A stretch of 64,000 bases of DNA from Halorubellus sp. JP-L1 (GTDB taxonomy: Archaea > Halobacteriota > Halobacteria > Halobacteriales > Natrialbaceae), in assembly GCF_011440375.1 (NCBI RefSeq), contig NZ_JAAOIR010000001.1, positions 1,240,001 to 1,304,000 of the forward strand, in the 5' to 3' direction. Under the pieces are notes generated by a model. The model did not search any database. It saw only the letters and a list, made by a program, of their open reading frames with translations, and was not told the DNA's origin. The number at the start of each line of letters is the position of its first letter. Position 1 is the first letter of the stretch. The position numbers and the translations under genes are program-made. Shown one piece after another: positions 1 through 64,000 of the stretch.

Positions 1-323
1 TCGCGCACGTCCGTGAGCGCGCGTCGTTCGCCACGAAGATCGAGGTGGAGGCGGAGACGAGCGAGCAGGCCGCGCGTGCCGTCGACGCCGGCGCGGACGT
101 CGTCCTGCTCGACAACATGACGCCGTCGGAGACCGCGTCCGCGGCCGTGGGGGTCCGCGAGGCAGCGGCCGACGCCGGCCGCGAGGTCCTCGTCGAGGCG
201 TCCGGCGGCATCACGATCGGGGACGTCCCCGCGTACGCGGACGCCGGCGTCGACGTGATCTCGATGGGGAGTCTCACGCACTCCGCGCAGAGTCTCGACC
301 TCTCCTTCCGCACCGGCGACTGA
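1..323 (+). CDS. nadC: Nicotinate-nucleotide pyrophosphorylase (quinolinate phosphoribosyltransferase), C-terminal part
   Basis: The gene is cut by the left edge; its open frame runs from base 3 to the stop at 321-323. The enzyme joins quinolinate and PRPP to give nicotinate mononucleotide in NAD synthesis. The visible part is the end of the TIM-like barrel: an IEVEAET strand, the DVVLLDN strand that carries a substrate-binding Asp, the EASGGIT phosphate-binding strand, and VDVISMGSLTHSA, which is the usual family ending. Length and motif order match the last third of NadC. Genes upstream are outside the window. Confidence 0.93.
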   Translation, partial: AHVRERASFATKIEVEAETSEQAARAVDAGADVVLLDNMTPSETASAAVGVREAAADAGREVLVEASGGITIGDVPAYADAGVDVISMGSLTHSAQSLDLSFRTGD

Positions 324-383
324 GCGGTCAGCGGATGCCGGCTACGGGGAGCGGCAGTCTCGACGACCACAGGCCCGCGCTCC

Positions 384-863
384 TCAGGGATCGACCGAGT
401 TGCTGGCGTCGGTCCCGAGCGTGGATCGGACTGTTGGGTCGGTCCCGAGCGTGGATTGGACCGTGGCGTCCTCGACGTGGGTGGCTTCGAACTCGAGGAG
501 TCGGCGCTTCGTGTCGACGCCGCCGTTCGCGGAGTACCCGCGGAGGCCGCCGTCGCTCGCGACGACGCGATGGCACGGGACGACGACCGGGACGGGGTTG
601 CGTGCGCACGCACCGCCGACCGCGACCGCGCTCGTGTCCAGGTCCGCGGCGAGGTCGCCGTACGTTCGCGTCTCGCCGTAGGGGATGTCGCGCATCGCCG
701 CCATCGCGGCGCCTGCGAACTCGGTGGGGGCATCGACGTCGAGGTCGAACGTGCGGCGGTCGCCGCGCGCGTACTCGCGGACCTGGCGGCGGAGTTCCTC
801 GGTCGGGGCGTCGACCGCGCGCTCGTCGACCTCGATCGTCGTCTCCACGAGGGATACCTGCAT
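384..863 (-). CDS. ogt: Methylated-DNA--[protein]-cysteine S-methyltransferase
   Basis: This is a 159-residue protein that repairs O6-alkylguanine by moving the alkyl group to its own cysteine. The active-site PCHRV motif lies near residue 95, preceded by the helix-turn-helix DNA-binding segment (PYGETRTYGDLA) and followed by the GLRGYSANGG loop typical of Ogt. The N-terminal domain is short, as in other haloarchaeal versions. The last 30 or so residues are not conserved family sequence: they contain two near-identical ten-residue units, from a 30-bp tandem repeat at 409-468. The ATG at 863 gives the expected beginning. Confidence 0.9.
   Translation of the reverse strand: MQVSLVETTIEVDERAVDAPTEELRRQVREYARGDRRTFDLDVDAPTEFAGAAMAAMRDIPYGETRTYGDLAADLDTSAVAVGGACARNPVPVVVPCHRVVASDGGLRGYSANGGVDTKRRLLEFEATHVEDATVQSTLGTDPTVRSTLGTDASNSVDP
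409..468 (-). repeat. 30-bp in-frame tandem repeat at the 3' end of ogt
   Basis: Two 30-bp units (409-438 and 439-468) differ at a few positions and encode two ten-residue copies containing STLGTD near the C terminus of the methyltransferase. They lie after the conserved domain, so they probably do not affect catalysis. nadK carries a comparable 30-bp in-frame repeat. Confidence 0.85.
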
Positions 864-1004
864 GAGGGCTCCTCTCGGTCGCAGTCGACGCTGCGAGCGG
901 GCTTAAGCCCTCGCGTCGACGCGACCGGCTTCGGCGTCGTTCGGGGGCACTGGCAGTGGACCGAGAGCAGGTGGCTTCTTGCGTCGCGGGCGACAGCCCC
1001 GGGT

Positions 1005-1439
1005 ATGGAACGCGATTCGAGCGGGAGCGAGGACGCGTACGTCGTCCGCGAGCGTGCGCCGACGCCCGACGAGTTCCAGCGCCTGCGGGCGGCCGCGGGG
1101 ATGACGTCGCGGCCGCGCGAGGGCGTCGAGCGCGGCCTCCCGAACTCGCTGTTCGCGGTGGTCGTCGAGCACGAGCCCAGCGGCGAGGTCGTCGGGATGG
1201 GGCGGATCGTCGGCGACGACGGGACCGTCTACCACGTCTGCGACATGGCCGTGCATCCCGACCACCAGCGGCGGGGACTCGGGACGCGCGTCATGAACGC
1301 GCTCGTCGGGTACGTCGAGGAGACGGCGCCGGCGGGCGCGTACGTGAACCTGATGGCGGACGTCGACGGGTTCTACGAGCGCTTCGGGTTCGAGGAGACG
1401 CGGCCGGCGTCGAAGGGGATGTACGCCCGGACGGACTAG
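1005..1439 (+). CDS. GNAT-family N-acetyltransferase
   Basis: This 144-residue protein has the GNAT core: a VVGMGRIVGDDG strand pair, the CDMAVHPDHQRRGLGTRVM motif A that binds acetyl-CoA pyrophosphate (Q/R-x-x-G-x-G/A form), and the C-terminal YERFGFEE motif B. The substrate cannot be read from sequence. The start is taken at the ATG at 1005; the frame is open far upstream only because of high GC. Its stop overlaps by four bases the end of the convergent membrane-protein gene. Confidence 0.85.
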   Translation: MERDSSGSEDAYVVRERAPTPDEFQRLRAAAGMTSRPREGVERGLPNSLFAVVVEHEPSGEVVGMGRIVGDDGTVYHVCDMAVHPDHQRRGLGTRVMNALVGYVEETAPAGAYVNLMADVDGFYERFGFEETRPASKGMYARTD

Positions 1440-2317
1440 AGGTCGCGCCGGAGGGCGACGAACAGGCCGACGATCGATCCGACGACGACCGCAGCGACGA
1501 CGAGCGCCACGACGGAGAGGGGGTCCGTCGGGACCGACGGGAGCGCCGGCAGTCCACCACCGCCAGCCCCGCCGCCGCCGGGGACCCCACCGGTGCCGGG
1601 GTTCGAGACGAGGTCGAGGAGTGCGGTCAGTCCGCCGTCGGCGGCGAGGAGGCGTCCACCGACGTCGAGCGCGACGACACCGATCGTCCCGAGGACGGCC
1701 CACCTGGCGTACTCGCGGATCTCGGCGACGCGAGCATCGTCGACGCCCCCTTCGACGTCGTACCCGTAGTCCATCCCCGTCGGCGACTGCTCGCCGAAGA
1801 GGAGCTGCCAGGCGACCCTGGCGTAGGGACTGGTCGCACTCGAGCGGACGACGGCGGCGATGACGACGAGACCGAGCGCGACGGCGAACCCGCTGTCCCA
1901 CCACACCTCCTTCGCTCGCGTCGGGTCCCGGAGCGTGGCGTACACCGCGCCGCTCGCGGCCGCGACGGGGAGGCTTGCGAGCGTCCAGACCTGGAAGACG
2001 AGACCCGTCAACCCGCCTGGGTCGAAGAAGTACGTCACCGCGAGGACGAGCGCGCTCGCGACGAGGACGTTCCGGACGCGCCCGCGGATAGCGTCGAGAC
2101 TGCGCTCGCGCTCCCATCGCTCCAGGACTGGCATCGCCGCGGCGAGCACCGCGTCCCGGTCGATGCTGCCGTCCGGCCCGGTCAGCGACCCGTCGTCGTC
2201 GGACGCGTCGCCGTCGGACGCGTCGTCGTCGACCGAGTGCCGGAAGCGGTCGTCGCCGCTGCGCGAACTCGCCTGAGCTACGTCTCGCGACACACCTGCC
2301 AGTTCGCGGACATCCAT
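1436..2317 (-). CDS. Membrane protein of unknown function
   Basis: A 293-residue protein. An acidic, serine-rich N-terminal segment of about 80 residues precedes roughly five hydrophobic segments (near residues 85-105, 110-125, 145-160, 210-225 and 265-290). A glycine-rich linker (GVPGGGGAGGGGLP) precedes the last one, and the protein ends with basic residues, so the C terminus is probably cytoplasmic. I recognise no family. It is convergent with the acetyltransferase and its promoter would lie near the ferredoxin gene end. Confidence 0.65.
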   Translation of the reverse strand: MDVRELAGVSRDVAQASSRSGDDRFRHSVDDDASDGDASDDDGSLTGPDGSIDRDAVLAAAMPVLERWERERSLDAIRGRVRNVLVASALVLAVTYFFDPGGLTGLVFQVWTLASLPVAAASGAVYATLRDPTRAKEVWWDSGFAVALGLVVIAAVVRSSATSPYARVAWQLLFGEQSPTGMDYGYDVEGGVDDARVAEIREYARWAVLGTIGVVALDVGGRLLAADGGLTALLDLVSNPGTGGVPGGGGAGGGGLPALPSVPTDPLSVVALVVAAVVVGSIVGLFVALRRDL

Positions 2318-2383
2318 CTTCGGTGTTCCGGTCGCCCCGCTCGGTCGCCTGGCCCGGAGGGAGGCGGGAACCGAGAGGTTCGG

Positions 2384-3007
2384 CTAGCTCGGTCGGGGCG
2401 GCAGGAGGTGCTCCTCGAGTTCGGGGAGGTGCTTGACGTTGAACACGACCTGCATCTCGCTGGTCGCAGGCGTCCCGATGCAGGACAGCTGGATGCCGCG
2501 CTCGGTGAGCTCCTCGGGGAGGACGTGGTCGTGGAACAACTCCATCTCGCCGTCGAGGACCGCGACTGCGCAGTTCGCGCACGCCCCACCGCGGCAGGAG
2601 AACGGCCAGTCGAACCCCGCCGACTCGGCGGCCTCCAGGACGCTGTCGTCGCCCTCGACGACGAACGTCCCGTGCGCGTCGTCGTCGAGGCGAACGCGGT
2701 TGGCCTTCGCGAACAGGTCGTCGTCGTCGAGCGTCCAGCCCTGCTCGACGATCACGTCGTAGTCGAGGTACTCGACGACGGACTCCGTCCGCGAGAGCGT
2801 CTCGCCCTCCTCGTCGGTCGCGACCTCGTCCCAGTCCCGGCCACCGCCAGTGGAGAGTTCCTCGTACGCGGCCTTGACCCGGCGGAACTGCCGGCGCGTC
2901 CCGCCCTGGTCGGGGTGGGCTTCCTTCGCGCGCTGACGGTACGCGCGACGGACCTCGTCCTCGTCGGCGTCGCGGTCGACGCCGAGCACCTCGAACGGAC
3001 TCTGCAC
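2384..3007 (-). CDS. J-domain / 2Fe-2S ferredoxin fusion (haloarchaeal ferredoxin)
   Basis: This 207-residue protein has two parts. Residues 1-65 are a DnaJ-like J domain (SPFEVLGVDRDADEDEVRRAY with the HPD tripeptide in EAHPDQGG). Residues 110-207 are a plant-type [2Fe-2S] ferredoxin with cluster cysteines in SCRGGACANC and a fourth in QLSCIGTP. Haloarchaeal ferredoxins carry electrons from 2-oxoacid oxidoreductases; the J domain suggests chaperone-assisted assembly or a co-chaperone link. The GTG at 3007 is preferred over an ATG 22 codons upstream because a TATA box sits 23-29 bases before it and the extra residues are atypical. Confidence 0.88.
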   Translation of the reverse strand: MQSPFEVLGVDRDADEDEVRRAYRQRAKEAHPDQGGTRRQFRRVKAAYEELSTGGGRDWDEVATDEEGETLSRTESVVEYLDYDVIVEQGWTLDDDDLFAKANRVRLDDDAHGTFVVEGDDSVLEAAESAGFDWPFSCRGGACANCAVAVLDGEMELFHDHVLPEELTERGIQLSCIGTPATSEMQVVFNVKHLPELEEHLLPPRPS

Positions 3008-3029
3008 AGTCGCCCTAGCCAGAGGAATC

Positions 3030-3036
3030 AAATAAA
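3030..3036 (-). promoter_or_regulatory. TATA box of the J-domain ferredoxin gene
   Basis: The reverse strand reads TTTATTT, 23-29 bases upstream of the GTG at 3007. That spacing fits a leaderless transcript beginning at or next to the start codon, and it decides the start choice for this gene. Confidence 0.6.
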
Positions 3037-3115
3037 CTCCCGCACCGCGGTTCGGTACGCGATAGCACACCACGTACTGGGCGTTCCACGCGTGGGGTTC
3101 CTCTACGCACGGGGC

Positions 3116-3179
3116 GCGTCACGAACGGAGCGACCCACGAACGGGATGCGTCACGAACGGGGCGACCCACGAACGCCGC
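3116..3179. repeat. 32-bp tandem repeat (two units) just 3' of gpmI
   Basis: Units 3116-3147 and 3148-3179 are nearly identical (both contain GCGTCACGAACGG and CGACCCACGAACG). They end seven bases beyond the gpmI stop codon. No open frame there has coding character. This is one of several tandem repeats placed at gene ends in this window. Confidence 0.85.
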
Positions 3180-3185
3180 CGGGAG

Positions 3186-4736
3186 TCAGTCCTCGACCTC
3201 GAGGAGGGACTCGCCGGTCATCGCCGCGGGTTTCGGGACGCTCGCGAGGTGCAGGAGCGTCGGCGCGACGTCACAGAGCGACCCGCCCTCCCGGACGCGC
3301 ATCCCGCCGGCCGTGCCGTCGGGGGCGACGTACGCGAACGGGACGTCGTTGTACGTGTGCGCCGTGTGCGGGTCGTCTTCGGTCCCCATGTCGTCGGCGT
3401 TCCCGTGGTCGGCGGTCACGACGAGGTGGCCGCCAGCGGCCTGGACGACCTCGGCGAGCCGCCCGAGCTGGCTGTCGACGGCCTCGACGGCCTCGACCGC
3501 CGCGCGGTAGTCGCCCGTGTGCCCGACCATGTCCGGGTTCGCGTAGTTCAGGACGAGCACGTCCGGTTCCTCGCGCTCGATGCGGTCGATCGCCGCGTCC
3601 GTGAGCTCGCCGGCGCTCATCGCGGGCGTCTCGTCGTACGTCGGCACGTCCGGGCTCTCGACGATGTCGCGACGCTCGCCCTCGAACGCGCCCTCCCGGC
3701 CGCCGTTCAGGAAGTACGTGACGTGCGCGTACTTCTCGGACTCCGCCATCCGCAACTGGGTCTTCCCGTGGTCGGAGAGCACCTCCCCGAGGACGTCCTC
3801 GGGGTACGCGGGCGGGTACGCGACCGGCAGGTCGAACGTCTCGTCGTACTCCGTCATCGTCACCAGCCGGATCTCTGGCGGGTCCGGCCACTCGACGCCG
3901 GACCGCTCGACGGAGTCGTCGTGCGGTGGGTCGTCCGCGAGCGCTCGCGTGAGCTGACGGGCGCGGTCCGCGCGGAAGTTGAAGAACACCGCCGCGTCCC
4001 CGCGCTCCATCCCCGCGTGGTCGCCGACCGTCGTCGGCGCCACGAACTCGTCGGTGTCCCCGCGGTCGTAACTCGCCGTCACCGCCTCGACAGCCGAGTC
4101 CGCGTGATGCTCGGCATCCCGGTCCACGATCGCGTCGTACGCCGCCCGCGTCCGCTCCCAGTTCCGGTCGCGGTCCATCGCGTAGTACCGGCCCGTGACC
4201 GTCGCGACGTCCCCCGTCCCGTGCTCGTCGACGACGGCATCCAAATCCGCGAGATACCCCTCACCGGACGTCGGTGCGGTGTCCCGACCGTCCGTGAACG
4301 CGTGCGTGACAGCGTCCACGCCGCGGTCCGCGGCCATCTCCACGAGCGCGTGCAGGTGCGCCTGGCTCGAGTGCACGCCGCCGTCGCTCACCAGCCCGAG
4401 GAAGTGCACGCGCCCGCCGGTGTCGGCAGCGTACTCGAACGCCGACGCGAGCGCGTCGTTCTCGAAGAACGACCCGTCCTCGATCGAGTCGCTGATGCGC
4501 GTGTACTCTTGGCGAACGACCCGACCAGCACCGATGTTCAGGTGCCCGACCTCCGAATTCCCCATCTGCCCCTCCGGGAGCCCGACGCGCCGTCCAGACA
4601 CCGCCAACCGACCGGCCGCGCCCGAACGCTGCAACCGGTCGAACACCGGCGTGTGCGCCGCCGCGACCGCATCCCGGGCCTCGCCCGGGTCGTCGTTCAA
4701 TCCCCAGCCGTCGAGTACGACGAGCGCAACGTCCAT
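3186..4736 (-). CDS. gpmI: 2,3-bisphosphoglycerate-independent phosphoglycerate mutase
   Basis: A 516-residue enzyme interconverting 3- and 2-phosphoglycerate in lower glycolysis and gluconeogenesis. It is of the bacterial-type iPGM size, not the shorter archaeal ApgM. The alkaline-phosphatase-like metal site is clear: LDGWG with the first Asp, then GNSEVGHLNIGAGR with the phosphoserine, and VTADHGNADDM with the second metal cluster. The insert domain (THAFTDGRDT) is also present. The ATG at 4736 begins the canonical MDVALVVLDGWG; the longer frame adds 49 arginine-rich residues that are out-of-frame noise. Confidence 0.95.
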   Translation of the reverse strand: MDVALVVLDGWGLNDDPGEARDAVAAAHTPVFDRLQRSGAAGRLAVSGRRVGLPEGQMGNSEVGHLNIGAGRVVRQEYTRISDSIEDGSFFENDALASAFEYAADTGGRVHFLGLVSDGGVHSSQAHLHALVEMAADRGVDAVTHAFTDGRDTAPTSGEGYLADLDAVVDEHGTGDVATVTGRYYAMDRDRNWERTRAAYDAIVDRDAEHHADSAVEAVTASYDRGDTDEFVAPTTVGDHAGMERGDAAVFFNFRADRARQLTRALADDPPHDDSVERSGVEWPDPPEIRLVTMTEYDETFDLPVAYPPAYPEDVLGEVLSDHGKTQLRMAESEKYAHVTYFLNGGREGAFEGERRDIVESPDVPTYDETPAMSAGELTDAAIDRIEREEPDVLVLNYANPDMVGHTGDYRAAVEAVEAVDSQLGRLAEVVQAAGGHLVVTADHGNADDMGTEDDPHTAHTYNDVPFAYVAPDGTAGGMRVREGGSLCDVAPTLLHLASVPKPAAMTGESLLEVED

Positions 4737-4894
4737 ACCAGAACCGTCGACAGCCGGACTCAAGTAGCCCTCGGACGCCGGACGACCGCGCCGCCGCAAC
4801 CGAGTTCCCAACCAGCGAATCGCCCGCAACCGCGTCCGGGGGTCCCGCATCGAAGCGCACGCCCCCGGTAATCGCGGCCGCATTTCTACAACGA

Positions 4895-4900
4895 TTTAAA
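4895..4900 (+). promoter_or_regulatory. TATA box of adk
   Basis: TTTAAA lies 23-28 bases before the adk ATG, as expected for a leaderless haloarchaeal gene. The gene therefore has its own promoter here, away from secY. Confidence 0.6.
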
Positions 4901-4922
4901 CCGGGAGCGAGACAGTTCCCGT

Positions 4923-5570
4923 ATGAGCGATCCGCACGTCCTCATCCTCGGGGCACCGGGCGCGGGCAAAGGCACGCAGTCGGCGCGCATCGCCGACGAG
5001 TTCGGCGTCGAGCACGTCACGACGGGCGACGCGCTCCGCGCGAACAAGGACATGGACATCAGCGACATGGACTTCGAGTACGACACGCCCCGCGAATACA
5101 TGGAGGCGGGCGACCTCGTCCCCGACGCAGTCGTCAACGCCATCGTCGAGGAGGCGCTCTCCTCGGCCGACGGCTACGTCCTCGACGGCTACCCGCGGAA
5201 CCTCGAACAGGCCGAAGAACTCGAGGGGATGACCGAGCTCGACGTCGTCCTCCACCTCGACGTCTCCCGCGACGAACTCGTCGACCGCCTCACGGGCCGC
5301 CGGGTCTGCGACGACTGCGGGACGAACTACCACGTCGAGTTCGACCAGCCCGAGACCGAAGGCGTCTGCGACGAGTGCGGCGGCGACCTCGTGCAGCGCG
5401 AGGACGACCAGCCCGAGTCCGTCAAGAATCGCCTGGACGTCTTCGACGAGAACACCCAGCCCGTCATCGACCACTACGGCGACCACGACGGCTTCGTCTC
5501 GATCGACGGCGACCGCGCGCCCGACGCCGTCTGGGCCGACGTCCGCGACGCCATCGACGCACACAACTAG
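4923..5570 (+). CDS. adk: Adenylate kinase
   Basis: A 215-residue kinase that equilibrates ATP, AMP and ADP. The P-loop [10 protein letters not shown] is at residues 8-17, the AMP-binding TTGD and VLDGYPRN segments follow, and the LID domain carries a Cys4 zinc knuckle (CDDCG near residue 124 and CDECGG near 143). This is the long, bacterial-type form used by haloarchaea. It is the first of four rightward genes (adk, DUF106, cmk, cbf5) that usually follow secY. Confidence 0.96.
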
Positions 5571-5673
5571 GTTCGACCCAATCTGATGGCGTCGGCCGCT
5601 CGTTCCCGAGACGCATCACGAGCCCGTGCGCGGCAGGCCGTCCGATAGCCGGCCGCGCGCAGAGTAAAAGGTT

Positions 5674-5679
5674 CTTTAA
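5674..5679 (+). promoter_or_regulatory. TATA box of the DUF106 gene
   Basis: CTTTAA lies 24-29 bases before the ATG at 5703, in a 130-base gap after adk, so this gene is probably transcribed from its own start and is leaderless. Confidence 0.5.
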
Positions 5680-5702
5680 CGGCGATGGCCTAGGGGTCGA
5701 TA

Positions 5703-6623
5703 ATGGCGCGTACTGCGGAGAAAACGGCGACGCTCGCGAACGAGAGCGCGGAGATGCGGGAGGCGCTCGAGACCGTTCGCGACGTCGCCGACGAGAACGG
5801 CGGCGAGGTCAAGTGGGTGGACGTCAAGAGCGACATCACGTCCGGCCAGTGGGGGCGACTCCTCGAGAAGGACATCCTCGTCGACGGCGAGAACGGGTTC
5901 GAGTTCGCCGACGCGGACGCCGTCGCCGACGTCCTCGACGGGAACGGCGACGGCGACTACGAGATGCCGGACGTCCCCGAAGTCGAGGACGACGGGTCGA
6001 GCTGGAAGACCCGCGACAAGGCCGCGGGCGTGCTCACGCTCGTCCTCATGGCCGGCTACTACTTCGACCCGATCCGGTCGGTCGTCGGGAACGCCGTCGA
6101 CCTCGTGCTCGGGCCGTTCAACGCTGCCCTCCCGTTCTACGCGGTCATCCTCGCGATCTCGCTCGTCACCGGTCTCTACTCCTCGCTCCTCCAGGCGAAC
6201 ATGGTCGACCAGGACAAGGTCCAGGCGTACCAGGCCCGCCTGCAAGCGATCCAGGAGAAGGAGAAGAAGGCCAAGGAGCGCGGCGACGACGCGGCCGTCG
6301 AACGCATCCAGGAGGAACGCATGGAGGCGATGGGCGACCAGATGGGCATGATGAAGGAGAACTTCCGTCCGATGGCGTGGATCACGCTCCTCACCATCCC
6401 CGCGTTCCTCTGGATGTACTGGATGATCGGGACGCGCGGCGGCGTCGGCCACCTCCAGGGCATGGAGACGTGGGCGGTCATGCCGTTCACGGGCCGCGTC
6501 GAGTGGCAAGGCGGTGGCATCGGTCCGCTCCCCGCGTGGATCGCGTTCTACTTCCTGTGCTCGATGGGCTTCACGCAGGTGATGCGGAAGGCGCTCGACC
6601 TCGACACGCCGACGCCGTCCTGA
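5703..6623 (+). CDS. DUF106 / EMC3-TMCO1-like membrane protein (archaeal YidC homologue)
   Basis: A 306-residue membrane protein. It has an acidic soluble N-terminal part of about 100 residues, a membrane segment near 108-125, another near 143-163, a long charged coiled coil ([18 protein letters not shown], then [17 protein letters not shown]), and two or three further membrane segments. This arrangement of a cytosolic coiled coil between helices 1 and 2 is the signature of the Oxa1/YidC/EMC3 insertase superfamily. It probably helps place membrane proteins with the ribosome. The conserved place between adk and cmk, near secY in other archaea, supports this role. Confidence 0.85.
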
Positions 6624-6644
6624 CCGGGAGCGAAGTCACAATCC

Positions 6645-6650
6645 CTTTTA
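6645..6650 (+). promoter_or_regulatory. TATA box of cmk
   Basis: CTTTTA is 23-28 bases before the cmk ATG at 6673, in the 49-base gap after the DUF106 gene. Confidence 0.55.
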
Positions 6651-6672
6651 CCGCGACGACCGGAGGACGCGT

Positions 6673-7248
6673 ATGTTAGTGACCGTCTCCGGGCCTCCGG
6701 GTAGCGGCAAGAGCACGGCCGCGCCCGCGCTGGCCGACGCGTTCGACCTCGAGCACATCTCCGGCGGTGACATCTTCCGCGAGCTCGCCGACGAACGCGG
6801 CTACACGCCCCTCGAGTTCAACAAGCTCGCCGAGGAGGACGAGCAGATCGACCGCGACCTCGACGCGCGCCTCCAGGATATCGCTCGCGAACGCGACGAC
6901 GTCGTCCTCGAGTCCCGGCTCGCCGGCTGGCTCGCCGGCGACCACGCGGACTTCCGGTTCTGGCTCGACGCTCCCGTCGCCGTCAGGGGCGCGCGCATCG
7001 CCGACCGCGAAGGGAAGGACCCCGACGCCGCCGCCGAGGAGACCGCCGCCCGCGAGGGAAGCGAAGCGAAGCGCTACATGGAGTACTACGGGATCGACAT
7101 CGACGACCGCTCGATCTACGACCTGTCGATGAACACCGGGCGCTGGAGCGAGGACGCGATGGTGGACGTCCTCGTCGGCGCAGTCGAAGCGTACGCCCCG
7201 TCGGCCGACGAGGGGAAAGAACCCGTCACGCTGGACGTCGAGTTCTGA
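6673..7248 (+). CDS. cmk: Cytidylate kinase (archaeal type)
   Basis: A 191-residue nucleoside monophosphate kinase, converting CMP or dCMP to the diphosphate. The P-loop GPPGSGKST begins at residue 7, followed by the [10 protein letters not shown] substrate segment, the [11 protein letters not shown] segment and the arginine-containing lid (RIADREGKD). It is of archaeal Cmk size. The TGA stop overlaps the ATG of cbf5 (ATG at 7248), so the two are translationally coupled. Confidence 0.94.
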
Positions 7249-8171
7249 TGGTGCGCTCGGCTCCCGGCGACCGGTCGCCCGCGGAACTGCTCGCGTTCGG
7301 CGTCGTGAACCTCGACAAACCACCGGGGCCGAGCGCGCACCAGGTCGCGGCGTGGGTGCGCGACGCCGCGAGCGACGCCCTCGCGGACGCGCAAGCGGAC
7401 GAGCGCGCGCGCGACGACCTCGACGTCGAGGGGGCGGCGCACGCCGGGACGCTCGACCCCAAGGTCACGGGCTGCCTCCCGATGCTGCTCGGCGACGCGA
7501 CCCGCGTCGCGCAAGCATTCGGCGAAGGCCAGAAGGAGTACGTGAGCGTCCTCGAACTCCACGCCGACGCCCCCAGCGACCTCGAAGCCGTCGTCGGCGA
7601 GTTCGAGGGCGAGATCTACCAGAAACCACCACGCAAGTCCGCGGTCTCGCGACGCCTCCGGACCCGCGAGATCTTCGACCTGGACGTCCTCGAAGTCGAG
7701 CAACGGCGCGCGCTCCTGCGCGTGCGCTGCGAGCCCGGGACGTACATCAGGAAGCTCTGTCACGACGTCGGGCTCGCCGCCGGCACGGGCGCGCACATGG
7801 GGCACCTCCGGCGGACCGCCACCACGCCGTTCGACGACACCACGCTCGTCACCCTCCACGAGTTCGTCGACGCCCTCCACTTCTGGCTCGCGAACGACGA
7901 CGAGGGCCCGCTCCGCGACCTCGTCCACCCCGCCGAACGCGCACTCACCCACCTCCCGTCGGTCACGATCGCGCCGAGCGCCGCCGAATCCGTCGCCGAC
8001 GGCGCACCAGTGTACGCGCCCGGCGTCATCGACGCCCCGGACCCCGACGACGTCGACGGCATCGTCGCGTGCTACACGCCGAACGACGCCGTCGTCTGCC
8101 TCGGCCGCCTCGTCGGCGACCCCGACGCGGACAGCGGCGAAGTCGTCGCGCTCGAACGCGTCCTCGTCTAA
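7248..8171 (+). CDS. truB: Archaeal tRNA/rRNA pseudouridine synthase Cbf5 (TruB family)
   Basis: A 307-residue catalytic subunit of box H/ACA ribonucleoproteins, which also makes pseudouridine 55 in tRNA. The catalytic motif is seen as AAHAGTLDPKVTG near residues 63-75 (the Asp attacks the uracil). The family KPPRKSAVSRR and CEPGTYIRKLCHD blocks follow, and a PUA domain fills the last 80 residues. An insertion of about 25 residues (SDALADAQADERARDD) precedes the catalytic loop. It overlaps cmk by one base. Confidence 0.94.
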   Translation: MVRSAPGDRSPAELLAFGVVNLDKPPGPSAHQVAAWVRDAASDALADAQADERARDDLDVEGAAHAGTLDPKVTGCLPMLLGDATRVAQAFGEGQKEYVSVLELHADAPSDLEAVVGEFEGEIYQKPPRKSAVSRRLRTREIFDLDVLEVEQRRALLRVRCEPGTYIRKLCHDVGLAAGTGAHMGHLRRTATTPFDDTTLVTLHEFVDALHFWLANDDEGPLRDLVHPAERALTHLPSVTIAPSAAESVADGAPVYAPGVIDAPDPDDVDGIVACYTPNDAVVCLGRLVGDPDADSGEVVALERVLV

Positions 8172-8200
8172 CCCCCCGACGGCGCGACCGAAACGACACC

Positions 8201-8206
8201 CTTAAA
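8201..8206 (+). promoter_or_regulatory. TATA box of tRNA-Pro
   Basis: CTTAAA lies 28-33 bases upstream of the tRNA 5' end at 8234, directly after the cbf5 stop. Confidence 0.55.
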
Positions 8207-8233
8207 CGCCAAACGACCGAGGTTCAGGATACA

Positions 8234-8304
8234 GGGACCGTGGGGTAGTGGTATCCTCTGCGGATGGGGTCCGTAGGACCCGAGTTCGACTCTCGGCGGT
8301 CCCA
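8234..8304 (+). tRNA. tRNA-Pro (anticodon GGG)
   Basis: The 71-base gene folds as a cloverleaf. The acceptor GGGACCG pairs with CGGTCCC, the anticodon stem TGCGG/CCGTA encloses the loop ATGGGGT (anticodon GGG at 8266-8268), the variable loop has four bases, and the T-arm CCGAG/CTCGG carries TTCGACT. The discriminator base is A and no CCA is encoded. A dense set of accessory genes starts just after it, so it is the likely integration site for the island that runs to about 15.6 kb. Confidence 0.95.
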
Positions 8305-8521
8305 CTCGATATTCTGTAACTCTCCAACAACGGAGAGTAGATGCACCCGAGACGGGCGAGAATCCAGTTCTCGGGTTCGTTACCTGTTCGCTGAACGATT
8401 AGCATGGCGTGAGCGCCGCGTGCCGAGGTGGTCCGCGTGAGCGCCGACCAGCCCGGCGTCGACGCCGAGTACCAGACCCAGAGAGAACACCCGCAAACCC
8501 AGTCTCTGGTACTACAGTCTT
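8305..8521. other. Noncoding boundary between tRNA-Pro and the island, with hairpins
   Basis: No gene is seen. Two hairpins follow the tRNA: ACTCTCC/GGAGAGT at 8319-8338, and CCCGAGA...TCTCGGG at about 8347-8376. Further on, GTACCAGA (8469-8476) and TCTGGTAC (8505-8512) form an inverted repeat just downstream of the leftward gene's stop codon, where it could end transcription. Confidence 0.5.
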
Positions 8522-9307
8522 TTACTGGCCTTCGACGAGGCGATTCATCGCCGTGGGTGTAAGGTAGATATGCCGTCCCGCGCGCTCGACGGTGCTCCGC
8601 CCGGCTTCCGCTTCGAAGAGCGCGGCGAGGTCACCGATGAAGGAGGCGGCGCGGGATTGCTTGAGTTCGACGCGGACGGCCCAGGGGCCGTCGTTCTCGA
8701 GTTCGACGCTCCTGGTGAGGAGCCAGACCCCGAGGAAGTCGCGTCGCATCGACGTCGTCGCGAAGTTGAGGTACTCGGGGAGGTCAAGGAGTTGGGTTTC
8801 GTCGCGACCGCGTGGGACGCCGGCGGCGACGAGCGCGCGACCGAGCAGCTGGGCGTTCCCGCCTGGGCGGATCTCGGTGCCGGTGCTATCGTAGTCCTGA
8901 ATGCGCGACTCGAAGCCGAGCGTGTCGAGGTGGGCCTGAATCTCTGCTCGATCCTCCTTCTTGTCGGTGAAGGCGGGTGCGTAGTCGTTGGCGACGACGT
9001 AGCCGGCGGCGATGGCGCGGGCGGCGAGGTGGTTGAGGGCGCGGGTTTCGGGACTCGGCATGTCGGCCATCCAGCCGCGCTCGTGCATCTCGTCGAGGGC
9101 GGTGACGGCGTCGGGCTTGGAGCCGTTGACCCATTCGCGGAGTCGCGATCGTGGCTGGTCGAGCGCCTTCGAGATCTGGTACGGGCTCTCGTCGGGGTGC
9201 TCGGTGCGGTAGTCCTGGTACTCGCGGTAGTCGTCGACGAGCGTTTGCGCGCTGGGATTGGTGCGGTCGTAGGTGGAGATGAAGTCAAGCTCGTGTAGGA
9301 GTTGCAT
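8522..9307 (-). CDS. HTH protein with a degenerate LAGLIDADG-like fold
   Basis: A 261-residue protein. Residues 41-62 (SPYQISKALDQPRSRLREWV) look like a helix-turn-helix. Residues 92-103 (LNHLAARAIAAG) and 189-201 (RRDFLGVWLLTRS) sit where the two LAGLIDADG helices of homing endonucleases occur. The surrounding LLGRALVAAGVPRGR and PEYL segments, and the later VELKQSRAASFI, also follow that family. The catalytic acids are replaced, so it is probably a DNA-binding regulator without nuclease activity. The relation is my inference from motif order. The ATG at 9307 is chosen because TATAAG on the other strand lies 26-31 bases upstream; an in-frame GTG lies at 9385. Confidence 0.55.
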   Translation of the reverse strand: MQLLHELDFISTYDRTNPSAQTLVDDYREYQDYRTEHPDESPYQISKALDQPRSRLREWVNGSKPDAVTALDEMHERGWMADMPSPETRALNHLAARAIAAGYVVANDYAPAFTDKKEDRAEIQAHLDTLGFESRIQDYDSTGTEIRPGGNAQLLGRALVAAGVPRGRDETQLLDLPEYLNFATTSMRRDFLGVWLLTRSVELENDGPWAVRVELKQSRAASFIGDLAALFEAEAGRSTVERAGRHIYLTPTAMNRLVEGQ

Positions 9308-9729
9308 TAGTCCGTGTATGGGCGATAAGTGGTATAAGTCAGGGGCTTTTGGGATAGGCTGAGGGAGGCATCCCTCGTATCCCACACCGTGGATGGCGCA
9401 CTTCCGCGCACTCCACGCTTTCAGACGCGCCCCGGGAACAAGTATATAAATGTACCCCTGCGCCTTAGAATCAATTCGTGATTGTAAGAATATAATAAGT
9501 TTCCGGCGGAGTTGTTTCTGTCTCTATCGAACCACAAGACAGCGCCGGTTTTGAACAATCTTCAAGGCCTAATTGTATACTGGAAACGTCTGCTATACCA
9601 TTTTCCAGACAATCCTGAGTAACTGGATAGTGACTGGTTGGCCGACGGTATTAAGACAGTTGCTTCTAATGCCATTGGTAACATCGGCACGGTGGGTGAA
9701 CCCGTAAGCCGGTGTGGGAAAATACAACA
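9308..9729. other. AT-rich intergenic region before the pilin genes
   Basis: This 420-base stretch is clearly richer in A+T than its surroundings and holds no convincing gene. It contains TATA-like boxes at 9442-9449 and about 9492-9499. The pilin promoter should lie here; TATTAAGA near 9649 is the best candidate and would leave a leader of about 50 bases. Confidence 0.4.
9333..9338 (-). promoter_or_regulatory. TATA box deciding the start at 9307
   Basis: The reverse strand reads CTTATA, 26-31 bases before the ATG at 9307. A second AT-rich box at 9442-9449 (TATATAAA on the plus strand) could serve the upstream GTG at 9385 or mark an older promoter. Confidence 0.45.
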
Positions 9730-10137
9730 ATGCAACTGAAGAACCTCTTCACGGACGAGGACGCGGTGTCGCCGGTCATCGGGGTCATCCTGATGGTCGC
9801 GATCACCGTCATCCTCGCAGCCGTAATCGGCGCGTTCGTCCTCGGAATCGGTGGCAGTCAAGAAAAGGTCCCCCAAGCCAGCTTCTCATATAATGCAGAC
9901 GCCAGTAATACTCTCGAGGTGACGCATGAGGGTGGTGATGAAATAGATGCGTCACGAATCGAGTTCTCCGGCTCGGGTAACAGTAATGTCGTGCCGAGCT
10001 CAACGCCCTCTGACTGGAGCGCTGGAACAACGCTTACTTCTGACTCAGGTACTTGGAATACGGGAGACGATGTCCAAGTTATCTGGTCTTCATCCAGCAG
10101 CGATCAATCCAACATCATCGCTGAAGGGACGATCTGA
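9730..10137 (+). CDS. Type IV pilin, PilA-like (pilin 1)
   Basis: A 135-residue pilin precursor. The short N-terminal [12 protein letters not shown] is followed by the hydrophobic helix [20 protein letters not shown], the H-domain of the euryarchaeal PilA family, which is needed for prepilin processing and fibre assembly. The rest is a Ser/Asn-rich, lower-GC beta domain without Cys. The start is the ATG at 9730, six codons inside the open frame, which restores the conserved MQLKNLF beginning. The stop is three bases before pilin 2. No pilB/pilC/pibD genes are near, so assembly depends on genes elsewhere. Confidence 0.88.
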
Positions 10138-10140
10138 CCG

Positions 10141-10620
10141 ATGGATCTCAAGAATTTATTGACGGATGAGGAGGCGGTGTCGCCGGTCATCGGGGTAATC
10201 CTGATGGTCGCGATCACGGTCATCCTCGCGGCCGTTATCGGTGCGTTCGTACTCGGTATCGGCGGTAGTCAAGAAAAGACCCCGCAAGCGAGTTGGGATT
10301 ACAACACTGAAACCTCTCCGAACCACGCTTGGATCCAAGTAAATCACAAGGGGGGCGATGAAATCAATACTGATCAACTTGCTGTTAACGTAGCTGGAAG
10401 CACCGCCTGGGATGGCGGTAGTGCACAAAGTGGATGGACTCTGGACGATGGCGCTTCAGGCAATACAACCGGCTTCAGTGGGAGTGCGACTGCCGGTGAT
10501 ACGCTAAGTATCAAGGACGATGACGGCGGGGTAAGTGACGGTAACAGTATTACCTTAATCTGGTCCGCCCCCGGCAGTGATCAAACCAGCATCATTGGCG
10601 AAGGTGAGGTGCAGAGATAG
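10141..10620 (+). CDS. Type IV pilin, PilA-like (pilin 2)
   Basis: A 159-residue precursor whose first 48 residues nearly match pilin 1 ([12 protein letters not shown], then the [20 protein letters not shown] helix and [11 protein letters not shown]). The downstream domain is unrelated at sequence level apart from short landmarks such as NHKGGDEI and the ending [17 protein letters not shown], which resembles the end of pilin 1. It lies three bases after pilin 1 and four before pilin 3, so the three are probably co-transcribed. Confidence 0.88.
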
Positions 10621-10624
10621 ACCA

Positions 10625-11059
10625 ATGCAACTGAAGAACCTCTTCACGGATAATGAAGCTGTATCGCCAGTTATCGGGGTAATCCTGATGGTCGCGATCA
10701 CCGTTATCCTCGCAGCCGTTATCGGCGCGTTCGTCCTCGGTATCGGAGGTAGCCAGGAACAGACTCCACAGGCAAGCTGGGAATGGAACAATGATTCAAC
10801 GACTGGTGATCCATGTGGAACCGGGACCCTTTCTGGCTCCCCCACGTTTGGCGTCACTGTTCAACACAAGGGTGGCGATGAAATAGAAACCGATAATCTC
10901 GAACTTGGTGGAGCGGATTGTTCGTCAGCCTCTTCTGACACCCTCAGCGCAGGAAGCTCAATCCATATTACGGGCGCAGCGCCCGATAACACGGTGAATC
11001 TCGTCTGGAAGAGTTCCCAGAGCGATTCCACGAGCATTCTCTCATCGTTCGAGGTCTAA
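10625..11059 (+). CDS. Type IV pilin, PilA-like (pilin 3)
   Basis: A 144-residue precursor starting at the ATG at 10625 ([12 protein letters not shown]), with the same H-domain as pilins 1 and 2. The variable domain carries two cysteines (DPCGTG and GADCSSAS) that could form a disulphide, and the shared landmarks [15 protein letters not shown] and [14 protein letters not shown]. The frame is open upstream but those residues are not conserved. It is the third gene of the pilin cluster. Confidence 0.87.
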
Positions 11060-11107
11060 TCACCGCACCCATCGTATAGGTCTCTAAATAACAATTTTCA
11101 TGCTAAG

Positions 11108-11587
11108 ATGAGAATCACAAAGGTGGTTTTAGAGGATGGAGCAGTTTCATCAGCAATTGGAGTGGTGCTGATGGTGGCGGTGACGGTCATCCTCGCAGCA
11201 GCGGTGGGGGCGTTTGCGCTCGGCCTGGCGGAGGAGTCTGCGAAGAAGACACCGTCAGCGTCTGTTGAAACAAAGTGGGGCACGGCGAAGGCTGGCGGAA
11301 CAACGTACGACACGGTCGACATCACAATGCTCGGTGGAGACGGAATGCAGTCGAAGTACGTTACTGTGGCGAAGGCGGATGGGACGATCATCTGGGAGGG
11401 TGGGAGCCCAAATTCGCCATACACGACGTATGGCTCGAAGACGTGGGATTCGTCGAAAATCCAGTCGGGGGACACTCTCGGTATCAATGAGACCAACACC
11501 GGGGCCTTCACGGAGGGTGATACGGTGACTGTGATCTGGGATAATGGCCAGAAGTCGCAGGTACTTGGAACTGGTACGCTCCAATAG
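11108..11587 (+). CDS. Type IV pilin-like protein (pilin 4, divergent)
   Basis: A 159-residue protein with the same plan but a different H-domain (VSSAIGVVLMVAVTVILAAA) and start (MRITKVVLEDGA), so it is a diverged paralogue. The globular part has TVDITMLGGDGMQSKYV and WDNGQKSQVLGTGTLQ, which echo the layout of pilins 1-3. A 48-base AT-rich gap with TATA-like bases (11073-11091) separates it from pilin 3, so it probably has its own promoter. It could be a minor pilin or an alternative major subunit. Confidence 0.82.
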   Translation: MRITKVVLEDGAVSSAIGVVLMVAVTVILAAAVGAFALGLAEESAKKTPSASVETKWGTAKAGGTTYDTVDITMLGGDGMQSKYVTVAKADGTIIWEGGSPNSPYTTYGSKTWDSSKIQSGDTLGINETNTGAFTEGDTVTVIWDNGQKSQVLGTGTLQ

Positions 11588-11589
11588 AG

Positions 11590-11612
11590 GGCCTTCCTTC
11601 TCTTCTTTTCCG
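11590..11612 (+). terminator. T-rich terminator after the pilin cluster
   Basis: A pyrimidine-rich stretch with TTCTCTTCTTTTC follows the pilin 4 stop within a few bases, typical of archaeal termination. It also marks the junction with the leftward integrase remnant. Confidence 0.45.
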
Positions 11613-11647
11613 TGACTAGCTGCAGGGCGTCGGCGCCCACTGAGAGG

Positions 11648-11956
11648 TCACAAGTCGATGCTGGCCATCGTCGCGTTGATGTTCTCCTCGATGGAGGCAG
11701 CGAGGTACGGTTCGATCGCATCGTAACTTGACCACCCGCCGAGGGCCATGACGATTCGCGGACTCACGTTCTCCTCGACGAGCAGGTGGTTCGCCCAGCA
11801 TCGACGGAGGTCGTGCGTGCTCACGCGCCGGTAGTCGTCGTCGCCGGTCTCGTCGGCAGCTTGGGCGGCGGCGGCGTCGACCCAGTTCTGTAGCGTGCGC
11901 TTGGACCTGTCGACGATGGGGTCGCGGTCGCAGATCTCGTTCACGTCGGCGTTCAC
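11648..11956 (-). pseudogene. Truncated tyrosine recombinase (integrase C-terminal part)
   Basis: About 102 residues match the end of haloarchaeal integrases. THDLRRCWA carries the HxLR catalytic pair, MALGGWSS holds the Trp at the second His position, and EPYL carries the tyrosine nucleophile. The first catalytic arginine and the N-terminal core-binding domain are missing. The frame continues upstream to about 12010 before a stop codon, with sequence unlike an integrase. This is therefore a remnant of the enzyme that inserted the island, and probably inactive. Confidence 0.8.
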
Positions 11957-12126
11957 GATTCGGTGGATGTGCGCCTCGACATTCCCGTACTTATGAGAAC
12001 CGAGAGTCGCCTCGTCTCGGAACTAAGGTTCACGCTTCTGCAGAAAAACGGAACTGGTCAACCTCAATTTCGACGAGAAAGAAGAGCTAGTATTGGCGAA
12101 GACAGACGATTAACCCCTCAACTGTC

Positions 12127-13158
12127 CTACCGGGTAACGGTAACGCGAGTCGTCATCTGAGGAGTGTCTTGTTCAAATGACTCTTCGAAGTGTGTCTTAT
12201 TCTCAATCTGCTTTTCGGGATCATAGACGAAAACAAGAAGAGTGTCGATGTCTGTGTCGAGTCGGTATTGTTCCTTATCCTCCGATAGTTCGCCACGGAA
12301 ATCCTTCCTAGTTCTACTCTCAGAGGCCCGCTTCACTTCGATTCCTATGGTTTCCTTCTTAATTAGGAAATCAATCCTTGGTGAGACAGCGCTATGTTCC
12401 TCTGTATGTGGCTCTCTTCGGACATCCTCAAAGTGCAATAGAAGGAGTGAATGTAGGAAGTATTGGACATCGTATTCATCGTCCATCGTCAAGGGTGGTC
12501 TTTCGCCTCGACGGTCCTTCAAGGGAACTACCATCTCACCGAACCTGCTAAATATCTCTTCAATTTGATAGATGGCTGATTTTTCAGCGTCAACGGGTTC
12601 CTCGTTCTGGAATCGGGCAACCGGCTCAGAATACTCTTTAGTAAAGAAATCATAGAAAGTCTGGTAGAGCGCCTCCACGTTCTGAATCCCTTGCGGGGTA
12701 CCTTTATCGAACCTTTCGGCAGAAGGGATTGAAATCCCTCTCCATTCACTATCTGATTCGTTCCAGTGACGAAATCGTACACTTTGCTCTCCAACACTCA
12801 CAGCGAGGGTGTCAATCCCCTCGGTCTTCTCTGTCGTCTCTCCCCGGATTCCCTGGATTTCATAGGTATAAGTCCCTTCTATGCCCCTTAGTTCCCTATC
12901 CATGATTGGATACGACTCTGAATCTATCCAGTCTTCCAATAGTCCTACGATTTCTAGAACCTCGGATAGCGAAAGATTAGGAAGTCTTATTTCTTTACTG
13001 TTCTCGCCTTTTTTCGACCCTCCAACCTGTCTGACCTCTGTTCTTGAAAGCGAGAACTCAATTCCTTCGTCTTCCTCATATAATCCTATAGCTACAGAAA
13101 TACCAAGATTATCATCACTTACTGATGTTTTCTTATATGAGTTAAACACATTTTGCAT
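12127..13158 (-). CDS. DpnII/MboI-type restriction endonuclease-like protein, candidate defence nuclease
   Basis: A 343-residue protein with noticeably lower GC and haloarchaea-atypical codon use. Residues 1-220 match no family I know. Residues 225-325 look like the DpnII/MboI-like PD-(D/E)xK domain: a VQYFLHSLLLLHF helix, FEDVRREPHTEE, then PRIDFLIKKETIGIEVKRA with Asp263, Glu274 and Lys276 as the metal-binding and catalytic set, and a VFVYDPEKQIEN strand near 309-320. No methyltransferase is adjacent, so it is not a standard restriction-modification pair; it may act alone in phage or plasmid defence. The ATG at 13158 is the only sensible start. A dyad at 13180-13204 precedes it. Confidence 0.6.
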   Translation of the reverse strand: MQNVFNSYKKTSVSDDNLGISVAIGLYEEDEGIEFSLSRTEVRQVGGSKKGENSKEIRLPNLSLSEVLEIVGLLEDWIDSESYPIMDRELRGIEGTYTYEIQGIRGETTEKTEGIDTLAVSVGEQSVRFRHWNESDSEWRGISIPSAERFDKGTPQGIQNVEALYQTFYDFFTKEYSEPVARFQNEEPVDAEKSAIYQIEEIFSRFGEMVVPLKDRRGERPPLTMDDEYDVQYFLHSLLLLHFEDVRREPHTEEHSAVSPRIDFLIKKETIGIEVKRASESRTRKDFRGELSEDKEQYRLDTDIDTLLVFVYDPEKQIENKTHFEESFEQDTPQMTTRVTVTR

Positions 13159-13179
13159 ACAGATTGACTAGACAGGACG

Positions 13180-13204
13180 ATACTTGAGAATTGTGCTCAA
13201 GTAT
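13180..13204 (-). promoter_or_regulatory. 9-bp inverted repeat overlapping the nuclease gene promoter
   Basis: ATACTTGAG (13180-13188) and CTCAAGTAT (13196-13204) are perfect inverted copies around seven bases. The outer arm merges into a TATA-like run, 22-46 bases before the nuclease ATG. A dimeric repressor bound here would cover the expected transcription start. It could alternatively be a hairpin terminating the upstream gene. Confidence 0.5.
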
Positions 13205-13267
13205 ATGCTCTCTCTTCTGATTCTGGCAGTGATAGTGGCCCGAGAAACCATTTGCCAGCACACCTAC

Positions 13268-13747
13268 CTAGTTGGAATTGTTTAGGCTTCCAAAGCCAGA
13301 TCGAAGACCCATTATCGGTATTTTAGCTTCACACCCGTCGTCTAAGATGTAAGAGACGACGCCGACGACGTCCTCGGTGTCGGTGTAGTCGACGCGGTGG
13401 GGGTCGTGCCAGACGTGGGTGACGTCGACGTCGTCGCTGTTGTTGTCGCCGCGGAGGACGAGGTCGCGGCCCTCGTCGCAGACGGGCAAGCCGTCGGGGC
13501 CGGCGTCCCAGTCAGGCGCGTACCGCACAAGACGGTGATACGTCCGCTGGTCGCCGACCTGGGCGGCAACGACGTCGCCGATCTCCGGCGTCGCGTCGCG
13601 GTCGACGACGAGGATGCTGTTATCGCAGAGCGTCGGCTGCATCGACGTTCCGAAGTTCACGGCGACGTGGGTTGCAGCGAGCGCGCCCGTCGTCGAGCTC
13701 GCGACGACGAGAGCCACGCACGCGAGCGAGAGAGCGGTTTCGTTCAT
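13268..13747 (-). CDS. S26-family signal peptidase-like protein
   Basis: A 159-residue protein with one N-terminal membrane segment (about residues 5-30) directly followed by GTSMQPTL, where Ser35 is the expected nucleophile. RTYHRLV supplies the basic or His residue of the archaeal/ER-type Ser-His-Asp site, and LRGDNNSDDVD matches the conserved GDNN block. It probably cleaves exported proteins outside the membrane. The start at 13747 fits the signal-anchor pattern; the frame is open to 13795. It is much smaller than housekeeping haloarchaeal Sec11 proteins and belongs to the island. Confidence 0.72.
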   Translation of the reverse strand: MNETALSLACVALVVASSTTGALAATHVAVNFGTSMQPTLCDNSILVVDRDATPEIGDVVAAQVGDQRTYHRLVRYAPDWDAGPDGLPVCDEGRDLVLRGDNNSDDVDVTHVWHDPHRVDYTDTEDVVGVVSYILDDGCEAKIPIMGLRSGFGSLNNSN

Positions 13748-13853
13748 CGTCCGCGGAACATCCCTCGATTCTCTCGCCAGATTCGGGTTCGCCACGATTT
13801 TCGAGGGGCCGTTCGGGGACGGGGCGCCACGAATCTCGCCCCAAAGGCCCCCG

Positions 13854-13869
13854 TATAGTATATACTATA
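13854..13869. promoter_or_regulatory. Perfect 16-bp AT palindrome, probable promoter/operator of the S26 gene
   Basis: TATAGTATATACTATA is its own reverse complement. It lies about 110 bases before the S26 start at 13747, in the 160-base gap after the ATPase gene. It contains a TATA box on either strand; used leftward, it would leave a leader of about 40-85 bases. It is the most AT-rich spot in a GC-rich surrounding. Confidence 0.5.
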
Positions 13870-13907
13870 ACGTCGGGTGGGGGGGTTCTGGTGGTGGCGG
13901 CGCACCG

Positions 13908-15056
13908 TCATGCATTTCCTCCGCTCGGCTCGCCCACGATCTCGCGGTGGTCTCCGTCCTTCCACTCGCGGACGCGGTTCCCGACCCACGAGTCCGCGTA
14001 GGGGACGAGACCGGCCGCTTCGGGGTAGCTCATGCCGGCGTCCTCGTCCCAGGGTTTCACGGCGCGGATGGCGGTCTCGATGTCCTTGCGCTTCTCGACG
14101 TCCTTGACGTCTACTGCATCGCCGTCCTCGTCGTCGTCATCGTCGAGGACGATGTCGAAGTGGCTGGCTTCGTGCTCGCTGTAGGACTCGCGGGTGTCGG
14201 TGAGGCCCTTGTACTCGCCGATCTTGTCGCGCTTGTCCTGTCCGCCGGGGGATTCGTAGAGGACGACCTTGCCGGGGTCTGCGCGACTGGGGTTCTGGAT
14301 GACGAGCGTGGCGAGGCGGCGGATGTCGGCGGCGGTCTTCATTTCCGTGTGCCCGACGATCAGCAGCGACCCGCGCTTGGCGTGGCGGCCGTGCTTGCCC
14401 TCCTTCTTCCGGATGAACGTCATCCGGTCGACGAACGTCTGTGCCTTCTTCGAGTCCGCGCCCTCGCCGGAGAGGTTCTGGTTGGACTCGTCGACGACGC
14501 CGAGGGTCTGGCCGTCGACGCCGGCCATCGCCTCGAGCATCTCGACGTCCGTACCGACGACGCCGTCGAAGCCGTCCCAGCTCGTGTTCCCGAACATGTA
14601 GCCGCCGGTGCGGACGCCCCAGGCGCGGGCGGCGTCGAGCGTGGTCGCGGTCTTCCCGGCACCGGGCGGGCCGACGATGAGCGCGACGCATCCCTCGTCG
14701 GCGAGACGGTCGACGATCTCCGCCATCGCGTCGTTCGCGTCCTTCTCGTGCCGGGTGAGGCCGACGATCCCCTGGAGTTCGCTGGCGTTCCCGTCGCCGA
14801 AGGCGTGGTCGGCGGTGCGCGTGGCCGCGCTTCGGATGACGTCCTTCGCGAGTTCGGTCTCGAGGAAGTCCTCGCCACGCTCGGCGTAGAGCGAGCAGCG
14901 GTAGTTGAGCCAGTCGAGCACGCGGCCGTCGCGGATGTAGCCAGCGTACTCGTAGATCCAGGTGTTCTCCTTGCCCTCGAGGGCGTTCGCGAGATACTCG
15001 CGGGCCTGCCCGGCGGCGTACACCGCTTGGTCGCTGTTGCCGCTCTTACTCGCCAC
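13908..15056 (-). CDS. P-loop ATPase of the island, possibly of viral or plasmid origin
   Basis: A 382-residue protein with Walker A GPPGAGKT near residues 129-136 and a Walker B-like strand LGVVDESN near 180, followed by a conserved arginine-rich KGSLLIVGHTEMKTAADIRR region. An acidic low-complexity patch (DDDDDEDGD) precedes the last 60 residues. It resembles AAA-type motor or packaging ATPases of haloarchaeal viruses and plasmids, but I cannot name a family. The GTG at 15056 is chosen because it gives the M-ASKSGNSDQ beginning and overlaps the upstream small gene by 11 bases, implying co-translation. Confidence 0.6.
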   Translation of the reverse strand: MASKSGNSDQAVYAAGQAREYLANALEGKENTWIYEYAGYIRDGRVLDWLNYRCSLYAERGEDFLETELAKDVIRSAATRTADHAFGDGNASELQGIVGLTRHEKDANDAMAEIVDRLADEGCVALIVGPPGAGKTATTLDAARAWGVRTGGYMFGNTSWDGFDGVVGTDVEMLEAMAGVDGQTLGVVDESNQNLSGEGADSKKAQTFVDRMTFIRKKEGKHGRHAKRGSLLIVGHTEMKTAADIRRLATLVIQNPSRADPGKVVLYESPGGQDKRDKIGEYKGLTDTRESYSEHEASHFDIVLDDDDDEDGDAVDVKDVEKRKDIETAIRAVKPWDEDAGMSYPEAAGLVPYADSWVGNRVREWKDGDHREIVGEPSGGNA

Positions 15057-15402
15057 GGGACTCACCTCCGTCGGTGGCGGCTTCGAGCGCGGGCTTCGAG
15101 CTGGGCGCGGCGTCGTCGACGGCACCGGAGACGTCGGGGTCGCCGACGTCCTCGGCGGCGACGTCAGGACTGTCGCGCGATTCGCGCACCAGTTGGTCGC
15201 GATGACTCAAGCCCCGGACGCACTCGGCGCGTACCCGATCGCGACGAGCGAAACGCCCGACGGCGCGCTCGACGGCCTCACGCACGTCTTCGACGGGGTC
15301 GTCGAAGTCCGGCGGTGCGACGGCACGCGCGAACTCCGCTGTCGCGGCATCCCCGACGCGTCGCGAGAGTGGGTGGACATCGGCCCGAGCGGCCCGGACC
15401 AC
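15046..15402 (-). CDS. Small acidic protein of unknown function, upstream of the island ATPase
   Basis: A 118-residue frame with haloarchaeal composition (Asp, Glu, Ala, Val and Arg rich), unlike the other frames here. It overlaps the ATPase start by 11 bases, which argues that it is real. The middle (DDPVEDVREAVERAVGRFARRDRVRAE, given in part) should be helical; the tail is disordered (PSSKPALEAATDGG). The GTG at 15402 is the only start codon before an upstream in-frame stop. No domain is recognised. Confidence 0.45.
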   Translation of the reverse strand: MVRAARADVHPLSRRVGDAATAEFARAVAPPDFDDPVEDVREAVERAVGRFARRDRVRAECVRGLSHRDQLVRESRDSPDVAAEDVGDPDVSGAVDDAAPSSKPALEAATDGGESRGE

Positions 15403-15763
15403 ATCGGCGACGTGCAGGTCCGCTGACCCCCAGTGGCCCTCGCCCCCGGACGCCGGTCGCGGTCCCGAACCGACGACGCATCACTGAGACAGACCTTCAG
15501 AACATGCCGCCGTGACCCACCTCCGCGACATGCCGCCGTGACCCACCTCCGCGACGCGTCGCTCGACGGGTCGTTCGGCGCGAACCCTCAGCAGGCGTCG
15601 CGACGAGAGCGAAGAATTACGTAGCAGGACGTGGAAAGCCGGGTATGTTACGATTCGCCCGGAGCGACCGCAGTCAGCGCGGGTGGACGCACCGTTCGGT
15701 CGAACGGTCACGAGCCGCCACGTCTCGCGACGCGGCGTCGACACCGAGTGGAGGTGGTGGGTG
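15403..15763. other. Right edge of the island: noncoding stretch with a 26-bp tandem repeat
   Basis: No convincing gene. Two exact 26-bp units lie at 15502-15527 and 15528-15553 (each begins ACATGCCGCCGTGACC). The region should contain the outer attachment site of the tRNA-Pro island, but I found no second copy of the tRNA-Pro 3' end here. Confidence 0.5.
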
Positions 15764-16228
15764 ATGGTCGATCTCCTCTCGCGGCCGCTCGTGCCCGTCG
15801 CCAGCGAGGCAGACGCGGAAGCGACACTCTCCGCGCTCCTCCCGCGCCTCGACGCGGGCACGAGCATCGTCGTCTGTCACGTCGTCGAGAAAGCCGGCGG
15901 TGGAATCGACAAAGCGAGCGTCGAACAACGCGAGGAGCGCGCCGAGGAGATCTTCGACGTCGTCCGAGCGCGGTGTCGGGCAGCAGACGTCGACGTCGAC
16001 ACGCGAATCGACTACGGAACCGACGTCGCCGAGACGGTGTTCGACGCAGCCGCCGACGTCGACGCGTCCGCGGTCGTGTTCACGCCACGCGAAGGGTCGC
16101 GGTGGCTCCAGTTCCTCACGGGCGAGACGACGCTCGACCTCGTCACGGAGAGCGACCGGCCGGTGGTCGTCCTCCCCGACGACGACCGAACCGTCGACGA
16201 CGCAGCATCCGGGGCGAGGAATGACTGA
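15764..16228 (+). CDS. Universal stress protein (UspA family)
   Basis: A 154-residue single-domain protein. It has the first strand SRPLVPVA, a VVCHVVEK strand, and ASAVVFTPREGSRW in place of the usual GxxGxG(S/T) nucleotide loop, so ATP binding is uncertain. Residues VTESDRPVVVLPDD form the last strand. The start is the ATG at 15764. Its stop overlaps the start of the permease-stress protein gene by eight bases, so the two are co-translated and probably act together. Confidence 0.85.
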   Translation: MVDLLSRPLVPVASEADAEATLSALLPRLDAGTSIVVCHVVEKAGGGIDKASVEQREERAEEIFDVVRARCRAADVDVDTRIDYGTDVAETVFDAAADVDASAVVFTPREGSRWLQFLTGETTLDLVTESDRPVVVLPDDDRTVDDAASGARND

Positions 16229-18455
16229 GGAAGACCTCGCGAAGGACCTCGGTCCGCTCGCCGCGCTCACGATCGGCGTCGGGACGATGATCGGCGCCGG
16301 GATCTTCGTCCTCCCGGGTGACGCGATCTCCAGGTCTGGGAGTCTCGCCGGTGGCGCGTTCGTCCTCGGCGGCGTCATCGCGATATTCACAGCGCTCTCC
16401 GCGAGCGAACTCGGGACGGCGATGCCGCGCTCGGGCGGCGCGTACTTCTACGTGAATCGCGCACTCGGCCCGCTGTTCGGGTCGGTCGCCGGCTGGGCGA
16501 ACTGGCTCGGGCTGGCGTTCGCGTCCGCGTTCTACATGGTCGGCTTCGGCGAGTACGTCCGAAACATCCTCGGGCTCGCCACCGGGTACGCGCTCGTCGG
16601 CGTCACCATCCCGACGGTAAAGACGATGGCGTTCGCCGGCGCCGCCCTGTTCATCACCGTGAACTACGTCGGCGCGAAGGAGACCGGTCGCCTGCAGAAC
16701 ATCATCGTCGTCGTCTTGCTGGGCATCCTCACCGTCTTCACCGCCATCGGAATCATGAACGCGCAGCCAGCGAACCTCCCGGAATCGGAGGGTTTCGACG
16801 CGATGCTCTCGACGACCGGCCTCATCTTCGTGTCCTACCTCGGGTTCGTCCAGATCACGAGCGTCGCCGAGGAGATCAAGGACCCCGACAGGAACCTGCC
16901 GCGAGCCGTCATCGGGAGCGTCCTCATCGTCACGACCGTGTACGCGCTCGTGCTCGTCGTCATGAGCGCCGCCGTCCCCGACGGCTTCATCGCCTCACTC
17001 GATCCCGACAAGATCGCGGTCGTCGAGGTCGGGCGACACATCCAGGGTGGCGTCGTCGCTGGCGCCCTCCTCCTGGGAGGATTGCTCGCCACCGCCTCCA
17101 GTGCGAACGCGAGCATCCTCGCGTCCTCCCGCATCAACTTCGCGATGGGACGGGACCGCATCATCACGCCCGAATTGAACGAGATCCACGACCGGTTCGG
17201 GACGCCGTACCGCGCCATCGGGATCACCGGCGGCCTCATCCTCGCGTTCATCCTCGTCGCACCCATCAACACGCTCGCGGAACTCGGGAGCGTCCTCCAC
17301 CTCGTCATCTACGGCCTCCTGAACCTCGCACTCATCGTGATGCGCGAGGCGGACGTCGAGAACTACGACCCGTCGTTCACCGTCCCGCTCTACCCCTTCA
17401 CGCCCATCCTCGGCGCCGTCCTCTCGTTCGCACTCATCGTCTACATCACGCCGTTCGTTCGCGTCCTCGGCCTCGCCGTCGTCGTGTTCGCCGCCGCGTG
17501 GTACCTCCTGTACGCACGCAGTCGGACGACCGAAGCGGGCGAACTCGCGGACTGGATCCTCTCGCGGAGCGACGAGATGCCTGATGCGGCAGTCTCCGCA
17601 GCCGAATCCGTCGCCCCCGACGGCGGCCAGTATCGCGTGATGGTGCCGCTCGCCAACCCCGAGCACGAGAAAGACCTCATCACGCTCGCGAGCGCACTCG
17701 CCAAGCAGAACGACGGAACCGTCATCGCGACGCACATCGTCACCGTCCCAGACCAGACGACGCTCGCGCACGCACGAGACAACGTCAACGCGCTCGACGA
17801 CGGCGACAGGGACATCCTCGAGACCGCGCGACGGGACGCGGAGACGTTCGGCGTGGACGTCGAGACGCATACGATCTTCTCGCATCGCGCGTTCGACGAG
17901 GTGTTCGACGCCGCCCGCACGTACGACGCAGACACCGTCGTCATGGGGTGGGGGCCGAACTCCCACGGCCGCGCGGAATCCCGCGTCGACGAGCTGACGA
18001 CCGACGTCCCCTGTGACTTCCTCGTCCTCAAGGACCGCGGGTTCGACCCCGACCACTTGCTCGTCCCGACCGCCGGCGGCCCGGACAGCGACCTGTCCGC
18101 CGCCGTCGCGCGCGACCTCCGCGCGGAGTACGGGTCGACGGTCTCGCTCCTGTACGTGCGAAGCGACGACCAGACGCGCGACGAGGCAGGCGAGTTCCTC
18201 GCGGACTGGGCGGTCGAGCACGACCTCGAGGACGCCGAGTTCCTCGTCGACGAAGGCGACGTCGAGACGGCGATCGAACGCCATTCGCGGGACGCGACGA
18301 TGCTCGTCGTCGGCGCCACGGAGCGCGGTCTCATCGATCGCTTGCTCGGCGGGACGCTCGTCATGGACGTCGTCGACAACGTCGAATGCTCGGTACTACT
18401 CGCCGAGAAGAAGCGCCGCCGCAGTCTCAAAGAGCGACTCCTCGGGAACGACTGA
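16221..18455 (+). CDS. APC-superfamily amino acid permease with two C-terminal universal stress protein domains
   Basis: A 744-residue protein. Residues 1-440 form a 12-helix APC transporter; GVGTMIGAGIFVLPG near residues 19-33 is the conserved substrate-binding break in helix 1, and SGGAYFYVNRALGP is the second APC block. Residues 470-600 and 605-740 are two Usp domains, the second with the nucleotide loop VVGATERGLIDRLLGG. Such fusions are known in haloarchaea as cationic amino acid transporter/stress proteins. The stress domains may gate uptake according to ATP or stress signals. It overlaps the single-domain Usp gene upstream. Confidence 0.9.
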   Translation: MTEEDLAKDLGPLAALTIGVGTMIGAGIFVLPGDAISRSGSLAGGAFVLGGVIAIFTALSASELGTAMPRSGGAYFYVNRALGPLFGSVAGWANWLGLAFASAFYMVGFGEYVRNILGLATGYALVGVTIPTVKTMAFAGAALFITVNYVGAKETGRLQNIIVVVLLGILTVFTAIGIMNAQPANLPESEGFDAMLSTTGLIFVSYLGFVQITSVAEEIKDPDRNLPRAVIGSVLIVTTVYALVLVVMSAAVPDGFIASLDPDKIAVVEVGRHIQGGVVAGALLLGGLLATASSANASILASSRINFAMGRDRIITPELNEIHDRFGTPYRAIGITGGLILAFILVAPINTLAELGSVLHLVIYGLLNLALIVMREADVENYDPSFTVPLYPFTPILGAVLSFALIVYITPFVRVLGLAVVVFAAAWYLLYARSRTTEAGELADWILSRSDEMPDAAVSAAESVAPDGGQYRVMVPLANPEHEKDLITLASALAKQNDGTVIATHIVTVPDQTTLAHARDNVNALDDGDRDILETARRDAETFGVDVETHTIFSHRAFDEVFDAARTYDADTVVMGWGPNSHGRAESRVDELTTDVPCDFLVLKDRGFDPDHLLVPTAGGPDSDLSAAVARDLRAEYGSTVSLLYVRSDDQTRDEAGEFLADWAVEHDLEDAEFLVDEGDVETAIERHSRDATMLVVGATERGLIDRLLGGTLVMDVVDNVECSVLLAEKKRRRSLKERLLGND

Positions 18456-18600
18456 CGTCGAGCCCTCCCAGCTCGACGCGTCGCCACCCTGGTCCTCTCG
18501 CCACTGCACCCGAGCTAGCGCGTACTCGACGACTCTTCTCCACTGCACGCGATCGCCCATGCTCGCGCACCATCATTTCCGCGTTGCCGAGCGGTGCAAC

Positions 18601-18716
18601 CGCCACCGGGACGACCACTAGAGCGTGACCGCCACCGGGACGACCACCAGAACCTGACTGTCACAGAGCCGACCACCAGAACAGGACTGCCACCGGGACG
18701 ACCGCCGAACCAGGCC
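18601..18716. repeat. 29-bp tandem repeat, four units
   Basis: Units start at 18601, 18630, 18659 and 18688. Each has the core CCACCGGGACGACCACCAGA or a close variant and ends in TGAC, GGAC or GGCC. The third unit is the most degenerate. They lie 145 bases after the permease stop. Confidence 0.85.
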
Positions 18717-18887
18717 GGTGGAGATCGCGCGGACGGCCGTCGAGGACTCACAGACGGCGACACGAACACCGCATTTCGACGCCGACGGCGTCCACGAGGA
18801 CGACACCGACGTAGCGATCACCGAGACGAGCGTCGTTCCGCACCGAACCGGTCGCTCCAGACCACGACCTAGCGACCGCGACGCGAG

Positions 18888-18898
18888 AGGAAAATAAG
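18888..18898 (-). terminator. T-rich terminator after secY
   Basis: The reverse strand reads CTTATTTTCC about 26-36 bases after the secY stop, the expected form of an archaeal terminator and a fitting end for the ribosomal operon. Confidence 0.45.
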
Positions 18899-18923
18899 AC
18901 CGGAGAAGAGAACGGACCGGCAG

Positions 18924-20408
18924 TCAGTCGCCGAACATCTGGCGCATCATCGGGTGCATCTCCATGAGCTGTTCCTCGGCGATCTCCTCGTACAGCTTGT
19001 ACGTGATGGAGACCGCGAGCAGCAGCCCAGTCCCGGAGACGTCCCCGACGGTGCCGAGCATGTTCGCCATGACCGCGAGCAACCCGACGAGCGCACCACC
19101 GATGACGGTGACGTGGGGAATGTACCGCTCCATGACCTTCTCGATGACGCCGACGTTCTGGCGGAACCCAGGAATCTGCATCCCCGAGTTCTGGATCTGC
19201 TGTGCCGTCGAACGCGGCCCCATATCGGCGGTCTCCACCCAGAAGATGGCGAAGATCGCACCGCCGATGATCATGAACGTCAGGTCGGTCGTGACGCGAG
19301 CGATGACCTGCCAGACCTCCTGGCTCGGGCCGCTCGCGAGCCACCACATCCAGTCCGTCGGCTGCCGGATCGGCGCGAGATAGTAGAACAACCCGCCGAC
19401 CGGCTCGCTCGGACCTTGCGTCGTCGTCGAATACGCACCGAGCCACGGCATGTTGACGCCGAACACCTGGATGACGGTTCGACCACCGGCCACCGTCGCC
19501 CCGGCCTGCGAGACCAAGATGCGACCGAGGAACTGGAGGTTCGCCTGCAGTGCGCGAACGAGGATCATCGGCAGGACGCTCGCGTAGATGAGTTTCACGG
19601 GGAACCGACCACGTGCACCCTTCACGCGAGCGTGACTCAGCGGAATCTCGATGCGGACGGACTCCGCGTACACGACGATCACGAAGATCGCGAGCGTCGT
19701 GACGAGCGCGATGATCTGTCCCTCGGACCCGAGGACGTTGTCGATGTTCATCGCGGTGTCCCCGACGATCATCCCGTACCAGTTGAACAGCAAGCCCTGG
19801 CGCGGGCCGATGATGCCGCTCACGAGGCTCTCGGAGACGCCGGCGACGATGAACAGCCCGATACCGGAGCCGACGCCCCACTTCGAGATGACCTCGTCCA
19901 TGAACAGGATGAGGACGCCACCGACGAAGATCTGCAGGAAGATCAGCGCCTGCACACCCCCGAGCGGGACACCGAGCGATTGCGCGAGCCCCGGGTCCGC
20001 GGGTAGGAACCCGCTGAGGACCATCGGCAGCCCCGTCAGCACGATCATGAACACGACGAGGAGTTTCTGGAGGCCCTGGTAGAGCACCTGATCACGGGGG
20101 TCGTTCGTGTCCAACCCGAGCAAGTTCGCTCCACCGAGCAACTGGAGCACGATGCTCGCCGTGACGATCGGTCCGATACCCAGGTGCAGCACCGAGAACG
20201 AACTACCGGCGAGGATCGCGCGGAACTGCCCGAACAGGTCCTGTTCTCCCCCACTCAGTCCCCAGATGGGGACGCTCGTGAGGAAGAAATACAGCACGAG
20301 CACGCCACCGGTCCACAGTAGCTTGCGCTTGAACGGGACGTGCCCTTCCGGTCGCTGGACCGAGGGCATCCGCGTGAGTACCGGTTCCGCAGCCTCCTTC
20401 CATCCCAT
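18924..20408 (-). CDS. secY: Preprotein translocase subunit SecY
   Basis: A 494-residue, ten-helix channel protein of the Sec translocon. Diagnostic parts are FLTSVPIWGLSGG (plug and helix 1), LGIGPIVTASIVLQLLGG (helix 2), RIEIPLSHARVKGARG (cytoplasmic loop that contacts the ribosome), and GFRQNVGVIEKVMERYIPHVTVIGG near the end. It is the last gene of the ribosomal operon, three bases after rpl15. In most archaea adk would follow; here adk is 14 kb away in the opposite orientation. Confidence 0.97.
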   Translation of the reverse strand: MGWKEAAEPVLTRMPSVQRPEGHVPFKRKLLWTGGVLVLYFFLTSVPIWGLSGGEQDLFGQFRAILAGSSFSVLHLGIGPIVTASIVLQLLGGANLLGLDTNDPRDQVLYQGLQKLLVVFMIVLTGLPMVLSGFLPADPGLAQSLGVPLGGVQALIFLQIFVGGVLILFMDEVISKWGVGSGIGLFIVAGVSESLVSGIIGPRQGLLFNWYGMIVGDTAMNIDNVLGSEGQIIALVTTLAIFVIVVYAESVRIEIPLSHARVKGARGRFPVKLIYASVLPMILVRALQANLQFLGRILVSQAGATVAGGRTVIQVFGVNMPWLGAYSTTTQGPSEPVGGLFYYLAPIRQPTDWMWWLASGPSQEVWQVIARVTTDLTFMIIGGAIFAIFWVETADMGPRSTAQQIQNSGMQIPGFRQNVGVIEKVMERYIPHVTVIGGALVGLLAVMANMLGTVGDVSGTGLLLAVSITYKLYEEIAEEQLMEMHPMMRQMFGD

Positions 20409-20411
20409 GAG

Positions 20412-20906
20412 TTACTCCTCGTCGTCCTCGGATGCCTGAGTGTCTTCCGATTCGGCCTTCGCCTCGCCGCGCTCGGAGAGCGACGCCTCGCCCCCGGCCT
20501 CCTCGATGAGGCCGCGAGCGCTCGCGGTGAACGCGTCCGCGGTCACGTGCAGTTCGTTCCGAACCTGCCCGTTCCCGAGCACCTTCACCACGTCGGTCTC
20601 CCAGCCGTCCTCGACGACGTCGCGTGCGTCGATGACGTACGCGTCGCCGTCCTGCTCGGCGTCACCCTCGGCCGCGTACAGGACCGCGTCCTCGTCGAGC
20701 TTCTGCACCGACACCTCGACGACGTCGTCGCGCGCGTCCTGCGGGCGCTTGAAGCCGTGTTTGCCGATCGGTTCGTAGTTGTGGAACTCGTGCTTCCCGC
20801 GTCCTGCGCGACCACGCCCACCACGGTTCCCGGCACCACGCCGGTTCTTGTGCGTCCCGCCACCGTGCGTGCGCGACCCGCGCTGTCTTCGTTTCTTGCT
20901 CGTCAT
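20412..20906 (-). CDS. rpl15: 50S ribosomal protein uL15
   Basis: A 164-residue protein with the basic, glycine-rich N terminus of uL15 (GSRTHGGGTHKNRRGAGNRG), which threads into 23S rRNA, and an acidic C-terminal tail (EDTQASEDDEE) that is a haloarchaeal addition. It sits three bases before secY and two after rpl30. Confidence 0.96.
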   Translation of the reverse strand: MTSKKRRQRGSRTHGGGTHKNRRGAGNRGGRGRAGRGKHEFHNYEPIGKHGFKRPQDARDDVVEVSVQKLDEDAVLYAAEGDAEQDGDAYVIDARDVVEDGWETDVVKVLGNGQVRNELHVTADAFTASARGLIEEAGGEASLSERGEAKAESEDTQASEDDEE

Positions 20907-20908
20907 GG

Positions 20909-21373
20909 TTATCGCATCGCCTCGAGCAGTTCGTCGATCTCGGTCGTCTCGTGCTTCCCGATCGCCCCACCACGGGACTTCGGGTGCTTCCCACCGTCGT
21001 GACCCTTCCGCGGCGGATGCAGACGCAGACAGGGCGCCAGGCCCTGCTCGCGCAGCGTCGTCTCCTCGTCGATCAGGGCCGCAGCGAGGGACTCGAAGTC
21101 CTCGAACTCGGTGTGCTCGGCGAGGTAGTCCGCGTCGACGTCCGCGTCGCCCTCGAGGGGCTCGGCGCGCGTCGAGAGGATCGTCGCCAGGACGTCCGCG
21201 CTGGGTTCGCCCATCGCCACGTAGTCGTTGACCTTCGTCAACATCCCGCGGTAGCTCTCCGTCTCCGGAACGAGCGCGCAGTGATTGACCTCGTGGACGT
21301 TCAGCATCTCCAGCGTGTCCTTGATGTCGCCGGCCATGTCCACTTCACCGCGAAGCTGCACGACCGCCTTCAT
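20909..21373 (-). CDS. rpl30: 50S ribosomal protein uL30
   Basis: A 154-residue archaeal-length uL30. [20 protein letters not shown] is the expected beginning, followed by [22 protein letters not shown]. The last part ([19 protein letters not shown]) is the archaeal C-terminal block. The ATG at 21373 overlaps the rps5 stop by four bases; a long upstream extension of the frame is a GC artefact. Confidence 0.95.
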
Positions 21374-22026
21374 TGTTCGATCCCTCCCGCACCCTCGCTC
21401 TGCCCGCGCGTGCGAGCACCGCGAGACTGCGAGGCGTTCTGGAGCGCGTTGAACGTCGCCTTCGCCAGGTTCACGGTCGTTCGCGTGTTCCCGTAGGACT
21501 TCGTCCACGCGTCCTCGACGCCCGCGAGCTCGAGCACGTTCCGAACCGTCTCGCTCGCCGCGAGCCCGAGCCCGAGCGGCGCCGGAATGAGCTCGACCTC
21601 GACCGACCCCGCCTTCCCGCTCGTCCGATGCGTGAGCGAGTGCGGTTTCGTCGACCGGTCCTCCCACGACCCGGAGCCACGGGGGACGTCGATGATGTTC
21701 AGCTTCGCGATGTCGATCGCCTTCTGGATGGCGGCACCGACCTGGTCGTCTCGACCCTCGGCGTACCCGACGTACCCGTCGCGGTTGCCGATGGCGACGA
21801 CGCAGCGGAACTTCACCCGTCGACCCGAGTCGGTCATCCGCTGGACCATGTTGATGTCCAGCACCTCGTCGTCGAGCCCCGGCAGGAGCTGATCGACGAC
21901 CTCGGCCTCCTTCAGCGGAAGTCCCGAGGCGAGGGCTTGCTCCATCGTCTCGATGTCGCCCTCCTGTACCTGCTTCCCGAGTCGGGTGACGGGTTCCCAG
22001 CCGTCGTTGTAGTTGTCGTTACTCAT
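21370..22026 (-). CDS. rps5: 30S ribosomal protein uS5
   Basis: A 218-residue protein, involved in decoding fidelity. The N-terminal double-stranded RNA-binding domain ([22 protein letters not shown]) and the C-terminal S5 domain ([21 protein letters not shown]) are both complete. It overlaps rpl18 and rpl30 by four bases each. Confidence 0.96.
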
Positions 22027-22574
22027 TGTTCCATGAGGGTTTCCCGCACTTCGTCGAAGTGCTCGGGGAGTGCTGTTGCGTCGAACTCACTGGTGTACAG
22101 CGGTTCGTCGAGTTGTTCTGCATACTCGGCGATGTGCTCGCCGCGGTTCCGCGGCCACTCCGCGAGCACCGCGTCGTTGTGGGGGATCTCCAGGCCCGCG
22201 TCGATCGCGCCCTCCTGGATGGCGAACACCTTGCTGCCCGGCGTCGCCGTGTTCAGACCGATGTCGAGGACCGCCTCCTCGAGACCAGCCTCGACCGCGC
22301 GCTGACCGGCCAGCAGGCCAGTCAGGTACGCGGCCGGGAGGTTCCCCGTCGGCGCCTCCCAACCGTATTCTTCGAGATCACTCGAGTGTGCAGCCGCGAG
22401 CGTGTCGTCACCGTCCGGACCCGGCAGGATCAGCTGCGCCGTGACGTGCCGGTTGCTCTTTCGAGCGACCAGGCGCGGCTTCCCGGATTTCAGGAGGCGC
22501 AACCTCTGATGGTAGTCCGTACGGACCTCGCGGCGACGTCGCATCGGAACCTTGTATCGTGGTCCTGTCGCCAT
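22023..22574 (-). CDS. rpl18: 50S ribosomal protein uL18
   Basis: A 183-residue 5S rRNA-binding protein. The beginning [20 protein letters not shown] and the [11 protein letters not shown] and [13 protein letters not shown] segments are standard for archaeal uL18. It overlaps rpl19e by one base and rps5 by four bases. Confidence 0.96.
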
Positions 22575-23023
22575 TATTCGTCACCGTAGTTGTTGTCGAT
22601 GTAGTTCAACAGGTACTGGACGCTCCGGAACTCCCCGCCACGAGCCTTGTTGTAGAGCTCGCGGTACTGCGTGCGATCGATCTCGCCGCTCCCGCGGAGT
22701 TCGTTGAGCTTCTTTCGCTGTGCACGGATGCGCTTCTGCCAGGCATCCTTCGGGTCCTCGCGAGCACCGGCCTTCCCCTGACGGGTCCCGGGGCCCTTCT
22801 GGTGGCCGTACGCGCGCTTTGCCTTCCGTTCGCGCGCTCGACCCTTCGAGTTGCCCTTCTTCGGTTCCGCTCGAATCGTGCCGTCGTCGACGAGTTCGCG
22901 GATGTCCTCGCGCGTGATCGCTTCCGCGATCTCGCCCTGCGCGTCGGGATCGAACCAGACGCGGCTCTTCCCGACGTCGAGGACGTCCGACGCAAGTCGC
23001 TTCTGTGCGGACAGATCACTCAT
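22574..23023 (-). CDS. rpl19e: 50S ribosomal protein eL19
   Basis: A 149-residue archaeal/eukaryotic-type protein without a bacterial relative in this position. [21 protein letters not shown] is the canonical start; the long basic helix ([20 protein letters not shown]) binds rRNA. It overlaps rpl32e by eight bases. Confidence 0.96.
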
Positions 23024-23723
23024 CGGAATCGACCTCCACTTCGACGTAGGTCGGGTTCAGCACTCGAATTCCGTCGTCTTCGGCCTGCTCCTCGATGCGC
23101 TCGCGCTTGCGAGCACCGACCGCGGAGGCGATACGGACCGCTTCCGTGTCGCCGTCCACGCCCTCGAGGTCGTCCGCGTTGTGCACGCGAACCTCCTCGA
23201 AGCCCGAGGGGTGCTTGCCGCGCACCGCCTTCGGCGTCCGGAAGCCAGCCTGGACCTTGTCGCCCTTGCCCTTGATACCACGTCGCTGCTTGGACAGCTG
23301 GCCGCGCGGCTTCCGCCACGAGGTCGGCGTCCGCTTCTTCTTGTGGTAGTCCTGACGGTTGAACTGGGGCTTGCCGACGCGACGGCGCTGGTCGAGGAGG
23401 CGCTCCTCGGTCTCGGACAGCTCCGGCGTCTTCTCGGTCAGCCCACGCGGCTGGAGTTCCGTCTCCACGTCCTCCTCGTCCGCTTCGGCCTCGGACTCGT
23501 CGGCCTCGATCTCCGCCTCGGTGTCCTCGCTAACCTCGAGGTCACCGACGTCCGCCTTGATACGCGCAGCGAGCGCGTTCCCGATGCCCTCGACGTCCGC
23601 GAGCTCCGACTGGGACGCCGCCTTGACGTCCTCGATCGAGTCGTAGCCCGCGTCGCGGAGTGCATCGGCCTTCGATGGCCCGACACCGCTGATCTCCTCG
23701 AGACTCTCGGGTTCGTCTGCCAT
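23016..23723 (-). CDS. rpl32e: 50S ribosomal protein eL32 with N-terminal helix-hairpin-helix domain
   Basis: A 235-residue protein. Residues 1-65 form a helix-hairpin-helix region ([20 protein letters not shown] and [18 protein letters not shown]), then comes an acidic linker ([19 protein letters not shown]). The eL32 domain proper starts around residue 105 ([17 protein letters not shown]). The N-terminal extension is known in haloarchaeal eL32 and is absent from the short eL32 of other archaea. Confidence 0.95.
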
Positions 23724-23726
23724 CTA

Positions 23727-24260
23727 TCAGGCACCTCCTTTCGCGGGTTTCTGCGTGATGTACACGCCGTCCTGGAAGACGCGCGTGTCCTTCCCGGACA
23801 CCTTCGTCAACTGCTCGATGTCCGCGGCGGTCTGCCCGACAGCTTCCTTGTCAGGGCCGCTGATGGTGAGTTCCTCACCGTCGACGGCGACGTCGGTGTC
23901 GCCGTGGATAGTCGTTCGTCGCGGTGCCTTCTCGCCGAGGAAGTTCTCGATCACGACCTCCTCACCCTCCACCGCCACCTGCATCGGGAAGTGAGAGTAG
24001 AAGACTTCCATCTCGTACTCCCAGCCCTCGGTGACGCCGTGGAACATGTTCTGGACGTGACTCTCGAACGTTCCGACCGTCGCCGTCGTCTTCGCGTCGT
24101 CCGCCGAAGAGGAGATGACGACCATCTCGTCCTCGACGTCGACGGAGACGTCCGGGTACCAGAGCCGTCGTGTGACGGCTCCGTTGGGCCCCTCGACCGT
24201 CAGGTCGAGGTGGTCCACGTCGGCGGTTACGTCGTCCGGAATCTGTAGTTCGACTCGCAT
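23727..24260 (-). CDS. rpl6: 50S ribosomal protein uL6
   Basis: A 177-residue protein made of two related alpha/beta domains. VEGPNGAVTRRLWYP is the first-domain strand pair, and the second domain ends in the family signature GPDKEAVGQTAADIEQLT. It lies between rps8 and rpl32e with three-base gaps. Confidence 0.96.
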   Translation of the reverse strand: MRVELQIPDDVTADVDHLDLTVEGPNGAVTRRLWYPDVSVDVEDEMVVISSSADDAKTTATVGTFESHVQNMFHGVTEGWEYEMEVFYSHFPMQVAVEGEEVVIENFLGEKAPRRTTIHGDTDVAVDGEELTISGPDKEAVGQTAADIEQLTKVSGKDTRVFQDGVYITQKPAKGGA

Positions 24261-24263
24261 GAT

Positions 24264-24656
24264 TCAGTACACGTACGCGATGACCTGACCGCCGATCCCC
24301 GCGTCACGAGCCTCGTAGTGACTCATGACGCCGTGACTCGTCGTCACGATGAGCGCGCCGTAGTCCCGAGCGGGGAGGAACCGCTTCTCCCAGCGCTCGA
24401 ACTCGTCGGCACCCACCGAATACCGGGGCTTGACGGGGCCACACTCGTTGATCTGGCCTTTCAATTCGACCTCGAACTCACCGGATTTACCGTCGTCGAC
24501 GTACTCGAAGCCGTCGATGTACCCGCGGTCGTAGAAGACCTCGAGTACGCTACCGATCTCGTTCGAAGCGGGCGATACGTTGTGCGTGAGATGCCCGACG
24601 CTCTCGGCGTTGTCGAGGCCGGAGAGCGCATTACTGAACGGGTCGCTTGCTGTCAT
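24264..24656 (-). CDS. rps8: 30S ribosomal protein uS8
   Basis: A 130-residue 16S rRNA-binding protein. Start [18 protein letters not shown] and end [20 protein letters not shown] (the conserved C-terminal RNA-binding segment) are standard. The ATG at 24656 is two bases after rps14; a 38-residue upstream extension of the frame is spurious. Confidence 0.96.
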
Positions 24657-24658
24657 TG

Positions 24659-24841
24659 TTATCGGTACTTCTTGAAGCCCATGTTTCGGGCGATCTCTCG
24701 GAAGCACTGTCGGCAGAGCCAGATGTCGTACTTCCCGACGAGGCCCTGCTCTCGACCGCAGCGCTGGCACTCCTCCATCTGGCCAGTGCGCTTGGCGGCG
24801 TGCTCTCCGGTCTGCTCACTCTCAGTTTCGCTTTCACTCAT
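24659..24841 (-). CDS. rps14: 30S ribosomal protein uS14 (zinc-binding type)
   Basis: A 60-residue protein with a Cys4 zinc site: ECQRCGRE and WLCRQCFRE. The N-terminal [15 protein letters not shown] acidic extension is a haloarchaeal feature. It overlaps rpl5 by eight bases. Confidence 0.96.
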
Positions 24842-25364
24842 CGTTTACCTCCACGTCGAACGTCGACTCGACGAACCGAACCGCGTCCTCGGGATTCAGT
24901 CGATGCTTCGACGGCAGGCTCTGCGTGCGCTTGTCGCGCTTCGCCACGCGGTAGCCCGGCCGCACGAGGTTCACGGTCACGTCCATCCCGTAGATGCCGA
25001 CGTTCGGGTCGTACTCCTGACTCGGGAAGTCCGTGTGCTCGTCCACACCGAAACTGAAGTTCCCGGTGTCGTCGAACTGCGTCGTCGAGAGCTCCGAGAG
25101 CGGGAGCGCGCGCACCAGGAAGTCCTGGGCGTCGTCCCCGCGGAGCGTCACCTTCGCACCGATCGGGTCGCCCTGACGGATGCCGAAGTCCGGCATCGTC
25201 GACTTCGCCTTCGTGCGAACCGACTGCTGCTGGGTGACGTCCTCGATGATGTCCTCCGCGTTCGCGAGCTCGCGACCACCTTCGCCGACGCCCATGTGGA
25301 CGACGACCTTCTCGATGGTGGGTTCGCGCATCTCGTGGAACTCGGCGGACTCGCTCTCACTCAT
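24834..25364 (-). CDS. rpl5: 50S ribosomal protein uL5
   Basis: A 176-residue 5S rRNA-binding protein. [21 protein letters not shown] is the archaeal beginning, and the middle [20 protein letters not shown] and [13 protein letters not shown] blocks are conserved. It overlaps rps4e by one base and rps14 by eight bases. Confidence 0.96.
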
Positions 25365-26074
25365 CAGTCCTCACCTCCCGTGGAGTCGGTGAAGTTCTCG
25401 TCGATGACGACGACGTACTCCTCGACGGTCTCGTACCCGCCGTCATCCTGCGAGACGACGACCGTGTTCGAGCCGCTGCCGTGCGTCACGTCGATCGACT
25501 CGATCTCGCCGATCTCGCCGGCGTGACTGCCGCGGACGGCCGTCACGAGCGCACCCTCCTCGTAGGGGAAGTGCGCGACGATCTCCGCGCTCTCGAAGTC
25601 GACGACGACCGAGTCCTTCGCCGAGTACTCGCTCGCGTCATCGAGCTGGAGCGTCTGTCCGTCGTGCAGCGCCAGCTGGGTGTCGCCCCCAGCGACCTGC
25701 TGCTTGCCCGCGATCTTCCCGAGCTTCGCGTCCGCCGCATCGGCGTCGATCGGCGTCAGCGCGAGCCGGCCGCCTTCGTCGGGGAACACGCGATAGTGCT
25801 CGCCGCGCTCGGTGAACCCGAGGATGTCGAACATCCCGATCGGGCGCTGCTCGTCGCTCACGGCGTCGCCGTTCACGAGCACCGACCCCTCGTTGAGGGC
25901 GTAGCGAGCCTCCTTCTTCGAGTCGGCGTACCCGAGGACGTCGCGGAGCAGGATGACCAGCGGGACACCCTCCTCGCCGTGCGGGCCGGCGTCGGCCTTC
26001 ACGGTGAACGTCTCGGTCTTGCGCTCGACGGGCCAGGACTTCGGAACCGAGAGTCGCTTCTGGTGTTTCGTCAT
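25364..26074 (-). CDS. rps4e: 30S ribosomal protein eS4
   Basis: A 236-residue protein, archaeal/eukaryotic type. [20 protein letters not shown] is the canonical start. An S4-like RNA-binding domain ([20 protein letters not shown]) and a KOW segment near the end ([20 protein letters not shown]) follow. It overlaps rpl24 by four bases. Confidence 0.96.
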
Positions 26075-26427
26075 TCGTCATCACCTCTGAGTCGCGCCTC
26101 GCGAACGTCGTCCTCGAGATCGAGGTCGACGATGCGGAGGTTCGACGCGTCGAGCGGACGCGGCACGTCCTCGCCGTCGGCCTTCTCGACCGTGACGTCC
26201 TCGACGTGGACGACGGACTCGCGGAGGTCGACCGCGAGCACTTCGCCCTCTTCGCCGGCGAAGTCACCGCGGAGCACCTCGACCGTGTCGCCCGCGTTCA
26301 CGCGGGCGCGACGACGGTCGAACTCCTCGCGGAGGTCCTCGCTCAGCGTCGACCGGACCTGCTTTTGCTTCTCGTGAAGCGAGGCACGCTCGGTCTGGTT
26401 GCGTTGTTTGGATGGTTGTCGTGTCAT
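26071..26427 (-). CDS. rpl24: 50S ribosomal protein uL24
   Basis: A 118-residue archaeal uL24 with KOW motif ([20 protein letters not shown]) and start [20 protein letters not shown]. It overlaps rpl14 and rps4e by four bases. Confidence 0.96.
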
Positions 26428-26822
26428 ACTATCATCGTCGCAGTGGACGCGATGGAGCCGAAGCGCTCCGCCACTTCGCGCGCGATCGGACCCTTGATCT
26501 CCGTCCCCTGGGGCTCCTCGTTCTCGTTCACGAGCACGGCCGCGTTGTCCTCGAACTTGACGCGAGTGCCGTCGGGACGACGGATCGGCTTGCGCTGACG
26601 GACGATGACGGCTTCCTTGACCTGACGACGCTCTTCGGGCGTCCCCTTGGTCACCGAGACCGTCACCTTGTCACCGACGCCCGCCTTCGGGTGTCGGTTC
26701 TTCGTGCCCTGGTAGCCGGCGACGCTGATGATCTTCACTTCGCGCGCCCCGGTGTTGTCAGAACACAGCACGAGCGAGCCCTTCTCGAGGCCCTGCGTGA
26801 CGTCTGCCTTCAGCGCTTCCAT
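26424..26822 (-). CDS. rpl14: 50S ribosomal protein uL14
   Basis: A 132-residue protein with [20 protein letters not shown] and [20 protein letters not shown], the two signature regions. It shares one base with the rps17 stop. Confidence 0.97.
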
Positions 26823-27154
26823 CAGTTCTCACCTCCGTCCTCGAGTCGTTCGACGACGACGTGAGATTTCGTCTTCGAAAGCGGTCGTGTCTCTGCGATG
26901 CGAACCGCGTCGCCTTCCGAGAGCTCCATGCACGTCGGTGCATGAGCGGGCACCCGCGAACGCCGCTTCATGTAGCGGTCGTACTTGGGGACCCGCACGT
27001 CGTACTCTCGCTCGACGACGACGGTCTTGTCCATGTCTGTGGAGGCTACCCTGCCTTCGAGGGTCTGGCCGCGCACGGCAAGCGAGCCGTGGAACGGGCA
27101 GTCCTCGTCGGAACAGGAGTCCTCCGGTTCTGGTACGTTCAGTCCTATCGCCAT
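26822..27154 (-). CDS. rps17: 30S ribosomal protein uS17
   Basis: A 110-residue protein. [20 protein letters not shown] is the archaeal N-terminal extension with two cysteines; the OB-fold core ([20 protein letters not shown]) follows. It overlaps the RNase P gene by ten bases. Confidence 0.96.
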
Positions 27155-27540
27155 TTCGAATCACCTGCAGTTTCCGTTCGGAGTGCGGGTCGTGAGAGCA
27201 ACCGGTCGCCATCCACCGTAACGTAGGCCACGCCGTCGCCCGACCCGGACTGACCAGCGCGAACGCTGGCAGTATCCCGACCGAGTTTCGACGTGGTCCC
27301 CGACCGCTTGACGCGATCGGCGGCTTCATCTGTGAGCTGGAACTCGAACACCGCGGACTCCTTGGGCACCTGACGCACGCGAGACTCGCCGTCGTGCACG
27401 TCCTCGACGTGCAGCGTCCGCGTGGACTCCAGCACGACACGCCCCGCTATCCCGACGAGGTCGGGGTTCGCGGCGTCGACCACCGCAACGCGGAGGCCGT
27501 TCAGTTCGTGTCGTGGGAGCGTCTCGGGCGTCAGTGCCAT
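27145..27540 (-). CDS. rnp1: Ribonuclease P protein component 1 (Rpp29/Pop4 family)
   Basis: A 131-residue subunit of RNase P, which removes 5' leaders from tRNA precursors. The Sm-like barrel is seen as [35 protein letters not shown], and AVFEFQL. It lies between rpl29 and rps17, its conserved archaeal position. The C-terminal 40 residues ([20 protein letters not shown]) extend past the usual core. Confidence 0.92.
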
Positions 27541-27546
27541 CGTTAG

Positions 27547-27753
27547 TTACTCGTGGTCGCCTGCTTCCGTCTGGATCGTCTTGATGCGAGCGATCGTCTT
27601 CTTCAGCTCGCTCACGCGCCCGGGGTTCTCGGGCGCACCACCGGCGGCCTGGACGGCCTTCGTGTTGAGGAGCTCGGTCTCGAGTTCCTCCAGCTCTTCC
27701 TCGCGCTCGGTGGCGGTCATGTCGCGGATCTCTTCGATGTGGAGAATCGCCAT
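27547..27753 (-). CDS. rpl29: 50S ribosomal protein uL29
   Basis: A 68-residue two-helix protein near the exit tunnel. AILHIEEIRDMTATEREEEL and the ENPGRVSELKKTIARIKTIQ ending are standard. It lies three bases after rps3. Confidence 0.95.
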   Translation of the reverse strand: MAILHIEEIRDMTATEREEELEELETELLNTKAVQAAGGAPENPGRVSELKKTIARIKTIQTEAGDHE

Positions 27754-27756
27754 GAC

Positions 27757-28707
27757 TTACTCCTCCGTGTCCTCGTCTTCGTCGTCCATCTCTTCGAGCA
27801 TCTCCTCGGCCTCGGCCTCGACGGCCTCGTCGAGCTCCTCGAAGTCCTCTTCGACGTCGTCGTCGGTCGGCACGTCGACGTCCTCGTCGACGACGTCCTC
27901 GACGTCCTCCTCGAGGACTTCCTCGACGACCTCCTCGTCGACCGACTCGACGTCCTCGTCGGCGGCCTCCTCGTCGGCGTCGGCGGACGCCTCGTCCGCG
28001 TCGCCCTGGGCCTCCTCCTGGATGGCGGCGAGTTCGTCGTCGTCGGGCTCCTCGATGAGGTCAGCGGCCTCGTTGGCCTCGACGGCCTCCGGCGCGACCT
28101 CGTCGACGTCCATGTCCGCGTGCACGGCGAAGTCGTCGGGGAGTTCCGCACCCGGCGGGATGATCTTCACGTCGACACCGATCGTGCCGAGCTTCATCAC
28201 CGCGACGCCCTGGCCGTGGTCGACGACCGTCTCCGCGGGCTCGCCGTTGTGCTTGATGTAGCCGTCGTTGAACTTCTCGACGCGCGACCGCGCGCCAGTG
28301 ACCTTCCCGCTCAGGACGATCTCGGCGCCGAGCGCGCCAGCGTCCATGATGCGTTCGAGCGTCGTGTGACCGGCCTTCCGGAAGTACCAGCCACGCTCGA
28401 GCGCGTTCGCGAGACGATCCGCGACGATGCGCGCGTTCAGGTCGGGCTCGTCGACCTCCTGCACGTCGATCTGGGGGTCCTCGAGGTTGAATCGCTCCTC
28501 GAGCTGGGTGGTGACCTTCCGGATGTTCTTCCCACCCTTCCCGATGACCATCCCGGGCTTCTCCGCCTTGAGGACGATCTGCATGCCCATCGGCGTCGGC
28601 GCCATCTCCATGCCGCCGTAGCCGGCGCGACCGAGCTCTTCCGCGAAGAACTCGTCGATCTGGGAGCGCTGCAGTCCGTCCTGGATGAATTCGTGTTCGT
28701 CAGCCAT
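27757..28707 (-). CDS. rps3: 30S ribosomal protein uS3 with long acidic tail
   Basis: A 316-residue protein. The KH domain ([20 protein letters not shown]) and the C-terminal S3 domain ([16 protein letters not shown]) are complete by about residue 205. The rest is an extreme Glu/Asp tail with almost no other polar residues (for example [19 protein letters not shown]). Haloarchaeal uS3 often ends acidic, but this tail is about 110 residues. The ATG at 28707 overlaps the rpl22 stop. Confidence 0.95.
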
Positions 28708-29168
28708 TATGCTTCGACCTCCTCGACGACGATTTCCACGTCGACCTGCGGCGTGTTCCACGGCGACGCACGCCCCATCGCTCGCGGCTTGCGTCCCTGG
28801 CTCTCACCGATCTTGTGTGCCGCACAGTGCGCGATCTCCATGGACTCGCCGTCGAATCCCTGGTGGTCGGCGTTCGCGGCGACGTTCGTGAGCAGCTCCT
28901 TGAACGCCTTGCTGGCCTTCTCGGGGTAGCGGCCGGCGTCCCAGCCGTCGATGTCGCTTCGATGACCGACACCGCTGTTGTGCTGCCTGAACGGCACCGA
29001 GCGGTCGCCGGCGATGACCTCGTCGAGGTATGCTTGCGCGTCCTCGACGGTCATCCCCTTGATCTCTCGCGCGATGGCCTTGCTGTGCTTGTTGCTCATG
29101 TGACGCTCCCGAAGCATGGCTTTCGCCGTCGTGTCCGGGTCCGCGTCGACGCTGTAACTGATTCCCAT
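28707..29168 (-). CDS. rpl22: 50S ribosomal protein uL22
   Basis: A 153-residue tunnel protein. [20 protein letters not shown] is the archaeal start; [20 protein letters not shown] precedes the beta hairpin that lines the tunnel. It overlaps rps3 by one base. Confidence 0.96.
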
Positions 29169-29171
29169 GGT

Positions 29172-29603
29172 TTACTTGAGTGGCACGAACTTCGAGGACC
29201 GCGTCGCCCCGATGCCGGCCTGTCCGTGCTCGACGGACGTCCGTGTGAGCTGGAACTCGCCGAGGTAGTGCCCGATCATCTCGGGCTCCACTCGAACGCG
29301 CTCGAACTCCTGGCCGTTGTACACGGCGAACGTCAGGTCGACGAACTCCGGTAGGACGACCATGTCACGCAGGTGCGTGCGGATCGGGTCGTTCGCGGTC
29401 TCCTCTTCGGTCGCGTCGCGGGCCTTCTCGACGAGCTTCTGCTTCTCGACGGAGAGGCCGCGCTCGATACTTCGCCGCTGGCGAGCGGGCAACAGTTCCG
29501 CGACGTCCTCCAGGTCGAGTTCCTGGAGTTCGTCGAGCGTGTGGCCACGGTACGTGAACTCCTCGTCCTCGTCCCGGCCGGTTCTGTAATCCTGACTGCT
29601 CAT
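29172..29603 (-). CDS. rps19: 30S ribosomal protein uS19
   Basis: A 143-residue protein with the archaeal N-terminal extension ([20 protein letters not shown]) and the conserved [20 protein letters not shown]-terminal region that contacts 16S rRNA and uS13. It overlaps rpl2 by four bases. Confidence 0.96.
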
Positions 29604-30322
29604 TTGTCACCACCTCGACCCGTGCGGCGGGACGCGATGTCGCCGACCTTCCGGCCCGGCGGCGCGTTCCGCGACACGGACTTGGGCTGCCCCGGGTGCT
29701 GGCGGCCACCGCCACCGAACGGGTGGTCGACGGCGTTCATCGCCACACCGCGGACGGTCGGCCACTTGCCACCCCGGGACTTCATCTTGTGGTACTTGTT
29801 CCCAGCCTTCACGAACGGCTTCTCCGTTCGACCGCCACCGGCGACCACGCCGACCGTGGCGCGGCACTCCGGCGACAGCCGCTTCATCTCGCCACTCGGC
29901 AGCTGGACGACCGCGGCGTCGCGGTCGTGCGTGATGAGGTCGGCGCTCGTCCCCGACGCACGCGCGAACTTCCCGCCGTCGCTCGGCTGGCGTTCGACGT
30001 TACACACGGGCACACCCTCGGGGATCTCCGCCAGCGGCATCGTGTTGCCGGGCTTGATCTCCGAGGAGATACCGACCTGCAGTTCGTCGCCCACACCGAC
30101 GCCCTCCGGCGCGAGCACGAGACGACGATCGCCGTCCTCGAACTCGACAGCCGCGACGGGCGCGGAGCGCGCGGGGTCGTGCTCGATGTCGACGACCTCG
30201 CCCGCGACGACGTCCGATTCCTCCAGTTTCTTGTGACTCAGGTCAGCCTTGTAGCGGTGACTCGGTGCTCGGAACGTCGAGCCGCCACGGCCACGTCGCT
30301 GTCCCTGAATGCGTCGTCCCAT
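29600..30322 (-). CDS. rpl2: 50S ribosomal protein uL2
   Basis: A 240-residue protein essential for the peptidyl-transferase region. The [20 protein letters not shown] start and the C-terminal [20 protein letters not shown] loop (with the conserved His) are intact. Confidence 0.97.
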
Positions 30323-30324
30323 TC

Positions 30325-30582
30325 TTAGAACACCCCGATTCGAGAGGCCACTTCCTGCGCGTCGTCGTCCTCGCTGAGTCGGACGATCGCCTTCTTCTGG
30401 CCCTTCATCGTCAGCATCGTGTTCACGTCGTCCACGGCCACGTCGAACTGCGACTCGACGGCGTCGCGGACGTCGGGCTTCGCAGCCTGATCGTGCACGA
30501 TGAACTGGAGCTTGTTCTCGAAGTCCATGTCGTTCATCGCCTTCTCGGTGACGAGCGGGAACCGAATCACGTCGGCACTCAT
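30325..30582 (-). CDS. rpl23: 50S ribosomal protein uL23
   Basis: An 85-residue exit-tunnel protein that docks SRP and Sec. VIRFPLVTEKAMNDMDFENK and DVAVDDVNTMLTMKGQKKA are the two family blocks. It overlaps rpl4 by four bases. Confidence 0.97.
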   Translation of the reverse strand: MSADVIRFPLVTEKAMNDMDFENKLQFIVHDQAAKPDVRDAVESQFDVAVDDVNTMLTMKGQKKAIVRLSEDDDAQEVASRIGVF

Positions 30583-31331
30583 CGCTCTGCCACCTCCTCG
30601 ACCGCGGACGCCGTCCAGACCGTCAACCGACCGGCGTCAGCGCCGGGCGCGAGGTCCTCGACGTCGACGTTCGCGGCGGTCGCGACGTCGACGCCCGCGA
30701 GGTTCCGCGCGGCCTTCGACGGGCCGGCGTCGCTCGACGTGACGAAGAGCACGGACGTCGGTTCCGTGTACTTGCGGCCGCGAGCCTTCCCCTGGCCCGC
30801 GCGAACCGAACGCCCCTCGTCGGCGCGCTCGACGTCGTCGTACGCACCGAGGCCCTCGAGCAAGGAGACGACCTCCTTGGTCTTCACGAGGTCCTCGAAG
30901 TCGTCGGCAACGACGACCGGGAGGTCGAGCTCGTCGTCGAACGCGTGCCCGCGTTCGGCGACGCGCTCGGCGTCGACCGTCGCTGCGACCGCCGACCGGA
31001 ACGCCAGCTTGCGTTCCTTGTCGTTGATCGACTTCCCGTGGTCTTTCTCGGCTTTCGGCGGGTGCGCGCTGCGACCCCCGACCGCCTGGGGGACGCGCGC
31101 AGCCTGACCGTTCGTGCGCGGCACGTGCGCCATGCCACGCCCGGAGCCGGGCGATTCCGCGGACGTCCGGAGACCCGCGTGCGGGTCCGAGCCGTAGTCC
31201 TGCTTCGCGTTCGCCTGGGCGACGCCGACCGCTCGCTTGATGAGGTCCGGGCGGAACTGCGTCCCGAAGACCTCCGGCAGGTCGAGCGAATCGGATTCCT
31301 CGCCGTCCAGGTCGTAGATTGTCGCGTTCAT
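30579..31331 (-). CDS. rpl4: 50S ribosomal protein uL4
   Basis: A 250-residue protein. The NATIYDLDGEESDSLDLPEV start, the tunnel-reaching loop (PGSGRGMAHVPRTNGQAARV) and the RAGQGKARGRKYTEPTSVLF block identify archaeal uL4. It lies three bases after rpl3. Confidence 0.96.
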   Translation of the reverse strand: MNATIYDLDGEESDSLDLPEVFGTQFRPDLIKRAVGVAQANAKQDYGSDPHAGLRTSAESPGSGRGMAHVPRTNGQAARVPQAVGGRSAHPPKAEKDHGKSINDKERKLAFRSAVAATVDAERVAERGHAFDDELDLPVVVADDFEDLVKTKEVVSLLEGLGAYDDVERADEGRSVRAGQGKARGRKYTEPTSVLFVTSSDAGPSKAARNLAGVDVATAANVDVEDLAPGADAGRLTVWTASAVEEVAER

Positions 31332-31334
31332 GAT

Positions 31335-32351
31335 TTAGCCCTGGTTCGATGCTGTGGAGACGAACCGAACCTCGGGATCGAGGCGCGGTTGCTCGTTCGG
31401 CCGGATGGCCGGTCGAAGCCGGAGGAGTCGCTGGTCGGGGCCGGGAACCGAACCCTTCACGAGCGTGTACGGCCCGTCGACCTCGCCGTAGTTGACGAAG
31501 CCACCGTCGACGTTGACGTCGTCGCCGTCGCCGAGGCCGAGGATGCGCTTGTTGAGTTCGGTCCGCTGATGGTAGCCCGTCTGGCCCTGCTGGGGAACCG
31601 TCGAGCGAACGCGGCTCGGGTTCCACGGGCCGAGGTTACCGATGCGGCGCCGCCAGCCCTGGCGGGCGTGCTTGCCCTTCCGCTTCTGGACGCCCCAGCG
31701 CTTGACGGGACCCTGGGTGCCCTTCCCCGTGGTGACGCCGGCGACGTCCGCGAGTTCGCCCTCGCGGAAGATCTCCGTCGTCTCGTGCTCGCCGCCCTCC
31801 TCGAGGAGGTCGAGCCCGTAGTCGAGCCGGTCGTCGAGCGAACCCCCGCCGATGCGGGTCTCCATGACGTCCGGCTTCTTCTTCGGGACCGACGGCACGC
31901 TCGACGGCGTCGTGTGCGTGATCGCACGCACGTCGGCGACGTCGGCGTCCGCAACTGCGTCGCGGAACTCCTCGGCGGACGTCTCGAAGTCGACGTCCTC
32001 CGGGACGTCGAGGACGCGGTCGAGGTCCTCGTCGACGTCGCTCGCCCACACTTCCGTGAGCGGCTGCTTGCCGTACGGCGTGTCTTCGTACGCTCGCAGC
32101 GCGACCGCCTGCATCGGCGGTGTCTCGATGATGGTGACCGGGACGGTCTCCTCCATCCCTTCGCGGGGGGAGTTGGACTCGTCGTTGATCATCACCACGT
32201 GTGTCATCCCGGCCTTGTAGCCGGCGAATCCCTGCAGCGTCGGCTGTCCATCGTCGTCGGGCCACGAGTTGAAACGCGGCGTCTCGCTCGACGCGCGCAC
32301 TCGCGGACCGAATCCGAGTGAACCTTTGCGTGGTCTGCTTGGTTGTGGCAT
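31335..32351 (-). CDS. rpl3: 50S ribosomal protein uL3
   Basis: A 338-residue archaeal-length uL3. The start PQPSRPRKGSLGFGPRVRAS and the VAGVTTGKGTQGPVKRWGVQ block, which holds the residue near the peptidyl-transferase centre, are clear. It is the first ribosomal gene of the operon, four bases after the methyltransferase gene. Confidence 0.97.
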   Translation of the reverse strand: MPQPSRPRKGSLGFGPRVRASSETPRFNSWPDDDGQPTLQGFAGYKAGMTHVVMINDESNSPREGMEETVPVTIIETPPMQAVALRAYEDTPYGKQPLTEVWASDVDEDLDRVLDVPEDVDFETSAEEFRDAVADADVADVRAITHTTPSSVPSVPKKKPDVMETRIGGGSLDDRLDYGLDLLEEGGEHETTEIFREGELADVAGVTTGKGTQGPVKRWGVQKRKGKHARQGWRRRIGNLGPWNPSRVRSTVPQQGQTGYHQRTELNKRILGLGDGDDVNVDGGFVNYGEVDGPYTLVKGSVPGPDQRLLRLRPAIRPNEQPRLDPEVRFVSTASNQG

Positions 32352-32355
32352 GCTG

Positions 32356-33201
32356 TTACCTCGTTAGGGTGAGGCAGGCGAGAGTTGCGAACATCGCCTC
32401 TTCGGTTCGCACCACCTCGCTGCCCTGATTCGGAATCGAGTTCACCCAGAGGTCGAACCCGGGTCGGTTTCCGGATTCGACTGCGTCGGTACCCACGGCG
32501 TCGGCGTCGACGCCGAGGATCGGCGGCAGCCCTCTCTCGGGCGCTCCGAAGACGACGGTCGTTCCGTCCGTCTGAATGCGCCCGGCGAGCGTGTCCAGCC
32601 TGGACACGGAGAGCTCCTCTCCGTGTCGCGAGGCGGCGATCGTCACGCCCGCGTCCTCACGGCCGAGTGCTGCCGAGATGGTCGATTGCGAGACGTCGAG
32701 CCCCGGAAGGGGGTCGTCGACGAGTCGCGCACGAACCGGTCTTCTCGAAGAGACCCTGACGGTGACGCGCTCTCCCTCAGCCACCTCCATCGCCGGAGGG
32801 ACGTTGAGGGAGATCGGGTGTTGCAGTCCGCAATTGACCCGGACGCGCCCTTCAGGTCCGACCTCGGTCACGATTCCCTGTCTTAACGACCCCGAACCGT
32901 TTGATTCGGAGCCGGTCTGTGACGTGGCGAGTAGCGGCGGCAGGACGCCCGCGTACTCCAGTTCGGGCCGCTTGCCCCAGGCCTCCTTTCGGAGGTAGGG
33001 GGGCGTTGCGGCGTATTCGAGTACGGTGCGTACGAACCCGCCGCCCCGTTTCCGTTCGCCGTCTTCGTCGGGGAAGACGACGAGTCGGTCGGCCCGGAAG
33101 ACGGTCGCCGCGCGGGCGACGTAACCGAGTTTGCGAGTTGCCTCGCGTTTGTCCTCGGCTTCCCGGGTGAGGGACGACGGCACGAGCACGCTGGTGGTCA
33201 T
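32356..33201 (-). CDS. SPOUT-class RNA methyltransferase (COG2106, putative uridine-N3 methyltransferase)
   Basis: A 281-residue protein leading the S10 operon. STRKLGYVARAATVFRADR-type residues at the start (KREATRKLGYVARAATVFRA) and TPPYLRKEAWGKRPELEYAG place it in the family related to human C9orf114/SPOUT1. An OB-like insert (TEVGPEGRVRVNCGLQHPIS) divides the Rossmann part, and the C-terminal knot region includes TVVFGAPERGLPPILG. It probably methylates rRNA; its place before rpl3 is conserved in archaea. Confidence 0.85.
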   Translation of the reverse strand: MTTSVLVPSSLTREAEDKREATRKLGYVARAATVFRADRLVVFPDEDGERKRGGGFVRTVLEYAATPPYLRKEAWGKRPELEYAGVLPPLLATSQTGSESNGSGSLRQGIVTEVGPEGRVRVNCGLQHPISLNVPPAMEVAEGERVTVRVSSRRPVRARLVDDPLPGLDVSQSTISAALGREDAGVTIAASRHGEELSVSRLDTLAGRIQTDGTTVVFGAPERGLPPILGVDADAVGTDAVESGNRPGFDLWVNSIPNQGSEVVRTEEAMFATLACLTLTR

Positions 33202-33700
33202 GCCGTGACGCTTACTCGTCTCGTCACTAGACTGTGCCGATTATATTCGAACGCGCCATAAAAGGGTGCCGGAATGGGTTCCGGGTTGTGAGGCGCTCTC
33301 AGCCCGCTAGCCGCGTGTTTCGCGTTCACATGGCGACGGGTTTGGTGTCGGTTTGTGGGACGGGACGCTGGCGCGCGATTAGGTGTGGGGTAGCTCGGTG
33401 GCAGACTGGCGCGCGGAGCGAAGGTAATCGTCGTGGGCCGAAGCGTTCGTAGTCGACCGAAGCGATCGGAGCGGCCGAGCTCCTCGTGCTCGACCGGGTC
33501 GTGGTCGACGCGGTGACTGTCGTCGTCGAGGGGCCTACGAGGACGTAGTCAGCGCGGGCGCTCGCGTGCGGGGTGAATAGTATGATCGTTCCGTCTGGAC
33601 CCCGGCGCAGTGTGGTGGTTCCACGTCACGAACTCGCCCCGATTCGGAACCCTTATTTGTAGCCCGGCCACTACGATTAGGTACGCGAGAGCGCGACCGA
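33202..33700. other. 500-base region between the S10 operon and tRNA-Gly, no gene seen
   Basis: Beyond the operon promoter, no frame has haloarchaeal codon character and I see no RNase P or SRP RNA motif. Repeated GACCGAAGCG-like words near 33440-33470 suggest degenerate small repeats. CTTATTT at 33652-33658 is a likely TATA box for tRNA-Gly. Confidence 0.5.
33241..33264 (-). promoter_or_regulatory. Promoter region of the S10/spc operon
   Basis: Two TATA-like boxes on the reverse strand precede the methyltransferase ATG at 33201: ATATAA (33241-33246) and CTTTTAT (33258-33264). They would give leaders of about 15 and 30 bases. No other promoter-like gap exists in the 14-kb operon, whose genes mostly overlap. 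Confidence 0.5.
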
Positions 33701-33771
33701 GCGCAGATAGTGTAGTGGTATCACGTGACCTTGCCATGGTCACAACCTGGGTTCAAATCCCAGTCTGCGCA
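33701..33771 (+). tRNA. tRNA-Gly (anticodon GCC)
   Basis: A 71-base cloverleaf: acceptor GCGCAGA/TCTGCGC, D-arm GTGT/ATCAC, anticodon stem TGACC/GGTCA around TTGCCAT (GCC at 33733-33735), T-arm CTGGG/CCCAG around TTCAAAT, discriminator A, no encoded CCA. Its last 22 bases reappear exactly at 33905-33926. Confidence 0.96.
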
Positions 33772-34105
33772 CTTCTCTCGACGACAACGCCGACGAGCAC
33801 CGCGTAGCGGTGCGAGTCACGCACGTCGTCGAGGAAGTCGGAATCTGGATTTGAATCCTACCAGTCGCGCGCAGTGAACGAAGTGAACGAGCAAGTCTGG
33901 TTTCGGTTCAAATCCCAGTCTGCGCATTTTCGCACCTTCAACGATAACGAGCGTAGCGAGTCGTCGGAGATGTCGAAATCCGGAAGCTAAAATTTGAGTG
34001 GGGGCACGCAGCCGGGCGAGGCGAGGACCGTGCGACCGAGTTCAAGTCCCGGTCTGGGTCTCGACGGACATCGCCGACGAGCATCGCGTAGCGGTGCGAG
34101 TCAGG
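33771..34105 (+). repeat. Tandem T-arm copies and hairpins downstream of tRNA-Gly
   Basis: In order: a long hairpin with arms 33771-33785 and 33825-33838; a degenerate T-arm copy with stem CTGG/CCAG (33845-33864); an exact copy of the tRNA's last 22 bases (33905-33926); a second, weaker hairpin with the GAGCGTAGCGA core; a third T-arm-like copy (about 34036-34054); and a second copy of the hairpin loop (about 34058-34101) closely matching 33777-33819. The array ends at the copper protein's stop codon. tRNA-Ile has the same layout. Confidence 0.75.
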
Positions 34106-35138
34106 CGCTGGTCGTCGTTCCGGTCTCGGTGCCTTCGTCATCGTCGCCGTCGTCGCCCTCGCCTTCACCGCCGCCGTCGCCCTCGCCGCCGTCCTCGCCT
34201 TCACCGCCGCCGTCGCCGGACTGGTTCGCCTCGAGGTCGGACCACGAGACGGTGCCTTCTTCGACGATGGCTTCGGGCTCGAGCGCGGGGTCGGTGAGCG
34301 TGACTCGCGCGAGTCCGACGGGGCCGGCTCTCGGTTCGGGGAGTGCTTCGGGGTCGCTGGTCTCGAACTCGGCGCTGGTCTCGTCGCCGACGACGATCCG
34401 CATCGCCATCCCGAACGCCTCGTGGGGCGAGCAGATGATGTCGTAGACGCCGGGCGTGTCGAACGACAGCAGCCACGTGTCCGGTGTGGGGCCGGCCTGC
34501 TCGTCGGCGGTCGCTGCGCCGGTGGTCGCGGTGGCGTCTTCGGCCATCGTCGCGTTCGCGTCGGTCGTCGTGGCGTTCGCGGTAGTCGTCGTGGCGTTCG
34601 CGTTAGTCGTCGTGGCGTCCTCGGTCGCGGTCGTCGTCTCGTCCATCTCGGTCGCGGTGGTGGCGTTCGTCGGTTCGCCCTCGCCGCCGTCACCGCCGCC
34701 CTCCGCGACGGGCGGCGCTGGTGGTTCGATCATGTCACCGGGGATCGTGTCGGGATCGAACCCGAGGAGCGGCGAGGAGAACGCTTCGACGCCGGTCGGG
34801 ACGCGCCGACGCATGCCGAACGCGGGATGCATGCCGACGACGTTGTGGTCCGGCGTCGTGAACCGCCATCGGACGACGTCTCCCGGCTGGACGTGGAGGC
34901 CGGTGGGTTCGTAGAAGAAGTCCGCTGGGCGGTCTGGATTCGTCGATGGGACGCTGATGAGCGTCTGGACGTCGTGGACGGCCTCGGTGTGCTCGTCGAT
35001 GCCGGCGACTGCGTCGCCTTCGTCGCCAGCGCCGAGCGTCGCCCACCCGAGCGCGCCGGCGGCCGTCCCGGCGCCGAGTGCTTTCATGACGGTGCGTCGT
35101 GCGGTACCGAACCGGTCTGTCGGATTGTCTTGGGACAT
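34101..35138 (-). CDS. Exported cupredoxin (plastocyanin/halocyanin-like copper protein)
   Basis: A 345-residue protein with a twin-arginine signal (RRTVMKALGAG, residues 14-24). The type-1 copper fold is split: GDVVRWRFTTPDHNVVGMHP carries the first His ligand, and VYDIICSPHEAFGMAMRI carries Cys, His and Met. Between them lies an insertion of about 85 residues, almost entirely Thr, Asn, Ala, Asp and Gly with repeated NAT sequons, so the loop is probably glycosylated. The C-terminal 45 residues are Gly/Glu/Asp repeats. It likely carries electrons outside the membrane. Confidence 0.88.
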   Translation of the reverse strand: MSQDNPTDRFGTARRTVMKALGAGTAAGALGWATLGAGDEGDAVAGIDEHTEAVHDVQTLISVPSTNPDRPADFFYEPTGLHVQPGDVVRWRFTTPDHNVVGMHPAFGMRRRVPTGVEAFSSPLLGFDPDTIPGDMIEPPAPPVAEGGGDGGEGEPTNATTATEMDETTTATEDATTTNANATTTTANATTTDANATMAEDATATTGAATADEQAGPTPDTWLLSFDTPGVYDIICSPHEAFGMAMRIVVGDETSAEFETSDPEALPEPRAGPVGLARVTLTDPALEPEAIVEEGTVSWSDLEANQSGDGGGEGEDGGEGDGGGEGEGDDGDDDEGTETGTTTSA

Positions 35139-35364
35139 CCCACTTTCGACATTGAACGCACGTACAGGTTGTTATTCGGTGGTTCTGGAGTCCTCGCGGA
35201 GAATCGGCCTGCGTTACTCGATGCTCCCGATCGTGTGGTAATAACTAGCATGGTCTTGGTCGTCGGGGGTTACCACGCGGCGACCTATCACGAGCGACGG
35301 TACCACGTGATATGGTGACGCGTACTGGAAACGCTTTTCTGGCAACCGTGTGACGGACGTGGAT

Positions 35365-35820
35365 ATGGACAAAGCACTCGCAGTCGTGCGACGCGATTCC
35401 GACGCGACGACCGAACTCCTCCGCGAAGCCGGCGAGTTCGCCGCCGGCGTCGACGCGGAACTCGTCGTCCTGCACGTGATGCCCGAAGACGAGTACGAGG
35501 ACCGGATGGGGTCCCGCATGGAGACCGGGAGCGGCGGCGGCACGTTCTCGATAGACGAGGCCGAACGCGAGGCGACGTTCATCGCGAAGGAAGCCGCCCG
35601 CGACGCGTTCGCGGACGTCGACGTCGACTACGAACTCGTCGGGATCGTCGGACACGTCGTCGACGACGCTCTCGACGTCGCCGACCAGAGGAACTGCGAT
35701 CACCTGTTCGTCTCCGGGCGTCGCCGCTCGCCGAGCGGGAAGGCGTTCTTCGGGGACGTCACGCAACGCCTCCTCCTGAACTTCGACGGCATGGTCACCG
35801 TCTCGCTCCACGACAAGTAA
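35365..35820 (+). CDS. Universal stress protein (UspA family)
   Basis: A 151-residue Usp. ELVVLHVMPEDEY is the second strand, and CDHLFVSGRRRSPSGKAFFG the nucleotide-loop region, followed by VTVSLHDK. An insertion (MGSRMETGSGGGTFSIDEAE) follows strand 2. The ATG at 35365 is preferred; an in-frame GTG lies five codons upstream. It is divergent from the copper protein across 226 bases. Confidence 0.85.
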   Translation: MDKALAVVRRDSDATTELLREAGEFAAGVDAELVVLHVMPEDEYEDRMGSRMETGSGGGTFSIDEAEREATFIAKEAARDAFADVDVDYELVGIVGHVVDDALDVADQRNCDHLFVSGRRRSPSGKAFFGDVTQRLLLNFDGMVTVSLHDK

Positions 35821-35924
35821 CTCGCGCTCGTCTACGCGCCCGAATCCGCGCGACCGGACCCCGGCAGACCTCGCGGCCACGCCCGACCCGTGCATTTTCG
35901 ACGCCACAGCGCGTACGGGCTCGC

Positions 35925-36239
35925 ATGACGACTGTGGCGTTCCTCTCGGTCGCACCGGTGACGGAAGACAGCATGGCGAGCGAGGTCGCGAAGGCCGTCG
36001 CCGCCCTCGACGACTTCGACGTCGCCTACGAGACGACGCCGATGGGGACGACCATCGAAGCCGACGACGCCGCCACCGTATTCGCCGCCGCCCAGGCCGC
36101 GCACGACGCCGTCGACGGCGACCGCGTCTCCACGTTCCTCAAGGTCGACGACAAACGCACCGCCGTCACCACCGCCGAGTCCAAGGTCGACCGCGTCGAA
36201 GAAGAACTCGGCCACGAAGCCCGCTCGAATCGCGACTGA
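35925..36239 (+). CDS. MTH1187/YkoF-family (DUF77) thiamine-binding-like protein
   Basis: A 104-residue ferredoxin-fold protein. The TTVAFLSVAPVTEDSMASEV start and YETTPMGTTIEADDAATVFA are characteristic; the Thr/Met pocket binds thiamine-like ligands in relatives. It is probably a tetrameric small-molecule binder. A 10-bp tandem repeat begins inside the last codons and continues past the stop. Confidence 0.82.
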   Translation: MTTVAFLSVAPVTEDSMASEVAKAVAALDDFDVAYETTPMGTTIEADDAATVFAAAQAAHDAVDGDRVSTFLKVDDKRTAVTTAESKVDRVEEELGHEARSNRD

Positions 36240-36302
36240 ACGCGACTGCCAGCGACTGCCAGCGACTGCCAGCGACTGACAGCGACTGCCAGCGACTCAC
36301 TT
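36233..36302. repeat. 10-bp tandem repeat overlapping a stop codon
   Basis: Seven units of CGACTGCCAG or close variants run from the final codons of the DUF77 gene (CGACTGAACG contains the stop) to about 36302. The fifth unit reads CGACTGACAG. The next gene, mch, has its TATA box 25 bases farther on. Confidence 0.9.
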
Positions 36303-36324
36303 CGGTCGTCGCGCCAACTAACTT

Positions 36325-36332
36325 CTTTTATT
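36325..36332 (+). promoter_or_regulatory. TATA box of mch
   Basis: CTTTTATT lies 24-31 bases before the ATG at 36356, favouring that ATG over the in-frame GTG at 36350 and a leaderless transcript. Confidence 0.55.
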
Positions 36333-36355
36333 CGTGAGGGCGCGCTAGCGTGGGT

Positions 36356-37291
36356 ATGGAGAGCCTGAACCGGATGGCCATCGAGCTCGTCGACGAGGCC
36401 ATCGACTTCGCGGAGCAGTTGCACGTGGGAGCGTTCGAACTCGACAACGAGGCGACAGTGCTCGACTTCGGCGTGGAGTTCGACGGCGGCATCGAGGCCG
36501 GCCTCCTCCTCTCGGAGATCCAGACCGCGGGGCTGGCGACGGTGCAGTCGACGCTCGGCGACGTCGCCGGGGCGCCGTTGACGCACGTCGAGGTGACGAC
36601 GGACCACCCGGCGTACGCGCTCCTGTGCTCGCAGAAGGCGGGCTGGGAGGTCAGCGTCGAGGACTTCGAGGGCCTGGGGAGCGGGCCGGCGCGCGCGCTC
36701 GTCGGCGAGGAGGACGTGTTCCGGCAGATCGGGTACCACGACGCGTTCGACCTGACGGCGCTCGCGATCGAGACGGAGGCGCTGCCGGGCGAGGCCGTCG
36801 CCGAGCACGTCGCCGAGTTGACGGAGACGAACGTCGAGAGCGTGTTCCTGCTGGCGTTCCCGACGGCGAGCGTCGCGGGGAGCGTGAGCATGGCGGCGCG
36901 CGCCGCGGAACTCGCGACGTTCCGCCTCGCGGAACTCGGCTACGACCCGCTGTCCGTGCTGTCCGTGACCGCGGAAGCGCCGGTCGCGCCGGTCGCGCCC
37001 ACGGAGGACGAGGCGATGGCGCGAACGAACGACGCGCTCGCGTACGGCGGCGAAGTCCACGTCGTCGTCGACCAGGGGTTCGACCGGTTCGACGAGGTCG
37101 CGAGCACCGCCGCGGACACGTACGGGAAGCCGTTCGCGGAGGTGTTCGAGGAGAAGGACTGGAACTTCCAGCAGATCCCGAAGGACGTGTTCGCGCCGGC
37201 GAAGGTCACGATCGACGTCCGCGGCGGCCCGACCGAGACGTACGGGGAGACGGACGAGGAACTGCTCGCGGAGAGCTTCGACCTCGCGTAG
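36356..37291 (+). CDS. mch: Methenyltetrahydromethanopterin/folate cyclohydrolase
   Basis: A 311-residue enzyme interconverting the methenyl and formyl forms of the one-carbon carrier. Haloarchaea use folate rather than methanopterin but keep Mch. Typical segments are ESLNRMAIELVDEAIDFAEQ, FGVEFDGGIEAGLLLSEI, YHDAFDLTALAIETE and AYGGEVHVVVDQGFDRF. Length and start agree with the family. MptA, an early enzyme of pterin-carrier synthesis, is encoded at 54.8 kb. Confidence 0.94.
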   Translation: MESLNRMAIELVDEAIDFAEQLHVGAFELDNEATVLDFGVEFDGGIEAGLLLSEIQTAGLATVQSTLGDVAGAPLTHVEVTTDHPAYALLCSQKAGWEVSVEDFEGLGSGPARALVGEEDVFRQIGYHDAFDLTALAIETEALPGEAVAEHVAELTETNVESVFLLAFPTASVAGSVSMAARAAELATFRLAELGYDPLSVLSVTAEAPVAPVAPTEDEAMARTNDALAYGGEVHVVVDQGFDRFDEVASTAADTYGKPFAEVFEEKDWNFQQIPKDVFAPAKVTIDVRGGPTETYGETDEELLAESFDLA

Positions 37292-37297
37292 CGACCG

Positions 37298-37789
37298 ATG
37301 CGATTCAAGCACGTGCCGCGCGCGCCGGCGTCGGTCGACCGCGTGTTCGAGGCTCGGCGAGCGGTGCCGCTCGTCCCGGACACCCAGGACGACTGCTGTA
37401 CGCGCCTGATGGAGCGCGTCGGGTTCCCGGAGCGCGACGAGGCAGCGAAGTGGTTGACGTTCCTCCGCGCGCTCGGTCTCGTCGCCGAGCACGAGTCGGG
37501 GTACGCGCGAACGCGCGAGGACGTCCCGGCGAGCGCGCTCGCCGACCGGTTCCTCGACGGCGTCTACCTCGCGCCCGCGGTCCGCGACGCCGTCGCGAAC
37601 GCGGACGAGCCCGCGTCCGCGGACGCGGTGTTCGACGCGGTCGCGAGCGGGGTCCCGCAGTACGAGCGCAACAAGTACCCGAACTCGTGGCGCGAGGTCT
37701 GGGGCGACACTGTCGCGCGCGAACTCGACTGGCTCGCGCTGCTGGGCGAACTCGAGCAATCAGACGACGGCCGGTACGCGCTCGCGTAG
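37298..37789 (+). CDS. Conserved haloarchaeal protein, possible winged helix
   Basis: A 163-residue protein starting six bases after mch and probably co-transcribed. AAKWLTFLRALGLVAEHESG (residues 49-68) and the end WLALLGELEQSDDGRYALA both look like winged-helix halves. Two adjacent cysteines (DDCCTRLM) lie near residue 33. I do not recognise the family; a regulator or RNA-binding protein is possible. Confidence 0.6.
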   Translation: MRFKHVPRAPASVDRVFEARRAVPLVPDTQDDCCTRLMERVGFPERDEAAKWLTFLRALGLVAEHESGYARTREDVPASALADRFLDGVYLAPAVRDAVANADEPASADAVFDAVASGVPQYERNKYPNSWREVWGDTVARELDWLALLGELEQSDDGRYALA

Positions 37790-37913
37790 CGCGACGCCGG
37801 GCGGGGCGGAGCGGAGCGGTCGCGTTCGTCGGTCGCCGGATAACGAGGGCTTACGTCGGCGTCCGATCGGGATACCGGGTTGTAACTATCGGGGCGACCC
37901 GCGACGTACCGGT

Positions 37914-39644
37914 ATGCGTGGCTTGCAGCGAATGGTCGTCCTCGGCGTGGTCGCATCGATGTTCGTGGTATCGGGTTCGGCTGGCGCGCTCGCCGCTCCG
38001 GCGGGCCCCGCGTCCGGCGGGACGCCGACGACGGGGAGCGCGACGGACGACGCACCGGCGACGACGGCGAGTGCGACGGATGCCGCCCCGACGACGATCG
38101 ACTCCTGTACCCGTATCGCGGAACCGGGCGTGTACGTGCTCGGCGAGGACGTGCTGAACGCGAGCGCGACCCAGGACACCGGGATCTCGACGGGGAACGA
38201 CACGGCCCGGGCGTGCATCCTGATCGCGTCGAGCGACGTCGAACTGCACGGTGGCGGTCACGTCCTCGAGGGCGAGGGATACGCTAACGAAACCGGGAGC
38301 GCGACGACCACGACCGCGAACGAGACGGGGAACGCGATCCCGAGCGAGTCCGAGAACGCGACGGTCGCGTCGTCGTTCGACGAGAGCGAGCGCTCGCAGT
38401 TCCCGGTCGGCGTCGCCGTCCGCGGCGCGAACGGGTCGGCGCTCTCGAACGTGACGGTGTCGAACCTCTCGCTCTCGAACTGGGCCGTCGGCGCGCTCGC
38501 CGCGAACGCGTCGAGTACGTCGATGGTGGACGTGAACGCGAGCGCGAACGCGAACGTCGGGATCGAGTACCTCGACGGTGCGGACGGACTCGTCGCGAAC
38601 TCGACCGCGGACGACAACGGCTTCGCGGGCCTGTACGCGAGCGAGACGCGGAACCTGACGGTCCTCGGGGGGTCGTTCGACGGGAACGGCTTTCTGGGCG
38701 TGAACTTCTTTGGCGGGAACGAGGCGCCGGTCGTGGCGAACGCGACGGTTTCGGGGAGCGGTATCGCCGGCATCGCGGCGGTCCAGTCCTCGGACGTCGT
38801 CGTCGCCGATTCGACCGTCGAGTCGTCCGGCGGCGACGACCGGCTCTTCGGGTTCTCGGCGTCCTACCTGTTCGTCGGCGTGTCGAACGCGACGGTCCTG
38901 GATTCGGCGACGCGCGACGACGACTCGTGGGCGGTGTACGCCACGGACTGCGCGAACGGGAACGGTACGTGCCCGAACGAGACCGAGTCCGAGTCCGAGT
39001 CCGGGCCCGAGGCGTCGGGCGTCGGCGCGGTGACGGTCTCCGAGATCGACGTCGACGGTAGCTCGGGACCGGTATCGTTCGGCGGTGCGGACGTCGCGGT
39101 CGGGAGCGTCGACGCACTGGACGACGCGAGCCCGGCGGACGGCGCCTTCGGCCTCGGGCAGGGCGTCGTCGCGACGAACACCACGCGGGACGCGTTCGTC
39201 GACCTGTCGACGTCGTGGGGGAGCGGCCGGCCGGTGGGCGTGACGAACACCTCGTTCTCCGCGGAGAACGGCACGCCCGGTACGGAGTTCGAGGACGCGT
39301 CGATCGCCGTCGACGGCGACCGAGTGGCCGTCTCGGGCACGATCTGGGCGCCGAACGCGTGCTACACCGCCGCGCTTTCTGCCGTCGAGTACGACTCGGC
39401 CGGGGACGTCCTGACGGTGGCCGTCGAGGCGACGCAGGCGAATGCCTCGACAGACACGGCGTGCGCACAGGTCATCACGGAGGTCCCCTACCGGGCCGTC
39501 GTCTCGCTGTCGGGGCCACCGGGGGCCGTCGAGGTCGTGCACGTCCACGACGGCGAGCGAACGGTCGTCGCCACCACGGCCGGGAACGAGACGGCGACCG
39601 AACCGGTGATCGCGTCAGCAGCGGCTGGGGACCGTTCGGCGTGA
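37914..39644 (+). CDS. Secreted right-handed parallel beta-helix protein (NosD-like), rich in N-glycosylation sites
   Basis: A 576-residue protein. Residues 1-29 form a Sec signal (MVVLGVVASMFVVSGSAGALA), followed by a Thr/Ala linker. GVYVLGEDVLNAS and CILIASSDVELHGGGHVLEG mark the first coils of a NosD/CASH-type helix, which continues with about ten coils (for example NVTVSNLSLSNWAVG). The sequence has many N-x-S/T sites (NAS, NET, NAT). The last 110 residues are a separate beta domain (AVSGTIWAPNACYTAAL). It probably acts on or forms part of the cell surface; no partner is nearby. Confidence 0.75.
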   Translation: MRGLQRMVVLGVVASMFVVSGSAGALAAPAGPASGGTPTTGSATDDAPATTASATDAAPTTIDSCTRIAEPGVYVLGEDVLNASATQDTGISTGNDTARACILIASSDVELHGGGHVLEGEGYANETGSATTTTANETGNAIPSESENATVASSFDESERSQFPVGVAVRGANGSALSNVTVSNLSLSNWAVGALAANASSTSMVDVNASANANVGIEYLDGADGLVANSTADDNGFAGLYASETRNLTVLGGSFDGNGFLGVNFFGGNEAPVVANATVSGSGIAGIAAVQSSDVVVADSTVESSGGDDRLFGFSASYLFVGVSNATVLDSATRDDDSWAVYATDCANGNGTCPNETESESESGPEASGVGAVTVSEIDVDGSSGPVSFGGADVAVGSVDALDDASPADGAFGLGQGVVATNTTRDAFVDLSTSWGSGRPVGVTNTSFSAENGTPGTEFEDASIAVDGDRVAVSGTIWAPNACYTAALSAVEYDSAGDVLTVAVEATQANASTDTACAQVITEVPYRAVVSLSGPPGAVEVVHVHDGERTVVATTAGNETATEPVIASAAAGDRSA

Positions 39645-39645
39645 G

Positions 39646-40158
39646 TCAGGCGGGGCCTCCCTCGGGCGTCTCGCCGGTCGGTCCGTTCTCGGAGGTACCG
39701 TCCGAGGAGTCCTCGGGCGCGTTCGTCTTGCCGCGTGTGACGGTGACGGGGACGGGCGACCGACGGATGACGCTCTCGGCGACGCTCCCGAGGAGGATGC
39801 GGGTGACGCCGGAGCGGCCGTGGCTCCCCATGACGACGTGGTCGACGTCGTGCGCGTCGGCGTAGTCGACGACGGCGTTCGTCGGCCGCCCGATCTCGAT
39901 CGCAGTCTGGACGCTGCGGTCGGGGTCCTCGACGCGGTCGACGGCGGCCGTGAGATGTTCGCGAGCGTCTTCGCGTGCGCGTTCGAGCCACTCGTCGCCC
40001 AGTGGGGGGAGGGAGAGCCGCCGTCGCGATCCGGCGTCGGCGGGGTCGATGACTGTCAGGAGGGTCAGATCGGCGTCGGGGAACGCTTCGCGGGCGAACG
40101 ACAGGGCCTGCTCGGCCTGGGGGGAGTCGTCGTACGCCACAAGCACGTGAGACGACAT
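39646..40158 (-). CDS. Universal stress protein with canonical nucleotide loop
   Basis: A 170-residue Usp. SSHVLVAYDDSPQAEQALSF starts the fold, HVVMGSHGRSGVTRILLGSV is the ATP-binding G-x2-G-x9-G-S loop, and PVPVTVTRGK the last strand. A disordered tail of 25 residues follows. The ATG at 40158 is used; a weaker in-frame start lies five codons upstream. It is the best ATP-binding candidate among the separate Usp genes in the window. Confidence 0.9.
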   Translation of the reverse strand: MSSHVLVAYDDSPQAEQALSFAREAFPDADLTLLTVIDPADAGSRRRLSLPPLGDEWLERAREDAREHLTAAVDRVEDPDRSVQTAIEIGRPTNAVVDYADAHDVDHVVMGSHGRSGVTRILLGSVAESVIRRSPVPVTVTRGKTNAPEDSSDGTSENGPTGETPEGGPA

Positions 40159-40270
40159 GGTAACATGTAACACGGCCCCGTGGATAAGGGATTCGACCGT
40201 TCACGCGCCGTGAACGCTTCGCGTCGCGCGAACGCCACCGACGGCCCGGCCTGCTCGACGCGCTCGACGG

Positions 40271-42154
40271 TCAGCGCCCGTGCTTCGTCAGGCACTTGGA
40301 GAGCCCGACGATCTCGACGGGTTCGGAGTTGTCCGGCGAGTACACGACCATCTGGCCCTTCTCCATGTACGGCACCTTGTCCTCGAGGTTCGCGGGGATG
40401 TTCACCGCCGAGATCGCGTCCTCGTCGCCGAGGTTCAGGACGACCGTCGAGTTCACCTGCTTGAACACGGGGTCGGCGACGTCCTGCGGGTCCTGCGTGA
40501 TAAGGAACAGGCCGAGGCGTTCCTTCCGGCCCTGCTTGGCGGCGTCCGTGAACTTCGAGATGACCTTCCGCGCCTGCACGTCCTCGGCGTCCGTGAGGAA
40601 GTTGTGCGCCTCGTCCATCCCGAGGACGAGCGGCGTCTCCTTGATGCGGTCGTGGACGGGGTCGTTCGAGAGCTTCTGGTCGACGAGCAGACTGGCGAGC
40701 GCGAGCACGACCGTCGTCGTCTGGCGCGAATCCGTCACGTGATACGTCGGCACGACGCTCATGCCGCCAGGCCGCACGAACTCGTGGACGACGTCCGTGA
40801 TCGAGCGCGCGCTCTGGTCGAACACGTCCCCGAACCCGTACGTCCGGCGCTTGATCGCGTCGAACGTCGCCTCGTGCACGCGCCCTGCCTCGTCGAGTTC
40901 CTCCTTCAGCGCCGGGTCGTCGAGGAACGACCGGAACTGCGAGTACGTCCCCGAGTGACCGTGATCGTCGAAGAAACGCTTCAGGAGGTACTTGAGCGCC
41001 GGATACTGGTTGTCGTTCAGGCCCGCACTGGCGACGAGCCACGGCCGCGAGCGCACCATCGAGAACGGGATCGTGAACTCGACCTGCTCCGCGCGATGGT
41101 GGTCGGCCGCGTACGTCGCTTCGCCGACCTTCGGTACGAACGCCTTGCAGTCCTCCACGCCGCCGTGCGCGACGCCCTCGCGCTCCAGTCGCCGCCGGAA
41201 CGCGTCGTCGACGTCGGGGTTGTCGTCGTGCATCTGCGCGTACTCGTCCTGCGGGTCGAACATCACGACCGCCGGCCGCGACTCGCGCCCGTCCGCCATC
41301 GGGTACGTGCGGTCCTCGGCGAGGAACTGCCGGAGGACGTTCTTCGCGCCGTGAGTCTTCCCGCTCCCCGTCCCGCCGGCGACGAGCGTGTGCCGGAACA
41401 ACAGCGGGTCGCCATCGCTGTAGTCGTCCTTCAAGCGGTAGTCGATCGTCGGCGGCTCCGCCGCCGTCCGCACCTTCTCCCCGCCCACGGAGAGGTGCCC
41501 GAGGAACACGCCGTCGTCCGGCATCTTCAACCCGGTCTTGATCTCCTCGGTGTCGCTCGCCTCGCGGACGACGGTCTCGGGCTTCGGCACCCGGTCGACC
41601 ATCCGCCGCTTCAGCTCGCCGTCGCTTCCGTCGGCGTCACCGTCTTCCCGCGGCATCTCCGACGCCGCGCCGTCCTCGAAGATGATACTCATCGGCTCGA
41701 GCGTCGCCATGAACTTGTAGTCCGCCTCGTCGATCCCGTCCCGCCGCATCGCCCGCCGCGAGTGGATCTCGTTCGCGTCGTCGCTCACGAACGCCTGCTC
41801 GTACTCCAGTCCCGTGATGCGACAGAACAGCTTCTCGCCGTCCGGATACGGCACGAGCAAGTACTTCCCGATGCGCACCCGCGGCCGATTCCCCGTCGTC
41901 ACGTACGCCCGCAGCTGCGTGTCCTCCTCGCGCTCCGCGATCTGGAGGCCCGCCGACACCGCCACCGTCCCAACTCCGTCGTCCTCGCCCGCCGGCGACA
42001 CGTCCACGCGCTCGAAGTCGTCGTCCTGCACGTCGGCGCCGCCACCGTCGCTCCCCGACGAACCCGTCCTCCCACTCGCAGCCTCACCACTCGCAACATC
42101 ACCACCCGCATCGTCGTCTTCGGTGAACTCACCGAAGTCCCCGAGGTCGGTCAT
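40271..42154 (-). CDS. herA: HerA-type ATPase (DNA end-resection helicase/translocase)
   Basis: A 627-residue hexameric FtsK/HerA-family ATPase. An acidic N-terminal segment of about 70 residues precedes the HAS-barrel, then Walker A AGGTGSGKTHGAKN near residues 259-272, Walker B PLVLGMDEAHNFL near 510, and the sensor region LGLFLITQDPQDVADPVFKQ, followed by the conserved ending LNLGDEDAISAVNIPANL. With NurA it resects DNA ends for recombination; NurA is encoded 2.3 kb away on the same strand. The ATG at 42154 is chosen over a longer frame. Confidence 0.9.
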   Translation of the reverse strand: MTDLGDFGEFTEDDDAGGDVASGEAASGRTGSSGSDGGGADVQDDDFERVDVSPAGEDDGVGTVAVSAGLQIAEREEDTQLRAYVTTGNRPRVRIGKYLLVPYPDGEKLFCRITGLEYEQAFVSDDANEIHSRRAMRRDGIDEADYKFMATLEPMSIIFEDGAASEMPREDGDADGSDGELKRRMVDRVPKPETVVREASDTEEIKTGLKMPDDGVFLGHLSVGGEKVRTAAEPPTIDYRLKDDYSDGDPLLFRHTLVAGGTGSGKTHGAKNVLRQFLAEDRTYPMADGRESRPAVVMFDPQDEYAQMHDDNPDVDDAFRRRLEREGVAHGGVEDCKAFVPKVGEATYAADHHRAEQVEFTIPFSMVRSRPWLVASAGLNDNQYPALKYLLKRFFDDHGHSGTYSQFRSFLDDPALKEELDEAGRVHEATFDAIKRRTYGFGDVFDQSARSITDVVHEFVRPGGMSVVPTYHVTDSRQTTTVVLALASLLVDQKLSNDPVHDRIKETPLVLGMDEAHNFLTDAEDVQARKVISKFTDAAKQGRKERLGLFLITQDPQDVADPVFKQVNSTVVLNLGDEDAISAVNIPANLEDKVPYMEKGQMVVYSPDNSEPVEIVGLSKCLTKHGR

Positions 42155-42234
42155 GCAGCACTCTCTGACGCCGAGCACCATACCACTTGTTGAAGACTTG
42201 ACTGCGCGTACACGAACCACCAACACGCCAGCTC

Positions 42235-42408
42235 GTATGCTCGTGCGGGCAGAGCGTTCTCCCGAAACGACGGTCTGGCGGCCGCCGTATGCTCGTGCGG
42301 GCAGTGCAGCCGAAACGCCGGCCTGGCGGCCGCCGTATGCTCGTGCGGGCAGTGCAGCCGAAACGCCGGCCTGGCGGCCGCCGTACGCTCGTGCGGGCAG
42401 TGCAAGCC
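42235..42408. repeat. 48-bp tandem repeat between divergent herA and the 42445 gene
   Basis: Unit 1 (42235-42286) is a 52-bp variant, units 2 (42287-42334) and 3 (42335-42382) are identical, and unit 4 (42383-42408) is partial. Each starts GTATGCTCGTGCGGGCAG and contains CCGAAACGCC. The repeats fill most of the 290-base gap between the two divergent start codons. Confidence 0.92.
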
Positions 42409-42444
42409 ACGCCCCTTATTCCGCTGGCCGTCGAACGTCCGGGT

Positions 42445-42780
42445 ATGTTACTTGTACGCGGCGCTGCCGGGGGGACCGAGCTCACCGGCACGGTCTACGA
42501 GCGCGGGGAGCGCGCGCCGCAGTTCCGGGGCGCACCCGACGAGGACGCGCCGTACGTGTGGGTCTGCGACGAGTTCTACGAGGTCGAGAGCGGCGGCTCC
42601 ATTCAGGAGGTCGACGGCCGCGAGGTCCACGTGGCGTTCGACTCGCCGATGCCGCGCGGGTTCGACACGCGCGACCAGGCCGTCGAGGCGGCCCGGGAGC
42701 ACGTCCGCACCCAGTTCGCGCGCATCGGCGTCGACCCCGACGAGGTCGAAGTAGCAGTCGAGAAAGCCGAGCACGCCTAA
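42445..42780 (+). CDS. Conserved haloarchaeal protein of unknown function
   Basis: A 111-residue acidic protein. The core APYVWVCDEFYEVESGGSIQ and the helix TRDQAVEAAREHVRTQFARI are well-formed and haloarchaeal in composition, so the gene is real. The ATG at 42445 follows the 48-bp repeats; the frame is open through them but the encoded arginine-rich units are not likely translated. It is divergent from herA. No function can be given. Confidence 0.7.
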   Translation: MLLVRGAAGGTELTGTVYERGERAPQFRGAPDEDAPYVWVCDEFYEVESGGSIQEVDGREVHVAFDSPMPRGFDTRDQAVEAAREHVRTQFARIGVDPDEVEVAVEKAEHA

Positions 42781-42859
42781 CCGACGGAGCCGACGGCGTC
42801 GAAGTGCCTACACGCACCGGAATTCGGCGATCGAACGCCAGCGAAGCGCGAAGTGTATC

Positions 42860-44257
42860 TCACTCGCTGGGTTCGACGTTGTGGTTCAGATGGAACACGT
42901 TCTCCGGGTCCCACTCGTTTTTCACCGCGACCAGCCTGTCGTAGTTCTCGCGGTAGGCGGCCTGCTCGTCACCGACCTCCTCCGGGACGAAGTTGGCGTA
43001 CACGCCACCGGTCGCGTGCGGCGTCATCGCCTCGTGGAGGTCGCGCGCCCACGCGATGCACTCCGCGTCCTGCGCGGGGTCCTCCCACTGCGTGTGGACG
43101 TTCATCGTGAACGTGGCGTTCCGGTGCGGGTACGCGGTCGCGTCGACGGGCAGGTCGTTGATGGCGCCGCCGAGTTGCGCGCACGCGATCTCCGTGAGTT
43201 CGGAGGGGATGCGCTCGCCGTACTCGACGAAGTTCTCGATCATGCCGTCGGTCATCTCGACGAAGTTGTGGGACTTCCAGTAGTTCCGGTTCCCGGCCGG
43301 CGCGAGGCCGTCGAACGCCCCCTGCCAGCCGGCGTAGGGATGCGGGCCGATGGCGTCGGCGACCGGGTCGCCGATGTCGCGGAGCGGCTGGAGCACCCTC
43401 TCGCCGTCCTCCATGTCGCCGGCGTAGAACGCGGCGAGGATGAGGACCTTCCGGCCGTGCCACTCCTCGGGGATGACCTCGAGAGGCGGCGCGTGCCGGA
43501 CGACGAACCAGACCGTCGCATCGTTGGGCGCTTCGGTCGCGTACTCGCGGTACTCGGAGAGGACCGCCGCGGCGTCCTCGAGCGGATGCACGATGGGGCC
43601 GGAGAGGACGGTCGGGCCGACCTCGTGCAACTGGAACTCGAAGGACGTGACGATCCCGAAGTTGCCGCCACCGCCGCGGAGCCCCCAGAAGAGGTCCTCG
43701 TTCTCGTCCTCGCTTGCGTGAACGAGTTCGCCGTCGGCGGTGACGACGTCCGCCGAGCGGAGGTTGTCGACGGTTAGACCGTACTTGCGCGAGAGCCAGC
43801 CCCAGCCGCCGCCGAGCGTGAGTCCGGCGATTCCGGTCCTCGAGTTGTACCCGACGGGGGTCGCGAGACCGAACGCTTGCGTCTCGTGATCGAGTTCGTT
43901 CAGGACGACGCCCGGTTCGACGCGCGCGGTCTTCGCGTCCGGGTCGACCCGAACCGAGTTCAGCTGTGACAGGTCGATCGTGAGGGCGTCGTCCTGGACG
44001 GCCCGGCCCGCGATGTTGTGCCCGCCGCCCTTCACGGAGATCGTGTAGTCGTGTTCTCTCGCGAAGTTCACCGCACTGATCACGTCCGCGGCCCCGGCGC
44101 ACTGCACGATGAGCGCAGGGTGTTCGTCGATCATCGCGTTCCAGACGGTTCGGGCATCGTCGTAGCCCTCGTCCTCGGGTCGGATGGCGGTGCCGCGGAG
44201 CCTCGCCGCGAAGTCGGTGATGACTTGGTCGTTACTCGCCGGTGTTTTTAAAGACAT
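42860..44257 (-). CDS. FAD-linked oxidoreductase, berberine-bridge-enzyme type
   Basis: A 465-residue flavoprotein. The PP-loop GGGHNIAGRAV (His near residue 79) is the site of covalent 8-alpha-histidyl FAD attachment. GLTLGGGWGWLSRKYGLTVD and GLRGGGGNFGIVTSFEFQLH are the FAD-binding (FAD_binding_4) blocks, and the BBE tail ends NYDRLVAVKNEWDPENVFHLNHN. The second, cysteinyl link of bicovalent members seems absent (GYNSRTGI at the expected place). The substrate is unknown; relatives oxidise sugars or alcohols. It separates herA from nurA. Confidence 0.88.
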   Translation of the reverse strand: MSLKTPASNDQVITDFAARLRGTAIRPEDEGYDDARTVWNAMIDEHPALIVQCAGAADVISAVNFAREHDYTISVKGGGHNIAGRAVQDDALTIDLSQLNSVRVDPDAKTARVEPGVVLNELDHETQAFGLATPVGYNSRTGIAGLTLGGGWGWLSRKYGLTVDNLRSADVVTADGELVHASEDENEDLFWGLRGGGGNFGIVTSFEFQLHEVGPTVLSGPIVHPLEDAAAVLSEYREYATEAPNDATVWFVVRHAPPLEVIPEEWHGRKVLILAAFYAGDMEDGERVLQPLRDIGDPVADAIGPHPYAGWQGAFDGLAPAGNRNYWKSHNFVEMTDGMIENFVEYGERIPSELTEIACAQLGGAINDLPVDATAYPHRNATFTMNVHTQWEDPAQDAECIAWARDLHEAMTPHATGGVYANFVPEEVGDEQAAYRENYDRLVAVKNEWDPENVFHLNHNVEPSE

Positions 44258-44488
44258 GTGTGATTATTCACTCCGGAGGAGGTACGCGTCGCAAGGAGAT
44301 GAAGTAGTAGCTTATTCACGCGAAGGTCAGATTTCGAGTACTCGAACGACGAGGCCCCGAAAGAGTCGAACCGTCCCGAGCGCGATAGCAGGCGCAGGCG
44401 CCCACCGCAGCGTGGACCGCAGGCGCACACCCCTCGTGATGGCGTCCGGTTCCGGCCCGCCACCACAGCCGGTCGTCGTCGCTCCCGA

Positions 44489-45766
44489 CTACTCGTCGCC
44501 CCACCGGAGGTCGTCGTACTGGCGGGTGCGTCGGGCGCGGAACGTCTCCTCGAGGGTCTCGCGGAGCGACGCCTTCTCGCGGGCGCCGATCTTCGCGAGT
44601 TCGTCGGCCTTCCCGACTGCCAGCGGCGGGCCACGTTCGGCGGCGACGGCGGCGAGCGCCCACTGCTGGAGCGCCTCGCGCTGGCCCTCGTCGCGCGTGA
44701 CGGCGTGGGGAGCTTCGACCCGGTAGAGGACGTCCGTCCGGGGGTCGTAGATCGCGAAGAACGTCACCTCGTAGGCGTCCGGGTCGAGGCGGCGGTCGAC
44801 GCCGAGGGCGTCGCCGTGCCGGGAGCAGACGCGGTCGGTGCCGCCCCGGGAGACGAACCACGACGTCGCCGTGAGCGCGTCGGTGTCGCGCTCGAACCGC
44901 CGTCGCCCTTCCGGGTCGTCGGGGTCGTCGACCAGTTCGCCGCGTTCCAGGAGGCGCTTGAACATCGCGGCGTCGTCCACCCATGGCGCCTGCCCGAAAG
45001 AGTCCCTGACCGCTCGCGTGACGGCGTTCCCCGCCGGGTTCTTCACGAACCCGACGAGGGGGACGTCCTTCGCGTCGAATTTCTCGACGAGGCGAACGTA
45101 GTTCTCGACGACCTCCTTCGGTTGCTCGTCCTCCTCGAGCACCGTCCGGAGTTCGGGGTGCTGGTCCGCCCACCGCAGGAGGCCAGTCGGGTAGATGGGG
45201 CCGTCGAGGACGAGGAGGTCGTCGACGACGTCCGCGTTCGTTCGCGCGTGCTCGCTCTCGGCACGATAGAGGCTCAGGGCGTGCACGACGCCCTCCTCGA
45301 AGCGGTTGACGCGAGGCGCCTGCCGGATCTGCGTGCGGACGTAGCCGGCGTCGTTCATCGTCCAGTCGTCCTCGTCGAACGCGACCGTCGCGTCCGCGGA
45401 GTGTACCGTCATGACCATCGTGCGGCCGCGGTGGAGGTCGAGGTCGCTCGGGGTCGCGCTCATCGCGGCCTGCGCGATGTCGAGCACGAGGCCGTTCGAG
45501 AACGTCGTCGGGTTGATCGTCCCGGCGTCGAGGCCGTGCACGGTATCGTATTCGGTGTCGGCGAGCGCGACGTCCTCGGCGTCCGCGACGAGGCGTCGCT
45601 GCTCGTCGAGCGGTTCGAGGACGCGGTCGCCGTCGCGCACGAGCGGGTCGAGGAACTCCGCCCAGACGGTCTCGGCGACGTCGCGGTGATCGGTCTCGTC
45701 GACGTCGTACTGGATGCGTCTGGCGAGGCGCGTGATGCCCTCGTAGTGCACGGGGTCGAGCGTCAC
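44489..45766 (-). CDS. nurA: NurA-family 5'-3' nuclease
   Basis: A 425-residue nuclease that works with HerA in resecting DNA breaks. The NurA catalytic Asp is in VHGLDAGTINP (Asp80), a second acidic residue is in LLVLDGPIYPTG near 188, and a RTDVLYRVEAPH strand lies in the C-terminal half. The family is usually 330-430 residues. It begins at the ATG at 45766 and is on the same strand as herA but not adjacent. The 230 bases after it hold no gene. Confidence 0.85.
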   Translation of the reverse strand: MTLDPVHYEGITRLARRIQYDVDETDHRDVAETVWAEFLDPLVRDGDRVLEPLDEQRRLVADAEDVALADTEYDTVHGLDAGTINPTTFSNGLVLDIAQAAMSATPSDLDLHRGRTMVMTVHSADATVAFDEDDWTMNDAGYVRTQIRQAPRVNRFEEGVVHALSLYRAESEHARTNADVVDDLLVLDGPIYPTGLLRWADQHPELRTVLEEDEQPKEVVENYVRLVEKFDAKDVPLVGFVKNPAGNAVTRAVRDSFGQAPWVDDAAMFKRLLERGELVDDPDDPEGRRRFERDTDALTATSWFVSRGGTDRVCSRHGDALGVDRRLDPDAYEVTFFAIYDPRTDVLYRVEAPHAVTRDEGQREALQQWALAAVAAERGPPLAVGKADELAKIGAREKASLRETLEETFRARRTRQYDDLRWGDE

Positions 45767-45888
45767 GACGGGAACACGGCGGGCGATTCGCTTAAACGCG
45801 ATGGTCGGGTCGCCCGCCAGCCGACGGCGACCCGGCGCACGCCGCGTGTCGGAGCGAGCGATAGGGTCGCTCGCGGCGTCGGACTCGG

Positions 45889-46140
45889 TCAGTTCCCGTC
45901 GTCGAGTCGCTCAACCCGCACCCGGTCGTCGCGGACCGTGACGTCGCAGTCGGCGTACTCGAACGTGATCGCGTACGCCCGGAGCGTCCGCGACTCCTCG
46001 ACGAACGCGTCCAGCGAGTCTGGCTCGATCGCCCGCCCGATCGGGGGGATGTCGAGCACGTCGCGGTCGGTCACCTCCGAGACGGCGTGGTACGCCGCCT
46101 CCGTCGGCGTCTCCGTCGAGCGGCGCTGGTACGCGCCCAT
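45889..46140 (-). CDS. HalOD1-domain output protein
   Basis: An 83-residue haloarchaeal HalOD1 domain protein. VLDIPPIGRAIEPDSLDAFV is the signature, and AITFEYADCDVTVRDDRVRV the second strand pair. The domain is found as an output module of haloarchaeal signalling proteins. Its ATG overlaps the regulator's stop as ATGA at 46137-46140, so the pair is co-translated. Confidence 0.82.
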   Translation of the reverse strand: MGAYQRRSTETPTEAAYHAVSEVTDRDVLDIPPIGRAIEPDSLDAFVEESRTLRAYAITFEYADCDVTVRDDRVRVERLDDGN

Positions 46141-46787
46141 CAGTTGGCGACCGACGAGACGACCCGGTCGACCGTCTCGATGCCGTCTGCGGGGTGGACG
46201 ACGCCGGCGTCGGAGTCGTACGCCAGGAGGTCGATCCGTTCGAGTTTCGGGAGCAAGCCGTGATGTAACTCGACCTCCGTCTCGTCGACGGTCGTCGCGT
46301 CGAAGGGAGCCCCGGAGGCGACCGTCGCCGCGAGTTCGGTCCGATCGATCGGAGTGGCCGCGCTCGCGAGCGTCGAGAGGATCGTCCGGCAGCGTTCGCT
46401 CTCGAGGATCGAGAAGAGGTCGTCCCAGTCGACCGCGTCCGTCTCGAACGTCTGCACGAACTCCCAGACCTCGAGCGGCGCGCGTCGCCCGAGCGTGACC
46501 GTGCCGTCGGTCCAGTGGAGGAGGCGTGCGTCCTCGAGCGTCGGGAGGTGCCGGTGGTGGAGCGTCCGCTCGACGGCCGTCCGCCGCTCGGCCGGGACGG
46601 CCGAGCGAGCGGTGTCGTCCTCCGTCGCCGCGACGCGCGTCGCGAGTTCCGTCGGCGAGGCCGGCGACTGCCGCTCGAGCACTCCCAGGAGCGTGCGTCG
46701 ACGCTCGTTCGCGAGCGCCGCGAGCGCCTCGCGCGGTACCTCCGTCTCCCACGAGATCGCGCCCTGCTTCGAGTTACTGAAAGCCAT
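46140..46787 (-). CDS. Tandem winged-helix regulator (DUF7344-like)
   Basis: A 215-residue protein with two similar halves, each with a helix-turn-helix: ANERRRTLLGVLERQSPASP (residues 26-45) and ESERCRTILSTLASAATPID (about 128-147), and each followed by HHRHLPTLEDARLL or HHGLLPKLERIDLL, the wing region. Such duplicated proteins, commonly next to HalOD1 genes, are probable DNA-binding regulators in haloarchaea. The ATG at 46787 gives MAFSNSKQGAISW. Confidence 0.78.
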   Translation of the reverse strand: MAFSNSKQGAISWETEVPREALAALANERRRTLLGVLERQSPASPTELATRVAATEDDTARSAVPAERRTAVERTLHHRHLPTLEDARLLHWTDGTVTLGRRAPLEVWEFVQTFETDAVDWDDLFSILESERCRTILSTLASAATPIDRTELAATVASGAPFDATTVDETEVELHHGLLPKLERIDLLAYDSDAGVVHPADGIETVDRVVSSVAN

Positions 46788-46866
46788 GAGTGATCTACTA
46801 GATGGACGCTCCACGGATGGAGGAGGTCCGGCATTGTATTTTCAACTCCTTAAGAGAGGGGAGACG

Positions 46867-47529
46867 TCAGTCGTCTTCTTCGGGCGGGGTCACGGTGAGC
46901 GTGGTCTCGATGAGCGAGTCGTAGCCTCGCCGCAGGCGGTTCGAGAGCGCTTGCTGAGAGATCCCGAGTTCGTCCGCGACGTCCTCGAGCGTGACGTCGG
47001 CGTCAGTCTCGTAGTACCCGGCCTCCCACGCGGTCACGAGCGCGTCCCGCTGTTTGTCGGTGAGTTCGTACTGCCGGCTGGTCTTCGGGTTGGTGACGTC
47101 GTGGAGTCGGTGGAGTTCGAACTGGAGGCCGTGCTCGACGCAGTACTCCTGGAACTGCTCGAGTCGCCCGTGGTCGTCGAACCGGAACTGGAGCTCCCAG
47201 ACCTCGGCGGAGCCGGTGGCTTCGAGGATGACCGCGCCGATCTGCGTGTACGCGTACACGATGGACTCGATGTTCTCCGTCCAGTTGGCGCGGTAGAGGA
47301 TGGAGTCCTCGAACTCGTCGATGCGTTCGAGGTTCTCGATGGAGCTGTCGGCGTCGGCCGCGGCCTCGAAGTCGTCGAAGCTCCCCTCCGAGACCCAGAA
47401 GTACGGCGTGAGGAGGTCGCTGGTCGCTGCGACGCGCTCGATCTCGATGACGGTCTCCGGGGCCGCCTCGAACGTGAATTCGAGCGCGAACGCGTCGGTC
47501 GGGATGTGGAACTCCGCGAAGACGCTCAT
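46867..47529 (-). CDS. HTH_10 (bacterio-opsin activator-type) transcription regulator
   Basis: A 220-residue regulator. Residues 1-150 form the GAF-like BAT sensor region (ending QYCVEHGLQFELHRLHDV), and residues 158-220 the HTH_10 domain: LTDKQRDALVTAWEAGYYE, then VADELGISQQALSNRLRRGY. The target is unknown. The start is the ATG at 47529 (MSVFAEFHIP), the usual beginning in this family. Confidence 0.88.
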   Translation of the reverse strand: MSVFAEFHIPTDAFALEFTFEAAPETVIEIERVAATSDLLTPYFWVSEGSFDDFEAAADADSSIENLERIDEFEDSILYRANWTENIESIVYAYTQIGAVILEATGSAEVWELQFRFDDHGRLEQFQEYCVEHGLQFELHRLHDVTNPKTSRQYELTDKQRDALVTAWEAGYYETDADVTLEDVADELGISQQALSNRLRRGYDSLIETTLTVTPPEEDD

Positions 47530-47648
47530 ACGTGTAGTGACGTGCGCAGCAGTGAAGAATCCGATACTGAGCGGGCTGACAGGAGTGCCGGTACTGGCCG
47601 GACGCGGCGTCCGCGAGATGTACGTCGTCGCCTCGTCAATTCTGTAGT

Positions 47649-47977
47649 ATGAACGAGGGAATCGGACTGCTCGCTGCCGGCGCGTTCGTGGGGGCGCTGG
47701 GCGCGCTGACACGGTTCGGCGGGATGGCCGAACTGGTCGCGGGGTACGACCCGGAGCGGGTCGAGGACGATCGGGCCTGGCGCGCTTCGTGGGGTCGAAC
47801 GCCCTATACGTCGCCGCGCTCACCCTGGCGGTGGGGATCGTCGAGTACGCGAGCCTCGTTGACGGCGTCGGCTGGCACTGGGGGGCGTACATCGTCGGCG
47901 TGTTCGCGCTGGCGGCGCGGATGGTCCGCGGCGCGCGCCGGATCGAGCGGTCGTCGGACGCCACCGCCGATGCGTGA
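47649..47977 (+). pseudogene. DUF3784-like membrane protein gene, frameshifted
   Basis: Frame 1 encodes MNEGIGLLAAGAFVGALGAL with AELVAGYDPERV and breaks near base 47783. The next frame continues with the second half, FVGSNALYVAALTLAVGIVE, GAYIVGVFALAARMVRGARR, ending at 47977. Together they make a three-helix protein of about 108 residues. One missing base restores it: GCCTGG read as GCCCTGG gives DRALARFVGSN across the junction. Frame 1 runs on to 48047 as an arginine-rich frame. It may be a real pseudogene or a sequencing error. Confidence 0.7.
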
Positions 47978-48043
47978 TTTACTCGCGTTCGAACTAAATT
48001 CTATACGTGCGTTTATGTTTCTGGGTGTCGAAGCCGCCGGTAG

Positions 48044-48316
48044 ATGACGGACTCCGCGGCACCCGGACGCGGCGAGGACACCGACCCGGTCGACTGGCGA
48101 CGCACCGACGACGGCGTCCGGCTGTTCGATCCCGGAAACGACGACGCCTGGATCGAGGTCGAGTTCGAGGCCGGCGTCGACCCCGAGAAGCGCCTGTTCA
48201 TGGTCTGTCCCGACTGCGGCGCCGTCGCCGCCCAGCGGACCCGGCCGGGCCGCGCGAGCGTCTGCGCGGACTGCGGCACCGAACACTCCCACGAACCGCG
48301 GCGCGCCCGCGAGTAA
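48044..48316 (+). CDS. Small zinc-ribbon protein
   Basis: A 90-residue protein with a C-terminal zinc ribbon: MVCPDCGAV near residue 54 and SVCADCGTEH near 72. The N terminus has an acidic beta region (DDAWIEVEFEAGVD). CGTTTATG about 33 bases upstream may be its TATA box. No specific family is recognised; small zinc-finger proteins are numerous in haloarchaea. Confidence 0.7.
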   Translation: MTDSAAPGRGEDTDPVDWRRTDDGVRLFDPGNDDAWIEVEFEAGVDPEKRLFMVCPDCGAVAAQRTRPGRASVCADCGTEHSHEPRRARE

Positions 48317-48380
48317 CTCCGTCGGGACTACTCACCACGTTCGGAAGGGATTGCGAAGCGATGCCCTCGAGCGGACGCGC

Positions 48381-49229
48381 TCAGGATTCCTTGCCCGAGA
48401 ACAGTGTTCCGGGGGATCGCGGGGCGAGATACTCCCGGCCGAAGACGAGCGGGAGTCCGACGAGTAGCCCGAGCCAGACGAGGAGACCGAGCGCCGCCGC
48501 CCACCCAGGGCCGTCCGCGACGAACTCGAACGCTGGCGTCGCGTTGAACACGGCGTGACCGAGCATGACCACCGGAATCGCCCCACCGCTCCCGTTGAAT
48601 AGCCACGCGAAGATGACCGCCATCAACACCATCAGGAACGGGAGCGCGAGTAGCGCGCCGATGCCCGCCTCCTCGTAGCCCTCGCCGGCGAGCAACAGCC
48701 ACGGATAGTGCCAGATCCCGACGGCGACGCCGACGACGATCGCTCCCCGGAGCGCGTCGTAGCGCTCCTGCAGGTGCGGCTGGGCGAACCCGCGCCACCC
48801 GAACTCCTCGATCGACCCGGCGACGGCGAGCGTGACCGCGAAGTCGAACGCGACGTCTTCGAGCGGCAGGGGCGTGACCGCGACGCCCGCGAGCGCGGCG
48901 GCGACGTGTCCCGCGTCCGCGTAGAGGAACGCCACGACGGCGGCGAGCGCGTACCACCGGAGCCCAGTTCTCGGGTCCGCGACCGACTCGAGCCACGTGC
49001 GCGCGTCGCCGTGACGGACGTGGCCGACGACGAGCGCCCCGGCGAGCGGCCCCCATGCGAACGGAATCTGCCAGAGCCGGGAGTCTCCGAGCGTTTCGCT
49101 CCCGACGGCGGCGAACAGGACGCCGAACACCGCCCACGAGTACGCGAACGCCACCGCGAAGAACGCGACGACCGGATGGCTATCGACGAATCGAGCGAGT
49201 CGGCCACTGGAATCGTGGGTCTGCTCCAT
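48381..49229 (-). CDS. CPBP-family intramembrane metalloprotease
   Basis: A 282-residue, about eight-helix protein of the ABI/Rce1-like family. The catalytic motif EEFGWRGFAQPHLQ (EExxxR) is near residue 140, GIWHYPW supplies the second motif's His, and GHAVFNATP the third. Known relatives cleave prenylated or bacteriocin-related proteins in the membrane; the substrate here is unknown. It starts at the ATG at 49229. Confidence 0.88.
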   Translation of the reverse strand: MEQTHDSSGRLARFVDSHPVVAFFAVAFAYSWAVFGVLFAAVGSETLGDSRLWQIPFAWGPLAGALVVGHVRHGDARTWLESVADPRTGLRWYALAAVVAFLYADAGHVAAALAGVAVTPLPLEDVAFDFAVTLAVAGSIEEFGWRGFAQPHLQERYDALRGAIVVGVAVGIWHYPWLLLAGEGYEEAGIGALLALPFLMVLMAVIFAWLFNGSGGAIPVVMLGHAVFNATPAFEFVADGPGWAAALGLLVWLGLLVGLPLVFGREYLAPRSPGTLFSGKES

Positions 49230-49530
49230 GCTCGAGAGCCCCCGCAGACTGTTCGTTCAATTGTTTCGTCGCTTACACCTAAAGGTGCGGGAATCGAGCG
49301 CATCGCGTCCGGACGAGCCCCGACTTGCCCTGGCCGTTCGCGCTCGTCGAACGTCGCGTTCCCGGTCGGCCGAGGGGGTGCGTGAACTACCCCTGCCTAC
49401 TTCGCTCGCCGCGGGCGGTACGTGGCCTGTTCGACCGGATCGCTCGCTCTCGATCGCGATCACAAAAACGCATCCACGCTACTGGGAGCAAGCCCAACGC
49501 CAGTCCGTTCCGTTGAATCGACCGGTAGCG
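49230..49530. other. 300-base intergenic region, no gene
   Basis: The region separates the divergent CPBP protease and the MerB-like gene. CTTTAGG on the reverse strand near 49273-49279 may be the protease TATA box. Open frames crossing it are continuations of the downstream gene frame without conserved character. Confidence 0.45.
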
Positions 49531-50193
49531 ATGTGTAACTCACGGGACGACACGACGACGAAGATCGACCGAGACGAGTGCTGTGACGCGAACGCAACGG
49601 AGAGGGGGAACGGCGGCGTCCCCGACGACTGGCTCGACGGACCCGACGTCCTGGACGCGGAGCTCCCCGCGGACCTTCGCGCGTCGCTCGGTCGATTCGT
49701 CGGCCGAGCGTCCGTCGACACGCTCGGCGAGTGGGCGATGCACGTCCGTCGGATCACTCCCGGCCGTTCGATCGCCGTCGAACAGCTCTGTCACGCGGAC
49801 GCGGAAACCGAACACTGGGGGACGGCCGGCGGCGAACGGTATCACTTCCAGTGCTTCTACGACGCGGTCGTCCTGGCCGCGATCGAGGACCACCCGGTCG
49901 ACGTCCACACGGAGAGTCCCGGCGGGGGCGTCGTCGAAGCGCGCGCTGTCGGCAGCGAGTCGCTGTCGGTCTCGCCCGAATCCGCCGTCTTCTCGTTCGG
50001 CATTGCAAACGACGCACGCGAACGGTCGGGTGGCGAGCCGACGCTGGAAGACGGCTACGCCGCGATCTGCCCGTACGTGAAAGCGTTCCCGGACTACGAC
50101 GCGTACGAACGGTGGGCCGACCACGTTCCTGCAGCAACGGTCGCCCTGCCGCTGAGCGGAGCGACGGACGTCGCGAACGCGCTCGTCGGGTGA
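49531..50193 (+). CDS. Organomercurial lyase (MerB)-like protein
   Basis: A 220-residue protein. YHFQCFYDAVVLAAIEDHPV (residues 104-123) carries Cys108 and Asp111 in the C-x-x-D arrangement of the MerB active site, and AAICPYVKAFPDYDAYERWA carries Cys180 as the likely second thiol. The intervening strands (VEARAVGSESLSVSPESAVF) agree with MerB. A pair of cysteines (ECCDAN, residues 17-18) lies in an N-terminal tail. Haloarchaeal relatives are annotated as alkylmercury lyase family; whether this one breaks carbon-mercury bonds is unproved. The ATG at 49531 is chosen. Confidence 0.75.
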   Translation: MCNSRDDTTTKIDRDECCDANATERGNGGVPDDWLDGPDVLDAELPADLRASLGRFVGRASVDTLGEWAMHVRRITPGRSIAVEQLCHADAETEHWGTAGGERYHFQCFYDAVVLAAIEDHPVDVHTESPGGGVVEARAVGSESLSVSPESAVFSFGIANDARERSGGEPTLEDGYAAICPYVKAFPDYDAYERWADHVPAATVALPLSGATDVANALVG

Positions 50194-50247
50194 AGACCCA
50201 CCTAACGCTTAAATGCGCCCACCATCCTCGGCGTTAACCTCTCGTCG

Positions 50248-50979
50248 ATGGTGGACGAACGTCCTCGTATGGTGCCCGAGAGCGCCCCGCACGAGGAATC
50301 GACCACGGATTCGTCGGTTGACGACCGTTCGGGGGCGGAGACGGCCCGCGTGCTCGCCGGCCATCCGTCCCAGTCGATCGACGACGTCCGCGACACCTAT
50401 CGCGAACAGGCCGCGACGATCGACCGAACGAGCTGGCTGAATCGAGCGCTCACGGGGCGGTATCGACGGCGGCTCTTCGGGGACGCTCGCGGCCGCGTCC
50501 TGGACGTCGCATGTGGTATCGGGACGAACGCCCGGTACCTCCCCGAGGACTGCGAGTACGTCGGCGTCGACGTCAGCCCCGAGATGCTGGCGAACGCGGA
50601 GGAGCGGCTCGCGCAGTCGTCGCGCGAGACGACGGTCCACGAGATGAACGCCCAGGACCTGACGTTCGACGACGACAGTTTCGAGACGGTCGTCTCGTCG
50701 CTGTCGACCTGTACCTTCCCCGACCCCGTCGCGGCGCTCTCGGAGATGGCGCGAGTCTGTACGCCGAATGGACGAATCCGCCTCCTGGAGCACGGCCGGA
50801 GTAGCGTCGGTGCGGTGGCCAGATTCCAGGATTGGCGCGCCGACGCGCACTTCGAGAAGCACAGCTGCCGGTGGAATCAGAAGCCGCTCGAGGTCGTCTC
50901 GCGAGCCCCGCTCGAGGTCGTCGATTCGTCCACTCGCTTTCTCGGGATGATCACCGCCATTCGCGCTCGACCGGCGTGA
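50248..50979 (+). CDS. Class I SAM-dependent methyltransferase next to the MerB-like gene
   Basis: A 243-residue protein. Motif I RVLDVACGIGTNARYL is near residues 86-101, motif II is GVDVSPEML, motif III is LTFDDDSFETVVSSLSTCTF, and LLEHGRSSVG follows motif IV. The first 40 residues are disordered. CTTAAATG at about 50210-50217 could be a TATA box. The substrate cannot be deduced; a small molecule or quinone-like substrate is typical of this UbiE-like group. Confidence 0.82.
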   Translation: MVDERPRMVPESAPHEESTTDSSVDDRSGAETARVLAGHPSQSIDDVRDTYREQAATIDRTSWLNRALTGRYRRRLFGDARGRVLDVACGIGTNARYLPEDCEYVGVDVSPEMLANAEERLAQSSRETTVHEMNAQDLTFDDDSFETVVSSLSTCTFPDPVAALSEMARVCTPNGRIRLLEHGRSSVGAVARFQDWRADAHFEKHSCRWNQKPLEVVSRAPLEVVDSSTRFLGMITAIRARPA

Positions 50980-51051
50980 TCGGCAGCGCCATCTGGACGT
51001 CCCACGATAGTGGGCGCAACGCTGTAGTGAGTTCTCGTCCAAATCCGTGGT

Positions 51052-51684
51052 ATGCGCGAAGCCGAGGTGAGCGTCAGCGAGACGGCGTTCGAAGCGATGG
51101 GAGTCGACGAACTCGTCTCGCTGACTCGGGAGGCGGGCCACCGGACGGTCGAGGAGCTGGCCTGTCACGGGAACGGCGCGGTCGTACAGGTCGAGGTCGA
51201 GAGCCGGCTCGACGAGGACCGGTTGACGGCGCTCGACTGCGTCGACAAGTGGAATCACGTCGCCGCTCGAGACGACTCGCACGTGTACGTCATCTCGTTC
51301 ACGGCGCCGGACCTCCCGGAGACGCTCGCGGACACCGCGGACGACCTCGTCGGGACGTGCGACCCGGAGGTCGACGACTCCGGCGCGACGATGTCGCTGG
51401 TCGGCCCGCACGCCGCGATCGCCGGACAGCTGAGCGAGTACGAGCGCGCTGGAGTGTCACCCCAGCTTCGACGCATCGGCCGCTACGAGGGACCAGACCA
51501 CCCACTGGACGAGTTGACGGCGCGCCAGCGGGAGGTGATCGAGACGGCCTGGGAGCTCGGGTACTACGAGGTACCCAGGGCGGTCTCGGCGGACGAGGTC
51601 GCCGCGGCGCTTGCGCTCGATTCGTCGACCGTCACCGAACACCTCCAGCGCGCCGAACGGAACCTCATGGGCCAGTTCCTGTGA
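51052..51684 (+). CDS. HTH_10 regulator with three cysteines
   Basis: A 210-residue regulator. The C-terminal HTH_10 is clear (LTARQREVIETAWELGYYEV, then VAAALALDSSTVTEHLQRAE). The N-terminal sensor region differs from the BAT GAF type and has cysteines at 38, 63 and 103 (ELACHG, LDCVDK, GTCDPE). Three thiols are a common mercury-sensing arrangement, so it may control the neighbouring MerB-like and methyltransferase genes, though this is inference. The start is the ATG at 51052. Confidence 0.75.
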   Translation: MREAEVSVSETAFEAMGVDELVSLTREAGHRTVEELACHGNGAVVQVEVESRLDEDRLTALDCVDKWNHVAARDDSHVYVISFTAPDLPETLADTADDLVGTCDPEVDDSGATMSLVGPHAAIAGQLSEYERAGVSPQLRRIGRYEGPDHPLDELTARQREVIETAWELGYYEVPRAVSADEVAAALALDSSTVTEHLQRAERNLMGQFL

Positions 51685-51736
51685 CCCGTCGTCGCCCGCG
51701 CCAGGTTTCTTCCCGCCAGCGTCCCTCTCTCCGAGC

Positions 51737-52222
51737 ATGCCCAGCGACGACGACCGCGACGCGACCGGCCGCGATGGAGACGCGACCGGCGACCGCGGCA
51801 CGCACACGGTCGAACTGGACGCTCGCGTCTACGAGCACGTGCAGGCGATGGGAATGCCCGACGAGTCCGCGAGCGACACGCTCGCGCGCCTGCTCGGCCT
51901 GACGCCGGACCCGGCAACCGTCGCCGGCGACGAACTCTCGTCCCCGCTCCCCGAGGACCCCGCCGTCCCGGATTCGCTCGCTGGCGACCCGACCGCGGAC
52001 GCGGCCGCAGTCGACCCGAGCGAGGTACCGGACCCCGAGCCCGCGCCCGCCGACGTCGACGCGTCGCTCGGCGAACTCGCGACGGTCCTGCACGACGACG
52101 AGCGCGACCGGATGGAGGCGCTGCTCGCCGAGATAGCAGCCGCCGACCCCGAGCAACTCGAGGGCATCGTCGACGCGCTCGAAGACGAGGACGACGCCGG
52201 CGAACGCTCCGACCGCAGCTAG
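51737..52222 (+). CDS. Conserved haloarchaeal protein with possible ribbon-helix-helix motif
   Basis: A 161-residue, very acidic protein. Residues 23-52 (HTVELDARVYEHVQAMGMPD, then SASDTLARLLGL) have the beta-helix-helix pattern of small DNA-binding or antitoxin-like domains. The rest is a proline/aspartate linker and a helical tail (ELATVLHDDERDRMEALLAE). Its stop overlaps the convergent KaiC-like gene by four bases. I do not recognise a specific family. Confidence 0.6.
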   Translation: MPSDDDRDATGRDGDATGDRGTHTVELDARVYEHVQAMGMPDESASDTLARLLGLTPDPATVAGDELSSPLPEDPAVPDSLAGDPTADAAAVDPSEVPDPEPAPADVDASLGELATVLHDDERDRMEALLAEIAAADPEQLEGIVDALEDEDDAGERSDRS

Positions 52223-53499
52223 AAGATGTTCGCCTGCCGGTAGACCGAGAGGCCCTCGTTCGTGATCTCGTAGGGCTTCGTCTCGCGGGAGTGGTTCGCG
52301 TCCCGGATCTTCTGGATCTCGATCGCGAGTCGGGTCTCCCGGAAGTCGTCCGGGCGGACGTACTGGAGGACGAACACGGCGTCCGTGAGGTACTCGACGA
52401 TGCCGTGCCGGCTCGTGTACGCGTACCGGTCGGACGCCTCGCTCGTCAGCATCGTCGTCACCCCTGCTTCCTTCAGTGACCGCGTGAAGTCGTAGATCTC
52501 GTTCCGGCGCTTCGCGCGGTCCTCGTACATCATCTCGAGGAGCGACACCGAGTCGAGCGCGAGTCGCGTCGCGTCGAACGCCTCGATGAGCCGCGGGAGC
52601 TCCGAGCGGATCGAGCGTAGCGAGTTCGCCATCTCGATCGGGTCGAGGTCGACGACCGCGAGCTGACCGTCGTCGGCGTAGGAGTCGAACTCGAGGCCCT
52701 TCTCGGTCGCCGAGTTGATGACGCGCTCGCGGGACTCCTCGAGCGTGATGTAGATCGCGCGCTCGCCCTGCTGGAGGGCTTCGTGGAGGAACTGGAGCGC
52801 GAACGTCGTCTTCCCGGTCCCGGCGGACCCGATCGTCACCATCAGCGAGCGCTCGGGGACGCCGCCCTGGATCATCTCGTCCAGTCCCTCGATGCCGAGG
52901 TCGATGCGCGCCAGGTCCGTCTCGTACTCCTCGTCCGCCTCGAACCCGCCACCGCCGCCGCCCATCCCGAACTCGCCGCCACCACCGCCGCCACCCATCC
53001 CGAACTCGTCACCGCCATCGCCACCCATCCCGAACTCGCCGCCACCACCGCCGCCACCCATCCCGAACTCGTCACCGCCGTCGCCACCCATCCCGAACTC
53101 GTCGTCGACGTCCATGCCACCGCCGAGGTCCTCGCCCGCACCGGTTCCGCCACCACCGCCGCTGGGGCCACCGGGGCCGGCGGCGTCGGGCGCGTCGCCC
53201 ATCGCCGCCGCGAAGTCGTCCTCGAACAGACCGTCGCCATCGCTCTCGTCGGCGTCCGACTCGCCGTCGCGGGTCGCGCCGCCGCTCGCGGACTCGTCGT
53301 CCCCTCGCGGCGGTTCGACGTCCGCGTCCGCGGACCCGGTCGCCCCCGTGCCGTCCGCGGCGTCGCCGTCGCTCTCGGGACGGTCGCCCGCCCAGTCGTC
53401 CCAGTCGTCCCAGTCGTCGGGGGCGTCCTCGATGTCGTCCTCGGACGGGTCCTCGCCGAGTGCGCGCTCGAACCAGTCCTCGTCGTCGTCGTCGCTCAT
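52219..53499 (-). CDS. KaiC-like RecA-superfamily ATPase with glycine-rich repeats
   Basis: A 426-residue protein. Residues 1-130 are acidic and disordered. Residues 130-187 are repeats of (D)EFGMGG with runs of glycine. Residues 195-426 form a KaiC/RadA-like domain: Walker [21 protein letters not shown] (from 223), catalytic Glu pair [11 protein letters not shown], and Walker [13 protein letters not shown]. Relatives include ArlH and haloarchaeal KaiC-domain regulators. The ATG at 53499 starts the acidic [10 protein letters not shown]. The repeats may drive assembly or phase separation. Confidence 0.82.
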
Positions 53500-53682
53500 C
53501 GTCGAATCCACCCGCGAGCCCCACCGGAGACGCCACGGGCGTGCTTGTCGGGGTCGACGAGAGCGAAACGTATCAACCTTGTTGCCACCGTCGGTCCGCG
53601 GGCCGAGACCGCCGCCCGGAGCGGCGACGACGACCCGGCCGACGACGCGGGGTTTTTCACGACCCACGTGGTAAGGCCGGCC

Positions 53683-54597
53683 ATGCACGTAGGTGTCGTC
53701 GCCCAGAAGGGGAACGTGCGCGCCGCCCACCTCGCCGGCGACCTCCGCGAGGAACTCGCCGCGCGGGACGTCGACGTCGACGTCGACAAAGCGACTGCTC
53801 GGGCACTCCGGGGAGACGAGGCGACTGCTCAGGCACTCCAGGGAGACGAGGCGACTGCTCGAGCACTCGGGGAGGACGAGGCGACCGCCACGGAACTCGA
53901 CGTCGACGGCGTCGCCGTCGGGTCGATGGGCGCGTGCGACCTCGTCGTCAGCATCGGCGGCGACGGCACCTTCCTGTACGCCGCCCGCGGCGCCGGGTCG
54001 GTCCCGATCCTCGGCGTGAACCTCGGCGAAGTCGGGTTCCTGAACGCCGTCTCGCCGGCGGACGCCCACGACGCCGTCCTCGCTGAGGTCGACCGATACC
54101 GGAAGACGGGCGCCGTCCGGTCGCGCGCGCTCCCGCGACTCGCCGCGACCGGCGACGACTGGTCGCTCGCCCCCGCGATGAACGAGATCGTCGTCCAGGG
54201 CCCCCAGCGCGGGCACGGCGCCGGTGCCGGGTTCGAGGTCCGCGTGGACGGCGAACTCTACTCGGGCGGGCACGCCGACGGCGTGCTCGTCGCGACCGCC
54301 ACCGGGTCGACCGCGTACAACCTCAGCGAGGACGGCCCGCTCGTCGCGCCGTCCGCGGGCACCCTCGTCGTCACGGAGATGTGCGCGGCGGACGCGATGC
54401 CCTCGCTCGTCCTCGCCCGCGACCAGACGATAACCGTGCGCGTCGACGACGCCGACGCCGCGCACGTCATCAGCGACGGCCGGGAGACCCACGAACTCGA
54501 GCCGCCAGCGACCGTCGAGGTCGGCGTCGCTGACGACCCAGTCCGGGTCGCCGGCCCGCCAGTGAACTTCTTCGAGGCACTCGGCAAACTCGACTAG
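53683..54597 (+). CDS. nadK: NAD kinase
   Basis: A 304-residue enzyme phosphorylating NAD to NADP. The [18 protein letters not shown] motif (GGDGT) is near residues 86-103, followed by [22 protein letters not shown] and [20 protein letters not shown], all diagnostic. The region between the first strand ([10 protein letters not shown]) and the GGDG motif has three ten-residue repeats ([10 protein letters not shown] and variants) from 30-bp repeats, an insertion absent from most NadK. The ATG at 53683 gives the expected start. Confidence 0.93.
53791..53880 (+). repeat. 30-bp in-frame tandem repeat inside nadK
   Basis: Units start at 53791, 53821 and 53851, each encoding ATA(R/Q)AL plus GDE or EDE. 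A fourth, partial copy follows (ATATEL). The repeat is in frame and lies between the first strand and the ATP-binding motif, where length variation should be tolerated. Confidence 0.9.
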
Positions 54598-54650
54598 GGC
54601 AGCCGCGCCCGCACTCGCGACCGCCCTCACGCCCGCACTCGCACCCCTGG

Positions 54651-54712
54651 CCACCATCGCGGGCGGCCGAATCCACCATCACGGGCGGTCGAATCCACCG
54701 TCACGACGGGCG
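54651..54712. repeat. 22-bp tandem repeat after nadK
   Basis: Units 54651-54672 and 54673-54694 share CCACCATC(G/A)CGGGCGG(C/T)CGAAT; a third copy is degenerate and partial. A shorter repeat (CGCCCGCACTCGC twice) lies between the nadK stop and these units. Confidence 0.75.
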
Positions 54713-54791
54713 TTCGCGAACGGTCGCTGCGGGTGCGGTCGCCGTTCCCCCTTCGTCAGGTACAAGCGGCTCTCGTCCCTTCCGGGTACCA

Positions 54792-55721
54792 ATGAGCCAG
54801 GAACTGCCGGACGTCCAGGCGTCGAGCCCGGACGTCACCGTCGGCCTCAACCAGGTCGGGGTCACGGGCGTCGAGAAGCTCGTGAAGCTCGCCCGACCGG
54901 AGAAGCGCCCCATCGTGCTGATGGCGGAGTTCGAGGTGTTCGTGGATCTGCCGTCGTGGCGGAAGGGCGCGGACATGAGTCGGAACATGGAGGTCATCGA
55001 CGAGACGCTCGAAGCCGCGACCAGAGATGAGGCGTACCGCGTCGAGGACGTCTGTGGGGACGCCGCCGAACGCCTGCTCGACAAGCACGACTACACGACG
55101 AAGGCCGAAGTCCAGATGGAAGCCGAGCTCGTGACGCGCGAGCAGACGCCCGCGAGCGACCGCGAGACCCAGAGCACCGTCGACGTCATCGCTGGCGCGA
55201 CCGCGACCGACGAGGGGACGCGCGAGGAGGTCGGTGCGCGCGTCGTCGGCATGACGGTGTGTCCGTGCTCGCAGGGCATGAGCGCGGCGCGCGCCCGTCG
55301 CGTCCTCGATGACCTCGGCGTCGACGACGAGACCGCGGACGCGTTCCTCGACGAAGTCCCGCAACCGGGTCACAGTCAGCGCGGGCACGCGACGCTCACC
55401 GTCGAGACCGACGGCGCGCCCGAGGTCGACCTCATGGACCTCGTCGAGGTCGCGCGCGACTCGATGAGCGCGCGCATCTACAACCTCGCGAAGCGCCCGG
55501 ACGAGGACCACATGACCTACGAGAGTCACTCGAACGCGAAGTTCGTCGAGGACTGCGTGCGGTCGATGGCCGAGGGCGTCGCCAGCGAGTTCCCGGACCT
55601 CGCCGACGACGCCGTCGTCACGATGAAGCAGAGCAACGACGAGAGCATCCACCAGCACAATGCGCACGCCGAACGCATCGCCGAGGTCGGCACGCTCCGC
55701 GAGGAACTCGCCGAGGACTGA
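54792..55721 (+). CDS. mptA: GTP cyclohydrolase MptA (FolE2 family)
   Basis: A 309-residue Fe(II)/Zn-dependent GTP cyclohydrolase of the FolE2/MptA family, providing the first pterin step for the C1 carrier. [18 protein letters not shown] carries the metal-binding Cys near residue 154; the start [20 protein letters not shown] and the end [20 protein letters not shown] (with conserved His) are typical. It fits functionally with mch at 36.4 kb. It starts at the ATG at 54792. Confidence 0.93.
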
Positions 55722-55803
55722 CGACCGGGCACGAGCGCGGGCCTGTGCCACCCGACCGCGCGAGTCTCAGAATGAGAGCGGCTCTACCTAGTCTCTCTGC
55801 CTC

Positions 55804-56607
55804 TCAGAACGAGAGCGGTTCGGCGCCGTCCCACGTGGGCCGGAACTTCTCGAAGACGTCCGCGGCGAACTCGGGGTCCTTCAGGTCGATCATCGCGAAC
55901 GCTTCGGTGCCGCCGAGGGGGTTCGGGACCTGGATGACGACCTCGATGTCGTCGATGAGGTTGAACGTGCCCGTGACGTCCTCGCTCGTGCGCACGGAGA
56001 AGTTCGGGTCGTCGGTGAGTCGGTTCCGGTAGCGGCGGCCGACGTCCTCGCTGAGGGAGGCGACCATCTCGCGAGTCATGAGGACGTCGACGTGGACGCC
56101 GCGGTCGAGTGCGTTCTCCATCTCCTCGACGATGGACTCGCCGATGTCGGCGACGTTGAACTGCGGGCTCGGGTCGGAGGCGACCATCACGATGCGGTCG
56201 TCGGCGGCCGTCAGCCGCTCGAGGAGGAGGTCGGTGGTCTCCTCCTGGCCGACGGCGGCCGTCCAGAACTGTTCCTCGACGGGTTCGGCGGCGTCGAGTT
56301 CGTCGCTCAGTTCGTCGACGATGTTCTGGTACTGCTCGGCCTTCTCCTCGAGTTCGCGCTTCTTGTCCTCGAGCAGGCGGTCGAGCGCTGTCGCGGGTTC
56401 GACGGCGACGTACTTCTTCGGTCGCGAGGCGGTCTGGCTCCGAACGAGGTTGTACTGCTCGATGCTGTTGAGGACGTCGTAGATGCGACCCATCGGGACG
56501 TCGCTCGCCCGGGACAACTCTTTGGCGGTTGTCGGGCCGGTGTTGAGGAGTGCGCGGTACGCTCGCGCCTCGTATTCCGACAACCCGAGGTCTCGCAGGC
56601 TGGCCAT
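55804..56607 (-). CDS. TrmB-family transcription regulator
   Basis: A 267-residue regulator. Residues 1-70 form a winged helix (LGLSEYEARAYRALLNTGPT, SDVPMGRIYDVLNSIEQYNL), followed by a coiled coil (DKKRELEEKAEQYQNIVDEL) and a C-terminal domain (DRIVMVASDPSPQF) that is shorter than that of sugar-binding TrmB; the latter has the TrmB_C region. The target is unknown. CATAAAC 26-32 bases before the ATG at 56607 is a good TATA box on the reverse strand and fixes the start. Confidence 0.87.
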   Translation of the reverse strand: MASLRDLGLSEYEARAYRALLNTGPTTAKELSRASDVPMGRIYDVLNSIEQYNLVRSQTASRPKKYVAVEPATALDRLLEDKKRELEEKAEQYQNIVDELSDELDAAEPVEEQFWTAAVGQEETTDLLLERLTAADDRIVMVASDPSPQFNVADIGESIVEEMENALDRGVHVDVLMTREMVASLSEDVGRRYRNRLTDDPNFSVRTSEDVTGTFNLIDDIEVVIQVPNPLGGTEAFAMIDLKDPEFAADVFEKFRPTWDGAEPLSF

Positions 56608-56632
56608 AGTAAACCCAATCAGAGTGGAGAAC

Positions 56633-56639
56633 CATAAAC
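56633..56639 (-). promoter_or_regulatory. TATA box of the TrmB-family gene
   Basis: The reverse strand reads GTTTATG 26-32 bases upstream of the ATG at 56607, predicting a leaderless transcript. Confidence 0.55.
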
Positions 56640-56727
56640 ACATCGGTAGTTGTGGCCGACGGCGAGGGCGTCGGTCCGAACGCGCCTCTCTCCTCGGCAG
56701 CTCGCATGCGCGGCAGCCCCGAAGCCC

Positions 56728-58377
56728 TCAGACCGTCTCCGCGACCAGGTCCGCGAGCGCCGGCGGCGTCGTCGCGGTGCCGGCGACGTCGTCGCCGCGC
56801 GCCACCGTCGCCTCGCCCGCCGGCACGTCGCTCGCGGCCGGGACGACGACCTTCTCGTGGTCCGCCATCCGGAGCGCCGCGCGATGCAAATCGCTGCCTG
56901 CGTCATCGCCGACGCGGATCACGAGCGGCGACTCCAGGTAGCGCGACGCGGCCGCGGCGTACGTCGCGACGCGGACGCCGAACCGGTCGGCCGCACCGCC
57001 GAACGCTTCGAGCGCCCGCCGGCCGCGAGCGCGGTACTCGTCGTCTCCGGTGACGACCGCGAGGTCCAGGAGCGCGTCGGCGAGCGCGACGTTCCCGTCG
57101 AGCGGATACAGCGGTTCGTCGAGCAGGCCCGCGCCCGACGCCGGGCCGTCGCGGAACGCGTCCTCGTCGCCGAGCGCGTCGATCGTCCAGTCCGCGACCG
57201 CGCGCGCCGCGTCGACGACGTCGCCACCGACGGCGTCCGCGCCGAGGACCTGTCGCGCCCGCAGGAGCGCCGAGAGCACGTGCGCCTGATCCGCGAGCAC
57301 GCCGCGTTCGCCGGTCTCCCCGTCGACGCGGTAGTGCGTCACCGCGCCGTCGTCGGCGACGAGGTCGTCGCGGACGAACGCGAGCGCGTCACGGCCGTAC
57401 TTGCGCGCGTGCTCGTCGTCCGTGTACGACGCAAACGTGAGGAGCGCGTCCGCCGCGAGCGCGTTCCGGTCCGCGAACGCCGTCCCGTCGATAGCGGGGG
57501 CCTCGGCCGTCTCGCGGTCGCTCGGGTCGAGCGCGTAGTACTCGTCGTCGTCGGCCTGACTGCCCGCGAACGCCTCGCCCGTCCACAGCGTCGACGCGAG
57601 GTACTCCACGCCCGACCGCGCCGCGTCCCGGTACGACTCCGTCCCCGTGTAGAGGTACGCGTTCGCGAACGCCCGGACGAGCGCGGCGTTCGAGTCCAGT
57701 AGCTTCTCGTGGTGGACCGTCGACCAGTTCGCGTTCTCCGCGAACCGGTAGAACCCGCCGTCGTGGTCGTCCCGGAGGTTCGCGTCCACGGCGTCGAGCG
57801 TGCGGACCGCCTGGTCGCGTTCGCGCTTCAGCGCGAACTCGACCGTCCGCGGGAGCGGGAACTTCGCGCCCTCGCCCCACCCGCCGTCGTCGGCGTCGAA
57901 CGCGTCGACGAGCTGGCCGAGCATCTGCTTCTCCACCTCCGGCGTCAACGCGCCCGCCGGCGGCGTGCCGTCGCGGAGCGACCGCGGGACCGTCCCGGCG
58001 TCCTGGCCCTTCGCGTCCCACGCCTTCCGGACGCTCGAGAGCACTTGCCGGAAGCCGTCCGGAGCGAGGTAGCCCGCGCCCGAGAGCACCGTTCCGTCGG
58101 GCGCGAGGAACACCGTCGACGGGAACCCGCCCATGTTGTAGCGTTCGCGAACGCGCGGGCGTCGGTCGACGTCCACGCGAATCGGCACGAAGCCGTCGTT
58201 GACGTTCGCCGCCATCCGCGGTTCGTCGTACGTCTCCCGGTCCATCTCGTGACAGTGCGCGCACCACGTCGCGGACAGCGACAGTAGCACGGGCTTGCCG
58301 GCGCGCGCGGCGTCGTCGAAGGCGTCCTGACTCCACTCGCGCCACTCGACGCGCGTGCGCTCGGCGGACTTATCCAT
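56728..58377 (-). CDS. Thioredoxin-domain protein of the YyaL/SPATA20 (DUF255) type
   Basis: A 549-residue protein. Residues 8-130 form a DUF255/thioredoxin-like domain with active site ATWCAHCHEMDRETY and GGFPSTVFLAPDG. The remainder is an (alpha/alpha)6-barrel related to cellobiose-epimerase-like folds (GGFYRFAENANWSTVHHEKL, ALLRARQVLGADAV). Bacterial members run to about 680 residues; this is shorter at the C terminus but shows no break. Function is unknown; a role in redox or cell-envelope processes is possible. Confidence 0.83.
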   Translation of the reverse strand: MDKSAERTRVEWREWSQDAFDDAARAGKPVLLSLSATWCAHCHEMDRETYDEPRMAANVNDGFVPIRVDVDRRPRVRERYNMGGFPSTVFLAPDGTVLSGAGYLAPDGFRQVLSSVRKAWDAKGQDAGTVPRSLRDGTPPAGALTPEVEKQMLGQLVDAFDADDGGWGEGAKFPLPRTVEFALKRERDQAVRTLDAVDANLRDDHDGGFYRFAENANWSTVHHEKLLDSNAALVRAFANAYLYTGTESYRDAARSGVEYLASTLWTGEAFAGSQADDDEYYALDPSDRETAEAPAIDGTAFADRNALAADALLTFASYTDDEHARKYGRDALAFVRDDLVADDGAVTHYRVDGETGERGVLADQAHVLSALLRARQVLGADAVGGDVVDAARAVADWTIDALGDEDAFRDGPASGAGLLDEPLYPLDGNVALADALLDLAVVTGDDEYRARGRRALEAFGGAADRFGVRVATYAAAASRYLESPLVIRVGDDAGSDLHRAALRMADHEKVVVPAASDVPAGEATVARGDDVAGTATTPPALADLVAETV

Positions 58378-58437
58378 ACGCCCGGTTGGGTGCGGCGGTG
58401 ATAAAGGGCTTTGAACCCGGACGCGTTACGCACGGGC

Positions 58438-59106
58438 ATGGTCGGGTACCTCCGGTACGTCGCGGCGCTACTAGTCATCCCGCTCCTGGACTCAATCGTC
58501 CTGGTGTGGCTGGTGACGTCTGGGACCCTCGGCGGGCTGCAGGCGGTCGCGCTCGTCGTCCTCACCGCGTTGATCGGGATGGTGCTCGTTCGCGCGGAGG
58601 GCCGGCGGACGCTCCGGAAGATCCAGAAGTCGCTCGCGGCCGGGAATCCGCCGACGAACGAGCTGCTGGACGCGGGCCTGCTCATCGCCGCGGGCGCGTT
58701 CCTGCTGACGCCCGGACTGGTGACGGACGCGGTCGGGATCGCGTTGACGCTCCCGCTCTCGCGCATCCCGATCCGGATGGCCCTGAAGAAGTACGTCGTC
58801 GTCCCGTACATCGACGAGCACGCGGCCGGGATGGCGTCCGGGAAGGCGTGGACGTTCGGATTCCCGAACCCCGAGGACGCGTCCTCGGGCGGCGGTGGCG
58901 GGTTCGGCGCGACGTTCGGCGGGAGCTTTGGCACCGGCGGCGACGCTGACGGCGGTCCGTTCGGCGCAGGGAGCGACGGTGACGGCGGTCCGTTCGGCGG
59001 TGGCGCCAGCGAGCGCGCTGAGAGCGACGACACCATCGACCTGGACGAGGACGCGTTCGAGGTCGACGTCGAGGACGTCCACGAGGACGACGAAGACCGA
59101 GACTGA
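58438..59106 (+). CDS. FxsA-family membrane protein
   Basis: A 222-residue membrane protein. Three or four hydrophobic segments (LLVIPLLDSIVLVWLVTSGT, AVALVVLTALIGMVLVRAEG, AGAFLLTPGLVTDAVGIAL) match FxsA, with the conserved LLTPGLVTD. The C-terminal 85 residues are glycine repeats (GGGGGFGATFGGSFGTGGDA) followed by an acidic end. The E. coli relative influences phage exclusion. The ATG at 58438 starts the hydrophobic MVGYLRYVAAL. Confidence 0.82.
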   Translation: MVGYLRYVAALLVIPLLDSIVLVWLVTSGTLGGLQAVALVVLTALIGMVLVRAEGRRTLRKIQKSLAAGNPPTNELLDAGLLIAAGAFLLTPGLVTDAVGIALTLPLSRIPIRMALKKYVVVPYIDEHAAGMASGKAWTFGFPNPEDASSGGGGGFGATFGGSFGTGGDADGGPFGAGSDGDGGPFGGGASERAESDDTIDLDEDAFEVDVEDVHEDDEDRD

Positions 59107-59133
59107 CCCCCACAGAACTGCAAGAAGGAAACC

Positions 59134-59139
59134 CTTTTA
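59134..59139 (+). promoter_or_regulatory. TATA box of tRNA-Ile
   Basis: CTTTTA lies 31-36 bases before the tRNA 5' end, directly after the FxsA gene. Confidence 0.5.
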
Positions 59140-59169
59140 TCCATCACCCATCTACCTCAGACTGGGTTC

Positions 59170-59243
59170 GGGCGGATAGCTCAATTAGGTTGAGCGCCAC
59201 TCTGATAAGGTGGAGGTTCTCGGTTCAAATCCGAGTCTGCCCA
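59170..59243 (+). tRNA. tRNA-Ile (anticodon GAT)
   Basis: A 74-base cloverleaf: acceptor GGGCGGA/TCTGCCC, D-arm GCTC/GAGC, anticodon stem CCACT/GGTGG around CTGATAA (GAT at 59204-59206), variable AGGTT, T-arm CTCGG/CCGAG around TTCAAAT, discriminator A. Its last 24 bases plus the next two are copied exactly at 59364-59389. Confidence 0.96.
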
Positions 59244-59480
59244 CTTCTCCAGCGAACAACGACGTCGAGCGCAGCGAGGCGTCCGTTCGCTGGAGAAGTG
59301 CAATCTCGATTTGAATCCTGTGAGTCGCAGCCCGCGCAGCGGAGCGAGCAGGAACGTCTCACATCGGTTCAAATCCGAGTCTGCCCACTCCTCTGCTGCC
59401 ACAAACGAGGAGCGTAGCGACGAGTGCGGCAGCGGAGAAGTGTAGTATCTGTTCGAGTCTCGTGAGTCGTAGCGCCGAGG
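59243..59480 (+). repeat. Tandem T-arm copies and hairpins downstream of tRNA-Ile
   Basis: In order: a perfect 15-bp hairpin, ACTTCTCCAGCGAAC (59243-59257) with its inverse (59285-59299); a degenerate T-arm with stem CTC/GAG (59305-59324); an exact 26-base copy of the tRNA 3' end (59364-59389); a second hairpin with arms 59387-59403 and 59425-59441 (14 of 17 paired); and another degenerate T-arm copy (59449-59469). Hairpin loops carry GAGCG(C/T)AGCGA. The spacing from tRNA T-arm to exact copy is 144 bases, against 155 at tRNA-Gly. Confidence 0.78.
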
Positions 59481-59614
59481 GTAGCGATGTCAGTGGCTGG
59501 TGGTTCGGGGACGCGACGGACGGTATCCGGCGCGGCGGATTGCCGTGGTGGCTGTTCGTCCGGTCAGTCCGGTGGCTATTGGGGTCGTGAGGACGTCGGA
59601 ATCGCGGTCACGGG

Positions 59615-59764
59615 CTACCAGTCGATGCGTTCGATGCTGTATCCGCCGCAGTTGGGGCAGACGTGGTGTTGGACGTCGTAGTCCGTCTCGCAGGAGAGAC
59701 AGACGTAGTCCGGTGGCGCGTCGTCGTCCTGGAAGCGCGCCACTACTGCTTTCAGTGTTCCCAT
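59615..59764 (-). CDS. Very small zinc-ribbon protein
   Basis: A 49-residue protein too short for usual gene calls. It starts MGTLKAVVARFQDDDAPPDY and has two CxxC knuckles, VCLSCETDYD and VCPNCGGYSI, then ends IERIDW. The cysteine spacing suits one zinc ion, and the composition is haloarchaeal. Many haloarchaea have such small zinc-finger proteins, some affecting biofilm and motility. The role here is unknown. Confidence 0.75.
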   Translation of the reverse strand: MGTLKAVVARFQDDDAPPDYVCLSCETDYDVQHHVCPNCGGYSIERIDW

Positions 59765-59933
59765 CCGACGGATGCCAGGGTATCGATGGGTATAACGCTT
59801 CTGTCCTGGTATCGGTCGTCGCGCAGTGTGCCGATTCGTGCCGCTGTCGGCCGCCTTGACGGTGCCTCCGCCGGAGTTTCACTTTCACTCTGCATGGCGC
59901 GGGTTTAGGGGCGTCGTGAGCGTCTGTCTCGGT

Positions 59934-60071
59934 ATGAGTGCACAGGACGACGTGCGGGAGGCGCTCGAGGCGGCGAAGCTCGCGGCGGCGTCGGACGACT
60001 ACGATTCGCTGGAGGACGCGGGCCTGGAGCTCGTGGGGTTGGCGCGTCGCCGGCGCCACGAGGACGACTGA
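59934..60071 (+). CDS. Small helical protein of unknown function
   Basis: A 45-residue frame (SAQDDVREALEAAKLAAASD, ending GLARRRRHEDD) with strong haloarchaeal composition, predicted as two helices. The ATG at 59934 follows a frame of non-haloarchaeal sequence. It lies 58 bases before the large dehydrogenase gene and may share its transcript. Confidence 0.55.
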   Translation: MSAQDDVREALEAAKLAAASDDYDSLEDAGLELVGLARRRRHEDD

Positions 60072-60129
60072 CGGGTCGCGAGTGGGCGACGGCGGCGGCG
60101 TTAAGTCGTCGCCGTCCGAGGCGTCGGGT

Positions 60130-63100
60130 ATGGCGATGGACCCGGACCCGGCGGGTCGTGCACGCGACGGGGCGTCGGACTACGACTACGCGAGCGACGC
60201 CGTCGAACGCCCGGACCTGGCGGCAGCGCTCGCCGAGCGCGTCGACGGCGAGGTGCGGTTCGACGACTACTCGCGGCAGCTGTACGCGACGGACGCGAGC
60301 CTGTACGAGGTGACGCCGATCGGGGTGGTGTTCCCGACGGGGACCGCGGACGTGTCGGCGGTGCTGTCGTTCTGCGCGGAGGAGGACATCGCGGTGCTGC
60401 CGCGGGGCGGCGGGACGAGTCTCGCGGGGCAGTCGGTGAACGAGGCGGTGGTGCTCGACTTCACGACGCACATGGACTCGGTGCGCGAGGTCGACGTCGA
60501 GCGGCGGCGGGCGCGAGCGGAACCGGGCGTGCTATTGGGGGACCTGAACGAGCGTCTCGCCGAGCACGACCTGAAGTTCGCGCCGGACCCGGCGTGGGGC
60601 GACAAGTCAGCGCTCGGCGGCGCGGTCGGGAACAACTCGACGGGCGCGCACTCGCTGCAGTACGGGAAGACGGACGCGTACGTCGAGCGCTGCGAGGTAG
60701 TGCTCGCGGACGGCACCGTCACCGAGTTCGGCGAGGTGTCCCTCGCGGAGGCCCGCGAGCGCGCTCGCGGCGACGACCTCGAGGCGGGGATCTACGCCAA
60801 AGTGCTGGAGATTCTCGACGAAGATTCGGACCTGCTCCGGGAGCGGTACCCGGACCTGAAGCGGTCGGTGTCGGGGTACAACCTCGACTGGCTCGTCGAG
60901 GACTACGCTGGCGGCGAGCGCGGCGTGGGCGAACCCGATGGGCCGGGGGACGTCGTGAACCTCGCGAAACTGCTGTGCGGGAGCGAGGGGACGCTCGCGG
61001 TCGTCACCGAGGTCGAGATTGCACTCGAGCCGGTGCCGGAGACGAAGTCCGTCGCGTTGCTGTGCTACGACGACCTCGTGACGGCGATGGAGGACGTCGC
61101 TGCGGTGCTCGAGCACGACCCGGCGGCGGTCGAACTCGTCGACGACGTCCTCCTAGGCCTCGCGCGGGAGACTCCGGAGTTCGGCGAGGTCGTCGAACTG
61201 CTGCCCGCGGCGACGAGCGACGTGCTCCTCGTCGAGTTCTACGCCGAAGACGATGCCGCGGGCGAGCGCGCCGTCGCGGAACTGCTCGCCGACCGCGTCC
61301 CGGAACCGACCGGGGAGGGCGCGACGCGGACGGACGCGGTGGCGGGCGACGAACCCGGAACCACGGGTTCGCCCGACGGACCGCCCGCTCGTGCGGTCGC
61401 GGGACTGGAGGCGCACGACGCGGCCGAGCGCGAGAAGTTCTGGAAGCTCCGGAAGTCGGGGCTCCCGATCTTGCTCTCTCGGACCTCTGACGCGAAGCAC
61501 GCGTCGTTCATCGAGGACGTCGCTATCCCGCCCGCGAACCTCCCGGAGTACGTCGAGGCGTTCCAGAAGGTCCTCGACGACCACGGGACGTTCGCGTCGT
61601 TCTACGCGCACGCCGGCCCGGGCGTCCTGCACGTCCGGCCGCTCGTAAACACGAAGACCGTCGACGGCGTCGAGACGATGCGGCAGATCGCGGACGCGGT
61701 GACGGACCTCGTCGTCGAGTACGGCGGGTCCGTGAGCGGCGAGCACGGCGACGGTCGCGCGCGCACGGAGTGGAACCACAAGCTGTTCGGGGCCGCGATC
61801 TGGGAGCGCTTCCGCGAGCTGAAGTCGGCGTTCGACCCGGACTGGCGACTGAACCCCGGACAGGTCTGCGGGGACGTCGACATGACCGAGGACCTCCGGA
61901 GTGGACCCGATTACGCGTTCGACGCGGGGTTCGACCCGGCGCTCGCGTGGGAGAACGAGAACGGCATGCAGGGGATGGTGGAGCTCTGTCACGGGTGCGG
62001 GGGCTGTCGCGGCCCGCAGGAGACGACGGGTGGCGTGATGTGTCCGACGTACCGCGCGGCCGAGGAAGAGGTGACGAGCACCAGGGGGCGCGCGAACCTG
62101 CTCCGGCAGGCGATGAGCGGCGACCTCCCCGACGACGCCCATCTCTCCGAGGAGTTCCGCGAGGAAGTCCTGGACCTCTGCGTGGGCTGCAAGGGCTGTG
62201 CGCGGGACTGCCCGAGCGGCGTCGACATGGCGAAGCTGAAGGCGGAGGTGACCCACGCCCACCACGAGCGCGAGGGCGCGACGCTCCGCGAGCGAGCGTT
62301 CGCGAACGTCGACGCGCTCGCGACGGCGGGGAGCGCGCTCGCGCCGGTGTCGAACTGGCTGGCGCGCGTACCCGGGGCGCGAACGCTCCTGGAGAAGACG
62401 GTCGGCATCGGGACCGAGCGGCCGCTCCCGACGTTCCGGCGGGAGACGTTCCGGGACTGGTTCGAGGCCCGCGGGGGGAGTGCGGTCGACCCGAACGCGG
62501 CGACCCGCACGGTCGTCCTCTTCCCGGACACGTACACGAACTACACGAACCCGGAGGCGGGGAAGGCCGCCGTGCGCGTCCTGGAGGCGGCGAACGTGCA
62601 CGTCGCGGTCCCGGGCGACGTCACCGATACCGGCCGGCCCGCGCACTCTATGGGATTCCTCGACCAGGCTCGCGAGACCGCGGAGACCGTCGTCGACGCG
62701 CTCGCGCCGTACGTTCGCGCCGGCCGGGAGGTCGTCGTCGTCGAGCCCTCCGACGCGGTGATGCTCCAGTCGGACTACCGCGACCTCCTCGGCGACGACG
62801 GCGAAGAATTGGACGCGGTCAGCGACAGCGGCGAACTGGAGGCGGTCAGTTCGGCGACCTTCGGCGTCTGCGAGTACCTGGACGCGTTCGGCCTGGACGC
62901 CACCGTGGACTGGGCGGCGCCGGACGACCACGTCGCGTACCACGGGCACTGCCACCAGCACGCGACGAAGAAGGACCACCACGCCGTGGGCGTGCTGCGG
63001 CGCGCGGGCTACCGCGTGGACGCCCTGGACTCGGGGTGCTGTGGGATGGCGGGGAGCTTCGGGTACGAGCGCGAGCACGAGGCGATGAGCGACGCCATCG

Positions 63101-63255
63101 CGAGCATCCTCTACGAGCAGGTCGATGCGAGCGACGCGGACGGGGTCGTCGCGCCGGGCGCGTCCTGTCGGACGCAGCTCGCGAACCGCGAGAGCGCCGA
63201 CGGCCATCCGCCGACGCCGATCGAGGCGCTCGCGGACGCACTCCCCGGTCGCTGA
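60130..63255 (+). CDS. FAD and Fe-S domain D-lactate/glycolate dehydrogenase-like fusion (GlcD-GlpC type)
   Basis: A 1041-residue protein joining two enzymes. The N-terminal half (about 1-560) is a FAD_binding_4/FAD-oxidase_C flavoprotein (VLPRGGGTSLAGQSVNEAVV, GAVGNNSTGAHSLQYGKTDA, SGEHGDGRARTEWN). The middle has two cysteine motifs for [4Fe-4S] clusters (CHGCGGCRGP with a later MCP, and CVGCKGCARDCPSG near 690). The C-terminal half is a CCG-domain, with GHCHQHATKK and DSGCCGMAGSFGYE. It probably oxidises D-lactate or another 2-hydroxy acid and passes electrons to the respiratory chain. The ATG at 60130 is used. Confidence 0.9.
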   Translation: MAMDPDPAGRARDGASDYDYASDAVERPDLAAALAERVDGEVRFDDYSRQLYATDASLYEVTPIGVVFPTGTADVSAVLSFCAEEDIAVLPRGGGTSLAGQSVNEAVVLDFTTHMDSVREVDVERRRARAEPGVLLGDLNERLAEHDLKFAPDPAWGDKSALGGAVGNNSTGAHSLQYGKTDAYVERCEVVLADGTVTEFGEVSLAEARERARGDDLEAGIYAKVLEILDEDSDLLRERYPDLKRSVSGYNLDWLVEDYAGGERGVGEPDGPGDVVNLAKLLCGSEGTLAVVTEVEIALEPVPETKSVALLCYDDLVTAMEDVAAVLEHDPAAVELVDDVLLGLARETPEFGEVVELLPAATSDVLLVEFYAEDDAAGERAVAELLADRVPEPTGEGATRTDAVAGDEPGTTGSPDGPPARAVAGLEAHDAAEREKFWKLRKSGLPILLSRTSDAKHASFIEDVAIPPANLPEYVEAFQKVLDDHGTFASFYAHAGPGVLHVRPLVNTKTVDGVETMRQIADAVTDLVVEYGGSVSGEHGDGRARTEWNHKLFGAAIWERFRELKSAFDPDWRLNPGQVCGDVDMTEDLRSGPDYAFDAGFDPALAWENENGMQGMVELCHGCGGCRGPQETTGGVMCPTYRAAEEEVTSTRGRANLLRQAMSGDLPDDAHLSEEFREEVLDLCVGCKGCARDCPSGVDMAKLKAEVTHAHHEREGATLRERAFANVDALATAGSALAPVSNWLARVPGARTLLEKTVGIGTERPLPTFRRETFRDWFEARGGSAVDPNAATRTVVLFPDTYTNYTNPEAGKAAVRVLEAANVHVAVPGDVTDTGRPAHSMGFLDQARETAETVVDALAPYVRAGREVVVVEPSDAVMLQSDYRDLLGDDGEELDAVSDSGELEAVSSATFGVCEYLDAFGLDATVDWAAPDDHVAYHGHCHQHATKKDHHAVGVLRRAGYRVDALDSGCCGMAGSFGYEREHEAMSDAIASILYEQVDASDADGVVAPGASCRTQLANRESADGHPPTPIEALADALPGR

Positions 63256-63348
63256 CAGCCGCCGGCCGTTGACGCTCATCGGTCGCTGACAGCCGCCGAT
63301 CACTGACAGCCGCCGGTCGCTGCCGCTCACCGGTCGGGTACGGTCGTC
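63247..63348. repeat. 17-bp tandem repeat overlapping the dehydrogenase stop codon
   Basis: Units start at 63247, 63264, 63281, 63298, 63315 and 63332. Consensus GGTCGCTGACAGCCGCC; the first unit contains the stop codon TGA (63253-63255). Units 1 and 3 are identical and the last is the most degenerate. Confidence 0.88.
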
Positions 63349-63674
63349 GGTCGTCTCGCCGTCGGTCGGTTCGAGCCGCTGTGCACCCCGTTTGCAGGCC
63401 CCCGAAGGAACTTAGACGATTCGCGTGCAAATGGGTGGCGGACGCACGAGCACGCTCCATGGTTCAGACGTCCCGTGCGTCCACCCCCTTTGTACCGCGT
63501 TTCGGGTCTCGGAACGCCGAAGCCGGTTTCTCCGGGTGCTGACGACCGGTTCTCGGATTGCAGGCGCACAGTTCTCGGACCGCGCGCGCAAGGCCCATCG
63601 AGGCTACGGACGATTCAGGGACCGGCCCGGCGCGGAACCGATGGGTTCAGGCGGGTGGCGGCCAAGCGTCGAGT
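63256..63674. other. 420-base gap after the dehydrogenase gene
   Basis: Apart from the tandem repeat at its left end, no gene or RNA is seen. Several frames are open because of GC content but have arginine- or serine-rich, non-haloarchaeal translations. Confidence 0.5.
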
Positions 63675-63881
63675 ATGGTTACGCTCGCGGACGAACGCCT
63701 GCAGGCGGGGCTCACCGTGCTCGCGGGCGTCGTCGGCCCGGGGTTGGCGAAGTTCGCGCTCACCGCCGCGGGGTACTCGCTCCTCGGGACGCTCGCGTGG
63801 ACGTGGGGGTTCGCCGCCATCGTCACGCTGTTCTGGCATCGATGGATTCGCTCGCTGGACTTGACGGGGCCGACGCCCTGA
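63675..63881 (+). CDS. Small two-helix membrane protein
   Basis: A 68-residue protein. Two hydrophobic segments (AGLTVLAGVVGPGLAKFALT and AWTWGFAAIVTLFWH) are separated by a short loop, and the end is basic then polar. The ATG at 63675 (MVTLADERLQ) is chosen. It matches no family I know. Confidence 0.6.
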   Translation: MVTLADERLQAGLTVLAGVVGPGLAKFALTAAGYSLLGTLAWTWGFAAIVTLFWHRWIRSLDLTGPTP

Positions 63882-63965
63882 CCGCGGCCGGCCCGTCTCG
63901 CGAACGCACTGGGGGCGCGGTATCGTTACGTTAAAGACCGCTTCGGGGCGAGATACGACCTAGGA

Positions 63966-64000
63966 ATGATGGACATCGCGCTCCAGATCGTCGACAACTT
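63966..64000 (+). CDS. Start of an unidentified gene cut by the window edge
   Basis: Only about eleven codons are visible (MMDIALQIVDN). Two adjacent ATG codons (63966 and 63969) are possible starts. GTTAAAG around 63931 could be the promoter. The product cannot be named. Confidence 0.4.
   Translation, partial: MMDIALQIVDN

Follow-up and report, generated by a model that had tools for sequence, protein, structure and literature searches.

The window analysed here, i.e. the whole stretch of 64,000 nt from Halorubellus sp. JP-L1 (assembly GCF_011440375.1, contig NZ_JAAOIR010000001.1, forward-strand positions 1,240,001-1,304,000), contains a tRNA-Gly(gcc) gene on the forward strand at 33701-33772 (33701-33771 in Rfam), and behind it, on the same strand, lies an array of repeats that ends at 34106. 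The repeated block, which we call T, is the tail of the tRNA gene itself (33751-33771), running from one G of the T-stem through the T-loop to the discriminator. The first 155 nt of the array (33773-33927) form a unit of four modules, A, T', B1 and T, which is present here and absent from the comparison genome, a congener designated G001 (the genome of the window is G000). Repeat comparison and folding place the first A hairpin, with its long arms and the core GACGAGCACCGCGTAGCGGTGCGAGTC, at 33773-33846. The original prediction had put a hairpin directly after the tRNA, and the sequence at 33773-33836 does fold well, at -36.8 kcal/mol (z -3.75 relative to shuffles). It had also described a degenerate T-arm; that sequence is present at 33845-33864 but is rather an inverted copy, 92% complementary to the T-arm, within which inverted-repeat comparison delimits T', the inverted degenerate copy of the T-loop region, to 33847-33858. 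The B1 module follows at 33859-33904, with the core ACCAGTCGCGCGC...GCAAGTCTGGT and a match at 33846-33916 to R1, one of two models, R1 (B1-type) and R2 (B2-type), that we built from 42 units of two genomes, the window's genome included. The second copy of T (33905-33929) then agrees with the tRNA tail at 24 of 25 nt, at an offset of 155; this is the 22-base copy of the tRNA 3' end that the original prediction had described at that distance.

The second hairpin that had been proposed is recognisable at 33927-33985 by alignment to G001, but its arms have decayed here (z +0.31, i.e. no better folded than shuffles), whereas those of the G001 version are intact. The T'-B2 segment that follows (33989-34051; R2 match, E 9e-4) is likewise decayed in the window and intact in G001. 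Repeat comparison then finds the third T-arm-like copy, a weaker and degenerate copy of T matching at 16/25 (34039-34063), and the array closes at 34064-34106 with a distal copy of the core of the first A hairpin (93% over 40 nt, 34067-34106), as had been predicted. At gathering score, Rfam identifies tRNA within the array and no other family.

The array abuts a convergent ORF on the reverse strand (34101-35138), the end of which overlaps the last array hairpin by 6 nt; judged by eye, its product is secreted-looking and cupredoxin-like, with acidic repeats. On the other side of the tRNA gene, Rfam reports an L4-Archaeoglobi leader on the reverse strand at 32756-32855 (76.6 bits, E 4e-14), inside a long ORF (32356-33201). 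This match stands two genes upstream of an L4-like ORF and not directly before it (gene names assigned by eye). The window also holds a second array-bearing gene, tRNA-Ile(gat), on the forward strand at 59170-59244; its array of A, T', B1 and T (59245-59388, forward strand) has an R1 match at 59306-59377 and a T copy that is exact over 24 nt (59365-59388).

Occurrence in the genome and across Halobacteria

We took a census of tRNA genes with Rfam (43 in this genome and 44 in G001) and counted copies of each tRNA's own tail, defined by at least 18 of 24 identical positions and a distance of at most 400 nt from the gene. Own-tail copies lie downstream of 18/43 tRNA genes here and of 19/44 in the congener, and upstream of 0/43 and 0/44 respectively. 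Tails of foreign tRNAs are found in the same flanks in only 9 of 1572 comparisons here and 15 of 1656 in G001, pairs of tRNAs with similar tails being excluded, and this excess of own over foreign tails indicates that each array copies its own tRNA. BLAST finds the T'-B-T stretch many times in this genome and in the congener, with a tRNA gene called by ARAGORN in 26 of the 27 loci fetched. R1 and R2 together mark 31 distinct sites in this genome, 30 of them 32-339 nt behind a tRNA gene on the same strand. The remaining site lies 28,755 nt behind tRNA-Arg(tcg), past an integrase-like ORF (a weak Phage_integrase match of 21.1 bits, below the cut-off of 27.1) and a copy of the last ~14 nt of that tRNA; an integrated element of ~28.7 kb has likely pushed this array away from its tRNA (G000:C1:18677-18751; L276, G000:C1:46800-48300).

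R1 matches were found in 376 of 391 sampled genomes and in 83 of the 86 genera of the class, per-genome copy numbers in this survey being lower bounds because scoring stopped at 12 candidates for each genome; a tRNA gene was present at 30/30 of the R1 loci fetched and an own-tail copy at 29/30. In a sample of the phylum, R2 matched 76/81 genomes of the class and 2/311 outside it, both of the latter with E near 1e-3. The few genomes without a match to either model include G015. A search of 84,980 species genomes for the B2 pattern returned at least 120 stretches, of which we examined 80 (L146-L225), along with L144 and L145. The titles of 76 of the 80 are haloarchaeal and the other four are euryarchaeal or archaeal MAG contigs (L149, L195, L212, L221); species of Haloferax are among them (L209, L222, L224). 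Among the loci listed, 80 of 86 B2 matches lie 35-386 nt (median 55) behind a tRNA gene on the same strand, and 64 of these 80 reach 75% or more in ungapped tail identity to that tRNA. The other six matches, at five loci, involve tRNA tails next to contig edges or tRNAs missed by ARAGORN (L205, L213, L219); at L183 and L206 other sequence lies between the tRNA and the match. In Haloferax marinum (L222, 6654-6806) two tRNA-Gly(gcc) genes stand 9 nt apart before the array.

The tRNA-Gly(gcc) array of the window is one case of a genome-wide and class-wide feature, and the regular succession of a hairpin, an inverted T-arm and an exact one that had been noticed here recurs at other tRNA genes. The original prediction would have been abandoned as a chance remnant had other haloarchaeal tRNA genes lacked a similar arrangement; they have it. 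It had also held that one attachment-site duplication does not suffice, and we agree: a single duplication is ruled out by the genome-wide recurrence and by the B cores common to many loci.

One reading of this near-universal presence (R1 in 376/391 genomes) is that the units, being prone to form cruciforms, serve the host as a boundary controlling transcription, replication forks or recombination, and are kept by selection. The array of tRNA-Leu(caa), kept across several genera with compensatory changes in its arms, and the upkeep of the palindromes at the DNA level (see below) would fit such a role, but more than half of the tRNA genes carry no own-tail copy at the threshold of 18/24, and orthologs vary freely in the presence, number and type of their units. 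We consider a benefit of this kind unlikely.

Unit anatomy and the level at which the palindromes are kept

The arrays follow the repeating plan T–A–T'–B–T, with A-T'-B-T as the unit. T is the last ~21 nt of the adjacent tRNA (positions ~53-73), from the edge of the T-loop to the mature 3' end; in A, a hairpin, the arms are specific to the locus; T' is a degenerate inverted T; and B belongs to a small set of conserved imperfect hairpins. In the B1 alignment invariant boxes, AGTCGC and GTCT, flank a variable tip, and in the B2 alignment, the sequences of which were chosen by hand because the automatic parser yielded 0, the boxes CAGGGAGC and GYGACCGTGG are nearly invariant. The limits of the duplicated block are sharp: among 171 first copies, its 5' limit lies 1 nt before GTTC in 131 and its 3' limit 0-2 nt from the end of the tRNA in 145. 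The T copies inspected are without a following CCA, so a mature tRNA is not indicated as the template. Tails are spaced by a median of 97 nt over 296 parsed units, the units contain no ORF, and 87 of the 296 match neither the B1 nor the B2 expression. The units have a fixed orientation relative to the tRNA (B1, 77 sense and 5 antisense; B2, 134 and 1), as counted over 288 flanks that are enriched in arrays by construction. There is in addition a third type of unit, with its own hairpin core, that repeats the acceptor half of the tRNA only; it was seen at Arg-ccg in G000 and at Gly-ccc and Ala-ggc in G001 (L046, L075, L080, L278).

A block that reaches from the edge of the T-loop to the end of the tRNA is the trace expected of an integrase that uses the T-loop, i.e. 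the repeat is the tRNA segment from crossover loop to 3' end, as in an attachment site, and elements bearing integrases also use tRNA ends in these genomes. Viruses, plasmids or other integrative elements might thus have left the arrays as an accretion of attachment-site relics. As far as the available text of PMC9897764 and PMC8371274 goes, partial tRNA genes left by integrative elements flank elements of kilobases; they resemble the present arrays in being copies of a tRNA 3' end behind a tRNA gene, and on that same text differ from them in that here units of ~100-155 nt with common cores stand behind many tRNAs. No mobile element with the same site and flanks came to light: the B1 and B2 patterns occur in 0 IMG/VR contigs and 0 phages, and only two plasmid records, both megaplasmids, matched, each with its unit at a tRNA gene. 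The same B core also occurs at unrelated tRNAs, and in L276 and L183 the adjoining element repeats the acceptor end only and leaves the array outside. Together these observations make relics of this sort very unlikely. In Halobellus inordinatus (L183, 6730-7749, reverse strand) a tyrosine integrase ORF (PF00589, 31.9 bits) adjoins the repeat of the tRNA-Arg acceptor end and the array.

The T'/T and B1 outer stem covaries, with 91.5% of cells paired and 48 double changes against 17.0 in shuffles (0/500 shuffles reaching this value), and T' tracks the local T (covarying pairs 5-69 and 7-67). Covarying arms, together with units that sit on the tRNA strand and all point the same way, would also be expected of a structured RNA, either a trailer or a small RNA, produced by read-through from the tRNA, as the original prediction had suggested. 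Selection at the RNA level should, however, make G-U far commoner than A-C on the tRNA strand. In our control, the acceptor stems of 229 distinct tRNAs, GT indeed outnumbers AC by 48 to 3 among 1582 pairs (~16:1). The arms of 163 distinct A hairpins give 11 GT and 8 AC at 1082 isolated outer-arm positions, i.e. about 1:1, and the B tips 1 and 4 of 313. Isolated outer-arm mismatches were counted because fixed mismatches inside conserved motifs had blurred the first counts; with these motifs included A-C exceeds G-T by 60 to 16 (29 to 10 in the outer halves). In T'/T alone, mismatches that sense RNA tolerates are slightly commoner (69/1581 versus 68/2246), a weak excess in favour of RNA. Judged by these pair counts, the palindromes are strictly Watson-Crick and look to be preserved at the DNA level and not for a sense RNA, since they lack the G·U preference of the tRNA stems. 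The pairs are not kept via G-U intermediates on the transcribed strand as those of a structured non-coding RNA would be, and no Rfam family except tRNA was found at gathering score; a read-through RNA is therefore disfavoured, and we regard it as highly improbable.

Dynamics of the arrays

Two or more copies are chained in 68 arrays; the first resembles the tRNA more than the second does in 35 of these, as much in 26 and less in 7, and T'/T pairing falls from 10.1 in first units to 9.4 in later ones (p 0.003). A hairpins are of undiminished quality in later units (7.6 versus 8.0); T and T' thus decay with distance and A does not, and we discarded A-hairpin quality as a mark of unit age.

The Gly(gcc) array of G001 aligns to the window from 33928 on and into the neighbouring gene, so that exactly one unit of 155 nt (33773-33927) differs between the two. 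The intact tRNA-proximal unit of G001 corresponds to the second, decayed one in the window, and this decay of the displaced unit favours a gain here over a loss in G001. More generally, orthologous arrays differ freely in which units they have, how many and of what type, the Leu(caa) array with its common plan in several genera notwithstanding. In 23 of 32 comparable units B has its closer match at a different tRNA locus within the genome and not in its ortholog; the 47 B entries of this comparison contain overlapping duplicates for Leu(caa) and one misparsed unit (Arg-tct). Identical B cores are shared by Val(gac) and Ile(gat) here and by Val(cac) and Ser(cga) in G001; T and T' remain specific to the locus while B recurs at unrelated tRNA loci.

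Behind a tRNA-Lys gene (L277, 474-1200) stand four identical units of 111 nt in tandem, which is a recent unequal amplification. On a plasmid of Haloarcula halophila (L145, 1427-1570), a 69-nt insert composed of A, T' and B1 splits, at G53|T54, a tRNA-Cys(gca) gene within a cluster of 19 ARAGORN tRNA calls; ARAGORN calls tRNA-Cys when the insert is removed and nothing when it is present.

Much of this could arise as a neutral by-product of DNA metabolism, i.e. from fold-back template switching at tRNA ends combined with unequal recombination and gene conversion between the multiple chromosome copies, which would make the palindromes and homogenise them, and without a dedicated enzyme. Such a process is consistent with strict Watson-Crick palindromes that show no strand preference, with the perfect tandem in L277 and with the one-unit congener difference, which a crossover at T could explain. 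Its weakness is the conservation of the B1 and B2 boxes across the class, which needs a sequence-specific constraint, as does the fixed orientation (77/5 and 134/1). Although this is the main rival to the explanation that we prefer, we think it fairly unlikely.

Candidate recombination cassettes and known systems

Our preferred explanation, to which we give an even chance, is that the units are DNA-level recombination cassettes which exchange at the edge of the T-loop, B being read as a folded or palindromic site by a putative factor conserved in the class. Units would be gained, lost and exchanged by recombination with a breakpoint at the 5' edge of the T-loop, and B, with its conserved boxes, fixed mismatches and variable tip, would be the recognition site, comparable to an integron attC; its reader would probably be a sequence-specific recombinase or a hairpin-binding factor. 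Each exchange would swap the tRNA's own tail for a T copy, so that only units with a working tail would survive, and we infer that such selection on the tRNA would keep T exact while T' drifts. Homogeneous tandem arrays would grow by unequal recombination. Cassettes of this kind are suggested by the own-tail bias, the sharp block ends, the class distribution, the position of nearly all B sites behind tRNA genes, the covariation, the lack of a wobble signature, the polarity of the arrays, the congener unit difference, the recurrence of B and the insert in tRNA-Cys. The suggestion in the original prediction of repeated integration by small elements comes close to this, except that the units are free of genes and that neither viral contigs nor phages contain their cores.

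Several observations count against cassettes. We saw no autonomous parent element and no recombinase tied to the units, and 87 of the 296 parsed units fall outside B1 and B2. The persistence of the Leu(caa) array across genera looks more like a maintained host feature, and many of the exchanges could come about, with no dedicated enzyme, through homologous gene conversion in cells that are polyploid. The slight lean towards sense RNA in the T'/T mismatches and the undiminished quality of A hairpins in later units also fit poorly. We nevertheless find plain attachment-site relics and a structured trailer RNA less likely than recombination cassettes.

Integron attC sites are imperfect hairpins in which conserved boxes and fixed mismatches accompany a variable tip. 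The resemblance of the B modules to them is one of anatomy only (imperfect hairpin, conserved boxes, mismatches, variable tip, tandem arrays and fixed orientation); unlike integron cassettes, the units are without an ORF, are anchored to a tRNA gene and repeat that tRNA's own tail, and no IntI gene was noticed near them. In E. coli, 178-bp repeats (rtT RNA) stand in tandem behind the tRNA gene at tyrT, each with the last ~19 nt of the tRNA; they are known from one locus of one bacterium. They are probably the nearest analogue, but are not known to have A and B modules common to many tRNAs. REP/BIME elements are dispersed imperfect palindromes, often clustered, and differ from the present arrays, which are anchored to tRNA genes and have flanks that adapt to the locus. 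Nor do the units resemble MITEs or other transposon-derived repeats, having no fixed, target-independent terminal inverted repeats and a T' that follows the local T. The PATEs, IS605-type ends and small mobile repeats of Haloquadratum, transposon-related elements in the account of PMC3119063, are also short, non-coding and palindromic repeats of a haloarchaeon; on that account they differ from the repeats here, which are tied to tRNA tails. PMC9668308, on integrons in Archaea, has neither 'Halobacteriota' nor 'haloarchaea' anywhere in its text. We found no earlier description of tRNA-tail arrays in the open-licence PMC literature that we searched, most subscription journals lying outside its scope. 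On the basis of this search the arrays look new, and would be less so if the tyrT repeats of E. coli share their mechanism.

Taken with exchange at the T-loop as one joint reading, the arrays would constitute a family of non-coding, palindromic DNA cassettes that is anchored to tRNA genes and spans the class Halobacteria, a reading for and against which we see the case as evenly balanced. More tentatively, and at less than even chances, nearly every haloarchaeon may possess a chromosomal system that stores non-coding hairpin cassettes behind tRNA genes and exchanges them between loci at the T-loop, thereby renewing the tRNA 3' end; it would be integron-like, with a tRNA gene as the anchor. Almost every genome sampled from this archaeal class, Haloferax included, has the feature, which matches no Rfam family beyond tRNA. 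The 'partial tRNA genes' of haloarchaea would then often not be viral relics, the evolution of tRNA 3' ends would be tied to an unexplained process at the DNA level, and haloarchaeal genetics would gain a clear target in the factor that reads the B hairpin and the T-loop.

Follow-up and report, generated by a model that had tools for sequence, protein, structure and literature searches.

Two tRNA genes in the window, the 64,000-nucleotide stretch of DNA analysed here, are each followed directly by a tandem array of short hairpin units (Table 1). The window belongs to a haloarchaeal genome of 3.76 Mb in 5 contigs. The tRNA-Gly array extends over 33701-34060, and the tRNA-Ile 3' end of this genome is identical to that of Halorubellus salinus. 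Behind tRNA-Pro (window 8234-8560) no intact array was seen, only a possible decayed hairpin unit. Separately, positions 32756-32855 of the minus strand matched the L4-Archaeoglobi ribosomal protein leader (RF03135, 76.6 bits), here in a haloarchaeal genome.

Table 1. Positions of the tRNA genes and array components in the window
Feature	Position	Strand	Support and remarks
tRNA-Ile (GAT), array anchor	59170-59243	+	ARAGORN; Rfam RF00005, 67.3 bits
Ile unit 1, hairpin A	59244-59298	+	14-bp stem without mismatch, 59244-59257 x 59285-59298; apex CGAGCGCAGCGAG
Ile inverted copy of T-loop and T-stem 3' strand (CTCGATTTGAA), 5' arm of hairpin B outer stem	59305-59315	-	Fit to own tRNA
Ile unit 1, hairpin B, class 1 core GTGAGTCGCAGC...AACGTCTCAC	59304-59379	+	Covariance model R1, 87.7 bits, E 5e-19; covariation
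Direct copy of tRNA-Ile 3' end; forms hairpin B 3' arm	59366-59387	+	22/22 identical
Ile unit 2 (decayed), hairpin A	59388-59440	+	
Ile unit 2, decayed remainder (GTTCGAGTCTCGTGAGTCGTAGC)	59441-59490	+	75% identity with unit 1 stretch
tRNA-Gly (GCC), anchor of the second array	33701-33771	+	ARAGORN; Rfam
Gly unit 1, hairpin A	33772-33837	+	
Gly unit 1, hairpin B	33844-33918	+	Inverted arm CTGGATTTGAA at 33845-33855; R1, 76.8 bits
Direct copy of tRNA-Gly 3' end	33905-33926	+	22/22 identical
Gly unit 2, decayed, class 2 hairpin B	33927-34060	+	Degenerate tail copy at its end, 34038-34060
Remnant hairpin A after the Gly units	34067-34106	+	93% identical to Gly unit 1 hairpin A

Each unit opens with hairpin A, located directly 3' of the tRNA; next come the T-loop and T-stem 3' strand as an inverted copy, hairpin B and, as a direct copy, the tRNA end spanning the T-loop through the discriminator base. 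In the first Ile unit, hairpin A starts with the base right after the tRNA discriminator. The units are non-coding, measure roughly 90-165 bp, begin with a pyrimidine-rich YTTYT run and always lie on the tRNA sense strand. When 76 units from the source genome and related genomes were folded, the inverted T-arm copy paired with the direct copy closing the same unit; the outer stem of hairpin B therefore consists of tRNA sequence, and the inner stem was variable. Hairpin B occurred in three classes, with the cores NNAGTCGCAGC...GNNCGTCTNN (class 1), CAGGGAGC...GCGACCGTGG (class 2) and GAGGTTCTG...CAGGTTCTC (class 3). No complete cloverleaf was detected in the tail copies, as ARAGORN and Rfam called the parent tRNA genes only.

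A first-pass annotation of this DNA had assigned the same order of elements to both arrays, which is correct, and a nearly equal spacing of 144 bases. The latter distance applies to the direct copy of tRNA-Ile, whereas that of tRNA-Gly lies 155 bases downstream. The GTCGC motif, the GCGCAG-to-GAGCA run and the GAGCGNAGCGAG loops listed as common to both arrays are present in the sequence. Local stems proposed around a degenerate copy (GATTTGAATCCT), CTGG/CCAG at Gly and CTC/GAG at Ile, were rejected, because each mixes one strand of the outer stem with one of the inner stem. The left halves, CTGG and CTC, represent the T-arm 3' strand in inverted copy; their partner is the T-stem strand within the direct copy that follows. 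The right halves, CCAG and GTGAG, form the 5' strand of the hairpin B inner stem and pair with CTGG and CTCAC further on. Of the proposed match between stem and own T-stem, the adaptation of the inverted arm to each tRNA was retained and that of the right-hand strand was not; in other units the 5' strand of the inner stem does not track the tRNA T-stem.

The adaptation to the parent tRNA was quantified for both kinds of copy. Across the 43 tRNA genes of the source genome, copies of the gene's own tail in the 3' flank reached a mean score of 14.1, compared with 9.2 for the tails of other tRNAs, 8.0 for shuffles and 8.4 for 5' flanks, so the tail copies are not due to chance. According to one criterion, 21 of these 43 genes are followed by an array. 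The fit of the inverted arm to the T-half was scored by alignment; in 56 of 123 units the own T-half came first among 31, with a median rank of 2 and, relative to permuted tRNAs, a z of about 17. The initial suggestion of one shared element adjusted to its respective tRNA is thus borne out, the own T-half being the best or nearly the best fit. Covariation was evaluated on alignment A1, comprising 30 class 1 sequences. Changes on both sides occurred in 12 of 22 pairs. Double-changed cells numbered 70 as compared to 15.5 in shuffles, and 95.8% of the cells were paired versus at most 48% when the fold was slid. The stems of hairpin A were nearly perfect whatever their sequence (15 mismatches in 634 paired cells).

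The covariance model R1 was used to search haloarchaeal genomes, as the first-pass annotation had recommended, and returned hundreds of loci instead of only the two. Matches were obtained in 277 of 293 genomes of the host order (248 of 255 good genomes), and a phylum-wide search yielded 41 of 43 genomes of this order and 0 of 204 others; match counts per genome are lower bounds (16-19 candidates scored per genome). A same-strand tRNA gene lay directly upstream in 29 of the 30 best loci, 6 of the 30 being members of the training set. These tRNAs were of the Ser, Ile, Gly, Leu, Phe, Pro, Arg or Val type. The thirtieth locus (L111, genome G245) is situated inside an array with tRNA-Ala-like tails, whose tail repeat is shorter (CCCGCGAGTCCA; also L368). 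About half of the tRNA genes and several whole genomes are without units. The element family is real and order-wide.

Related sequences were observed outside this pattern. On haloarchaeal plasmids (L205 1501-1537, L206 1501-1537, L207 1501-1531), longer hairpins close to the ends of genes enclose the core of hairpin B; no tRNA accompanies this core, which stands upstream of a GAGGGCTTTC motif. In the source genome (G000), YGARCGNAGYGAR was found at 78 places, as compared to 32 for a reversed control pattern; many of them do not coincide with a listed tRNA gene, as in L369, where three follow one another at intervals of 95 bases. The 3' flanks of L017, L027, L035 and L052 contain yet another type of unit, AGTCCC...GGGACTCCC, whose minihairpin motif is on the other strand and whose tail repeat is shorter, beginning at about position 60.

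The strict orientation on the tRNA sense strand, the strong covariation of the stems and the YTTYT run at the unit start would all suit an RNA element that is co-transcribed with the tRNA and acts in 3' trailer processing, termination or control of the tRNA level, with the inverted arm competing between the tRNA T-arm and the downstream decoy. The E. coli rtT RNA is indeed annotated in its record as a transcript product. G-U-compatible changes in the outer stem (34 versus 11) appeared to favour RNA as well, but the excess rests on two positions, without which the counts are 10 to 10, and no G-U preference was observed in hairpin A or the inner stems. Selection on RNA by G-U tolerance was not supported. 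Counts of G-T versus A-C mismatches revealed no clear strand preference, and calculated DNA folding favoured the sense strand only slightly.

The tetraloop favoured in RNA is GNRA. Among 211 triloop hairpins 79 had a C-GNA-G apex on the tRNA-sense strand, whereas the expectation was 6 and the opposite strand had 4, with N unrestricted; the third base of the GNNA loops was a purine in 6 and a pyrimidine in 9 cases (n=15). Flanking tandem G-A steps of the type YGAR were present in 94 of 101 cases. GNA and GNNA minihairpins with a free N are extremely stable as DNA (PMC4686876). We take the loops, which are unlike the GNRA loops of RNA, as a pointer to folded single-stranded DNA of the tRNA-sense strand, without this being proof. 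Loops with third-position pyrimidines and the lack of units at about half of the tRNA genes and in several whole genomes speak against the RNA element, which we consider improbable.

The boundaries of the direct copies were mapped by their agreement with the tRNA, which stayed at chance level through position 51, reached a kappa of 0.75 at position 57 and was at least 0.77 at the informative positions 59 to 71 (position 60 hardly varies). The rise between positions 51 and 59 places the exchange point in the 7-nt T-loop, and the direct repeat hence starts within this loop and ends at the discriminator. A repeat from the T-loop to the tRNA end corresponds to the geometry known for integrases that use a loop of the tRNA as overlap (PMC8371274).

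The arrays are polarised. First copies resembled the tRNA more closely than second copies (12.57 versus 11.26 of 13; 23 versus 4 arrays; p about 3e-4), and the units nearest the tRNA are the freshest. The source genome and a genome of the same genus (G001) differ by one extra proximal unit at tRNA-Gly and at two other tRNA genes, with the distal, older units in register at all three; the second, decayed Gly unit of the window is the counterpart of the tRNA-proximal unit in G001. One tRNA gene differs distally. Among 72 named genomes, close Natrinema and Natrialba species have tRNA-Ile arrays of 0, 1 or 2 units; the order is shuffled between Natrinema species, and deletions are found at short repeats. 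Ordinary unequal recombination can also be a source of shuffling within arrays.

These order differences and deletions, as well as hairpin A stems that are nearly perfect regardless of sequence, are compatible with an origin as a by-product of replication that does not move. The inverted and direct copies would then arise by template switching at the T-arm hairpin, the perfect stems would be kept by quasi-palindrome correction, and the unit number would change by unequal recombination. However, growth is polarised, and the core of hairpin B has a sequence that is conserved throughout the order and from one unrelated tRNA gene to another; copying de novo would not yield such conservation. We regard this origin as unlikely.

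The first-pass annotation knew of no named family with this design. The only named counterpart found, and the closest known, is the single repeat array behind one tRNA gene at E. coli tyrT/RtT (RF00391). As in the haloarchaeal units, the RtT repeats stand in tandem directly 3' of the tRNA gene and vary in copy number, each unit closes with a tail copy of the tRNA that begins in the T-loop (A58) and comprises the 3' end, and this copy pairs with an inverted arm of T-stem sequence (GGGGAAGGATGA). A CGAGCGCCAGCGAG minihairpin is present as well. Tail copies are located at +156, +334 and +512, and the inverted arm at +59 of each unit. The inverted arm pairing and the C-GCCA-G minihairpin were observed at 1286200-1287900 of E. 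coli MG1655 (L329); we know of no published mention of either. RtT was present in 4695 of 5426 E. coli genomes at 1 to 14 places. It differs in its restriction to one tRNA gene (loci examined), its 178-bp period and a small tpr gene inside, whereas the haloarchaeal family occupies some 20 tRNA genes in the source genome and each unit is adapted to its tRNA. The RF00391 covariance model recognises the E. coli locus; within 59100-59600 nothing matched it up to an E of 1, and the source genome gave 0 matches. The statement on the named family is to be qualified by the shared layout.

Integron attC cassettes, as generally known, share with the units growth at one fixed end and the order of 3' half-site, payload, inverted half-site, structured core and next half-site. 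Recognition through folding instead of sequence, on a single strand with conserved ends and a variable terminal stem, may be a further parallel; a covarying fold is present in the units. The attC core is GTTRRRY, with RYYYAAC as partner. The units failed the test for this core: in GTTCAAAT / ATTTGAAC, a C replaces the first purine of GTTRRRY. In contrast to integrons, the units have no ORF payload, are anchored at a tRNA T-arm and no IntI was identified. Integration scars of the SSV, pNOB8, pT26-2 and SNJ2 types likewise form direct repeats that begin in a loop of the tRNA and reach its 3' end, with a tRNA loop as overlap, but bound kilobase-sized integrase elements instead of tandem non-coding hairpin units of about 90-165 bp. 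The PATEs, MITEs and small mobile repeats of Haloquadratum are also short, non-coding, palindromic and mobile haloarchaeal elements (PMC3119063). PATEs and small mobile repeats lack target duplications, and none of the three was described as tied to tRNA genes (PMC3119063); the units, unlike PATEs, are bounded by tRNA-end direct repeats of about 20 nt. No description of haloarchaeal tRNA hairpin arrays was found in the open-access papers searched.

No recombinase gene was present in any unit or beside the two arrays of the window. Phage_integrase (PF00589) had 9 matches in the source genome, of which the window contains only a fragment at 11696-11908. This fragment lies 3.4 kb downstream of tRNA-Pro. 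An integrase gene in or beside an element was detected in genome G092 only, where a 2.9-kb element in tRNA-Gly contains a Phage_integrase gene (E 1.8e-14) and a DUF7342 gene. The element ends in a 42-bp repeat, from the anticodon loop to the tRNA end, followed on each side by a near-identical unit; to judge from this one case, excision would release a circle with a unit beside the attachment site. At L111 / L368 of genome G245, what by eye looks like the C-terminus of an integrase gene directly adjoins the tRNA-Ala-like array. No distal tail copy that would indicate a large integrated element was found in the 20-60 kb searched behind tRNA-Pro, Glu, Thr, Ser and Leu of the source genome. For viral carriage, R1 gave nothing convincing among viral contigs listed by a pattern scan, the pattern being over-general and matching mostly ordinary tRNA genes; blastn of phage records found no element. 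Integrase counts were somewhat lower in array-free than in sister genomes (nine genomes, confounded).

Both the intact integrase element of G092 with its unit at each end and the apparent integrase gene end in G245 could be taken to mean that the tail copies are attR scars of larger tRNA-integrating elements whose bodies were deleted, the hairpins being DNA that lay beside attachment sites. Tail repeats are typical of integration scars (PMC9897764). Such relics would, however, hardly agree with the same compact order of hairpin A, inverted arm and hairpin B behind many kinds of tRNA in many genomes. In addition, the SNJ2-type site comprises 14 nt without a stem-loop (PMC8371274), and the repeat of the G092 element itself begins at the anticodon loop and not at the T-loop. 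An origin from such scars is possible, on the doubtful side.

We see roughly even chances that the units, accumulating at tRNA ends, are miniature integrative cassettes, non-coding and targeted to the T-loop, or else modules that integrase elements carry along. In favour are the repeat boundary in the T-loop, the polarity of the arrays, the differences of whole proximal units between related genomes, the covarying fold, the DNA-type loops and the element of G092. Such cassettes would insert head to tail at the tRNA 3' end by recombination across the T-loop. The target would be the intact T-arm of the tRNA, with the 7-nt loop as exchanged overlap in a reaction of the tyrosine recombinase type. 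Each insertion would restore the tRNA and displace older units outward, where they would decay. The hairpins may act as folded single-stranded DNA of the tRNA-sense strand, and full-size integrase elements at the same tRNAs may ferry cassettes between genomes beside their attachment site, as the single case of G092 suggests. The gain of a new tRNA's tail together with its inverted arm is not accounted for by the cassettes and counts against them, as do the lack of a recombinase gene in the units and beside the two arrays of the window, the negative results for the viral contigs listed and the phage records, and the alternative source of shuffling in unequal recombination. A more far-reaching version is offered tentatively: a gene-free, tRNA-anchored, integron-like system in which a host-encoded or helper recombinase would add hairpin cassettes folded from single-stranded DNA to the T-loops of many tRNA genes, with the newest nearest the tRNA, resulting in chronological arrays throughout the order.

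If the cassette reading is true, most haloarchaeal genomes would hold a family of hairpin cassettes, unannotated and specific for the individual tRNA, by which the ends of tRNA loci are rewritten. Many partial tRNA copies would be explained, and entry points of integrative elements would be marked. Through the DNA-type minihairpins, folded single-stranded DNA would be placed in a new natural context in archaea. The isolated tyrT/RtT repeats of E. coli would gain a counterpart in another domain, and their origin would become testable.
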